Shown piece by piece: positions 1-39,875 of a DNA stretch of 39,875 nt. The DNA comes from Armatimonadota bacterium (lineage in GTDB: Bacteria; Armatimonadota; Armatimonadia; Armatimonadales; Armatimonadaceae). Position 1 is the stretch's first letter. Each line of letters starts with the position of its first letter. The notes beneath the pieces were generated by a model. It was not told the DNA's origin. It saw nothing but the letters and a program-made list of their open reading frames with translations, and ran no database searches. Location of the stretch: assembly GCA_026392155.1 (NCBI GenBank), contig JAPLCP010000053.1:1-39875 (forward strand), written 5' to 3'. Both the position numbers and the translations under genes were made by a program.

Positions 1-464
1 GAGGACTCCTCACCGATCTGCAGGGTCTGAGCGGTGTAGGAACCATCGAGCAGCAGCTTGCCGTTGAAGCGAGTGCTGGCAGCGATTCGGTCAATCGAGT
101 CCGCAGCAGCGGCGATAGCCGCCTGATCTGCAGCCAGATCGTCGGCGCTATTAACACCTTCGTTGGCTGCGTGAACCGAGAGAGTGCGCATCTGGCGAAG
201 GAGGCTATGCACCTCGTTCAGAGCGCCTTCCGCAGTCTTGATCAGATTGACGCCGTTGTTGCTGTTCTTGATCGCCTGGCTCATGCCATCGGCCTTGGAG
301 CGCATCTGCTCCGAAACCACGAGACCAGCGGGCGAGTCGGCGGCACTATTGACTTGAAGTCCGCTCGATAAACGCTGAATGGACTGATTCAGCCCCTTGC
401 TGGTCTGACCGAGATTGCGCTGTGCATTGAGAGCAGCAGCATTGAAGTTAACAACCATTGACAT
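1..464 (-). CDS. fliC: Flagellin, N-terminal part (3' end outside window)
   Basis: Translating the minus strand from the ATG at 464 gives MSMVVNFNAAALNAQRNL..., the conserved D0/D1 helix of flagellins. It carries QSIQRLSSGLQVNSAADSPA (the IxRLSSGxxxNxAxDxxA signature), then NNGVNLIKTAEGALNEV and LSVHAANEG, and later RFNGKLLLDG. About 154 residues are inside the window and the rest runs off the left edge. A GGAGG Shine-Dalgarno lies 9 nt upstream of 464; a second in-frame ATG at 458 is possible. Flagellin is the exported filament subunit. Together with the chemotaxis operon at 7.6-19.6 kb it indicates a swimming cell. The approximately 200-bp upstream leader shows no convincing sigma-28 promoter at correct spacing. 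Confidence 0.95.
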   Translation of the reverse strand, partial: MSMVVNFNAAALNAQRNLGQTSKGLNQSIQRLSSGLQVNSAADSPAGLVVSEQMRSKADGMSQAIKNSNNGVNLIKTAEGALNEVHSLLRQMRTLSVHAANEGVNSADDLAADQAAIAAAADSIDRIAASTRFNGKLLLDGSYTAQTLQIGEES

Positions 465-666
465 TTTATAGATCCTCCGTGAATTACCGGTAGCTTCTCT
501 GTCTCAAAAACAGATCATTCTCCGGGTGGCTTCCTGCCAAGACTCTGTGATTCTTCTTATTTTCTACAGTTTCTCACAACGTCTGAGTATGTTTTCGACA
601 AATCGGAAAGCATTCTGGAGGGTGTTTTAACAAAAAGAGCTAAAACCTAGTATTACCTGCAGGTTT
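465..666 (-). promoter_or_regulatory. Flagellin leader/promoter region
   Basis: About 200 bp separate the flagellin start from the upstream gene's stop. GGAGG at 474-478 (minus strand) is the flagellin ribosome binding site. A TAAA ... CCGATTT pair on the minus strand around 595-632 resembles a sigma-28 promoter, but the spacing is about 3 nt too long, so I do not call it. No ORF is visible here. Confidence 0.4.
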
Positions 667-667
667 T
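631..667 (-). terminator. Weak intrinsic terminator of the symporter/anti-sigma unit
   Basis: On the minus strand AAAACCT (667-661) pairs with AGGTTTT (648-642), a 7-bp A/T-rich stem with a 12-nt loop, followed by CTCTTTTTG. It lies right at the stop codon of the RsbW-like gene. The stem is weak, so confidence is modest. Confidence 0.4.
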
Positions 668-1068
668 CAGGATAGAGGGAGGCGCTTTTTGAGCCGCACG
701 AGGGTATTTCCCTCACCAATGAGGTACTCAACGCTGTCCGTGAGGGCTTCCATGAGCGCCCGACCACGGCCTCCTTCGGCGCTAGGGTCGGGCATGGCGG
801 CGGGATCTGTGGGCAAAGTCCCCTCGCCTGAGTTGCTCACTTCGATAATTAAGAACTCGTAGTCTTGCAAACAGCGCAGAGTCAGCATTCCTCGTTGGCC
901 CCCGTGCTCCACCGCATTGTTGCACGCCTCGCCCACCGCTAGCCGCAGAGCCTCACGCTCCGCTTCCGGAAAACGCAGCTTCCGCGCCACGGAGACCACC
1001 GCCTCCCGCGCCACACTGACAAAAGCACTGTCCGTGGGCAAGCGAAGGCGCAAGAGCTGCTCGGTCAT
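667..1068 (-). CDS. RsbW/SpoIIAB-like anti-sigma factor (ATP-binding serine kinase fold)
   Basis: 133 aa, a single HATPase_c_2 (GHKL) domain. The N box EACNNAVEHGG is at about residues 47-57. The G1-like segment DPSAEGGRGRALMEALTDSV is at about 94-113, and GNTLVRLKKRL forms the final strand. These are the hallmarks of small soluble anti-sigma kinases that bind a sigma factor or an anti-sigma antagonist. The start ATG overlaps the symporter stop as ATGA (1065-1068), so translation is probably coupled. No cognate sigma factor or STAS antagonist is in the window, so its partner is unknown. A role in flagellar or stress regulation is only suggested by the flagellin neighbour. Confidence 0.8.
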   Translation of the reverse strand: MTEQLLRLRLPTDSAFVSVAREAVVSVARKLRFPEAEREALRLAVGEACNNAVEHGGQRGMLTLRCLQDYEFLIIEVSNSGEGTLPTDPAAMPDPSAEGGRGRALMEALTDSVEYLIGEGNTLVRLKKRLPLS

Positions 1069-2345
1069 TCGTCGGCGATCTTCGTCTCTTGCCCCGCATC
1101 GAGCAAGATGGCGACCAGCATATCGCTCATGACGTTCACGCCGGAGCGGGCGCGGGCGATGATCCAGTCCACGGGGATCAACAGTGGCAGCGCGACGGCA
1201 ATCGTCTCGGCGGAGAGCCCGGCGGTCGAGAGCACGAGCGGCAGGACGATCAAGCCCGCCTCCGGGATTCCCGCGATCCCCGCGCCCGCCATGATCGAGG
1301 CAAGCACGACCTGAAACTGCGCCCCGAGTGAGAGATTATTGCCTAGCGCTTGCGCCAGAAACAGTGCCGCCATCGCCTCGTAGAGCGTGATGCCATCGTT
1401 GTTGAGGTTGGTGCCCACGCAGGCTGCCAGGCGCGCCGACGATGTCGAGACGCCCATCTTCTCCAAACACTTGAGTGTGATCGGCACCGATGCCAGGCTG
1501 GAGTTGGTGGAGAGCCCGGTGAGAATAGCATCGGCGCCGTTTCCCAGATAGTTTTTAGGGGATTTCTTGCCCCAGAGCCAGGCGATAGCCGGGTAGTAGA
1601 TCAGGCTATGGATCGCCAGCCCCGAGAGCGCAACCAGCAAGAAGACCCAGAGCAGGGCAAAGACCCCCAGCCCCGATGCTCCTACGACTTTGGCGACTGT
1701 CCCAAAAACGGCGTAGGGAATGGTCTTGACGATCCACTCCAGCATCACCAGCAGCACCTGATAGCAGGCGGCGATAAAGCTCTCCACCGTGCGAATGCTC
1801 GTCTCCCCGTGTGCCTCTTGTTCGGAGCGCACCCGCCGGATCGCTGCCCCCATCAGAAGGGCCATGAGCACCACGGAGATCAGATTGTTGTAAACAAAGG
1901 GGCGCACCAGCGACGAGGGAATGTAGTAGGCGACATTGGGCAAGACTTCCAGCGTGGCCCCTGGCGCTTCCGGGTCGTCCGCCTTCTTCGCCTCGGGGGC
2001 TTTGGCATGTGTCTGGGCGATCAGCGCTTCGAGCTTTCCTTGCCAGAGCTTGCCCGGCTGAAAGACATTGAGCAGTGTCAGGCCGATTACCATCGCCACC
2101 GAGACATTGACCAGGCAGATCAGCATCAGCCGCCCGAACTTGCGTCCCTCGATCCGTGTCTTGACAAAGGCATCCAGAACCGCAAAAAAAACCAGTGGCA
2201 CCGCCAGCGCTCGAAGCGCCTTGATCGAGAGAATCCCAATCGCCCCCAGAGTCTCGGTCAGGGTGCCCTTGCCCACAATCGCTCCCAGCACGACACCAAG
2301 AGCAACCCCGATCAGCACTTGCAGCGCCAGCGGTACGCGTTTCAT
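1065..2345 (-). CDS. Dicarboxylate/amino acid:cation symporter (DAACS family)
   Basis: 426 aa from the ATG at 2345 (MKRVPLALQVLIGVALGVVL). Longer readings upstream lack membrane character, and a purine-rich AAAGAGAGAGAC precedes this ATG. The family signatures are present in order: the serine-rich hairpin GLSTNSSLASVPIT (about residue 265), TNLNNDGITLYEA (the NMDGTxLYEA motif of TM7), GIAGIPEAGLIVLPL (HP2) and DWIIARARSGVNVMSD (the DRxRTxxNVxGD motif of TM8). It is an inner-membrane Na+- or H+-coupled importer of glutamate/aspartate or C4-dicarboxylates; substrate cannot be decided. TM4-region residues 110-140 contain a charged, Lys/Glu-rich loop. It is cotranscribed with the downstream RsbW-like gene and divergent from ccmB. 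Confidence 0.9.
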   Translation of the reverse strand: MKRVPLALQVLIGVALGVVLGAIVGKGTLTETLGAIGILSIKALRALAVPLVFFAVLDAFVKTRIEGRKFGRLMLICLVNVSVAMVIGLTLLNVFQPGKLWQGKLEALIAQTHAKAPEAKKADDPEAPGATLEVLPNVAYYIPSSLVRPFVYNNLISVVLMALLMGAAIRRVRSEQEAHGETSIRTVESFIAACYQVLLVMLEWIVKTIPYAVFGTVAKVVGASGLGVFALLWVFLLVALSGLAIHSLIYYPAIAWLWGKKSPKNYLGNGADAILTGLSTNSSLASVPITLKCLEKMGVSTSSARLAACVGTNLNNDGITLYEAMAALFLAQALGNNLSLGAQFQVVLASIMAGAGIAGIPEAGLIVLPLVLSTAGLSAETIAVALPLLIPVDWIIARARSGVNVMSDMLVAILLDAGQETKIADE

Positions 2346-2393
2346 GTCTCTCTCTTTCGAGGACTTCTCTCCGAAATCCTCTAGTGGTTCCCC

Positions 2394-2422
2394 TCGACAA
2401 TCTTTGTGAAAAATGGTACAAA
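2394..2422 (+). promoter_or_regulatory. Candidate sigma-70 promoter of the ccm operon
   Basis: TCGACA (2394-2399), a 17-nt spacer and TACAAA (2417-2422), preceded by GG. This is a 5/6 and 4/6 match to consensus. Transcription would start near 2429, only a few nt before the ATG at 2434. This favours the downstream start for ccmB and a near-leaderless message. Confidence 0.45.
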
Positions 2423-2433
2423 TAGAGATCAGC

Positions 2434-3117
2434 ATGCAAGGAGTCACCGCGATCTTTCTTAAGGAAGTCCGAACGGAGTGGCGCACACGGGTCGCGCTCT
2501 CGGGGGTTGGGCTTTTCGTGGTCGGCTCGCTGATGCTCCTGGGGCTTGGCCTTAAGGACAAGCTTAGCCCCAGTGGCGATGTCCAAGGCCCCTTGATCTG
2601 GATTCTGGCGCTTTTTACAGCGGCCACGGGCTTGGGGCGAGCCTTTATTCAAGAAGAAGAGCGCGCCACGGCGATGGCTCTGCGGCTCCACGCGCGCCCA
2701 CAGGATGTCTGGCTGGGAAAATTTGCCTTCAACACGGTTCTGATGCTAGTGCTCAATGCCCTAACCGCTCCCGTCATCTTCTCGATGCTGCCGGTCAACC
2801 AGGTGAACGTTGGGGTCGTCAGTTTCGTATTAGGAGTGGGAAGCCTCGCGATTGCGGCGATCTTTACCATGATGGCGGCTCTGGTGGCGCAGACCACGGC
2901 GAGAGGCGGCCTGCTCGCGGCTCTGGCGTTTCCGCTCTTGGTGCCAGTCTTTCAGGCGGGCCTCAACGGAACCAAAGCGGCGCTGGGGATCGGGATGCAA
3001 GGGACGACAAAGACAGTCTGGCAAGTGGCGGCGGGCGATATGCTCATGTTAGGGCTCTACAGTGCGGTTGCTATTGTCCTCTCGCTCTGGCTCTTTGACT
3101 TTGTCTGGAACGACTAA
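2434..3117 (+). CDS. ccmB: CcmB, heme ABC exporter membrane subunit
   Basis: 227 aa from the ATG at 2434 (MQGVTAIFLKEVRTEWRTR), which matches how CcmB proteins begin; an in-frame ATG at 2413 would add seven residues. After the amphipathic start there are about six hydrophobic spans (near 18-40, 48-64, 96-120, 125-150, 155-180, 200-225). FTAATGLGRAFIQEEERATAMA at about 58-79 is the family's conserved loop. CcmB works with CcmA and CcmC in the inner membrane to release heme-loaded CcmE. No ccmA ATPase gene precedes it, although ccmA is usually adjacent. The TAA stop is immediately followed by the ccmC ATG. Neither start has a Shine-Dalgarno. Confidence 0.85.
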   Translation: MQGVTAIFLKEVRTEWRTRVALSGVGLFVVGSLMLLGLGLKDKLSPSGDVQGPLIWILALFTAATGLGRAFIQEEERATAMALRLHARPQDVWLGKFAFNTVLMLVLNALTAPVIFSMLPVNQVNVGVVSFVLGVGSLAIAAIFTMMAALVAQTTARGGLLAALAFPLLVPVFQAGLNGTKAALGIGMQGTTKTVWQVAAGDMLMLGLYSAVAIVLSLWLFDFVWND

Positions 3118-3765
3118 ATGAAAAATGGGATAAAAATTGGGATCGGGGTCTGGATGGTACTGGGGCTAGCAGATGTCTTCCTCAAGCTCCCCGCCGCCGT
3201 CGGCTTTGCCAACCCCGAGCTGGCACGCATTGTCGCGCTTCATCTGCCCTGTGCCTATGTGGCAGTCGTTGCGGCATGGATATCGGGCTGGCAGGGATGG
3301 AAGTACCTCCAGAAGCGCGAGCTACTCGACGACTCCAAAGCGGCATCGGCGGCGGGGCTCGCCCTTCTCTTTTGCTGTCTCACCACCGCAACAGGCTCGA
3401 TCTTTGCCCATGTCCAGTGGGGCGAGTTCTGGAACTGGGACCCACGTGAGACCAGTGTCTTTTTGCTACTGCTGCTCTACTGCGCCTATTTTGTACTCCG
3501 TGGCAGTATCGAAGACAGGGAGAAGCGCGCGGCGATCTGCGCGGTCTTTGGTATCTTTGTTGCCGTGATGACACCTCTGTTGGGCTATGTTATCCCGAAG
3601 TATCTCCCCTCGCTGCACCCCAAGAACGCGGCGTTTAGCCCAAGCTACCGGATGGCGATCTATGTGGCGATTCTCCCCCCGCTGCTCGGGATGATGTTTT
3701 GGATTCAGAATATTGCCGTGCGCCTAGATCGTGCGCGGCTGGCTCTGGAGGAGGTAGACTGTTAG
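3118..3765 (+). CDS. ccmC: CcmC, heme handling protein that loads CcmE
   Basis: 215 aa, six predicted membrane spans. The tryptophan-rich WWD motif WGEFWNWDPRETS lies at residues 101-113 between spans. Flanking histidines are at His42 (LHLPCAY) and His167 (SLHPKNAAF), the expected heme-ligand positions. This is the CcsA/CcmC superfamily, and the length fits CcmC rather than the longer CcmF or CcsA. It presents heme to CcmE on the outer face of the inner membrane. The gene starts directly after the ccmB stop (TAAATG) and is followed within 5 nt by ccmD. Confidence 0.92.
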   Translation: MKNGIKIGIGVWMVLGLADVFLKLPAAVGFANPELARIVALHLPCAYVAVVAAWISGWQGWKYLQKRELLDDSKAASAAGLALLFCCLTTATGSIFAHVQWGEFWNWDPRETSVFLLLLLYCAYFVLRGSIEDREKRAAICAVFGIFVAVMTPLLGYVIPKYLPSLHPKNAAFSPSYRMAIYVAILPPLLGMMFWIQNIAVRLDRARLALEEVDC

Positions 3766-3769
3766 CATC

Positions 3770-3898
3770 ATGAATATGGCCTTTCTACTACTGGTAGCCG
3801 TCGTGATCTGGCTGGGGATTTTCACCTTTGTCTGGACACTCGACAAAAAAGCGACCGCACTGGAAAAACGGGCGGCGCGGCTGGAGAATAAACAATGA
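3770..3898 (+). CDS. ccmD: CcmD-like small membrane protein
   Basis: 42 aa beginning MNMAFLLLVAVVIWLGIFTF, one N-terminal membrane helix followed by a charged tail (DKKATALEKRAARLENKQ). Its position between ccmC and ccmE, its size and its topology are those of CcmD, which stabilises the CcmABC-CcmE complex. The stop overlaps the ccmE start as ATGA (3895-3898). The sequence itself is too short for firm homology; the call rests on context and topology. Confidence 0.75.
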   Translation: MNMAFLLLVAVVIWLGIFTFVWTLDKKATALEKRAARLENKQ

Positions 3899-4275
3899 AG
3901 ATGAAACCGGGAACGGCCCTCTCCGCGATCCTTATCATGGCAGCGCTTGCCTATGGGGCCGGACAGTTCGTCACCAACCTCACGCCCTATGTTTCGTTTA
4001 AAGAGGCCAAGGCGGGCCAGGGACGTGTCTTTCAGATCATGGGGCCACTGGATCGCTCCCAGCCGATTGAGTTTAATGGCACCCTAAACTTTACCATCAA
4101 AGAAGAAAAAACCGGGGAGACGATCCCGGTGCGTTTCAAAAAATCCAAGCCCGCCAGCTTCGACCAAGCCACTCAGGTCACGGCGATTGGAAGCTGGAAC
4201 GGAGAGTACTTCGAGGCGCGTAAGCTGCTGGTCAAGTGCCCCAGCAAGTATCAAGAGGAAGTCAAGGCGGATTAA
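3895..4275 (+). CDS. ccmE: CcmE heme chaperone, CxxxY variant
   Basis: 126 aa. One N-terminal signal anchor (about 8-27) is followed by a small OB-fold domain with FQIMGPLDRSQPIEF, LNFTIKEEKTGETIPVRFK and the closing EYFEARKLLVKCPSKY. In canonical CcmE the heme-binding site is HxxxY. Here the aligned position is Cys115 with Tyr119 (CPSKY), so heme would be attached through cysteine. This variant is known from archaea and some sulfate reducers, where it goes with Ccm systems lacking CcmG and CcmH. Those two genes are also missing around here. The start overlaps ccmD by ATGA, and ccmF follows after 2 nt. CcmE passes heme from CcmC to CcmF outside the inner membrane. Confidence 0.9.
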   Translation: MKMKPGTALSAILIMAALAYGAGQFVTNLTPYVSFKEAKAGQGRVFQIMGPLDRSQPIEFNGTLNFTIKEEKTGETIPVRFKKSKPASFDQATQVTAIGSWNGEYFEARKLLVKCPSKYQEEVKAD

Positions 4276-4277
4276 TC

Positions 4278-6722
4278 ATGCCCTTAGGATATACACTACT
4301 CTGGTTGGCACTGGCAGCGACCGTGATCGCCAATGTGCTTTTTGTACTCTGCGGCAAGGCGGAGAAAGACGGACTTTGCCTCTGGGCCAAGCGCTTTGTG
4401 GCGCTGGCGACGACAAGTGTGATTGGGGCGTGTGCCTACCTGGCCTATCTGATTGCCACACACCAGTTCCAGGTTCACTATGTCGCCGAGTACACCTCAA
4501 GACGGACGAAGCTCTGGTACCTCATGGCTGCCTTCTGGGGCGGTCAAGAGGGCTCCATGCTCCTCTGGGCGTTCTGGACTGCCGTCCTTGGGTTCTGGCT
4601 AGCCTATAGAGGCGGCAAGAACAGCGCCAAGGCGTGGCCGATCTTTGGCATTGCGCAGGTGTATCTACTGAGCATCCTGCTGGTCAAGTGCCCCTTCGCG
4701 GTTCCGCCAGGCCCCATTCCCGCCGATGGCCGTGGCCTGAACCCGTCGCTGGAGAACTACTGGATGGTGATCCATCCCCCCATTCTCTTTCTGGGCTTTG
4801 CCTCCACCCTACTTCCCTCGGTCTGGGCGATCTACGGCCTGCTCCATAAAGACTGGGATGGCTGGGCAAAGGCCGCTCTCCCGTGGACTCTCTTCTCGTT
4901 TGCAACCCTGGGCTTTGGGCTGAGTCTTGGCGGCTACTGGGCCTACGAAACCTTGGGCTGGGGCGGCTTCTGGGCCTGGGATCCGGTTGAGAACACGTCG
5001 CTAGTTCCCTGGCTGATCCTGACCTCACTGCTACATGGGCTGGTGCTCCAGAACAAAAACGGCTCATGGCGCAAGCCCAACTTCTTTCTGGGTATCTTGC
5101 CTTTTGCCGCGATGTTCTACGGAACCTTTCTCACCCGAACCGGAGTCTTGTCCGACTTCTCGGTGCACTCGTTCTCGTCACTAGGCACCGATGGCTACTG
5201 GTTGATTCTGAGTGGGGTCTTGATGTGGACCTTTATCCCGCTGGGCCTGCTGGTTCTTCGCAACTGGGATTTTCCGAAAAGCTCCGAAAAGAGCACTGGT
5301 GTTGCCTTTCTGAGCCGAGAGACGGGCTTTGCTGCGGCGGGGATCATTGTCGGACTGATCGGCTTCTTTGTGGCGCTGGGAATGTCTGGGCCACTCATCA
5401 GCAAGCTCTGGAGTGCCAAGGGCCAGGCCGCGGAGCCAGAGTTCTACAACAAAGCGCTCTACGCCCCGGCGATTGGGATGCTGATCCTGATGGCAGCCGC
5501 GCCGTTTCTGACATGGAAAAACGGCGATGCGCAGAGTGCCTATAAAAAGCTCTTCCCCGCCTACCTCGCCGCGATTGTGCTCGCGATGGTCTTTACCGGA
5601 GTCGGGATGTATTTAGGGCTGCGGCATCCCGCCATGGTGCTCCTCTTCGCCGCATCGCTGTTCTGCGTGATCGCCAATGGTATCTTAATCGCGCCACGCC
5701 TGAAGTCACCCGGCGGGCGGCTGAGCATTGGCGGGCATCTTGCCCATGCGGGAGCGGGTCTACTCATCGCGGGCCTGGCAGGGCTTGTGATGTTCTCCAA
5801 GCACAAAGAGAGCATCCTGCTGATTAAAAACCAGCCCACCGAGGTGCTAGGCTACACGCTGACCTACGAGGGCTATACCCAGCATCCCTTCGAGCGCGAC
5901 AACGCCATTCGGATTAAAGTGGTAGATGGCAATAAACAATGGGACGCTGAGCCGCACTACACCTACACCCCCTGGGAGGGTAAGGACAGCCTCCAAGCGA
6001 ACCCTCCCGCCATTCACCGTAAGTTCTGGGGCGATGTCTACATCGCTCTAGGTGGCGAGGCGCAGGAGTTCGTGGACCAGCAAGATGCCACCAGCTCCAA
6101 CTGGGTCTTCTCTCTCAAAAAAGGCGAGACCAAGACTCTGGGCGAGTACACGTTTACGCTCATGAGCTACGATCTGGACGACAAGGCGAAAGAGGTTCTC
6201 GCCAAGCACAGCGAGGCGGAGTTTAACAAGCTGCCCGCCGTGCGTATGGTCGCCAATGTGATTGTGACCTACCAGGGCAAGCAAACCCCGGTGAAAGTCG
6301 CCGTTCGCCACGAGCCTTCCGCAAACGGTGCCTACTCCGAAGTGGTCGAGATCCCAGGGCCAGGCGGAAAGCACGGCAAGGTGATCCTGCGCATGCTCCC
6401 CGCTCCTAATGAGAAAGAGATCAAGGAGAAAACGGCGGCATCGGAAGGTGCTGTCGCTCGGGCGAAAGAGGCCGGAGCACCGGGGACACCCGCGTTCCAG
6501 CAGGCACTCATGAAGGACTTCAACGCCTTCAACGAGGGCCGCCGAATGCAGGAGTTCTCCACCTACCAGGCCCTGCGCTTCGAGACCTTCAACGCCCCCG
6601 ATCCCGGCGATGCGATCTTTGTGGAGCTCTCCACCAAGCCACTCATCGGCTTTGTCTGGGCGGGCACCCTTCTCTATACCCTCGGCGGCCTCATCGCCTA
6701 CCGACGGCGCTTGAAAGAGTAG
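4278..6722 (+). CDS. ccmF: CcmF, cytochrome c heme lyase subunit (long C-terminal domain)
   Basis: 814 aa, starting 2 nt after ccmE (MPLGYTLLWLALAATVIANV). The family hallmarks are FWGGQEGSMLLWAFW (about 78-92), the WWD motif GWGGFWAWDPVENTS (about 231-245), and FYGTFLTRTGVLSDFSVHSF (about 278-297). Many membrane spans run to about residue 520. Then comes a soluble region of about 260 residues, and a last helix (VWAGTLLYTLGGLIAYRRR) anchors the end. CcmF ligates heme from CcmE to the CxxCH of apocytochromes. Typical proteobacterial CcmF is about 650 aa, so the outer soluble domain is extended here. The gene ends in a TAG that abuts a GC-rich palindrome. Confidence 0.93.
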   Translation: MPLGYTLLWLALAATVIANVLFVLCGKAEKDGLCLWAKRFVALATTSVIGACAYLAYLIATHQFQVHYVAEYTSRRTKLWYLMAAFWGGQEGSMLLWAFWTAVLGFWLAYRGGKNSAKAWPIFGIAQVYLLSILLVKCPFAVPPGPIPADGRGLNPSLENYWMVIHPPILFLGFASTLLPSVWAIYGLLHKDWDGWAKAALPWTLFSFATLGFGLSLGGYWAYETLGWGGFWAWDPVENTSLVPWLILTSLLHGLVLQNKNGSWRKPNFFLGILPFAAMFYGTFLTRTGVLSDFSVHSFSSLGTDGYWLILSGVLMWTFIPLGLLVLRNWDFPKSSEKSTGVAFLSRETGFAAAGIIVGLIGFFVALGMSGPLISKLWSAKGQAAEPEFYNKALYAPAIGMLILMAAAPFLTWKNGDAQSAYKKLFPAYLAAIVLAMVFTGVGMYLGLRHPAMVLLFAASLFCVIANGILIAPRLKSPGGRLSIGGHLAHAGAGLLIAGLAGLVMFSKHKESILLIKNQPTEVLGYTLTYEGYTQHPFERDNAIRIKVVDGNKQWDAEPHYTYTPWEGKDSLQANPPAIHRKFWGDVYIALGGEAQEFVDQQDATSSNWVFSLKKGETKTLGEYTFTLMSYDLDDKAKEVLAKHSEAEFNKLPAVRMVANVIVTYQGKQTPVKVAVRHEPSANGAYSEVVEIPGPGGKHGKVILRMLPAPNEKEIKEKTAASEGAVARAKEAGAPGTPAFQQALMKDFNAFNEGRRMQEFSTYQALRFETFNAPDPGDAIFVELSTKPLIGFVWAGTLLYTLGGLIAYRRRLKE

Positions 6723-6739
6723 TCCCCTCCTCCCCTGCA

Positions 6740-6763
6740 CCTCCTCCCAACCCTGGGAGGAGG
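6740..6763. repeat. Palindromic element after ccmF (same core as in the E2 gene)
   Basis: CCTCCTCCCA (6740-6749), loop ACCC, TGGGAGGAGG (6754-6763): a perfect 10-bp stem between the convergent ccmF and 6769-7368 genes. There is no U-tract, so it is not a classical terminator. The same 24-nt core recurs in inverted orientation at 30296-30319 inside the E2 coding region, which marks it as a dispersed repeat. Confidence 0.7.
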
Positions 6764-6768
6764 GATTC

Positions 6769-7368
6769 CTACTGTGCGGCGATGACGAGCTCGCGGACGC
6801 GGGCGGCAGTGAGCTGGCCTTTGCAGACATACTCTTCGGCGACATCTATGATAACAGGCAGGAGAGGACCACGGACAAGATGATACGCGACCGAGTTATA
6901 GTAGTTACACATCTGGCGCTTGACGGTCACGAGGATCTCTTCGGCGGCACTCTCCGCATACGGCGACTCTAAAAGCTCGTAGATCTCGTGGAGGCGTACC
7001 ATCGCATTGACATCGTCCTCTAATCCCAGCCCGCCCGTGTCTCCCATGATCCGGCGGCGCGCCAAGGCACTGTCTGGATCGGCGGCAAGACCTTCGGCAG
7101 CGGTGGCGGCATAGCGGACAATGACTTCACGCGAGAGTAGAGAGAGATACTCATCATAGCACTCCGCCTTGAGCCGCTCTCGCAGCTCAACAAGTGCTTC
7201 TAAGTACTCATCCATCTCATCGAGCAAGACCGCCTCGACAAAGGTATCATCGAGCCCTAAGTACATCGCGACCACGGCAATGGCCACCTTGCGGTAGACA
7301 AGAATATCCTGCACCTGTAGCCCGCCCAAAACTCCTTCGTTCACCCCCACAAGTTCGACACGAGGCAT
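6769..7368 (-). CDS. Uncharacterised helical protein
   Basis: 199 aa from ATG 7368 (MPRVELVGVNEGVLGGLQVQ), chosen because AAGGA sits 6 nt upstream; an upstream in-frame start would add nine residues. I do not recognise a family. The sequence is acidic, apparently all-helical and soluble, with no signal peptide or membrane span. It contains RMCNYY-type aromatic/Cys residues (QMCNYYNSVAYH) and one more Cys (EEYVCKGQL) near the C-terminus. It is convergent with ccmF and lies upstream of no other gene, so context gives no function. Codon use resembles the neighbours, so it is probably a real lineage-specific gene. Confidence 0.65.
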   Translation of the reverse strand: MPRVELVGVNEGVLGGLQVQDILVYRKVAIAVVAMYLGLDDTFVEAVLLDEMDEYLEALVELRERLKAECYDEYLSLLSREVIVRYAATAAEGLAADPDSALARRRIMGDTGGLGLEDDVNAMVRLHEIYELLESPYAESAAEEILVTVKRQMCNYYNSVAYHLVRGPLLPVIIDVAEEYVCKGQLTAARVRELVIAAQ

Positions 7369-7439
7369 CCCGCTTCCTTCTGTGACCAAGATCACATTCT
7401 AGAGTGTCCTAGGTCACAGCGATACGTCCCAAAATCGCC

Positions 7440-7590
7440 TACACTTTAAACATCAATATCCCGTGACCGGAACCAAAGAGTGTCAAGAGGACCGCGACCC
7501 TCTAGCACTAAGACAACCGATTGCTGCTGTGACAAAGAAACGCTCCAGTAAGGGCAGGCGTGCCTCTTACCGGAGCGTTTCTTTTTTTGG
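7440..7590 (+). ncRNA. Candidate small RNA ending in the 7534-7584 hairpin
   Basis: The 210-bp gap between the minus-strand genes at 7368 and 8428 holds no credible ORF. It does hold a very strong plus-strand terminator. TACACT at 7440-7445 could be a -10 box, but no good -35 is visible. A short RNA of roughly 130 nt would fit. The alternative is that the hairpin serves cheR in the other direction. Confidence 0.3.
7534..7588 (+). terminator. Strong intrinsic terminator, possibly bidirectional
   Basis: AAAGAAACGCTCC (7534-7546) pairs perfectly with GGAGCGTTTCTTT (7572-7584). Inside, GTAAG pairs with CTTAC and GGCA with TGCC. A run of seven T follows at 7582-7588. On the minus strand the same hairpin lies just past the cheR stop and is followed by a weaker U-rich stretch, so it may end both transcripts. 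Confidence 0.85.
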
Positions 7591-7606
7591 GGAACGCTTA
7601 AGCCAC

Positions 7607-8428
7607 TTACCGGATTCGATAGCAGGCCGTCTTCTCCAGCTGAACCCGCTCGAAGTTATCGTCTAGGTTCATCGTCGTCTCCGCGCCTCCGAGAAAGAAA
7701 ACTCCATCGGGCTTAAGAGCCTTGCGGACTTTTGCTAGGATAGCCTTTTTTGTCTCTTGATCGAAGTAGATCAGCACATTGCGCATGAACAAAATGTCTA
7801 CTGGAGGAATCAAGGGCCAGACCTGGATCAGATTGCACTCGCGAAAGTCCACCATCTGCCGGATGTCCTCTCGAATCTGCCAGTTGGCACCCGATTTCTC
7901 GAAATGCCGCAAGAGCATCGAGATCGGCAGCCCCCGGTTGACTTCGATCTGGCTGTAGATGCCTTCACGAGCATGAGTGAGCACTTCGGTGTTGATATCC
8001 GTGGCAATGATACGGATATTGTTTTTAGGTATCTGCGGGAAGCTCTCTCGCAGGAGTAGCGCAATGCTATAGGGCTCCTGCCCCGCCGATGCTGCAGCAC
8101 ACCAGATTGTCAGTTGGGGGTCACTCCCCCGTTTGGCGAGAAGCTCCGGGATGACCGTTTTTTTCAGGGCCTCAAAGGGATACATGTCCCGAAAGAATGA
8201 GGTCTCATTGGTGGTCATGGCCTCGATCACGGCTTGTGAGAGCTTCCCAGCGGGCTGTGTACGAAGCCGTGTCACCAGCTCCGCTAGAGACATACACCCG
8301 TTCTGACTGGCAACCGAGACAAGCCGTGATTGGACAAGATACTCTTTACCTGGCTCTAGAACAATCGCGGAGCGTTTGTAGACCAGCTCACAGATATAGT
8401 CGAAGTCGGCTTTGGCAATGGTACTCAT
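7607..8428 (-). CDS. cheR: CheR, chemotaxis MCP glutamate methyltransferase
   Basis: 273 aa. The N-terminal helical domain (1-80) contains TTNETSFFRD, the CheR signature. The SAM-binding domain has IWCAAASAGQEPYSIAL (motif I), IRIIATDINTEVL, and FMRNVLIYFD near the C-terminus. It methylates receptor glutamates using S-adenosylmethionine, opposing CheB. The start overlaps the cheB stop (ATGA at 8425-8428). It is the last gene of the chemotaxis operon and is followed by a strong hairpin. Confidence 0.97.
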   Translation of the reverse strand: MSTIAKADFDYICELVYKRSAIVLEPGKEYLVQSRLVSVASQNGCMSLAELVTRLRTQPAGKLSQAVIEAMTTNETSFFRDMYPFEALKKTVIPELLAKRGSDPQLTIWCAAASAGQEPYSIALLLRESFPQIPKNNIRIIATDINTEVLTHAREGIYSQIEVNRGLPISMLLRHFEKSGANWQIREDIRQMVDFRECNLIQVWPLIPPVDILFMRNVLIYFDQETKKAILAKVRKALKPDGVFFLGGAETTMNLDDNFERVQLEKTACYRIR

Positions 8429-9588
8429 CCTCGCAGACCTCCGTAGCTGCTACTCATCGTCGTTGTGCCAATGCGCCGAGCAGGGCGACCTGCCATCACG
8501 CGGCGGATGATCTCACCAGCGACTTCCTGTAGCGGAAGAACCCGGCTGGCAAGCCCCGCCTGAGCCACAAAGCCAGGCATTCCCCAGACCACACTGCTCG
8601 CCTCATCTTGCGCCACGATCTGCCCACCGGCATTGCTGACGGCTTCACAGCCACGTAGACCATCTTGCCCCATCCCCGTTAAGATTACGGAGAGGCAGCT
8701 GGCACCATAGTGCTGCACCACGGAGCGCAGCATCACATCAACGGCAGGGCGACAGGAGTTCTCCGGTGGCCCCATAAAGACGCATGTTTTCATCCGGCCT
8801 TCCTCGCGCTCCAGCCCTAGATGAAAGTCACCGGGAGCTAACCAGGCTGTTCCAGGCTCTAAAAACATCCCACTGGTCGCTTCGATGACTGTGATCGCAC
8901 ACCGGGAGTTGAGGCGCTCCGCCAGCAGTTTTGTGAACATCGGAGGCATGTGCTGAACAATCACAATCGGCACGGGAAAGTCGGCGGGGAGCTGTGCTAG
9001 GACAATATTCAGGGCATCTGGCCCCCCCGTAGACGTGCCAATCGCCAGAATCTCGACTCGCTCCGTCGGGTGTGGGAGCGTGCTACTTGCCGTCGGCAGC
9101 ACCAGCTTCGTCAGTGCCAGCGGAGCCACTTCGGCACTCACGCGAGGAGCTGAGCGAACGACTTGATCGCCGGCGATGCTACGCCGGGTAAAGAGCTTAA
9201 TCTTGGGGATCAGGGTCTCCCGAATAATCTGCATCACGGCGCTCACACTGCCCACATTGGCGGGCTTGGTAACATAGTCCGACGCGCCAAAGCTCAGGGC
9301 ATCCAGAGTCGCCGCCGCACCGCGCTGAGTGAGTGTGCTGAACATGATCACGGGGAGCAGTCTGTGGGTCTTACGAATCTCCTTGAGTGTCTCCAGACCA
9401 TCCATATCTGACATCTCGATATCGAGGATCACAATATCCGGGTTGAGCAGCGCTAGCTTCGCCAGAGCGATCTTGCCATTAGGAGCGGTTCCTACAATCT
9501 CAATATCGGGGTCTTCCGCAAGCGTGTCGGAGAGAATCCGGCGCACCACCACAGCATCGTCAGCCAATAGAACACGGACCTTAGGCAT
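8425..9588 (-). CDS. cheB: CheB, receptor methylesterase/deamidase with receiver domain
   Basis: 387 aa. The N-terminal receiver has the acidic pair Asp10/Asp11, phospho-acceptor Asp56 (VILDIEMSDMDG) and Lys108 (VTKP). A linker of about 40 residues follows. The esterase domain has the triad Ser186 (GTSTGGP), His213 (VQHMPP) and Asp309 (LTGMGQDG). Phosphorylation by CheA would activate removal of receptor methyl groups. Its ATG shares one base with the cheY1 stop (TGATG), and its stop overlaps cheR. Confidence 0.97.
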   Translation of the reverse strand: MPKVRVLLADDAVVVRRILSDTLAEDPDIEIVGTAPNGKIALAKLALLNPDIVILDIEMSDMDGLETLKEIRKTHRLLPVIMFSTLTQRGAAATLDALSFGASDYVTKPANVGSVSAVMQIIRETLIPKIKLFTRRSIAGDQVVRSAPRVSAEVAPLALTKLVLPTASSTLPHPTERVEILAIGTSTGGPDALNIVLAQLPADFPVPIVIVQHMPPMFTKLLAERLNSRCAITVIEATSGMFLEPGTAWLAPGDFHLGLEREEGRMKTCVFMGPPENSCRPAVDVMLRSVVQHYGASCLSVILTGMGQDGLRGCEAVSNAGGQIVAQDEASSVVWGMPGFVAQAGLASRVLPLQEVAGEIIRRVMAGRPARRIGTTTMSSSYGGLRG

Positions 9589-9959
9589 CAGACCAATTCC
9601 ATTCCGATGAGCCGGAGCTTCTCCACAATGATCTCTTTGGTGAAGGGTTTCATCACGTACTCATCCGCCCCAGCATCGAGCGCCTCAATCATCTTAGAGA
9701 TCTCATTCTCCGTGGTGACCATCATCAGGCGAAGCTCATCGTACTCGCGCATCGCCCGAACGGCCTTGACAAAGTCGTAGCCGTTCATCTGCGGCATGTT
9801 CCAGTCCACCAGAGCAATATCCAGTGGCGCTTCTTTCTTAAGTACCTCAAGTGCCATCTGACCATCTTCGGCTTCTGCAACCTCATAGCCCATGTCACGG
9901 AGCATTTTCCCTAAGATCGCTCGGATCGCTTTTGAATCATCAATAACTAGTGCACGCAT
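9588..9959 (-). CDS. cheY: CheY-type response regulator (cheY1)
   Basis: 123 aa, a single receiver domain: Asp7-Asp8 (VIDDSKAIR), phospho-site Asp52 (ALVDWNMPQMNG), Thr at MMVTTEN and the Lys of VMKPFT. The NMPxMNGYDF stretch is typical of chemotaxis CheY. AGAGAGG lies about 9 nt upstream of the ATG. It is the first gene of the cheY1-cheB-cheR block. A second CheY lies at 19158-19616; the two probably divide motor output and phosphate-sink roles, but which is which cannot be told. Confidence 0.95.
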   Translation of the reverse strand: MRALVIDDSKAIRAILGKMLRDMGYEVAEAEDGQMALEVLKKEAPLDIALVDWNMPQMNGYDFVKAVRAMREYDELRLMMVTTENEISKMIEALDAGADEYVMKPFTKEIIVEKLRLIGMELV

Positions 9960-9994
9960 CGTCTTAACCTCTCTCGTGTCTGTTTCTACTCAGG

Positions 9995-10187
9995 CTACTC
10001 TTCGCAAGCCGTGGGATCTTGCCAGAACTGCTATTCTCTATAGTTGTTCCATACTTGAACTGACTCATGAGGCTCTGCAGCGTATTTCCCTTGGGCAAGT
10101 GTGGGGAGAAACTCTTTATCCAGCACATCAAAGTAGCGCTATGCAGCACCGTCTGACCGATTCAAAAGTTCGTTTTTCCAGTCGTTA
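9995..10187 (-). pseudogene. Remnant of an MCP sensor domain
   Basis: Read on the minus strand, this region gives NDWKNELLNRSDGAA*RYFD and then VLDKEFLPTLAQG, which lines up with [22 protein letters not shown] of the adjacent MCP. At DNA level 10102-10151 matches 11895-11944 without gaps at roughly 70% by my count. Stop codons interrupt it and no signalling domain follows. It is the decayed sensor part of a third receptor between cheY1 and the MCP. The rest of the 388-bp gap (about 10190-10318) shows nothing I can name. Confidence 0.65.
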
Positions 10188-10318
10188 ACAGGAGAGCTTC
10201 CCTTGAACCGACTCGAACGAAAAAACTTTCATAAAGCACGCCTCTTACCCTTTGGCCTCCAAAGAGAGCCTGAACCATACTCGTAGAATTTACTGCGCCC
10301 TTCTTCGTCACTTACTTC

Positions 10319-10347
10319 GGAAAAAATGTGCCATAACTTTAATAGGC
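10319..10347 (-). terminator. Weak possible terminator after the MCP
   Basis: On the minus strand, just past the MCP stop, GCC(T)AT pairs with ATGGC across TAAAGTT, followed by ACATTTTTT. The stem is short with a bulge, so some read-through into cheY1 is likely. Confidence 0.35.
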
Positions 10348-12318
10348 TCAGGCTGCCAGTCGAAGAGGAACTGCTGGCTTCGTGGATGCCTGGGTCTCGT
10401 CTTGAAGAGTGCCTGCGAGCTCGCGCAGCCCTACCACCATCGCACTTAGCTCCCGTGCGGCTTGGCTCGCCTGGTGAATGCTCTGTGCCTGATTTTCCAG
10501 CGCCACAGAAACCTTTTGCGCACTGCCAGAGATACTGTGCATGGTTGCTTTTAGCTCCTGAGCTCCTGTAGATACCTTCTCCCCGCTGTGACGAAGCTCC
10601 TGGATCACGTCGGTCACTCGCTGCGACTGTCCCATCATGGTCTGTATCTCTTCCTCGCCCGCCGCGATGACATCCAGCATCCCGGAGACGGCCCCCTGAG
10701 TCTTGCCCACACTGGACTCCATCTGAATCGCCGCCGTGCTCACCAGCCCCGCCTCCGAGATAAGCTCATCGGTCGCCCCCAAGATCTCTCCCAGCGAGCG
10801 CTCCGCCTCGATTCCCAGAGACGCACCATGGGCGACTTCTTTACTGCTGCTCACCATCGCCTCCATGGTCTCCGTCACTCCTTGGCGCATCCCTGCAATC
10901 AGTCTGCTGATCTCGGTGGTGGCTTCGGTCACTTGAACCGCGAGCTTGCGCACTTCATCAGCCACGACGGAGAAGCCCAGCCCATGCTCACGCGCCCGTG
11001 CCGCCTCAATCGTGGCATTTAGGGCTAGTAAGTTGGTCTTGCGGGCAATGGTTGAGATCGTGGCGGTAATCCCCCCAATCTCTCCGCTCTTCCCCCCAAG
11101 CTCCTCCACTTTCTCCGAAAATGCCATCATCTGCTCTTGAATCCGGCGCATGCTGTTGATCGTCTCCGAGACCGTCGTGCCCCCGGTTCGCGCGACAGAA
11201 GCAGCACGGCTTGCGGAGGAGGCAAAGCGCTCGGCAGAGGCCGCCATTGCTTGGACGGCTTGCGCGGCGGCCTCCATTTCCTGTCCCACCTCTTGGGCCA
11301 TGGTCTGCTGACGCACACGGCCATCGCTGACCCGCTTCATCGCCGCGAACATTCCCTCTACTGCGGACATGGCCTCGCGGGCGCAACCTTCTTGCTGTGA
11401 GGTGCTGGCCGCAACCCGATCACTGAGGTCCGCCCCACGCGCCACCGCCTCAGAGACACTTCCCATTAAGCGGGTCACTGTGTTCATGGCATCCTGGGTA
11501 CCTGTCACAGCAGAGTCTAAGTAAATACCACTAGACGCGGCAGCTTCTGCATCCTGCTTAACCTGTGCGGCAACCTCGCTCAGACGAAGAAAAATATCGT
11601 GAAGCTCCGTGCGAGCACGCTCTAAGTCTTGGGTCTGGCACGTGACATCCTGGACAATTTCCCGGCTCACCCGCCAGACGAGCGTCCCCGTGGCGATGAG
11701 CATCCCTAGGCCTAGTGCCACAAGGGCGAGCCCCGCAAGCTGCACCATTTTTTGGGCAGCGGCTTCATCAGTCTGGTAGTGCTGGTTTGCCAGGTTAACC
11801 ACGTTATCTACGGCACTACGGTGCTCACTGTAGGCCGTTTTCAGGGACGTCGCGGCAAGCGTGTTCAGACGTGGCGTATCACCCCGCGAAACCGCGGGAA
11901 GATACTCACGATCCAGCACCTCAAAAAAATGCTGCGCGGCCCCGTGGGATTTCTCCAGCAGTGCCGTGCGCAAGCGGCTCCCCTCCGGGAGATCCTTCTG
12001 CCAAAAATCATGACGTGTATCGTAGTCGGTTCGGAGCTTTTTTAGGCTCTCTTGTAGCCTCTGCCGCTCCTCCGTGCTTGAAGCATCCTTGAGCTGAAGG
12101 GCTACCAGGTAGCTCTCAATGAGATACTCCGGCGGGGGGAGAACATCCGCAATCAGATCTTTTGACTGCACGATCTGGTTGTAGTAATGCCCCCCAATAC
12201 GAACATTGTGAATGGCCCACCAGGAGACTCCCCCAAAGAGAAGAAAGCTCCCTAAAAACGCTCCAACAAGCAAAAACAACTTGTTACGAACGGTTGTAAC
12301 AGAAACAAGCTTCATCAT
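10348..12318 (-). CDS. Methyl-accepting chemotaxis protein (transmembrane)
   Basis: 656 aa. TM1 is at about 14-36 and an outer four-helix-type sensor domain at about 37-190. TM2 is at about 195-218. A short linker without a clear HAMP follows, then the coiled signalling domain. The tip hairpin contains [19 protein letters not shown] and [20 protein letters not shown], close to the MCP consensus. It senses a periplasmic ligand and controls CheA through CheW. The ligand is unknown; aromatic and Pro residues ([11 protein letters not shown]) mark the first sensor helix. The start overlaps the upstream MCP stop (ATGA). A decayed paralogue of its sensor lies just downstream. Confidence 0.93.
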
Positions 12319-14765
12319 TTTTCCTTAAATGCTTCGTATGGAGCTATCTCACGACGATTTTTCGGAGAGTTCTCTGCCGTGCGGAATTGATTACGCACTC
12401 CGGTAGTCATGGTATCTTCCTCGTTGTTATGGAACCGGTGCGTCAGCTCCGTCAGGTCGGTGGCCATCTCGGCAAGCCGGCTGGCTGCAACCTGTGTCTG
12501 GCTTGCCCCCGTTGCGGTTGCCTGAGCTCCCTCAGCAACCCCGCTCATGTTTGAGGCGATCTCACTGGTTCCCCGTGCCGCTTCCTCAATTGTCCGGCTG
12601 ATCTCACACATCGTGACGGACTGCTCCTCGACCGCGCTGGCGATCGTGTTCTGAAAGCCGTGGATCTGGCGGATGATTTCCTCGATCTCTGTAATGGCCG
12701 CTACAGCCGCCACCGTGTCTTGCTGAATCGCTTCGATCTTACGACTGATGTCTTCGGTGGCTCCGGCAGTCTCTTTGGCAAGCTCTTTGACCTCATTGGC
12801 GACAACCGCAAAACCCTTGCCTGCCCCACCCGCTCGGGCCGCTTCGATAGCAGCGTTTAAGGCGAGAAGGTTGGTTTGCTCCGCGATAGACGTAATGGTC
12901 TTGAGTACCGCCCCAATCTCTTGGCTACTGGCTCCCAGCTTTGCCACGGTCTGGCTCACTTGATCCGCGACCGTCACGGCCTGGCTTGCTACCATGGCTG
13001 CATCGGCGGCATTGCGTGCCACTTCTCGAACCGCCACACCAGTCTCCTCGGCACCTGCAGCAACCATCGCGACATTATGGTGAACTTCCTCAGAGGCCCT
13101 GGCAACGACGGCGGACTGGACCGCGGTCTGCTCGGACGATGTCCCCATGTTCTGGCTAATGCACGCGAGCTCATCGGAGGCCATCAGCAGTGCATCAGCG
13201 CTCTGGCTCACAGCCTCAAGAGTCGCCGTAAGACCTGCCTCCGTCCGCCTGCGCCGCGTGATATCACTGGCTGAAAGAGAGACACTCTGTAGCTGGCCAT
13301 TCGCATTGAGGACAGGGTTATAGGTTACCTGAAGCCAGCGCTCCTTCTCACCTTTGATAATATACTTATGCTCCGTGACCATATAGCGCCCCGCGCTAAG
13401 CTCTTCCCAGAACTGGCGATACTCCTCAATGGAGTGTTGTTTCGTGCAGACCAAGGCTCGATGATGCCTGCCCATAAGCTCCGATGCCAAGTAGCCTGTC
13501 ATCGCCAAGAATTGATCGTTTGCCTTCGTGATGATGCCCCCAGACGTGAACTCAAGCACAAGCTGTGTCTCATTGATCTGCTCCAGCTTACGTAGGTTGT
13601 TCAGCTCCTCGACTTTGCGAGCCGTAATATCCATGGCAAACTTGACAACTTTGTAGGGCTTGCCCTGCGGATCCAGAATGGGGTTGTAGATGCCCTGTAT
13701 CCAGACAACTTTACCGTGCTTGTTCACCCGCTTGAACTCCCCTATCTGAGACTTTCCTTGGGCGAGATCCTGCCAGAACTGACGGTAGGCGCTACTATTT
13801 TGCTCCTCAGGTAGTACTAAAAGGCGGTGGTGCCTGCCCACAATTTCGTCGAGGCTATAGTCGAACCCCGCTAGAAAATTTTCATTGGCGGTCAGAATAT
13901 TGCCCGCAAGATCAAACTCAATGACACACTGGCCCTTATGGATGGCCTGAAGCTGACCGCGCGTGTCCGCATCTTTTTTCTCTTGTTTGGCGTGTTCTGC
14001 TTGGCGGCGATCCATAACACGGTTAAACCAGTGCGCGACCTCGCCAATCTCTCCCTGCTGTGCCTCATCCATCCGCTCTGAGACACTATCCCCTTGGGCC
14101 ATTGTCTTGAAGTACTTGACGAGCATCTGCAGTGGCTGGAGAACACTCTTCGCGAGGAGAAATAAGGCCCCAAAGGCAGCAAACAAGGCCATTCCTGTCA
14201 GCACATTTAGCTTCGTGCTAAGGCTGGACAAGGCGATGATGCCATTTTCTTTGGCTGCCTTGCCATCCACCTCAAGCGTCTCACTAACCTTCTCCAATGG
14301 AACCTCAAGCTCATCAAAAGACTTCTGGAAGGCGGGAAGCTGAGTACTGGCTGCCTGCTGATTCTCCAGCGATAGATCCCCAATCGCTCCCGCGGTCAGA
14401 ACATACTTCTCTAAAGGAGTCAGCACACCATTGATCCGCTCACGAGCCACCGCACTCAGAGGAAGCTTTTTATTCTCCTCAACCGCGGCTCGTAGTATGT
14501 CGGCATGCTCCGAGAGATCCTTACGCGCGGCTTTACGAGCATCTGTCTCTTTGGAGAGGAGCAACGAAAGTACATCGGAGCGCAAGGCATCGTGCATCAT
14601 ATCCACTTGCATGTGGTTTCGGATTCCCGCCGTCACCACCTGCCCGCTTGTCAGCTCATCGCGCACGGCCCCCATCAGCCGTGCTGCATAAAAGGCGATT
14701 CCAGCGGCGATTATCACGCCCGCGATACAGATCGCCTGAATTTTCTTTTTAATGCCCCAGTTCAC
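12315..14765 (-). CDS. Methyl-accepting chemotaxis protein with HAMP and two PAS domains
   Basis: 816 aa starting with GTG at 14765; GAGGA lies 7 nt upstream. TM1 is at about 9-29, a four-helix sensor at about 30-185, TM2 at about 187-208, and HAMP at about 210-262 ([18 protein letters not shown]). Two PAS repeats follow at about 280-395 and 400-515. They share GRHHR, YRQFW and a W(I/L)Q...YNP pattern, so they arose by duplication. The signalling domain has [18 protein letters not shown] and [22 protein letters not shown] pairs of this kind often hold heme or flavin, so the receptor may sense redox or oxygen as well as a periplasmic signal; the cofactor is not evident. Confidence 0.93.
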
Positions 14766-14799
14766 CGTAGTATCCTCATTTCTGTCTCAGCCGTTTTCG

Positions 14800-15234
14800 C
14801 TAGTATTTTAGTATCGTCGTGAGATGCCCAGTGCCCACGTGTGAAGGACGGTTTCCTTCGCCATCTTGCACGTGCCACTTGACTCCAAGCGCAGTATCCG
14901 CACTTCCGCTCTGCCTCGCTCCCCCGGAGCGCAGCTGCAATGCCCCCTCAGTCTCAGCGCGAAACTCCATGTTTGACGAGAATCCAAAGCGCAAGAGAGT
15001 CGGTGTGGAGCTCGTCCGAGCGCCTAGCCCACCCTCGCGGCTGCGCTCTGTCGAGATACCCGCCTCGATCTGAAAAACACCTTTGCCGACGGTCAAGCTC
15101 GACTCCACAAAGTCAGGGCGGTCAGTTGAGAGAGGCTCTTTTTTCGGTGTCTCAGCCTTCGGTTTTTGCGTCTGCGCAAAGCCAGGAACTGCGACCAGAC
15201 AAAGAATTAGTGTAATAAGTTGTGAGTTTTTCAT
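14800..15234 (-). CDS. Secreted beta-barrel-like protein, C-terminally truncated
   Basis: 144 aa from ATG 15234 (MKNSQLITLILCLVAVPGFA), with AGGA 7 nt upstream and a clear signal peptide cut near Ala20. LSTDRPDFVESSLTVGKGVF, FQIEAGISTE, STPTLLRFGFSSNMEFR and ADTALGVKW follow. This is the start of the 'transporter / phenol-degradation MetA' outer-membrane family (TDRPxFxxS...VxxGxFQLExG). Those proteins usually continue for another 100 or more residues. Here the frame closes soon after DGEGNRPS with VGTGHLTTILKY. It therefore looks like a shortened relic inserted between cheW and the MCP gene. The family assignment is from motif memory only. Confidence 0.6.
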   Translation of the reverse strand: MKNSQLITLILCLVAVPGFAQTQKPKAETPKKEPLSTDRPDFVESSLTVGKGVFQIEAGISTERSREGGLGARTSSTPTLLRFGFSSNMEFRAETEGALQLRSGGARQSGSADTALGVKWHVQDGEGNRPSHVGTGHLTTILKY

Positions 15235-15250
15235 ACTTATTCCTATTTTT

Positions 15251-15691
15251 CTAGGCAGCTGCCGCATAGCTACCCGTCACTTGAGCACTATTGAGCACGA
15301 GAAGCAAGCGATTGGGCAGCTTGTAGACCCCATCAATGCACTCGCGGACACGGCCTTGGAGTGTCTCGGGGGGGCGCTCATACTCCCCGTAGGGCATCTC
15401 CAAGACATCCCCGATCTCGTCCACCAGCAGGCTCACCAGCCCGTCTTCGTTTCTGAGAATAATATTCATGGCGGGCTTTCCCTCAGGCCGCTCGTCGAGG
15501 AGCAGCAGTTTTCGCAGGTCTATTGCGGTGACGATCTGTCCCCGTAGATTGATCAGCCCCACGATAGTCTCCGAAGCCAGCGGCACTTTCGTCATCGGCT
15601 GAGGACGAAGAACCTCTTGCACCTGAATCAGTGTCACCCCGAAGAGATACCCCCCCAGAGAGAAGGTGCAGAACCTGTGTGGCGTTTCCAT
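15251..15691 (-). CDS. cheW: CheW, receptor-kinase coupling protein
   Basis: 146 aa, one CheW/SH3-like domain: CTFSLGGYLFGVTLIQVQEV at the start, GLINLRGQIVTAIDLRKLL at about 45-63, and VDEIGDVLEMP at about 90-100. A GAGG 6 nt before the ATG supports the start. The first 209 bp overlap the 3' end of cheA in another frame. CheW bridges the MCPs and CheA at the cytoplasmic tips of receptor arrays. Confidence 0.95.
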   Translation of the reverse strand: METPHRFCTFSLGGYLFGVTLIQVQEVLRPQPMTKVPLASETIVGLINLRGQIVTAIDLRKLLLLDERPEGKPAMNIILRNEDGLVSLLVDEIGDVLEMPYGEYERPPETLQGRVRECIDGVYKLPNRLLLVLNSAQVTGSYAAAA

Positions 15692-18590
15692 AGTTTTCCT
15701 CTTGCAGCACTTCTAGGAGCGCTGGTACATCTAAAATCTGTGTGACCCGTCCCTGAATCACCATCGTCCCCAGCACGGGGACATCAGGAGCTTGGCCTTC
15801 AAGATTGACGGCTTCCTCGACAATATCAACGATACTATCCACCACCATCCCCACACTCGTGGCCTCTTCCCCAATCACAATAACTTGCAGTGGCTCGTGA
15901 CGAAGCTCAGAAGAGAGGCTCTCCGCACCGGGCACGTAGTTCATCAGGTGCAACAGCGGCATGATCCGCCCTCGGTACTGCACCACCGTGTGCCGCCCCA
16001 CTTCCTCCACCAAGGTGCGGGGGAACTCCTCGAGACGAGCCACGGCAGAGAGCGGGATCGCCATGCGCCCGTTTCGCCCGATCTGGAAGAGCAGTAGTGT
16101 CTGGATACGCTCACTCAGAGACGTCTCGGGGGCATCCACAATGCCACGGCTTCGGTGGGCATCGGCAACGAGGTTGGCACATCCCGCTAGGGCCGCCACA
16201 TCCAGAATCAGCGCCACACGCCCATCTCCCATGATCGTGGCACCGGCAAAGAGCTGTGCACTCTTCAGGTGCTTGCTCAGCGGCTTGACCACGATCTCCT
16301 CGGAGTCGGTGATGCTGTCTACGACGAGGCCAAACTGCTGGTCATTGGCCTGCAAAACGACGATATTGAGCACCCGGTCTTCGTCGGGCTCTTTGCGCTG
16401 CTTCAGCTCCTGGTCGAGAAAGAGCAGTGGTAGGAGCTTGCCCCGGAGCCGGTAGACTGGGATGCCCTGAATGCGCTCAATTCCCGCATGCGCCGAGGGG
16501 AGCCGAACTACCTCTAGGAGGCTCACCTGGGGGATGGCATAGCGCTCCTCTCCTGAGCAGACCATCAGCGCGGGGACAATCGCTAGGGTGAGAGGAATCT
16601 TGACCTTAATCGTCGTTCCCTTCTTCTTCTGGCTCTGGATATCAATCGTCCCCCCGATTTTCGCGATATTGGTCTTGACCACATCCATTCCCACACCGCG
16701 CCCCGAGACATTGGTCACCGCCGCCGCCGTGGAGAGGCCAGGGAGGAAGATGAGCTGGAGGGCCTCCCAGTCGCTCATACGAGCCGCTTGATCCGAGGTG
16801 ATAAAACCACGCTCTAGTGCTTTGGCTTTGATTCGCCCCGTGTCAATCCCACCACCATCGTCCCGGATCTCGATATTGACCTGGCCGCCTTCGTGGTAGG
16901 CCCGCAGTAGCAACAGTCCCTCAGCAGACTTCCCTGAAGCGACACGCACATCGGGCTGCTCGATGCCATGATCTACGGAGTTGCGGATTAAGTGGGTCAG
17001 GGGATCTTTAATGGCCTCAATCAGAGTCTTGTCTAAGTCCGTCTCGTGGCCTTCCATCTCAAGGCGCACTTGCTTTCCACACGAAAGAGCCAGGTCACGC
17101 ACCACGCGGGGAAACTTATTCCAGACATTGCCAATCGGCTGCATCCGGGTCTTCATTACCCCTTCTTGTAGCTCCGAGGTGATCAGGTTCAGCCGCTGTG
17201 CTGTTGTGATCATCGCAGGATCGGGCTGACTGCCATGGGCTTGGATCAGCTGGACGATCTGGTTTCGGGTAAGCACCAGCTCTCCGACAAGGTTCATCAG
17301 GCTGTCTAGTAAGGCCACATCCACTCGGATACTGGCATCCCCAATAGGGCCTTGCGCCCCGCTAGAGGTTCCCCCAAATGCCTGGATAGCTCGCTCAACA
17401 ATGTCTTTGGTGACGAGCCCCATGGAGGCAAGAATATCCCCCAAGCGCCGCTGGTCGCCTGCTTCTTGCTCACGAAGCGCCCTTGTGAGATCCCCCATCT
17501 CAATGTAGCCCTGGTTGATCAGTACATCCCCTAGGCGACCATGGATCGGGGTAAAGCTCTCAGCAGAGACCGCAGGTGCGAGTACTGGCGGGATGCTTTC
17601 CGCAACCAGAGCAGGTGTAGATGTCGGTTTAGGTACGGCGGTATGCTCGCCGTCGGGCTGCTCTTGAAGCTGATGCAGTGTCTCGGTCAGAGCCGTGTAG
17701 TCTGCCATGCCTTCATTGCCCGTGGCCTCAATCGTCCCTAGAATCTGGCGGATCGCATCTACCATCGCGAGCAAGGCATGGGTGCAAGGCGGTGTCAGGT
17801 TGAGCTCCCCAGTACGGAGCATGCTCAGGAGATTTTCGCCCGCGTGGCTCAGCGACTCTAGGCGAGAGAAGCCCAGAAAGCCACAGGTGCCTTTAATGGT
17901 GTGGATCGTGCGGAAGATACTGGAGATCGTCTCCCGGTCGTTGGGATCTTTCTCTAGCGCAAGCAGATCCAAGTCGAGCCGGTCCAGGTTCTCGTAGCTC
18001 TCCGCCAGAAAGTCCTGAACAATCCCATCCCCCAGAAAGTCCTGAACAATCCCATCCTCGGCCATCAGCGATGATGTAGGCATCGCCACGGCAGGCTCAG
18101 GCTTCGCGACAGGCTCTTTGGTCGTTACCAAGCGCAGACTCACGCTCTCGATCTCAGCTTCGGGAGCGACACTCAGGGTTCGTTGTGTCCCACCGGGCCA
18201 GCTGGCCTCGGGCACTTCGTTGGCCCAAGGTAGGTCTCCAGGCGTGCGTCCCAGCGCCACCCAGACTGTCATCCCGGCGATATTGAGCGGCTCAATACTG
18301 GCGTACTTTCCGGAGCGGAAGTAGCGCTCCAGAGCCCCAACCGCGCGGCGTGCGGCTTGCACGGCAGCCGGGGGATTGCCCACACTCTCCATGTAGACTT
18401 CCTGCAAGATCTCCAAACAAAGCATCAGAAGCTCGGCGGGGCGGGGCAGTTCTTCGGGAAGGCTTGAGAGAATCTCTTCGAGGCCCACCCCAATCGCCGC
18501 CAGCTCATCGTTGTCACCAATCGAAAAGCTTGCCAAGCGCATCTCCAGGCTACGGAGTGTCTTAGGGGTTGTTTCGTCTATCGTCCACAT
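15483..18590 (-). CDS. cheA: CheA sensor kinase with MshEN-like insert and two CheW-like domains
   Basis: 1035 aa from ATG 18590; an in-frame TTG at 18599 sits directly on the GGAG and is unlikely. The order is as follows. An uncharacterised helical N-terminus runs to about 110. HPt is at about 190-305 with the phospho-His in FRTIHTIKGTCGFLGF (His230). A double RLGxxLxxxG motif at about 350-406 follows. The dimerisation helices are at about 425-490. The GHKL ATPase has HLIRNSVDHGIE, IRDDGGGID and GLSTAAAVTNVSGRGVGMDV. CheW-like domain 1 is at about 670-805 and domain 2 at about 828-965. A 67-residue Ser/Gly/Asp/Arg-rich tail overprints cheW. There is no receiver and no ordinary P2 domain. It autophosphorylates under MCP/CheW control and passes phosphate to CheY and CheB. 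A 27-bp tandem duplication sits just ahead of HPt. Confidence 0.95.
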   Translation of the reverse strand: MWTIDETTPKTLRSLEMRLASFSIGDNDELAAIGVGLEEILSSLPEELPRPAELLMLCLEILQEVYMESVGNPPAAVQAARRAVGALERYFRSGKYASIEPLNIAGMTVWVALGRTPGDLPWANEVPEASWPGGTQRTLSVAPEAEIESVSLRLVTTKEPVAKPEPAVAMPTSSLMAEDGIVQDFLGDGIVQDFLAESYENLDRLDLDLLALEKDPNDRETISSIFRTIHTIKGTCGFLGFSRLESLSHAGENLLSMLRTGELNLTPPCTHALLAMVDAIRQILGTIEATGNEGMADYTALTETLHQLQEQPDGEHTAVPKPTSTPALVAESIPPVLAPAVSAESFTPIHGRLGDVLINQGYIEMGDLTRALREQEAGDQRRLGDILASMGLVTKDIVERAIQAFGGTSSGAQGPIGDASIRVDVALLDSLMNLVGELVLTRNQIVQLIQAHGSQPDPAMITTAQRLNLITSELQEGVMKTRMQPIGNVWNKFPRVVRDLALSCGKQVRLEMEGHETDLDKTLIEAIKDPLTHLIRNSVDHGIEQPDVRVASGKSAEGLLLLRAYHEGGQVNIEIRDDGGGIDTGRIKAKALERGFITSDQAARMSDWEALQLIFLPGLSTAAAVTNVSGRGVGMDVVKTNIAKIGGTIDIQSQKKKGTTIKVKIPLTLAIVPALMVCSGEERYAIPQVSLLEVVRLPSAHAGIERIQGIPVYRLRGKLLPLLFLDQELKQRKEPDEDRVLNIVVLQANDQQFGLVVDSITDSEEIVVKPLSKHLKSAQLFAGATIMGDGRVALILDVAALAGCANLVADAHRSRGIVDAPETSLSERIQTLLLFQIGRNGRMAIPLSAVARLEEFPRTLVEEVGRHTVVQYRGRIMPLLHLMNYVPGAESLSSELRHEPLQVIVIGEEATSVGMVVDSIVDIVEEAVNLEGQAPDVPVLGTMVIQGRVTQILDVPALLEVLQEENYGNATQVLHLLSGGVSLRGDTDSGARGSSSSADDESAAGFGDYRGADQSTGTDRHRNRPAKTAAPRRAA
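17373..17549 (-). other. MshEN-like double motif encoded within cheA
   Basis: About 58 residues containing GRLGDVLINQGYIEMGDLTR and then RRLGDILASMGLVTKDIVER. The spacing fits RLGxxLxxxGx6LxxxLxxQx6LGxxLxxxGx6Lx3L, the N-terminal c-di-GMP-binding pattern of MshE/PilB/GspE-type ATPases. It occupies the place of the P2 domain between HPt and the dimerisation helices. Confidence 0.65.
18005..18058. repeat. 27-bp in-frame tandem duplication in cheA
   Basis: Two adjacent 27-bp units (18005-18031 and 18032-18058) differ at one base. They encode DGIVQDFLG and DGIVQDFLA immediately before the HPt helices. The near identity suggests a recent slip or duplication. Confidence 0.85.
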
Positions 18591-19120
18591 GCAGGGCAAC
18601 TCTCCGGGTCGTGGTGTGATGGTGTCACTTGCCCGGTAACGATCTCAACCCAAAACTGACTATGAGAGAGATCGTAGACGGCGCAGCTAGAGAGAGTGTT
18701 CTGGGCCACGACGCGCTCGATATCATGGCCACGGAAGACTGTTGGTAGTGACATCGCCACGTCAAATCCCACGGTCGCCATCCGCGTGATGATATTCCCG
18801 GCGATAATATTGACCATTTCCCCAATTGCATCGCCCATATCTGCGCTATCGTAGTCAATATTGAAGCCTGCCATTGCCATCGAAAGCTCTGAAGCGGACT
18901 CACGTGAGCAGCAGATCATGACCGAGAAGTTTTGATTTCCCACAAACGATATCATCCCGCAGATACTGTCACAGAGCTTGTCAATCTCGTCAATAGGCTT
19001 TGGAATAAGCTCTTTCCCGACAAATATCGCAATGATTTGTGTGAAAGCTTCTTGTACCGCCTTGACCAAGGTGGGATCAATTATACTCGGCACCGAAGCC
19101 GCACTGTGGGAGTTGATCAT
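18578..19120 (-). CDS. cheX: CheX-like CheY-P phosphatase
   Basis: 180 aa. The core fits the CheC/CheX/FliY family. SICGMISFVGNQNFSVMICCS gives the first strands, and DMGDAIGEMVNIIAGNI at about 94-110 carries the catalytic Glu101 and Asn104 (ExxN) that act on phospho-CheY. A single ExxN motif is present, as in CheX; CheC and FliY have two. The last residues HHDPESCPACGR contain a CxxC that is not part of the usual family. Its end overlaps the cheA start by 13 nt, and it follows cheY2 by 37 nt. It resets signalling in systems without CheZ. Confidence 0.85.
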   Translation of the reverse strand: MINSHSAASVPSIIDPTLVKAVQEAFTQIIAIFVGKELIPKPIDEIDKLCDSICGMISFVGNQNFSVMICCSRESASELSMAMAGFNIDYDSADMGDAIGEMVNIIAGNIITRMATVGFDVAMSLPTVFRGHDIERVVAQNTLSSCAVYDLSHSQFWVEIVTGQVTPSHHDPESCPACGR

Positions 19121-19157
19121 GGGATTTTAACCTTGCCAGTCAACACTCTGAGTGCCT

Positions 19158-19616
19158 TTATGAGGACTTGCTCCCCATTAGCTTACTGAAGAAACCACCT
19201 GTCTTTGCTCCCACCTGAGGAGCACGTTTTGCGCTAATTCGCTCAAGTAGTGGCTGAACCTGTCGCACAAGATCATCGTGGGTGAAGGGTTTTGTTACAT
19301 ACGCATCAGCCCCCGCTCGATCCAGAGCATCCTGAAACTTGCCAATCGCATTCTCACTAGTCACCATAATGACGGGGATATGGTAGCCCTTCTCTTTGGC
19401 GCGCAGCTTTGCCACAAACTCAACCCCAGTCATCTTGGGCATGTTCCAGTCCACAAAAGCAATGTCAATGCTCTGAAAGGAAATGGTCTCCAAGGCATCC
19501 ATGCCATCTTCGGCTTCGGAAAACTGGAACTCCGCCAGCCCTGACTTGGTGAGCGCTTGCATTATCATACTGCGCATTACCCGAGAATCATCTACCACTA
19601 AAGTATTGAGTTTCAT
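19158..19616 (-). CDS. cheY: CheY-type response regulator with short C-terminal tail (cheY2)
   Basis: 152 aa. The receiver (1-122) has Asp9-Asp10 (LVVDDSRVMR), phospho-site Asp56 (AFVDWNMPKMTG), MVTSEN and VTKPFTHDDL. A basic tail of about 28 residues ending in GGFFSKLMGSKSS extends beyond a normal CheY. AGGA lies 8 nt before the ATG. It is the first gene of the operon and is divergent from the thioesterase at 19721; the 104-bp gap must hold both promoters. The tail might tether it to a partner, but this is only a guess. Confidence 0.93.
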   Translation of the reverse strand: MKLNTLVVDDSRVMRSMIMQALTKSGLAEFQFSEAEDGMDALETISFQSIDIAFVDWNMPKMTGVEFVAKLRAKEKGYHIPVIMVTSENAIGKFQDALDRAGADAYVTKPFTHDDLVRQVQPLLERISAKRAPQVGAKTGGFFSKLMGSKSS

Positions 19617-19708
19617 AGAACCATCCTGATAAAAATATCTGCCTTCTCTTAAGTTCGGCTGCCTGGCAAGCTCTCACAAGGGCATTTCGAAAAAACGCCT
19701 TTCCCCCG

Positions 19709-19714
19709 TATACT
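19709..19714 (+). promoter_or_regulatory. -10 box of the thioesterase gene (leaderless type)
   Basis: TATACT ends 6 nt before the GTG at 19721, so transcription would begin at or next to the start codon. No Shine-Dalgarno is present and the -35 region is poor. Confidence 0.5.
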
Positions 19715-19720
19715 AACGGG

Positions 19721-20275
19721 GTGAGTTTAGAATCTAAAAATGCAGATGAAACCGAGGTTCGTAGCGCGATCTTCATGAACGCGACCGATGCGAACCACTT
19801 TGGCAATGTCCATGGGGGCCAGGTCATGAAGCTCGTGGATGAGATCGCCTATGTCTGTGCGGCACGCTACTGCGCGGGGGTTGCCGTCACTGCCGCGGTA
19901 GATCGCATTGACTTTCATGAGCCCATCCATGTCGGTGAGCTCCTCCACATCACGGCGCGAGTGGTCTACGTGGGCCGCACTTCGATGGAGATCGAGATCA
20001 CGCTCCATGCCGAGGAGGTCACCACGGGAAGCCAGCGCCACACCAACACGTGCCACTTTACGTTTGTCGCGCTGGAGAACGTGCAAAATGGTCGCCCTCG
20101 TGCCGTCCCAAGGCTTATCTGCCGCACTCGTGACGACAAAGCGCGCTATATTCAGGCCAAGATGCGCCGAGAGCGCGGCCTAGAGTACCGAAAAGAGCGC
20201 GATGCCTTTCTCTCCCAGTTCGCCACTCTCACAGACACCGAATTAGATCAGCTTCTCAGTGAGTCTCAGGCATAG
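19721..20275 (+). CDS. Acyl-CoA thioesterase, hotdog fold (YciA/BFIT-like)
   Basis: 184 aa starting at GTG 19721. A single hotdog domain has NATDANHFGNVHGGQVMKLV (about 17-36), the conserved N(H)xGxxxGGxxMxxxD helix. VDRIDFHEPIHVGELLHI (about 61-78) and the strand ETxxHF-type THxNTCHFTFVAL follow. Such enzymes hydrolyse acyl-CoA to free acid and CoA in the cytoplasm. The C-terminal 45 residues form a charged helix rich in Arg and Glu. Its 3' end overlaps that of the convergent HD gene by 10 nt. Substrate chain length cannot be inferred. Confidence 0.88.
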   Translation: MSLESKNADETEVRSAIFMNATDANHFGNVHGGQVMKLVDEIAYVCAARYCAGVAVTAAVDRIDFHEPIHVGELLHITARVVYVGRTSMEIEITLHAEEVTTGSQRHTNTCHFTFVALENVQNGRPRAVPRLICRTRDDKARYIQAKMRRERGLEYRKERDAFLSQFATLTDTELDQLLSESQA

Positions 20276-20796
20276 CCTGTGTCGTAGGCGGCGATTTTCT
20301 GTGCCAGCCGCGCCCCAAGCTCGGGGGAAAACTCGGCGAGGGCATTGTGAATCTGCTGCGCTTCGGCTTTGTAGATAGCGATCTTCTCAGGGCTCCAGTG
20401 GGCAGGCGGCGTCTGGAGGTTGGTAATCCGATCTGCCAGCTTCACCCAGGCCACTTCGGGCGGCTGCTGGCGAATGCGCCGCAGACTATCGGCCATGCGC
20501 TGCTCTTTGGGCAGAGAGCTATCTTTGGTAAGCGCCTGCACACCCGCCAGCACCTCCACGCCAAACTCTGCCTCCAGAGCCTCCGCCGAGAGCTGCGTGT
20601 CTTCCAGCGTGTCGTGGAGAAGGGCACAGAGAACCGCCAGCGTGCCGTCGCGCTCGCCGCCCGCCACGGCCATTACCTCGGCGGCAACTTGCGTGACATG
20701 CAAGAGATAGGGAAGCTCAGTTCCGGGAACACATTGCCCCTGATGCGCCTCTGCGGCAAGACGTAAGGCGCGTTGAAGACGATCAGCAGACCACAT
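20266..20796 (-). CDS. HD-domain phosphohydrolase (MESH1/SpoT-hydrolase-like)
   Basis: 176 aa. The HD motif set is complete: His33 (PYLLHVTQV), His61-Asp62 (ALLHDTLEDT), Glu65-Asp66, and Asp122 (VKLADRITNL). The spacing and the sequence around them match the ppGpp-hydrolase half of RelA/SpoT proteins and the small stand-alone MESH1-like enzymes. No synthetase or TGS domain is present. It probably removes a pyrophosphate from a nucleotide, possibly (p)ppGpp, but the substrate is an inference. The start ATG follows TAGAAT by 6 nt, a leaderless arrangement. Confidence 0.85.
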   Translation of the reverse strand: MWSADRLQRALRLAAEAHQGQCVPGTELPYLLHVTQVAAEVMAVAGGERDGTLAVLCALLHDTLEDTQLSAEALEAEFGVEVLAGVQALTKDSSLPKEQRMADSLRRIRQQPPEVAWVKLADRITNLQTPPAHWSPEKIAIYKAEAQQIHNALAEFSPELGARLAQKIAAYDTGYA

Positions 20797-20802
20797 GGCC
20801 TC

Positions 20803-20808
20803 ATTCTA
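20803..20808 (-). promoter_or_regulatory. -10 box of the HD-domain gene (leaderless type)
   Basis: On the minus strand TAGAAT is followed by GAGGCC and the ATG at 20796. It lies back to back with the -10 box of the DUF1080 gene, only 11 nt apart. Confidence 0.5.
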
Positions 20809-20819
20809 TCGGAAGCGGG

Positions 20820-20825
20820 TACACT
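20820..20825 (+). promoter_or_regulatory. -10 box of the first DUF1080 gene (leaderless type)
   Basis: GGTACACT (hexamer TACACT 20820-20825) is followed by GGAGGC and the ATG at 20832. The GGAGG is too close to work well as a Shine-Dalgarno. Confidence 0.5.
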
Positions 20826-20831
20826 GGAGGC

Positions 20832-21476
20832 ATGAAAGTCTTACTCGCTTTAGGGGCTGCACTGCTACTAAGTGCAGAGCCCACGTCGCTCTTCGATGGC
20901 AAGACCCTCACCGGCTGGACGACTCCCGCAGGCAAGCCCATCACGATCGGCTGGGAGGTGCAAGACGGCACGATCCACCGCTCGGCTCGTGGCGGCGATA
21001 TTGTCTCCGAGAAAGAGTACACCAGCTTTGATCTCAGCTTTGAGTGGAAAGTCGCTCCCGGCGTGAACTCGGGGCTGAAGTACCACTACGGCAAGTACGG
21101 TCAGAAGACCCTCGGGATCGAGTACCAGCTCGTTGATGCGGGCCAAAAAGCCGACAACCAGGGCAAGCACGCCCCCGGCAGCATCTACGATCTCTTCGCC
21201 GCTGATCCCAAAGTGCTCCCCAAGCCCGCCGGTGAGTGGAACACCAGCCGGATTATCGTCAATGGCAAAAAAATCACCCACTATCTCAATGGGAAAATTA
21301 CGGCCAAGGCCACCCAAGGCTCCGACGAGTGGAAGGCGGCGCTGGCCAAGAGCAAGTTCAACGATGCCGAAGACTTTGGCACCAAGCCCGGCAAGATCCT
21401 GCTCCAAGACCACGGTGGCGAGGTCTGGTTTCGCAACCTCAAGCTCACCGAGCTAACTCCTAAAGAAAGCCAATAG
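20832..21476 (+). CDS. DUF1080 (3-keto-disaccharide hydrolase-like) secreted protein
   Basis: 214 aa. It has a signal peptide (MKVLLALGAALLLSAEP), then one jelly-roll domain with TSLFDGKTLTGWT, GWEVQDGTIHRSARGGDIVS, FDLSFEWKVAPGVNSGLKYH, IEYQLVD and ILLQDHGGEVWFRNLKL. These are the standard DUF1080 landmarks (LFDGKxLxGW ... SGIxxR ... EYQxLD ... LQDHGxxVxFRNIxI). The family is now linked to 3-keto-glycoside/disaccharide hydrolysis in the periplasm and is abundant in Planctomycetes and Armatimonadota. It is followed after 2 nt by the ABM-domain gene and likely forms an operon through 22480. Confidence 0.92.
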   Translation: MKVLLALGAALLLSAEPTSLFDGKTLTGWTTPAGKPITIGWEVQDGTIHRSARGGDIVSEKEYTSFDLSFEWKVAPGVNSGLKYHYGKYGQKTLGIEYQLVDAGQKADNQGKHAPGSIYDLFAADPKVLPKPAGEWNTSRIIVNGKKITHYLNGKITAKATQGSDEWKAALAKSKFNDAEDFGTKPGKILLQDHGGEVWFRNLKLTELTPKESQ

Positions 21477-21478
21477 CC

Positions 21479-21796
21479 ATGTACGTTGTCTGTGTCCCCA
21501 TTCTCATCAAGCCAGGAATGGGCGAGGCGTTTCTCGAAGTTGCGCGCAAGAACCACGAAGGCTCGGTACAAGAGCCTGGCTGCCTGCGCTTTGATGTCCT
21601 GCGCCAAGCGGCGCCCGTTGAAGAAGGCCAGCCCGAGGGCTTCTACCTCTACGAAGTCTACAAAAGTGAGGACGATTTCAAGGCGCACCAGCAGACCGCG
21701 CACTACTTTGCCTTCCGCGATGCCGCCGAGCCTCTTCAGCAAGAGCCCCGCAAGGGCGTCCGCTATCACTCCGTCTTCCCCGAAATCTGGAGCTAA
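21479..21796 (+). CDS. Antibiotic biosynthesis monooxygenase (ABM)-domain protein
   Basis: 105 aa: MYVVCVPILIKPGMGEAFLE, then NHEGSVQEPGCLRFDVLRQ, FYLYEVYKSEDDFKAHQQT and HYFAFRD. This is the ferredoxin-like ABM fold with its typical NxxxxxxEPGCxxFDVxxxxxxP and YExYxxxxxxxxHxxTxHF pattern, as in YgiN/LsrG-type proteins. Some act as quinol monooxygenases, others are isomerases, so the reaction here is undecided. It starts 2 nt after the DUF1080 stop, with the methyltransferase 6 nt further on. Confidence 0.88.
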   Translation: MYVVCVPILIKPGMGEAFLEVARKNHEGSVQEPGCLRFDVLRQAAPVEEGQPEGFYLYEVYKSEDDFKAHQQTAHYFAFRDAAEPLQQEPRKGVRYHSVFPEIWS

Positions 21797-21802
21797 AATC
21801 CT

Positions 21803-22480
21803 ATGCAAACCCCTACAAACTCGCAACCCAAGAAGCCGCCGTATGTCCGCCGCGCGTTTCACGACCCCAATGGCACGGGGATTTTCTACCAAGGCCGTGA
21901 GATCGCCCTCGTGATGGGCCACGAGGGCGCGGACTGGCTGGATCGTCCTGAGCGTGAGGAAGAAGAGGCTCCCACGCTGCTGGTCAAGGCACTGAAGCTC
22001 AGACCCGGCATGGTGGTCGCAGATATTGGGGCGGGCAGCGGCTACCTGAGCTTTATGATGGCCAAGCAAGTCGCGCCAAGCGGCAAGGTGCTCGCGGTGG
22101 ACATTCAGCCGGAGATGCTCCAGATCATCGAGCAGAAGAAGAAGCAAAACGGCATCCGCAATGTAGAAGTTGTATTGGGCAAGACCGATAACCCAATGCT
22201 GCCCGAGAAGTCCTGCGACTTGCAGATCATGGTGGATGTCTACCATGAGTTTGATAAGCCCTACGAGATGGTCACGGCAATGGTGAAGGCCATGAAGATC
22301 GGCGGGCGGCTGGTGTTTGTGGAGTACCGCAAAGAGGACCCCAATGTCCCGATTAAAGAGGTCCACAAGATGAGTGCGGCGCAGGTCAAGAAAGAGATGG
22401 GGCTGTTCCCGCTAAAATTTGTGGAAAACAGCCCCCTCTTACCGCGCCAGCATATTCTTATCTTCGAGCGCGTGAAGTAG
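21803..22480 (+). CDS. Class I SAM-dependent methyltransferase
   Basis: 225 aa. The N-terminus carries GIFYQGREIALVMGHEGADW and LDRPEREEEE, a stretch typical of a family found beside planctomycete-type genes. Motif I is VVADIGAGSGYLS (71-83), followed by VLAVDIQPEMLQI and the post-II strand LQIMVDVYHEF. A C-terminal strand pair QHILIFERV closes it. There is no signal peptide here, although relatives often have one. Substrate is unknown. It is the third gene of the DUF1080-ABM-methyltransferase unit. Its TAG stop forms part of the first stem of the 22479-22623 element. Confidence 0.88.
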   Translation: MQTPTNSQPKKPPYVRRAFHDPNGTGIFYQGREIALVMGHEGADWLDRPEREEEEAPTLLVKALKLRPGMVVADIGAGSGYLSFMMAKQVAPSGKVLAVDIQPEMLQIIEQKKKQNGIRNVEVVLGKTDNPMLPEKSCDLQIMVDVYHEFDKPYEMVTAMVKAMKIGGRLVFVEYRKEDPNVPIKEVHKMSAAQVKKEMGLFPLKFVENSPLLPRQHILIFERVK

Positions 22481-22623
22481 TCCCCTCGATTAGAACGAGG
22501 GGACTGGAGAGCCTTTGGCTACAAAGGGCGTACCGCCCATACCGAGTTTACTCGGGATTCCTATGGCCGGAACGGCCTTCGCAGCTTTAGCTCTCCAGCA
22601 CCGCCGCTCCAACCGGCGGTGCT
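22479..22623. repeat. 145-bp multi-hairpin element filling a convergent intergenic gap
   Basis: Two perfect 10-bp hairpins with 7-nt loops flank a central domain. The left one is AGTCCCCTCG/CGAGGGGACT (22479-22505) and the right one AGCACCGCCG/CGGCGGTGCT (22597-22623). Between them GGAGAGC (22506-22512) pairs with GCTCTCC (22590-22596) and encloses further hairpins: CTTTG-GCTA-CAAAG, or alternatively GGGCG-TAC-CGCCC (22526-22538); CCGAG-TTTA-CTCGG (22542-22555); and GGCCG-GAA-CGGCC (22565-22577). It overlaps both stop codons. It may be a mobile palindromic element, a structured RNA, or a two-way terminator, though U-tracts are absent. Confidence 0.75.
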
Positions 22624-23452
22624 ACGCGCCGTTTTTCTTGAACCAGGCTAGTAGCTTGGTGAAACCGTCTTTGGCGTCTTTTTCGTTGTAGCTAGGGCGG
22701 TAGTCGGCGTGGAAGCCGTGCTCGGAGTCTGGGTAGACGATGATCTCGCACTTGGTGTTTCCGGCGGCGTTGAGCGCGGTGCGCATGCCGTCAATGCTCT
22801 CTAGCGGGATGCCTTTGTCTTTTGCGCCGTAGAGCCCCAGAATCGGAGCCTTGACTTTATCAGCAAGCTCGGTTGGGCTCTTGGGCTGGAGCGGGTTGCT
22901 CTGACCTACTAAGCGACCGTACCACGCTGCTCCCGCCTTGAGCTTCGGATTGTGCGCGGCGTAGAGCCAGACGACGCGCCCGCCCCAGCAAAAGCCCGTG
23001 ATGGCGACTCGGCTGGCGTCGGCCTTTCCGGTAGATGCGGCGTAGGCGACGGCGGCATCTAAGTCGGTCATGACTTGGGCATCGGGGACTTTGGCGACCA
23101 CAGGGAAGATCTCGTTCATGGGCTTGTCCGTGACACTGCCCTGGCGGACGTAGAGCTCAGGCGCGATGGCAAAATATCCCTGCTTTGCAAAGCGTCGGCA
23201 GACATCTTTGATGTGCTCGTGCACCCCGAAGATCTCCTGCACCACTAAGACAATAGGCGGCTTCCTGCCTGCGGCAAGCTTCGCGGGGACGGCGTAGTAG
23301 GCGGGCACTTCCATGCCATCGGCGCCTTTAAATTTCGTCATCCCTGCCGTGAGCCCCTTGGTGTCCGTGATCACCGTCTCCGCCGAGACCGGCTGTACCG
23401 CGAGCGCAAAACCTGCCGTCATTGCTGTGGTGAGAACGGTGCGCCGGGTCAT
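22622..23452 (-). CDS. Dienelactone hydrolase family protein, exported
   Basis: 276 aa from ATG 23452. The N-terminus [19 protein letters not shown] has a twin-arginine-like signal ending near AVQPVSA. The alpha/beta-hydrolase core shows [20 protein letters not shown] and the nucleophile Cys155 in GFCWGG. Asp212 (YGAKDKGIP) and His245 (DSEHGFH) complete a Cys-Asp-His triad as in carboxymethylenebutenolidase. An upstream in-frame start at 23524 would bury the signal and is rejected. GAGGGCGAGGGC precedes the chosen ATG. It is divergent from the PQQ-repeat gene, and its stop lies in the right hairpin of the repeat element. The in vivo substrate is unclear. Confidence 0.88.
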
Positions 23453-23501
23453 GCCCTCGCCCTCGTTTTTCGGCTCGGAGAGCCACTCAGGTATACCCAG
23501 G

Positions 23502-23507
23502 TAAAAT
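23502..23507 (+). promoter_or_regulatory. -10 box of the PQQ-repeat gene (leaderless type)
   Basis: GGTAAAAT (TAAAAT 23502-23507) followed by ACCAAC and the ATG at 23514. The box is part of the palindrome GGTAAAATACC, so a TATTTT box faces the divergent hydrolase gene as well. Confidence 0.5.
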
Positions 23508-23513
23508 ACCAAC

Positions 23514-24671
23514 ATGGCAACCACAATTCACTGGCCGCAGTTTCGCGGCCCTGGCGCAAGCGGGATCGCGGAGGCGGTAAAGGCCCCAACAACCTGGGAT
23601 GTTGAGGCAAAAAAAAACCTCAAGTTCAAGACGCCTCTGCCAGGTCTTGGGCACTCCAGCCCGATTGTCTGGGGGGAGAAGGTCTTTGTCACCACGGCGC
23701 TCTCAGCAAAAAATGACGACCTGAAGGTGGGGCTCTACGGGGATATCCAGCCCGTCGCAGATGGCTCAGAGCATGAGTGGAGAATCTACTGCCTGAACAA
23801 GCGCACCGGCAAGATCCTCTGGCAGCAGACGGCATGCAAGGGCGTCCCTAAGATTCCCCGTCACCCCAAGTCCAGCCAAGCTAGCGCGACGATGGCAACC
23901 GACGGCTCACGGGTGCTTGCCTTCTTCGGCTCCGAGGGGCTCTACTGCTACGATCTCAATGGTAAGCTGCTCTGGAAGCGGGACTTTGGCGTTTTAGACT
24001 CCGGGTACTTCCAGGTTCCCACCGCGCAGTGGGGCTGGGCCAGCTCCCCGATCTTCGCGGAAGGCAAGATTATTGTCCAGTGCGATGTTCAGAAAGGCTC
24101 GTTTGTGGCGGCGCTCGACCCCGCGACGGGTAAAGACCTCTGGCGCACGTCCCGCGCAGATGTCCCCACCTGGTCCACTCCCACGCTCTGTAAAGTCGGC
24201 GGCACGGCGCAGATCGTGGTGAATGGCTGGAAGCATATCGGGGGCTATGACCTCAAGACGGGCAAGCAGCTGTGGAAGCTGGCAGGCGGCGGCGACATTC
24301 CCGTCCCGACACCCGTGGTAGGCCAAGGCCTGATCTTTATCACCAACGCCCATGGAAGGCAGGCCCCTATCTATGCCGTCCAGCCAACAGCGCGCGGTGA
24401 GATCAAGCTCCCCCCCGAAGGCCTCGGAAATCCTAGCTTTGCCTGGGGAACTCGGCGCGATGGTGCCTACATGCAGACCCCGCTCGTGCTGGGCAACTAT
24501 CTCTATGTCTGCAACGATGCCGGAGTTCTGCGCTGCTTTGAGGCCGACAGCGGCAAGAAACTCTACGAGGAGCGCCTTGGCACGGGGCGCACGGGCTTCA
24601 CGGCATCGGCTGTAGCGATGGGGGAGAAGCTCTACTACACCAGCGAAGAGGGCGAGGTCTTTGTGGTGTAG
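23514..24671 (+). CDS. PQQ-like beta-propeller protein, interrupted by an amber codon
   Basis: 385 aa up to a TAG at 24669. It starts [15 protein letters not shown], the usual start of planctomycete-type PQQ-binding-like (outer membrane biogenesis BamB-type) propellers, but without a signal peptide. Repeated blades carry AxDxxTGKxxW motifs: [37 protein letters not shown] and [11 protein letters not shown]. The frame reopens right after the TAG and continues to 24791 with a plausible last blade, so the gene is probably a recent nonsense mutant or is read through. The function of this family is unclear; it is often associated with carbohydrate or redox metabolism gene sets. Confidence 0.85.
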
Positions 24672-24791
24672 GCCGGGGCAAAGTTCAAGATCCTGGCCCA
24701 GAACCCGCTGGGTGAGGTCTGTATGGCAACTCCCGCCATCTCGGAGGGAGTTCTCTACTTCCACACCCAGGGGCACCTGGTCGCGGTCTAG
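24672..24791 (+). pseudogene. Detached C-terminal blade of the PQQ-repeat protein
   Basis: In the same frame after the TAG the sequence reads AGAKFKILAQNPLGEVCMAT, then PAISEGVLYFHTQGHLVAV and a stop at 24789-24791. This is the normal end of such proteins (NPLGExCMATPAISxGxLxxRTxxHLxxI). The stop touches the stop of the convergent S9 peptidase gene, as expected for an ancestral intact gene. Confidence 0.8.
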
Positions 24792-27168
24792 CTACTTCAC
24801 CTTCAGCTCGGCGTTGCCGCGCTGGTAGTCGCCGAGCAGGTGCTCGGCGAAGTACTCCAGGGTCATCTGGTTGAAGTAGCCGGTCATGTCGCCGAAGCTA
24901 TGGTTCTGGCCGGGGAGCATCATAAAATCAAAGCGCTTCCCGGCCTTGATCAGCGCATTGACGAGGCGAATCGTGCCGCCGGGGTGGACATTGTTGTCCA
25001 TCTCGCCGTGCACGAGGAGCAGCTTACCCTTGAGATTTCCCGCCAGCTCAGCGTTGGTGGGGACTTTGATCTCAAACTTAGTCTCCCCCGTCGGCTTGCC
25101 ATCTGCACCAAGAACGGGTACTTCTTTGAGGCCATGGTGCTGCTCGCTCCAGTTGGCGTTGTAGATATTGTTGTCGTGGTTGCCTGCGCTACTGACGCCT
25201 ACCTTGAAGAACTCGTTGTAGGGCGGCAGGAGCAGCGCAGCGCCCGTCATGAAGCCGCCGCCGGAGTGCCCAAAAATGCCCACTTTATCAACATCCACCC
25301 ATGGGAACCGCGCGGCAAGCTGCTCAATACCGGTTTTCTTATCCGCGAGGCCGTAGTCACGGAGATTGTAGTAGCCGTAGCTGTGGTAGGCGTTGGAGCG
25401 GGCTGGGTTGCCGCCCCGGTTGCCGATTTGGATGACAATAAAGCCAAGCTGAGCTAGGCGGGCGTTGGTGGCACTTACCGAAAAGCCCGAGTTCACCGAC
25501 TCGGTCTGAGGACCGGGATAGACATAGGCGATAATCGGGTACTTGCGTTTTGGATCAAAATCCGTGGGCTTCCAGAGGTTGCCATAGAGATCGTTCACGC
25601 CGTCGGCAGCTTTCACCGTGAAGCGCTCTGGCATGCGCCAGCCCAGCTCTAAGAGGCGCTCTAGCTTGGTCTCCTCCAGGTCTAAAATCATCTTACCGTC
25701 ACGGTCACGGAGCACTGCCTTGGGGGCCAGATCGGGGCGGGAGGAGACATCCACCACAAAGTCTTTGCTAGGCGAGACGCTCGATGTGTGATCAGCCTCA
25801 CCCGCATCCGTGAGGGTGAGGCCGCTACCGTCCAGCCCGACATGGTAGAGATGCTGGTAGTACGGGTTCTCCCCGGCCTCGCGCCCTTGGGCCACAAACC
25901 AGAGCTGAGATTTTTTCTCATCCACCTCGGTGATACTACTGGCACGATAGGGACCGCTTGTCACGGCATTTTTCAGCTTACCATCGTTGCTGTAGAGGTA
26001 GTAGTGCCCCCACCCAGAGCGCTCCGAGAACCAGAGAAAATCGCCACCGGGCTTGACATACTTCACTTCCTGAAGCTCCAAGAACGCATTCTCCACGGCC
26101 TCCGTCACCAGTGGGGTCACGGCCTTGGTAGCGAGATTGATCTCGCACAGCTCCGCGTGGCGCTGAAGCCGATCCCGGCGCAGAAAGCGCAGGGTCTCCG
26201 AGGTTGTATCCTGGAAGTGGACATTGCGAAGCTGCTGGTCTTTGTACTTCTCGACCGGCAGCTTCTCCAGCGCTTTTTTCTCGGGGTTGAAGGCAAAAAG
26301 CTCCTGACTCCCGACTTCAGGCTCGCCGGGCATGGCGTACTTATAGCTCAGCAGGCTCGGGCGCGGCTCGGAGAGGGAGCTGACCAGAAAGAGTTCTTTT
26401 ACTTTACGGGAGTCGAAGCGGCTCACGTAAAAGCGCTTGGAGTCCTTGGACCAGGTGACATTGGCCCGGACACGCTGCTCCGTTGGCGGAGGGGGTGCGC
26501 CCCCGCCCCCTTGCTGTCCACGACGAGTCCCGCCGCCGCCACCAAAAATCCCGCCAAAGCCGCCCTCGCGGCTCCCGAAGCTGTAGTCCTTCTCGCCGTC
26601 TTTGGTGAGCTGCACGGGCGGCTGATCTTTGCCCTCTTTGATCTCCACGTAGTAAAGATTGTGGGCCATCGCGTAGACATAGGCCTTCTTGTCGGGTGAG
26701 AGATTACGAAAGTCCCGCGCCTCGGTAGTCGCCGCTGCCGTGCCCTCTTTCGCGGCAATTTTCAGAGTCTCCTTGGCTAAGTCATACTCGTAGCGGGTTG
26801 TTTTTGGCGCAGTGCTAGGCGCAACGGGCGCTTCGGTGAGGGAGAAAAACATCCGGTTGGCATCTTTTTCATCGAAGGTGACCGTGGCGAAGGGCAGGTT
26901 GCTGGAGTCATAGGGCTTCTGGGTGAGCTCAGAAAGCGCCGCGGCCATCTTGGCGGTGTCAAAGAGCGGCGTTTTCTTTTTTGCCTTCGGATCCACTTTC
27001 CAGAACTTGCGCCCGGAGTCGTCGCGCCAGGAGTACCAGAACGTGTCGGTCTTGTTGATCCAGCCGGGCGCAAGAGTCGTGCTGGGCACAAAGGGCGTCA
27101 GGCTCTCTGCCCGCTTGTGTGAGTTGCGAGACAAGAGCAGGAATGACAAAGGAAACGGGGAAAATCAT
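24792..27168 (-). CDS. S9 family (DPP4-like) prolyl oligopeptidase with apparent frameshift in the signal peptide
   Basis: About 790 aa. An N-terminal beta-propeller region (DPP4 N-type, with YVYAMAHNLYYVEIKEGKD) is followed by a C-terminal hydrolase domain. The nucleophile is in GIFGHSGGGFMTG, the Asp in VHGEMDNNVHPG and the His in PGQNHSFGDM. It probably removes N-terminal dipeptides outside the cytoplasm. The open frame begins only at a TTG (27149) with no signal peptide. An ATG at 27168, 3 nt after the ASCH stop, starts MIFPVSFVIPALVSQLTQA, a perfect signal peptide in another frame. Removing one G at 27110-27112 joins it to AESLTPFVPSTTLAPGW. A Gly-rich, Pro-rich loop is at about 205-235. 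Confidence 0.85.
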
Positions 27169-27171
27169 GGG

Positions 27172-27537
27172 TTAAATTCCGTCCAGCCCGTACTCGTCCA
27201 CGGGCGAAAAGTAGATAATCGTGATGAGTGTGTCCTCATCAATGGGCCGGTCGTAGATACGCTGGAGAAAGGTCGTAACCTCCTCTTTGGTACGGAACTC
27301 CGGGTTCTCGCGCTGAATATCGCGTGGGGTGAGGTCTTTGAGGGGCTTCACTTCGACCATGTCTAAGATAGCCGTGAAGAGCTTGTAGCGCCGTCCAAAA
27401 CGCTGCCCCAGTGTCACCCAGACCAGCATTCCCGACTGATACTTACTCGTTTTATCCCCAAGACGGATCGTCGCGGACTTACGGCCTTTGCGCAAGGCAT
27501 CGCCATAGAGCTCGTTGTAAAAATTAAGTGCGAACAT
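27172..27537 (-). CDS. ASCH-domain protein
   Basis: 121 aa from ATG 27537 (MFALNFYNELYGDALRKGRK), preceded by a strong AAGGAGG at 5 nt spacing; a start at 27633 would add 32 unconserved residues and approach the tRNA. SATIRLGDKTSKYQSGMLVW, FTAILDMVEVKPLKDLTPRD and IIYFSPVDE are the conserved blocks of ASCH proteins, a PUA-like fold that binds RNA or modified nucleosides. Biochemical role unknown. The TAA is followed by the S9 peptidase ATG (27168), so the two are probably cotranscribed. Confidence 0.82.
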   Translation of the reverse strand: MFALNFYNELYGDALRKGRKSATIRLGDKTSKYQSGMLVWVTLGQRFGRRYKLFTAILDMVEVKPLKDLTPRDIQRENPEFRTKEEVTTFLQRIYDRPIDEDTLITIIYFSPVDEYGLDGI

Positions 27538-27600
27538 CCCCGCCTCCTTCGACACATCGGCGGAAAAATCCTGCGTACACTCCCAATACAGCAGCTCACC

Positions 27601-27629
27601 TTGCAGCGCGGCTAAAAATCGGATATAGT
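27601..27629 (+). promoter_or_regulatory. Candidate promoter of tRNA-Gly
   Basis: TTGCAG (27601-27606), a 17-nt spacer and TATAGT (27624-27629), about 10 nt before the tRNA 5' end. The -10 is good and the -35 is only a 3/6 match. Confidence 0.5.
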
Positions 27630-27639
27630 CCATTCTACT

Positions 27640-27711
27640 GCGGGAGTAGTTCAGTGGTAGAGCGTTTGCTTCCCAAGCAAAATGTCGAGGGTTCGAACCC
27701 CTTCTCCCGCT
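27640..27711 (+). tRNA. tRNA-Gly (anticodon CCC)
   Basis: Cloverleaf: acceptor GCGGGAG (27640-27646) with CTCCCGC (27704-27710), D arm TAGTTCAGTGGTAGAGC, anticodon stem TTTGC/GCAAA with loop TTCCCAA (anticodon CCC, reading GGG), and T arm with GGTTCGAACC. Discriminator T27711; CCA is not encoded. Confidence 0.95.
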
Positions 27712-27714
27712 CTC

Positions 27715-27756
27715 AAAGCCCTCTGTATAGTATGCAGAGGGCTTTTGCTTTTTTGA
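27715..27756 (+). terminator. Intrinsic terminator after tRNA-Gly
   Basis: AAAGCCCTCTG (27715-27725) pairs with CAGAGGGCTTT (27735-27745) across a 9-nt loop, followed by TGCTTTTTTG. A strong stem with a U-tract. Confidence 0.85.
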
Positions 27757-27768
27757 GAGAGGTTTGGG

Positions 27769-28992
27769 ATGCAGCAAGCAGCGCGTTTTAGGATCACCGC
27801 GGATCATGTCGATGGTGTCTACCGAGTGGGCGAGACGGTTCGCTGGAGTGTCCAATGGGCAGGTGAGGGCCCGGCTCCCGAAAAAATAGACTATGTTGTC
27901 AAGCGCGGTGGCCTCACGGAGCAGAGCAAGGGAAGCTTAGCCCTGGCCCAAGGCACCGGCACGGTTGAGGCGCGCTTTGAAAAACCAGGCGCACTGCTTC
28001 TTGTTCTGCAAGGCTCGCGTAGCCGAGGCGGCGCAGTGGCGGCTCCCGAGAAGATTGGACTCTCGGCCCCACGTCCCCAGAATTTTGATGCGTTCTGGGC
28101 GGCAAAAATCAAAGAGCTAGGCTCCGTCCCTGCGAACCCGCGGCTAGAGCGTGGGCTCTCGGGTAAGCCGGGCGTGGTGTACTCCAAGCTCACCATGAAC
28201 AACATTCGGGGGACGAAGATTCAGGGGCACACGGCCCAGCCCGCAGGAAAGACAACGCTCCCCGCCCTCCTCATCGTCCAGTGGGCCGGTGTCTATGGCC
28301 TGCCGCGAAACTGGGTCACGGATCGCGCCGCTGATGGCTGGCTCACGCTCAATATCGAGGCACACGATCTTCCCTTTGACCAGCCCCCCGCTTTCTACGA
28401 AGAACAGAGCAAGGGGCCGCTGAATAACTATCCCGCCATCGGCAACGACAGCCCAGAGACGAGCTATTTCTTGCGGATGTATCTCTCCTGCTACCGCGCC
28501 GCACAGTACCTGACGGAGCACCCGGACTGGGACGGCAAGACTCTCGTGGTGATGGGCGGGAGCCAGGGTGGGCTCCAGTCGCTGATGACGGCGGGACTGC
28601 ACCCGAAAATCACAGCAGCCCTCGCCTCCGTTCCTGCAGGCTGCGATATGCTTGGCCCCGATGTGGGCCGCGCACCCGGCTGGCCAATGTGGGTCTTCAA
28701 TGCGCAGGGCAAGGACGCCAAAAAAGTCCGTGAAGCCAGCCGCTACTTTGATGTCGCCAACTTTACGCCTAAAATCAAGTGCCCCGTGCTGATCGGCTGT
28801 GGCCTGATTGACGAGACCTGCCCGCCCGAGGGGATTCTCGCCGCTGCCAACCAGATCAAGAGCCCCAAAGAAGTGGTTTTGCTGCCTATCGCCGGTCACC
28901 AGAACGAAAATGGCTCCCAAGCCGCCTATGAAAAACGCTGCTGGCAAGACTGGCTCCCCGCGCTACGTGACGGAAAACCCATCCCACGCTAA
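27769..28992 (+). CDS. Acetyl xylan esterase/cephalosporin-C deacetylase-like hydrolase with N-terminal beta domain
   Basis: 407 aa. Residues 1-95 form an Ig-like beta domain (RFRITADHVDGVYRVGETVR), and an AXE1-type alpha/beta hydrolase follows. FDAFWAAKIKEL is typical of the family. The nucleophile is Ser265 (MGGSQGG), with Asp348 (GLIDETCPP) and His377 (IAGHQNENG). Such enzymes remove O-acetyl groups from sugars or xylan. No signal peptide precedes the Ig-like part; the tRNA terminator ends 12 nt upstream, so no longer start exists. AGAGG lies 6 nt before the ATG. Probably cytoplasmic, or exported by another route. Confidence 0.88.
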   Translation: MQQAARFRITADHVDGVYRVGETVRWSVQWAGEGPAPEKIDYVVKRGGLTEQSKGSLALAQGTGTVEARFEKPGALLLVLQGSRSRGGAVAAPEKIGLSAPRPQNFDAFWAAKIKELGSVPANPRLERGLSGKPGVVYSKLTMNNIRGTKIQGHTAQPAGKTTLPALLIVQWAGVYGLPRNWVTDRAADGWLTLNIEAHDLPFDQPPAFYEEQSKGPLNNYPAIGNDSPETSYFLRMYLSCYRAAQYLTEHPDWDGKTLVVMGGSQGGLQSLMTAGLHPKITAALASVPAGCDMLGPDVGRAPGWPMWVFNAQGKDAKKVREASRYFDVANFTPKIKCPVLIGCGLIDETCPPEGILAAANQIKSPKEVVLLPIAGHQNENGSQAAYEKRCWQDWLPALRDGKPIPR

Positions 28993-29002
28993 ACCGACGC
29001 GG

Positions 29003-29008
29003 TATAAT
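29003..29008 (+). promoter_or_regulatory. -10 box of smpB (leaderless type)
   Basis: GGTATAAT, a consensus TATAAT ending 8 nt before the smpB ATG at 29017. No -35 at 17 nt and no Shine-Dalgarno. Confidence 0.55.
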
Positions 29009-29016
29009 AGGGCCTC

Positions 29017-29499
29017 ATGTCCACCAGTAAAAAAGAAGAGAAAAGCGGTCAGAAACGCACCGTCGCCGTGAACCGCCGCGCCCGCCATGAGTACTTCATC
29101 GAAGAAGTCTATGTCGCGGGGATGGTGCTGGTTGGCACCGAGGTAAAGTCACTGCGAGCGGGAAAAGCCAACCTCACCGATGGCTACGCCCGTATCGAGA
29201 AGAACGAGCTGTGGCTCCACAACCTGCATATCGCCCACTTTACGCAGGGCCATGGCGACAATGTCGAGCCCACGCGCACCCGCAAGCTCCTGCTCAAGCG
29301 CAAAGAGATTGACCATCTGCTGGGACTGACCCAACAAAAGGGCCTGGCACTGATCCCCCTCGCGATTATCTTTGAGCGCGGCTTTGCCAAGATCGAGCTG
29401 GGGCTAGGGCGCGGTAAGAAGCTCTACGACAAGCGCGAAGATATCGCCAAGCGCGATGCGGACCGGGAAGCGCGACGCGAAGTTTTTGGAAGGAATTAA
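29017..29499 (+). CDS. smpB: SmpB, tmRNA-binding protein
   Basis: 160 aa. NRRARHEYFIEEVYVAGMVL, GTEVKSLRAGKANLTDGYAR, ELWLHNLHIAHF and the LLLKRKEI...GLALIPLAIIF segment are diagnostic. The basic C-terminal tail (GRGKKLYDKREDIAKRDADR) enters the ribosomal decoding channel. It delivers tmRNA to stalled ribosomes for trans-translation. The N-terminus has an extra lysine-rich extension of about 15 residues. E2 follows 6 nt downstream. The ssrA gene is not in this window. Confidence 0.98.
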   Translation: MSTSKKEEKSGQKRTVAVNRRARHEYFIEEVYVAGMVLVGTEVKSLRAGKANLTDGYARIEKNELWLHNLHIAHFTQGHGDNVEPTRTRKLLLKRKEIDHLLGLTQQKGLALIPLAIIFERGFAKIELGLGRGKKLYDKREDIAKRDADREARREVFGRN

Positions 29500-29505
29500 G
29501 GACGA

Positions 29506-31020
29506 ATGGCGAGGACAGTGAAGGTGCCCGTGCTGGGGCAGTCGGTGGAGGAAGTTCGGATCGTTCAGTGGTTCAAGAAAGTCGGTGACACGGTCACGAT
29601 TGGCGAGGCGCTGGGTGAGCTAGAGACGGACAAGACCAACATGGAGTTCGCCAGCACGGAGACGGGCACGATTCTGAGCATTCTCTCCCCCGTGGATAGC
29701 TACGTCAAGGTGGAGACCCCGCTCGTGCTTGTCGGGGAGCCTGGTGAGAGCGTCACCGTACCGACGGAAGCTGCCACAGCTCCTGTTGAAGCTGCCACAG
29801 CTCCTGTCGCTGCCCTCACTCCTGCCGTTGTTGCGGCGGCCCCAACGCCTCCCGTATCCGCCCCCGCCCCCCTCCCCCCCAGCCCCCGCCGGGTACCCTC
29901 TGGGTGGGGGGAGCCAATAACGGGTGCGATTGATGCCTCGCCGCGTGCCCGCCGCATTGCCGATGAGCTTGGCGTGAGTGTCAAAGACCTCGCGGGAAAG
30001 GGCACCGGGCCTGGCGGTCGCATTATCGAGCGCGACATTGAGGCTGCGCACGCCGCTATGCAAGCCCAAGCGCTCCTAGAGGCCCCCGCGATGCGCATCT
30101 CGCCGCTGGCACAGGCAATCGCAACCGGCGAGGGTGTCAATCTGACCGAGGTCGCAGGTAGTGGCACGGGCGGGCGCATCACCGCCGACGATGTGCGTGC
30201 GGCAAAGCCCTCCTCCCCCAGCCCCTCCTCCCAATCCTGGGAGGCAGGATTGGGCGAGGGGAGCGAGAAATTGGTTGGGACTCCCTCTCTCTCCCCCTCC
30301 TCCCAGGGTTGGGAGGAGGGGGTCGGGGGGAGGAGGGTTCTCCCCCTTGCGGGACTTCGCAAGCGGGTGGCGGACAACCTCAGCAAGTCCGTGCGGGAGA
30401 AGCCTCACGTAACACTCAATCTGTCCGTGGACATGACCGAGGCCAACAAGCTCCGCAAGCAGCTCCTGCCCGCCATCGAGAAGTCCGACAATGTCCGTAT
30501 CTCCCCCACCGATCTCATCATTAAAGCATGTGGCCACGCGCTTAAAGAACACCCAATGGTCAATGCCCATATCAGCGGCGACACGATCACGCTCTTTGAG
30601 GCCGCGCATGTGGGAATGGCCGTCTCGCTAGGCGACGATGGGCTGATTGTCCCGGTGATTAAAGATGTCCAGAGCAAGGGCCTGACCCAGCTTGCCAAAG
30701 ATCGGGTAGATCTTGCGGCACGAGCACGCACCATGAAGCTAGCCAGCGACGAAGTGACGGGTGGGACGTTTACGATCACCAATCTCGGCAACTACGGCGT
30801 GCAGTCGTTCAACCCGATCATTCCCCCACCGCAAGTCGCGATTCTGGGTATCTGTGCGATCACCGATACCATTGTGGCGGTAAATGGCCAGCCCGCCGTG
30901 CGCCCTATGATGGGTCTCTCCCTTAGCTTTGACCACCGCGCCCTCGACGGTGCCCCTGCCGCCGCGTTTCTCGCACGGCTTAAAGAGCTCCTGGAGACCC
31001 CTGGACTCCTCCTCGCCTAG
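29506..31020 (+). CDS. 2-oxo acid dehydrogenase E2 (dihydrolipoamide acyltransferase) with two E3-binding domains
   Basis: 504 aa. The lipoyl domain (1-82) has the lipoyl Lys43 in ELETDKTNMEF. A Pro/Ala linker carries a 21-bp tandem repeat (EAATAPV twice). Two peripheral subunit-binding domains follow: SPRARRIADELGVSVKDLAG with GPGGRIIERDI at about 145-185, and SPLAQAIATGEGVNLTEVAG with GGRITADDV at about 198-232. The catalytic domain (about 283-504) ends with active site SFDHRALDG (His/Asp). It transfers acyl groups from an E1 to CoA; which complex (pyruvate, 2-oxoglutarate or branched-chain) is open, as no E1 or E3 is nearby. Both linkers hold GC-rich palindromes read in frame. Confidence 0.93.
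   Translation: MARTVKVPVLGQSVEEVRIVQWFKKVGDTVTIGEALGELETDKTNMEFASTETGTILSILSPVDSYVKVETPLVLVGEPGESVTVPTEAATAPVEAATAPVAALTPAVVAAAPTPPVSAPAPLPPSPRRVPSGWGEPITGAIDASPRARRIADELGVSVKDLAGKGTGPGGRIIERDIEAAHAAMQAQALLEAPAMRISPLAQAIATGEGVNLTEVAGSGTGGRITADDVRAAKPSSPSPSSQSWEAGLGEGSEKLVGTPSLSPSSQGWEEGVGGRRVLPLAGLRKRVADNLSKSVREKPHVTLNLSVDMTEANKLRKQLLPAIEKSDNVRISPTDLIIKACGHALKEHPMVNAHISGDTITLFEAAHVGMAVSLGDDGLIVPVIKDVQSKGLTQLAKDRVDLAARARTMKLASDEVTGGTFTITNLGNYGVQSFNPIIPPPQVAILGICAITDTIVAVNGQPAVRPMMGLSLSFDHRALDGAPAAAFLARLKELLETPGLLLA
29767..29808. repeat. 21-bp tandem repeat in the E2 linker
   Basis: Two copies, 29767-29787 and 29788-29808, differ only at the last base and encode EAATAPV twice. Typical of a flexible Ala/Pro linker growing by slippage. 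Confidence 0.8.
29872..29913. repeat. Palindromic element inside E2, first linker
   Basis: CTCCCCCC (29872-29879) pairs with GGGGGGAG (29906-29913), and CCCAG with CTGGG inside, offset by one base. It encodes LPPSPRRVPSGWGE between the lipoyl domain and the first E3-binding domain. The composition is unlike the flanking code. Confidence 0.55.
30227..30322. repeat. Pair of palindromic elements inside E2, second linker
   Basis: The first is CCTCCCA-ATCC-TGGGAGG (30227-30244). The second has a 13-bp stem, CCCCCTCCTCCCA/TGGGAGGAGGGGG (30293-30305 / 30310-30322), with loop GGGT. The latter contains the exact inverted core of the element behind ccmF (6740-6763). They encode SPSSQSWEAGLGEG and SPSSQGWEEGVGG. 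Confidence 0.7.
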
Positions 31021-31050
31021 AAAACCTAAAAGACCTCAACGATTTTTACC

Positions 31051-32091
31051 ATGCAAAATAGCCGATTTTTACGCGCTTGCCGCCGCGAGCCTGTGGACGC
31101 CACTCCGGTCTGGCTGATGCGCCAGGCGGGGCGCTACATGCCCGAGTACCGTGAGCTACGCACCAAGTACAGTATCTTAGAGCTGATCAAAGACCCCGCG
31201 CTGGCGTGCGAGGTGACGATGCAGCCGATCCATGCGTTCAACCTAGATGCGGCGATTATCTTTGCCGATATTCTCCCCCCACTAGAAGGCATGGGCCTGA
31301 AGCTAGAGTTTCTCAAGGGCGAGGGGCCCATTATCCACAACCCCGTGCGCACCGCCAAGGCAATCGGGCAGCTTGTCTTGCCAGAGCCGCGCGAGACTCT
31401 AAGCTTCACGCTGGAGGCCATCAAGCTCGTGCGAAAAGAGCTAGAGCCACGAGGGATTCCCTTGATCGGCTTTAGCGGCGCTCCGTTTACCCTAGCCAGC
31501 TACGCGGTTGAGGGCGGCGCAAGTAAGAACCGCATTGAGGTCAAGAAGCTGATGTGGAACGAGCCCGTGGCCTGGCACTCGCTCATGAACAAGCTGGCGA
31601 CTCTGGCCGGTGAGTATCTTCTGGCGCAGGCCGAGGCGGGCGCACAAGCGCTCCAGCTCTTCGATAGCTGGGTCGGTGAGCTTAGCCCAGCGGACTACGA
31701 GAAGTTCGTCCTTCCCTACAGTAAAAAAGCGCTGGAGATTGCAAGTAAGGCAGGGGTTCCCCTGATTCACTTTGGCACTGGCACCAGCGGGATGCTTCCT
31801 CTAATCCAAAAAGCGGGCGGCGATGTGATCGGGGTGGACTGGCGCACAAATCTGGCAGCAGCGTGGGACGAGCTGGGTGACGGCGTGGCAGTGCAGGGGA
31901 ACTTAGACCCCGTGGCGCTCTTTGCGGGCTGGGACGCGCTCCAGCCGCAGGTGGAAAAGATCCTGGATAGCGTGAAAGCAAAGCCTGGCCATATCTTCAA
32001 CCTAGGACATGGGATTCTGCCCGAGACCCCCGTAGACACCGTGCGCCGCCTCATTGATTTTGTCCACGAGTACACGCAGACCAAGCCATGA
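31051..32091 (+). CDS. hemE: HemE, uroporphyrinogen decarboxylase
   Basis: 346 aa. PVWLMRQAGRYMPEYRELR (about 19-37) is the first URO-D signature, FADILPPLEGMG holds the second conserved Asp region, and GFSGAPFTLASYAVEGG the next. GTGTSGMLPLIQKAGGDVIG, GNLDPVALF and FNLGHGILPETPV complete the barrel. It converts uroporphyrinogen III to coproporphyrinogen III in the cytoplasm. It begins 30 nt after E2, and its stop overlaps the hemY start as ATGA (32088-32091). Confidence 0.97.
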   Translation: MQNSRFLRACRREPVDATPVWLMRQAGRYMPEYRELRTKYSILELIKDPALACEVTMQPIHAFNLDAAIIFADILPPLEGMGLKLEFLKGEGPIIHNPVRTAKAIGQLVLPEPRETLSFTLEAIKLVRKELEPRGIPLIGFSGAPFTLASYAVEGGASKNRIEVKKLMWNEPVAWHSLMNKLATLAGEYLLAQAEAGAQALQLFDSWVGELSPADYEKFVLPYSKKALEIASKAGVPLIHFGTGTSGMLPLIQKAGGDVIGVDWRTNLAAAWDELGDGVAVQGNLDPVALFAGWDALQPQVEKILDSVKAKPGHIFNLGHGILPETPVDTVRRLIDFVHEYTQTKP

Positions 32092-33458
32092 TCGCCATTA
32101 TCGGAGGCGGCATCTCCGGGCTCAGCGCGGCGTGGTTTGCTCAGAAGCGCGGCCTGGAGTATGTGCTCTTAGAGGCATCGGAGCGCTGGGGGGGAAAGCT
32201 CCAGACGGAGAAAATCGACGGCTTTGTAGTCGAGGGCGGGGCGGACTCGTTTCTGGCGACCAAGCCTTGGGCGGCGCAGCTCGCGCGCGAGCTAGGTCTG
32301 GGGGAGCGGCTTCTGGGCACCAACGACAAACTCCGCACGATCTATGTTCTCCACAATGGCCAGCCCGTCGCACTCCCGGAGGGCATGCAGCTGATCGTCC
32401 CCACCAAGCTCTGGCCCTTTCTCAAGAGCCCCCTCCTCTCGCTTTCCGGCAAGCTCCGCATGGGCCTCGACTGGCTGATTCCCCCACGAACGGACTCTAC
32501 CGACGAGACCATCGGCAGCTTTGTACGCCGCCGTTTCGGCCAAGAAGCCCTAGAGCGCCTCGGGGAGCCGCTACTCTCGGGAATCTACAGCGGCGAGTCC
32601 GAGCGCCAGAGCCTGCTCGCCACGTTTCCGCGCTACCGCGAGCTAGAGACCGAGTTCGGGAGCCTGATCCGAGGGACGCTCGCGCAGAAGGCAAAACAGG
32701 CACAGGCCAATCCAAACGGCAAGCGCCCTGCGATGTTCCAGTCATTTCCCAGCGGCACACAAGAGCTGGTAGACGCGCTTGTTGGACAGCTCACCGGCGA
32801 GAAGCGGCTTAACACCTCCGTAATGAGTCTCATTTCCTTGCCCTCAGGTAGCTACCAGCTTGCGTTGAGTGACGGTACACTTCTTACCACTCCCCAGATC
32901 ATTATCACCACGCCCGCCTCGGTTGCCGCCAAGCTTATCCAGCCTCTTGCGCCACGAGTCGCGGAGCAGCTGGAGCTGATCCGAGCCGTGAGCACGGGGA
33001 CGCTCTCACTGGGCTTTCGCTCCGCGGACATCCAGCGCCCCTTAAATGGCTTTGGCATGGTGATCCCGCTACGGGAGAAGCGCCCCATCAATGCCTTGAC
33101 GATCTCCTCGATCAAGTTCCCCTCGCGCGCCCCCGACGGCCACGCGCTTGTCCGTGTCTTTTTCGGTGGCTCCCGCACGCCCGAGACGCTGGAGAAAACC
33201 GACGCAGAGATTCTGGCGATGGCAAAAGAGCAGCTCTTGGATATTCTGGGGATCACCGCAGAGCCGCTCTTTCACCGCATCTTCCGCTGGCACAACGCCA
33301 ACCCTCAGTACGATGCGGGGCACCTAGATCGAATCGATGTCCTAGAGAAATCTCTTCCCCCCGGCCTGCACCTCACCGGCTGCGCCTACCGTGGCGTCGG
33401 CATCCCCGACTGTATTCATCAAGCGGAAGAAACGGTCGAGCGGCTTTCTCCCCCCTAA
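32088..33458 (+). CDS. hemY: HemY-type coproporphyrinogen/protoporphyrinogen oxidase
   Basis: 456 aa FAD enzyme. The dinucleotide motif IAIIGGGISGLSAAW is followed by EASERWGGKLQTEKIDGFVV and EGGADSFLATKPW. GSFVRRRFGQEALERLGEPL and SGIYSGESERQSL are typical, and HLTGCAYRGVGIPDCIHQA is the C-terminal FAD signature. It oxidises a porphyrinogen with oxygen. Because ChdC and an Fe-S ferrochelatase are encoded alongside, coproporphyrinogen III (CgoX activity) is the likelier substrate. The TAA stop lies inside the left arm of a 15-bp inverted repeat. Confidence 0.93.
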   Translation: MIAIIGGGISGLSAAWFAQKRGLEYVLLEASERWGGKLQTEKIDGFVVEGGADSFLATKPWAAQLARELGLGERLLGTNDKLRTIYVLHNGQPVALPEGMQLIVPTKLWPFLKSPLLSLSGKLRMGLDWLIPPRTDSTDETIGSFVRRRFGQEALERLGEPLLSGIYSGESERQSLLATFPRYRELETEFGSLIRGTLAQKAKQAQANPNGKRPAMFQSFPSGTQELVDALVGQLTGEKRLNTSVMSLISLPSGSYQLALSDGTLLTTPQIIITTPASVAAKLIQPLAPRVAEQLELIRAVSTGTLSLGFRSADIQRPLNGFGMVIPLREKRPINALTISSIKFPSRAPDGHALVRVFFGGSRTPETLEKTDAEILAMAKEQLLDILGITAEPLFHRIFRWHNANPQYDAGHLDRIDVLEKSLPPGLHLTGCAYRGVGIPDCIHQAEETVERLSPP

Positions 33459-33527
33459 CCCCCGCCCAGCGGGGGGAATAAAAGGAAAATCCCTCTTTGT
33501 CCCCCCGTTGCACGGGGGTTAGGGGGG
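33450..33527. repeat. Inverted-repeat element between hemY and hemL
   Basis: CCCCCCTAACCCCCG (33450-33464) and CGGGGGTTAGGGGGG (33513-33527) form a perfect 15-bp inverted repeat around 48 nt. Each half can also fold on its own (CCCCCGC/GCGGGGG and CCCCCG/CGGGGG), and CTTTGTC/GACAAAG (ending near 33537) extends the right half. It supplies the hemY stop codon. No U-tract. Confidence 0.75.
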
Positions 33528-33541
33528 CGGGACAAAGCGGG

Positions 33542-33547
33542 TATCCT
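33542..33547 (+). promoter_or_regulatory. -10 box of hemL (leaderless type)
   Basis: GGTATCCT (TATCCT 33542-33547) ends 7 nt before the hemL ATG. It gives hemL-chdC-hemH its own promoter beyond the repeat element. Confidence 0.45.
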
Positions 33548-33554
33548 AATACCG

Positions 33555-34850
33555 ATGAACACACAAGAATCAGAGCGACTCTTTGCCCGTGCGCAGGAGC
33601 TTATTCCCGGCGGTGTCAATAGCCCCGTCCGTGCCTTTCGTGGGGTCGGTGGTACGCCTAGGTTTATTGAGCGCGGCTCCGGGCCATATATCTGGGACGC
33701 CGATGGCAACCGCTACACCGACTATGTTCTGTCGTGGGGGCCGCTCGTGCTGGGCCATGCGCCCGAAGTTGTCTTGCAGGCCATCGCGGAGACGGCGGCC
33801 AAGGGCACAAGCTATGGGGCACCCACGGCGCTTGAAAACCAGCTCGCGGAGCAGGTCATCGCGATGGTGCCAAGCATCGAGCAGATTCGCTTTGTCAACA
33901 GCGGCACTGAGGCGTGCATGAGCGCCCTGCGCCTCGCCCGCGCGGTCACGGGGCGCGAGAAGATTGTCAAGTTCTCCGGCTGCTACCATGGCCACGCCGA
34001 TATGCTTCTGGTGCAGGCGGGCAGCGGCGTTGCCACACTGGGTCTGCCCGACTCCCCTGGCGTCCCCAAGGCCACTGCCGCAAGCACCCTCACGCTTTCC
34101 TACAACGACTTAGACGGTGCCAAAGCGCTCTTCACAGAGCTGGGCTCCGAGATCGCCGCGGTGATTGTCGAGCCGATTGCGGCCAACATGGGCTTCGTGC
34201 CCCCTGCCGACGGCTACTTGCTGGGGCTCCAAGCGCTCTGTCGTGCGCACGGGGCGCTGTTTATCCTCGATGAAGTGATGACGGGCTTTCGGGTCGCACC
34301 CGGCGGAGCACAGGCACGCTGGGGCATCGATCCCGATATCACCTGCCTCGGAAAAGTCATCGGCGGTGGGCTTCCGGTTGGGGCGTATGCGGGCAAGAAG
34401 ACGATCATGCAGCACGTCGCGCCCGCCGGGACGATGTACCAGGCAGGGACGCTCTCAGGCAACCCGCTGGCGATGGCGGCGGGCCTGGCGACGCTCACCG
34501 AGCTACAAAACCCTGGCGTCTTCGAGGGAATTGTCGCCCGTACGACACAGCTCACCGAGGGCATTCGTGCCGCCGCTGCGTCAGCCCGTCTGCCGATTCA
34601 AGCGGGAACCGTCGGCACCATGTTTGGGTTCTACTTCCTGAAAGAAGAGGGGACCAAAGTGACCGACTACGCCACCGCAAAGCAGTATGTCGATGCCCCG
34701 CGCTTCGCCTCGTTCTTCCATAAGATGCTGGAGCGCGGTGTCTACCTGGCTCCCAGCGCCTTCGAGGCAGGCTTTGTCAGCGCCGCGCACACCGAAACCA
34801 TTGTCCAGAGCACGCTGGATGCGATTCAAGAAAGTATGAGTGAGCTATGA
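33555..34850 (+). CDS. hemL: HemL, glutamate-1-semialdehyde 2,1-aminomutase
   Basis: 431 aa, class III PLP enzyme. [13 protein letters not shown], the [17 protein letters not shown] cofactor loop, [30 protein letters not shown] and the PLP Lys267 in [17 protein letters not shown] are all present at positions matching E. coli HemL. It makes 5-aminolevulinate from glutamate-1-semialdehyde, so this organism uses the C5 route. The stop overlaps the chdC start (ATGA, 34847-34850). Confidence 0.98.
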
Positions 34851-35950
34851 GACCACGCACCACCGATACCCCCGCCGCTCCGCCCGCCGGACGGCAGCTC
34901 AGCCGCCGCCAGTACGTCCGCTTTGCCTTCTACAAGCTCGATCCCACTTGGCGGCGCTTAAGTGACGACGAACAAGCGGCGCAGAAGCGCGAGCTTTCGA
35001 GCGTCATTCAGAACTTCAACCGGCGCATGCTCCTGCGGCCCTACAGCACGGTCGGCACCCGCGCGGACTGCGAGCTGCTCCTCTGGCAGATCGCCGAGAG
35101 TCCGCTGGTCTTCCAGGAGCTAGCCACCGCGATCCTGCGCACAAAAATGGGCAGCTACCTCCAGATCGTCTACAGCTACTTCTCGCAGACCAAGCGCTCG
35201 GTCTATGAGATTCGCGTGGGCGGCGACGATGGAAGTGAGGAAGAAGAGCGGCTGGTGATTGACCCCTCGGAGGCGAAGTATGTCTTTGTCTACCCGTTTA
35301 TCAAGACCCGCCCCTGGTATCTACTCTCCAAGCACGCCCGCCAAGGCGTCATGGACGAGCACATCGAAGTGGGGAAAAAATTCCCCTCGATCCGCCTCAA
35401 CACCACCTACAGCTTCGGCATCGACGACTACGAGTTTATCTTGGCCTTCGAGACCGACGAGCCCGCCGACTTCTTAGACTTAGTGCAGGAGCTGCGCGAG
35501 ACTGAGTCCAGCCGCTACACGCTCCAAGACACGCCACTCTTTACCTGCGTGAACTTACGCCTCGACGAAGCCTTAGACGCTCTGGGTGGCCCGCCCATCG
35601 CCGAAGCCCTTGCCGCCGGAGAGGCCCGCGAGAGCTGGGTCGAGGTCTGTGCGCTTGCGGAGCTAGAGCCTGGAAAGACGCGCTCGGTGTTTCTCGAAGG
35701 CAAGATGGTCGGGGTCTTTAACATCAAGGGTGAGATCTTTGCCATCAACAATAGATGCAGCCATGCCCGCGGCCCGCTCTGCGAGGGAACTATTGACAGC
35801 GACGAGTGTTCGGTTGTCTGTCCCTGGCACTACGGCAAGTTCGATCTGAAGACCGGAGCGGCAATTGACGGTGTGGTGAAAAAGCCCGTCGAGACGTTCC
35901 AAACCAAGATCGAAAACGGCATGGTGTGGGTCGGCACGAAAATCTCATGA
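34847..35950 (+). CDS. chdC: ChdC (HemQ) coproheme decarboxylase fused to a Rieske [2Fe-2S] domain
   Basis: 367 aa. Residues about 20-240 are the chlorite-dismutase-like heme fold. The catalytic-type Tyr149 is in [14 protein letters not shown], and the proximal-type His172 is in [32 protein letters not shown] and [15 protein letters not shown] complete the domain. From about 262 a NirD-like Rieske domain begins, with cluster ligands Cys304-x-His306 (CSHARGP) and Cys325-x2-His328 (CPWHYG). ChdC oxidatively removes two propionates from coproheme III to give heme b. The Rieske part is not normally attached and could feed electrons or gate the reaction. It overlaps both neighbours by ATGA. Confidence 0.92.
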
Positions 35951-36939
35951 GCAACTACGACGCACTTTTAGTTTTGTCTTTTGGTGGCCCGGAAGGCCCC
36001 GACGATGTCATTCCGTTTCTGCAAAACGTCACGGCGGGGCGCAATATCCCCGCCGAGCGCCTCGCGGAAGTCGCGGAGCACTACCAGCACTTTGGGGGCA
36101 TCAGCCCGATCAACGCCCAGAACCGAGCGCTGATTGCAGCCCTTAAAGCCAGCGATTTCCCCCTGCCGATCTACTTTGGCAACCGCAACTGGCACCCGTT
36201 TGTCACCGACACCGTGGCGCAGATGAAGGCCGATGGCATCAAAAACGCGCTCGCCTTTGTGACCTCGGCGTTTAGCTCGTACTCCGGCTGCCGCCAGTAC
36301 CGCGAGGACATCGCCAAGGCACGCGAGGCTGTGGGCGATGGTGCGCCCGAGTTTGGCAAGATCCGCGTCTTCTACAACCATCCCCTCTTTATCGAAGTGA
36401 TGGCCGAGCGCGTCAACGAGGCGCTCTCCCAGCTTCCCCATGGCTCCCGCGTGGTCTTCACCGCCCATAGCATCCCCATCGGCATGGCCCGTGGCTGTGA
36501 CTACGAGGCGCAGCTAACCGAAGCCGCCGGGCTGATCGCAGAGGCCTGCGGCGTGGAGAACTTCGACTTGGCCTACCAGAGCCGCAGTGGCCCGCCTCAA
36601 GTGCCCTGGCTGGAGCCCGATATCCTCGACTACCTGCACGGCCTCAATGCTCCCGGCGTCGCGGTGGTACCACTTGGATTTGTCTCCGATCACATGGAAG
36701 TTCTCTACGACCTCGACCACGAGGCCAAGCACCTGGCAGAGGAGCTTGGGATTTCCTTTGTGCGGGCGGCGACGGCGGGGACGCACCCCAAGCTCATCCA
36801 GATGATCCATGAGCTTGTGAATGAGCGGCAGAGCGACTCTCCGATCCGGCTCACGGTCGGCACACGCGGCCCCAACCCCGATGTCTGCCGGGAAAACTGC
36901 TGCCTGCGCGGCGAGGGCCGTCCCCCTGCACGCCCCTAA
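35947..36939 (+). CDS. hemH: HemH/CpfC ferrochelatase with probable [2Fe-2S] cluster
   Basis: 330 aa from ATG 35947, overlapping the chdC stop as ATGA. The metal-insertion residues are His174 (VFTAHSIP) and Glu251 (FVSDHMEVLYDLD). FYNHPLFIE, and LAYQSRSGPPQVPWLEPDIL are standard. Cys115 (SSYSGCRQYRED) plus Cys314, Cys318 and Cys319 (DVCRENCCLRG) are placed like the four ligands of the actinobacterial [2Fe-2S] ferrochelatases. It inserts iron into coproporphyrin III (or protoporphyrin IX). It closes the hemE-hemY-hemL-chdC-hemH cluster. Confidence 0.96.
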   Translation: MSNYDALLVLSFGGPEGPDDVIPFLQNVTAGRNIPAERLAEVAEHYQHFGGISPINAQNRALIAALKASDFPLPIYFGNRNWHPFVTDTVAQMKADGIKNALAFVTSAFSSYSGCRQYREDIAKAREAVGDGAPEFGKIRVFYNHPLFIEVMAERVNEALSQLPHGSRVVFTAHSIPIGMARGCDYEAQLTEAAGLIAEACGVENFDLAYQSRSGPPQVPWLEPDILDYLHGLNAPGVAVVPLGFVSDHMEVLYDLDHEAKHLAEELGISFVRAATAGTHPKLIQMIHELVNERQSDSPIRLTVGTRGPNPDVCRENCCLRGEGRPPARP

Positions 36940-36954
36940 AAACGAAATCCCAGG

Positions 36955-36960
36955 TAAAAT
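36955..36960 (+). promoter_or_regulatory. -10 box of the second DUF1080 gene (leaderless type)
   Basis: GGTAAAAT (TAAAAT 36955-36960) ends 9 nt before the ATG at 36970, just past the hemH stop. Confidence 0.5.
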
Positions 36961-36969
36961 AGAGCCACG

Positions 36970-37689
36970 ATGAACGTACTCTCTCTTCTCACACTGGCGG
37001 CACTCTCGCAGTCGCCGTATCTGATGCCCGATAACAAAGCAAAGCAGCCAAAGCCCGTCCCCCCTCCCCCCGGAGCCATTGTGCTTTTCTCCGGCAAGCC
37101 TGAGGAAATGGCGGCCAACTGGCGCAAGTTTGGCTCCACAGCCGATGCGGACTGGGGCGTGGTCAAGGGCGCGATGGTCTCCCAGAAGGGCAATATCGTC
37201 AGCAAGCAGGAGTTCACAGACTTCATGCTCCATGTCGAGTTTAAAGTCCCCTACGTCCCCAATGAAAAAGGCCAAGGCCGGGGCAACTCAGGCGTAGGCT
37301 TGCAGAGCTGGTACGAGATTCAGGTGCTGGACTCCTCCGGGCTGAAGATTCCCGGAACGGGCGACTGTGGCGCGGTCTACAACCAAGCCGCGCCGCTGGT
37401 CAATGCCTGCAAGCCCCCGCTCTCCTGGCAGACCTACGACATTATCTTCCGTGCGCCGCGTTTTGTGGACGGTAAAATAACCGAAAAGGCCCGCGTCACG
37501 GTAATGCAAAACGGAATTCTCGTGCAGAACAACACCGAGATTCAAGGCCCCACCGGAATTCGCGGTGATCGCCCGGTAGATAAACCTGGCCCGATTTTCT
37601 TGCAGGATCACCACAACCCCACCGAGTTCCGCCAGATCTGGATCGTGCCACTCCCCACCGACGGTTCTAAAAACTACGATCCGAAGTAG
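36970..37689 (+). CDS. DUF1080 secreted protein (second copy)
   Basis: 239 aa. A short signal-like start (MNVLSLLTLAALSQSPYL) and a Pro-rich spacer (PKPVPPPPGA) precede the jelly roll. It has IVLFSGKPEEMAANWRKFG, DADWGVVKGAMVSQKGNIVS, GNSGVGLQSWYEIQVLDSSG and IFLQDHHNPTEFRQIWIVPL. It is divergent from the copy at 20832, sharing only the domain landmarks. Probably periplasmic sugar-conjugate hydrolysis or binding. Its 3' end overlaps the convergent Rrf2 gene by 23 nt. Confidence 0.9.
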   Translation: MNVLSLLTLAALSQSPYLMPDNKAKQPKPVPPPPGAIVLFSGKPEEMAANWRKFGSTADADWGVVKGAMVSQKGNIVSKQEFTDFMLHVEFKVPYVPNEKGQGRGNSGVGLQSWYEIQVLDSSGLKIPGTGDCGAVYNQAAPLVNACKPPLSWQTYDIIFRAPRFVDGKITEKARVTVMQNGILVQNNTEIQGPTGIRGDRPVDKPGPIFLQDHHNPTEFRQIWIVPLPTDGSKNYDPK

Positions 37690-38098
37690 GCTCATCGCCG
37701 CCAAAGATCGGAGCTTCCAGAACTTCCGCAAACGTCGTCTGACGGAAAACCAGCTCCACCTGTGCCAGGGTATCGTCCATGCGCTGGTGGAGCTTACACA
37801 GATTTTTGGAGTGTTGTGGCAGGTCTAGTGGACACTTGGTAATGCGCTGGATCGGATCCACCGCCTGCACGATGTCGTAGACGCAGAGCTGATCTGTGGG
37901 ACGGGCAAGGCGGAATCCTCCATGCAGGCCGCGCTGTGAGACCACCAGCTCGGCACGTGCTAGGCTCTGCATCACTTTAGAAAGATAGCTGGGGGGAACT
38001 TTGGTTGCCGCCGCGATCTGTGCTACGGTGCGCGGCTCTCCCTCTTGGGCAAGGTAGGCCACCGCTCGAAGCGCGTACTCGGCAGTCTGGGAAAACAT
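37667..38098 (-). CDS. Rrf2 family transcriptional regulator
   Basis: 143 aa. The winged helix has TAEYALRAVAYLAQEG, IAAATKVPPSYLSKVMQSLA and VSQRGLHGGFRLARP, all diagnostic of Rrf2. Only two cysteines sit in the effector region (ITKCPLDLPQHSKNLCKLH), where Fe-S members such as IscR or NsrR have three. LHQRMDD and adjacent His residues may supply other ligands. It may sense iron-sulfur, NO or redox state; its target is not evident. The ATG follows a TACACT box by 5 nt. Confidence 0.92.
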   Translation of the reverse strand: MFSQTAEYALRAVAYLAQEGEPRTVAQIAAATKVPPSYLSKVMQSLARAELVVSQRGLHGGFRLARPTDQLCVYDIVQAVDPIQRITKCPLDLPQHSKNLCKLHQRMDDTLAQVELVFRQTTFAEVLEAPIFGGDEPTSDRSF

Positions 38099-38103
38099 GC
38101 ACC

Positions 38104-38109
38104 AGTGTA
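38104..38109 (-). promoter_or_regulatory. -10 box of the Rrf2 gene (leaderless type)
   Basis: On the minus strand GGTACACT is followed by GGTGC and the ATG at 38098. A second GGTAC just upstream makes a GGTACGGTAC direct repeat that might be an operator. Confidence 0.5.
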
Positions 38110-38119
38110 CCGTACCCCT

Positions 38120-38158
38120 AAAAATAACTTAGCCCCTCCAGAAAGCTCTGAAGGGGCT
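38120..38158 (-). terminator. Terminator of hflX
   Basis: On the minus strand AGCCCCT-T-CAGA (38158-38147) pairs with TCTG-G-AGGGGCT (38142-38131), with a single mismatch and a 4-nt loop, followed by AAGTTATTTTT. Confidence 0.75.
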
Positions 38159-38171
38159 CGGTGGTCAGGAC

Positions 38172-39446
38172 TTACACAATCTGGAACTCTTCGAGCTTAC
38201 CCGCTAGAGAGCGTGCGACATCGGCGCGAACGAGGATATGTTCAGGACCATAGTCCACGGAGTGCACCACGCCGAACTCATGACACTGCGCCACCAGCTC
38301 TGAGCGGCTGTAGGGGATTGCCACTAGCATGGTGTCCACTAGGTTTTTAATCGTCTCCGATACCCGCTCCATGAGCTGGTTGAGTCCCTCAGCCTTCGCC
38401 GCCGAGATGTAGCAAGAGTTCGGGGTCTTCGCCACCAGCTCTTGAAGTTCCTCAATATTTTCCACCAGATCACTCTTATTGAAGACCGTCAGGATTAGCT
38501 TATCGTGGGCTCCCAGGGCCTCCAGAGTCTCTAGAACGGTGTCTCGGTGACGATCCGCCTCCGGGCTGCTAATATCCACCACATGGATCAGAAAATCCGC
38601 CTCGATGGTCTCTTCGAGTGTGGCACGAAACGCGGCGACGAGATCATGGGGCAGGCTGCGGATAAAGCCTACGGTATCGGTGAGTAGGATCCCACGGCCA
38701 TCGGGAAGGGTCACACGGCGTGTGGTAGGGTCCAGGGTCGAGAAGAGCATCCGGTCGGCCAGCACCTCAGAGCCCGAGAGCAAGTTCAGGAGGGTGGACT
38801 TGCCTGCCGAGGTGTACCCAACCAGAGCTGCTGAGGGGAATGGCAGCTTGCGACGAGCACTACGCTGCTGCCGACGGGTCTTCTTGACTTCTTCCAGCTC
38901 GCGAGTTAGCTCAGCGATGTCCTCGCGGATCTTACGCTTGTCTAGCGCGACTTTACTCTCCCCTCCACCACCGCGCACCCCGATACCGCCCTGCTGGCGC
39001 TCGAACTTGGTGTAGAGAAGCCCCACACGCGGTAGAGAGTAGGTAAGCTGCGCAAGCTGCACTTGAAGCTTCCCCTCACGCGTCCGTGCGCGCTGGGCAA
39101 AAATATCCAAGATCAGCTGCGTCCGATCCATCACCCGCGTCTTAAGTGTGATCTCTAAGTTGCGCTGCTGAGTAGGGGAGAGCTCGTTGTCAAAGATCAC
39201 CACCGTCGGTTCCAGCTCCGCCACCAGGGTGTAGAGCTCATCGGCTTTTCCATGCCCAATCAGAAACGCGGAGTCAGCCTTATGCTTTCGCTGGCTGAAA
39301 CGATCTAGAACCTCAATATCCGCAGTGCTCGCAAGTTCGGTTAACTCGTCCAGACGAACCTCAATGCTATCGAGGCTCTCATCGGTCTCCAGCGCCACCA
39401 GAATTGCGCTCTCATCGGTCACATTTGCTTGAAGCTTATTGGTCAT
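38172..39446 (-). CDS. hflX: HflX, ribosome-associated GTPase
   Basis: 424 aa. The N-terminal HflX domain has FLIGHGKADEL, VVIFDNELSPTQQRNLE, RVMDRTQLILDIFAQRA and LPRVGLLYTKFERQQGGIG with a Gly-rich loop. A coiled coil of about 30 residues follows. The G domain has P-loop GYTSAGKST (210-218), DTVGFIRSLP (G3) and NKSD (G4). HflX splits stalled or heat-damaged 70S ribosomes. The usual P-loop Asn (GYTNAGKST) is Ser here. The ATG is 8 nt after a TACAGT box. It is followed by its own terminator. Confidence 0.97.
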   Translation of the reverse strand: MTNKLQANVTDESAILVALETDESLDSIEVRLDELTELASTADIEVLDRFSQRKHKADSAFLIGHGKADELYTLVAELEPTVVIFDNELSPTQQRNLEITLKTRVMDRTQLILDIFAQRARTREGKLQVQLAQLTYSLPRVGLLYTKFERQQGGIGVRGGGGESKVALDKRKIREDIAELTRELEEVKKTRRQQRSARRKLPFPSAALVGYTSAGKSTLLNLLSGSEVLADRMLFSTLDPTTRRVTLPDGRGILLTDTVGFIRSLPHDLVAAFRATLEETIEADFLIHVVDISSPEADRHRDTVLETLEALGAHDKLILTVFNKSDLVENIEELQELVAKTPNSCYISAAKAEGLNQLMERVSETIKNLVDTMLVAIPYSRSELVAQCHEFGVVHSVDYGPEHILVRADVARSLAGKLEEFQIV

Positions 39447-39454
39447 ACGTACTT

Positions 39455-39460
39455 ACTGTA
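39455..39460 (-). promoter_or_regulatory. -10 box of hflX (leaderless type)
   Basis: On the minus strand TACAGT ends 8 nt before the ATG at 39446, with no Shine-Dalgarno between. Confidence 0.45.
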
Positions 39461-39513
39461 TCGCAGGCGAAGGGACGGTGCTAAAGTTGCGTCTTTGCAA
39501 CAGAAAAGAAAAG

Positions 39514-39586
39514 TAGCCCGTAGGGGGATCGAACCCCTGGTTTCCTCCGTGAAAGGGAGGCGTCCTAACCGCTAGACCAACGGGCC
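39514..39586 (-). tRNA. tRNA-Glu (anticodon TTC)
   Basis: 73 nt on the minus strand: acceptor GGCCCGT with ACGGGCT (first pair G-T), D arm GGTCTAGCGGTTAGGAC, anticodon stem CCTCC/GGAGG with loop CTTTCAC (anticodon TTC), and T arm around GGGTTCGATCCC. Discriminator A; no encoded CCA. Confidence 0.96.
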
Positions 39587-39596
39587 AAACGAGAGG

Positions 39597-39625
39597 AGTA
39601 TATCGTGCCCAAAGGATCGCGTCAA
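39597..39625 (-). promoter_or_regulatory. Sigma-70 promoter of tRNA-Glu
   Basis: On the minus strand TTGACG (39625-39620), a 17-nt spacer and TATACT (39602-39597), about 10 nt before the tRNA 5' end. Near-consensus; the best promoter in the window. The remaining gap to 39769 shows nothing else clear. Confidence 0.85.
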
Positions 39626-39769
39626 GCCTTACTACGGCGCCAAAGTATTAAAAGACCAACTCCACAGAATGATAAGATTGCGGGCTCAGGGATGACCGCA
39701 GAGGATTGGGCAAAAAGCCAGTCACGATTTACTTGTGAGCTGCCCCCATTTTTAGTACCATCGCCATCC

Positions 39770-39875
39770 TCAGTCTTTACCGCTTTTCCCTCTCGGTTTC
39801 TCCTTTTCGGTGTTGGGTTCCGCCGAGGGTAAGCCGTCCGTAGAGTCGCCTAGCTTCTCGTCCGCTTTAGAAGAA
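39770..39875 (-). CDS. 3' end of a gene, Lys/Glu-rich C-terminal tail (5' part outside window)
   Basis: From the right edge the minus strand reads SSKADEKLGDSTDGLPSAEP and NTEKEKPRGKSGKD, then TGA at 39772-39770. The composition suggests a flexible hydrophilic tail. The protein cannot be identified from 34 residues. Confidence 0.45.
   Translation of the reverse strand, partial: SSKADEKLGDSTDGLPSAEPNTEKEKPRGKSGKD

Follow-up and report, generated by a model that had tools for sequence, protein, structure and literature searches.

An MshEN_N-type module beside the dimerization domain of a CheA from an Armatimonadota bacterium, a candidate site of c-di-GMP input to the chemotaxis kinase

Cle proteins are among the c-di-GMP inputs to chemotaxis, and to our knowledge the known routes from this messenger to chemotaxis use separate adaptor proteins. 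MapZ acts on chemoreceptor methylation (PMC6370697); it and the other known inputs are separate proteins at receptor methylation or the motor, whereas the CheA described here carries a candidate receptor within the kinase. The domain type in question is MshEN, with the consensus RLGxx(L/V/I)(L/V/I)xxG(L/V/I)(L/V/I)xxxxLxxxLxxQ occurring twice around a 5-residue spacer; MshEN_N alone binds c-di-GMP with a KD of 0.35 uM, and in MshE the two Gln hydrogen-bond the ribose and phosphate of c-di-GMP (PMC5013675). Wang et al. 2016 included CheA in their list of MshEN-associated proteins (PMC5013675), where the same kind of fusion appears as a single item (Suppl. Table 4). An MshEN-CheA fusion is not categorically new, being in the 2016 list, nor is a CheA without P2, such CheAs being the majority: about 52% of CheAs had no P2 in a 2023 survey (PMC10782961). 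The main text of that survey contains no mention of c-di-GMP and its auxiliary-domain section none of MshEN (PMC10782961), and the papers examined among those containing both MshEN and CheA gave no biochemical test of, or binding data for, a CheA module; since 2016 the fusion has apparently been known but neglected, and never tested.

The window, which is the whole stretch of 39,875 nucleotides that was analyzed, encodes CheA on its minus strand (15483..18599) as an open reading frame of 1038 amino acids with a TTG start and an in-frame ATG at codon 4. One copy of cheA was found by a search of the genome, and a scan of the genome contigs with the full CheA as the query gave one locus only. Pfam detected the full domain set of HPt, H-kinase_dim, HATPase_c and CheW. 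The HPt domain (P1; amino acids 193-285, 17745..18023; PF01627, E=6.5e-17) contains the phosphorylation box HTIKG and is followed by a stretch made up of the HPt end and a Pro/Ala-rich linker (amino acids 286-354, 17538..17744), by the module that is the subject of this report (amino acids 355-408, 17376..17537), and by a short linker that was modeled with low confidence by AF2 (amino acids 409-422, 17334..17375). The remainder comprises the P3 dimerization domain (amino acids 423-484, 17148..17333; PF02895), the P4 ATP-binding kinase domain (amino acids 532-671, 16587..17006; PF02518), a first CheW-like domain (P5; amino acids 677-804, 16188..16571; PF01584 in two stretches) and a second CheW-like domain. 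The module is thus tethered to P1 by the Pro/Ala-rich linker and to P3 by about 14 residues. The long region that precedes HPt (amino acids 1-192, 18024-18599) has no Pfam match above cut-off, and a long extension before HPt is also present in several other module-bearing CheAs, for example at loci L020 and L030. The CheA frame overlaps cheW, which is in another frame, by about 208 bp (15483-15691); an ortholog (L072) stops near the corresponding point, and so the last ~70 residues of CheA may be an artifact of a lost or missed stop codon.

The module consists of repeat I (amino acids 355-378, 17466..17537; RLGDVLINQGYIEMGDLTRALREQ; motif scoring and NF053729), the 6-residue spacer EAGDQR (amino acids 379-384, 17448..17465) and repeat II (amino acids 385-408, 17376..17447; RLGDILASMGLVTKDIVERAIQAF; motif scoring), all on the minus strand. 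Repeat I meets the MshEN consensus at all positions except Tyr at position 11, which a relaxed form of the motif permits (PMC5013675). Repeat II fits at R1, L2, G3, L6, G10, L11 and V12, and deviates at Ala7, Val17, Ile21 and Phe24, the last of which replaces Gln, such that the motif is not matched. When the segment was shuffled, none of 2000 shuffles attained the observed motif score (best 18.2 versus 23.2). The sequence-only reading had placed two tandem RLGxxLxxxGx6LxxxL blocks between HPt and the dimerization helices, within 17373-17549, joined by a Q-containing linker; the blocks are there, at 17537-17376, and Gln is indeed present both at the end of repeat I (Q378) and in the spacer, while the pattern itself is exact in block I only, the last two Leu of block II being Val and Ile. 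In common with MshEN_N of Vibrio cholerae MshE (5htl), the window module has two 24-residue repeats that are predicted to form a four-helix bundle, RLG and Gly10 in each repeat, and a terminal Gln in repeat I; it differs in its location within CheA instead of at an ATPase N-terminus, in having no MshEN_C, in its spacer of 6 rather than 5 residues, and in having Val, Ile and Phe in repeat II where MshE has Leu, Leu and Gln. A longer spacer is found in GSPII-C of PilF, a known binder.

The assignment to MshEN_N rests on profile matches, PDB homology and predicted fold. The NCBIfam profile NF053729 ("cyclic di-GMP-binding domain-containing protein, MshE-related"), built on a 53-residue motif, matches amino acids 355-406 of CheA with 45.0 bits (E=6.9e-12), the curated cut-off being 38. 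In a scan of the whole genome, this profile was passed only by the window CheA (48.8 bits) and two ATPase-sized open reading frames (834 and 621 amino acids). The Pfam profile PF05157 (MshEN/T2SSE_N) matched neither the CheA protein, nor the segment, nor any of 21 CheA modules, for which the segment and the 21 modules had only sub-threshold matches to other families (DUF4388 and others). In the ATPases of the same genome, the PF05157 match begins directly after the 53-residue NF053729 motif, which implies that PF05157 models the next subdomain, one without a counterpart in CheA. The profile search that had been proposed as a check, against MshEN (T2SSE_N), therefore fails with PF05157 and succeeds with NF053729. 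Among all PDB sequences, phmmer with the segment retrieved chains of MshE, PilB and PilF only, up to E=1; the best single-sequence match was GSPII-C of Thermus thermophilus PilF (in 6f8l). A profile of the 21 CheA modules matched PDB chains of these same proteins with E-values spanning 3e-28 to 4e-7, including 6f8l (3.3e-28) and 5htl (1.2e-9).

A single-sequence AF2 model had a pLDDT of 59 and weak Foldseek matches, the top one being PilF GSPII-A. Addition of the L072 ortholog to the input raised the mean pLDDT to 74, and this template-free prediction from the two sequences consists of four helices, with pLDDT about 84-89 across most of the bundle, together with a linker of low confidence and the hairpin of P3. 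Its best Foldseek match, at a probability of 1.00 and E 0.14, is c-di-GMP-bound MshE (5htl_A), on which it superposes at 0.8 A over 53 columns with 34% identity, so that structure prediction, the other check proposed, supports the earlier assignment; the next match is c-di-GMP-bound PilF GSPII-B (8pe0), and the remaining high-probability matches are CheA structures aligned on P3. The Foldseek E-values fall short of significance (best 0.08), as is expected of such a short helical query, and hence support the MshEN fold without proving it. A chance resemblance or generic helical repeat could be proposed from the absence of a Pfam match, and is refuted by the agreement of profile, PDB homology, fold and shuffles, to the point that we give it virtually no weight. 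The segment is a true MshEN_N-type module with an established fold. With repeat II failing the motif, including the Gln, the window module is classed as an MshEN_N homolog and as a putative, rather than demonstrated, c-di-GMP receptor.

In its core, the window CheA resembles the P1-P3-P4-P5 CheAs that have no P2, of which the 2023 survey describes the P2-less span as unstructured (PMC10782961), in contrast to the folded module predicted here. No P2 was detected by the Pfam search of the protein, and the 69 residues of HPt end and linker that separate HPt from the module are too short for P2, in agreement with the sequence-only reading that P2 is not recognizable; a home-made P2 profile built from relatives was likewise negative for the window CheA, which is weak evidence because this profile missed other types of P2. 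The module might then be a site of protein docking that fills the role of P2 or binds some other protein, for example CheY, CheX or one of the PilZ type, whether or not nucleotide is present. The undetected P2 would suit such a role, as would the complex of a PilB N-terminal domain with a PilZ protein in the PDB, which was a lower-ranked Foldseek match of the first model. More than half of all CheAs, however, do without P2 (PMC10782961), and the CheAs of L056, L057 and L107-L115 possess the module together with a P2-like domain, as judged by eye, which makes a docking function decidedly improbable. The coexistence of the two domains also means that the module is a P3-proximal insert and not a substitute for P2; the idea that it stands "in place of P2" is true of the window CheA and does not extend to these other CheAs. 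In L056, L057 and L107-L115 the spacer between the repeats is 0-1 residue, which may not permit the binding geometry of MshE.

The residues of the putative ligand site were compared among 33 distinct CheA modules. Gly3 is retained in 33 of 33 first repeats and 32 of 33 second repeats, and Gln24 in 27 and 31 of 33, respectively, by a scoring in which repeat II of L057 was mis-anchored by the script and that of L054 was truncated; Phe in place of the repeat-II Gln occurs in the window module only. In an alignment of 21 sequences, no polar residues other than the two Gln reach a conservation of 90% or above, and, judged from the sequences, their conservation is what ligand binding would be expected to leave. 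Loss of the Arg, Leu and Gly positions in close homologs had been named beforehand as an outcome that would refute the reading, and it is seen in part: in the closest module-bearing orthologs fetched, position 1 is Asn or Ser in repeat I and His in repeat II, not Arg, whereas neither repeat of the window module has lost its Arg or Gly. A consensus-like CheA module is that of L042, KLGDLLVQAGLVTKGAVDSALQRQ-STGNL-KLGEQLVKDGDAKPKDVAIALRAQ.

The consequences of such substitutions can be gauged from T. thermophilus PilF. In GSPII-B, changing the repeat-II Gln to Glu weakened binding 77-fold and left a KD of 460 nM, and changing both Gln to Glu abolished it (PMC11731258). In a restored fragment of GSPII-A, binding was weakened about 2.4-fold by Ile at the two Leu positions and about tenfold more by Gly3 to Ala in repeat II, and was abolished by Arg to Ser in repeat II (PMC12002112). 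GSPII-C binds c-di-GMP (PMC12002112) with a repeat II that has Val17, as in the window module, and that moreover begins with Pro (PMC11731258), demonstrating that some deviations are tolerated; unlike the window module, GSPII-C keeps the repeat-II Gln and belongs to a pilus ATPase. GSPII-A (9g1w) has the same fold as the window module, and likewise has Ile21 and lacks the Gln in repeat II.

The window module could accordingly be a degenerate MshEN that has kept its fold and lost c-di-GMP binding, and that now separates P1 from P3 as a folded spacer. GSPII-A and Xanthomonas XpsE are known non-binders that would be precedents (PMC12002112, PMC5013675), and the replacement of the repeat-II Gln by Phe in the window alone, as well as the many close CheAs in which a low-complexity linker is found instead of the module, would follow from this explanation. 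It is at odds with the presence of RLG in both repeats, with the nearly perfect repeat I, with the sub-micromolar KD that single-Gln variants of GSPII-B retain (PMC11731258), and with the family-wide conservation of pocket residues, which a pure spacer has no need of; we consider it unlikely. A preference for 3',3'-cGAMP or some other cyclic dinucleotide over c-di-GMP is a further alternative, and very improbable: MshEN binds cGAMP weakly (KD 330 uM; PMC5013675), and an asymmetric site with one half degraded could in principle favor a hybrid ligand, but Gly3, which reads guanine via its backbone, is present in both repeats. Binding of c-di-GMP by the window module is plausible from its sequence, at slightly better than even odds, and is probably weakened.

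The reading that we prefer is that the module binds c-di-GMP and thereby tunes the activity of CheA to the cellular c-di-GMP level, to which we assign a probability of roughly 0.5. One molecule of c-di-GMP would be bound, with a normal grip by repeat I and a weaker one by repeat II. A destabilized bundle in an engineered PilF fragment folds in response to c-di-GMP (PMC12002112); in CheA, stabilization of the four-helix bundle by c-di-GMP may alter either how readily P1 gets to P4 or how the P3 helices are arranged in the dimer. For this mechanism to hold, the window copy would need to bind c-di-GMP at its physiological levels, and the kinase output would need to change upon binding. If it is correct, the asymmetric site, with one full and one weakened half, would shift the threshold of the window CheA to higher c-di-GMP.

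The insert recurs in other CheAs, as a survey of related proteins, suggested at the outset, has confirmed. In the group of the same phylum (291 genomes searched), 14 genomes, spread over 8 family codes, had CheA matches that run end to end through the module and P3. In the phylum of L072 ("Acidobacteria bacterium isolate gp1"), direct reading of CheAs from a sample of 396 genomes identified the module in 22 of them, including that of L072, which is 55% identical to the window CheA over 788 aligned positions and has the same architecture. The close relatives of the window CheA with the module are L077, L079 (same gene as L072) and L086, in which the 6-residue spacers are of the form xxGD(P/Q)R. 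Among orthologs, the module is a conserved island flanked by unconserved linkers. In the clade of the window CheA, 25 of 29 members of the tree lack the module, which is therefore dispensable, and in many close CheAs low-complexity linkers stand where it would be. A quick tree of 90 CheA cores, which is blind to gain versus loss, requires at least nine changes of the module trait, at least five of them forced by well-supported branches, and places the module in three clades; as the loci were chosen partly for carrying the module, these counts are not frequencies. These observations are compatible with a distinct, recurrent CheA architecture, present in at least three clades and for which P2 is optional, in which c-di-GMP would gate the kinase through an MshEN_N module beside P3, the site of the window copy being asymmetric; this broader proposal is tentative, and we hold it at somewhat less than even odds. 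Two closely similar MshEN-bearing CheAs, L116 and L117, are about 10 kb apart in genome G388, apparently as a result of a recent local duplication.

Such a fusion may directly link two major bacterial signaling systems: if the module is a receptor, the chemotaxis kinase would have its own activity set by the messenger of the swim-to-stick decision. Being small, structurally well understood and present in dozens of CheAs, the module is amenable to standard assays. In some lineages, the "unstructured" span of P2-less CheAs also becomes a candidate sensory domain, one that is invisible to Pfam.

On the minus strand of the window, the order of transcription is a CheY-like response regulator (19158..19616; PF00072), a CheX-type CheY-P phosphatase (18578..19120; PF13690, with a score under the cut-off of profile NF041094) directly upstream of cheA, CheA, CheW (15251..15691; PF01584), two MCPs, a second CheY-like protein, CheB and CheR. 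A search of 11 genomes of the same genus or family gave no CheA match that spans the kinase core, and the identity of the CheA core is at most about 49% within its own phylum and 60-68% in the phylum of L072. From these comparisons, the che genes (7607-19616) look laterally acquired or differently retained. Contamination as the origin of this contig was considered and rejected, given the fairly even GC content along the window and a flanking uroporphyrinogen decarboxylase-like gene that is 83% identical to that of a genome of the same genus. The genome also has 19 GGDEF matches, a FliG and one PilZ match; the latter, the sole PilZ match of the genome, shares contig G000:C84 with FliG, and c-di-GMP may thus have a second input, at the flagellum.
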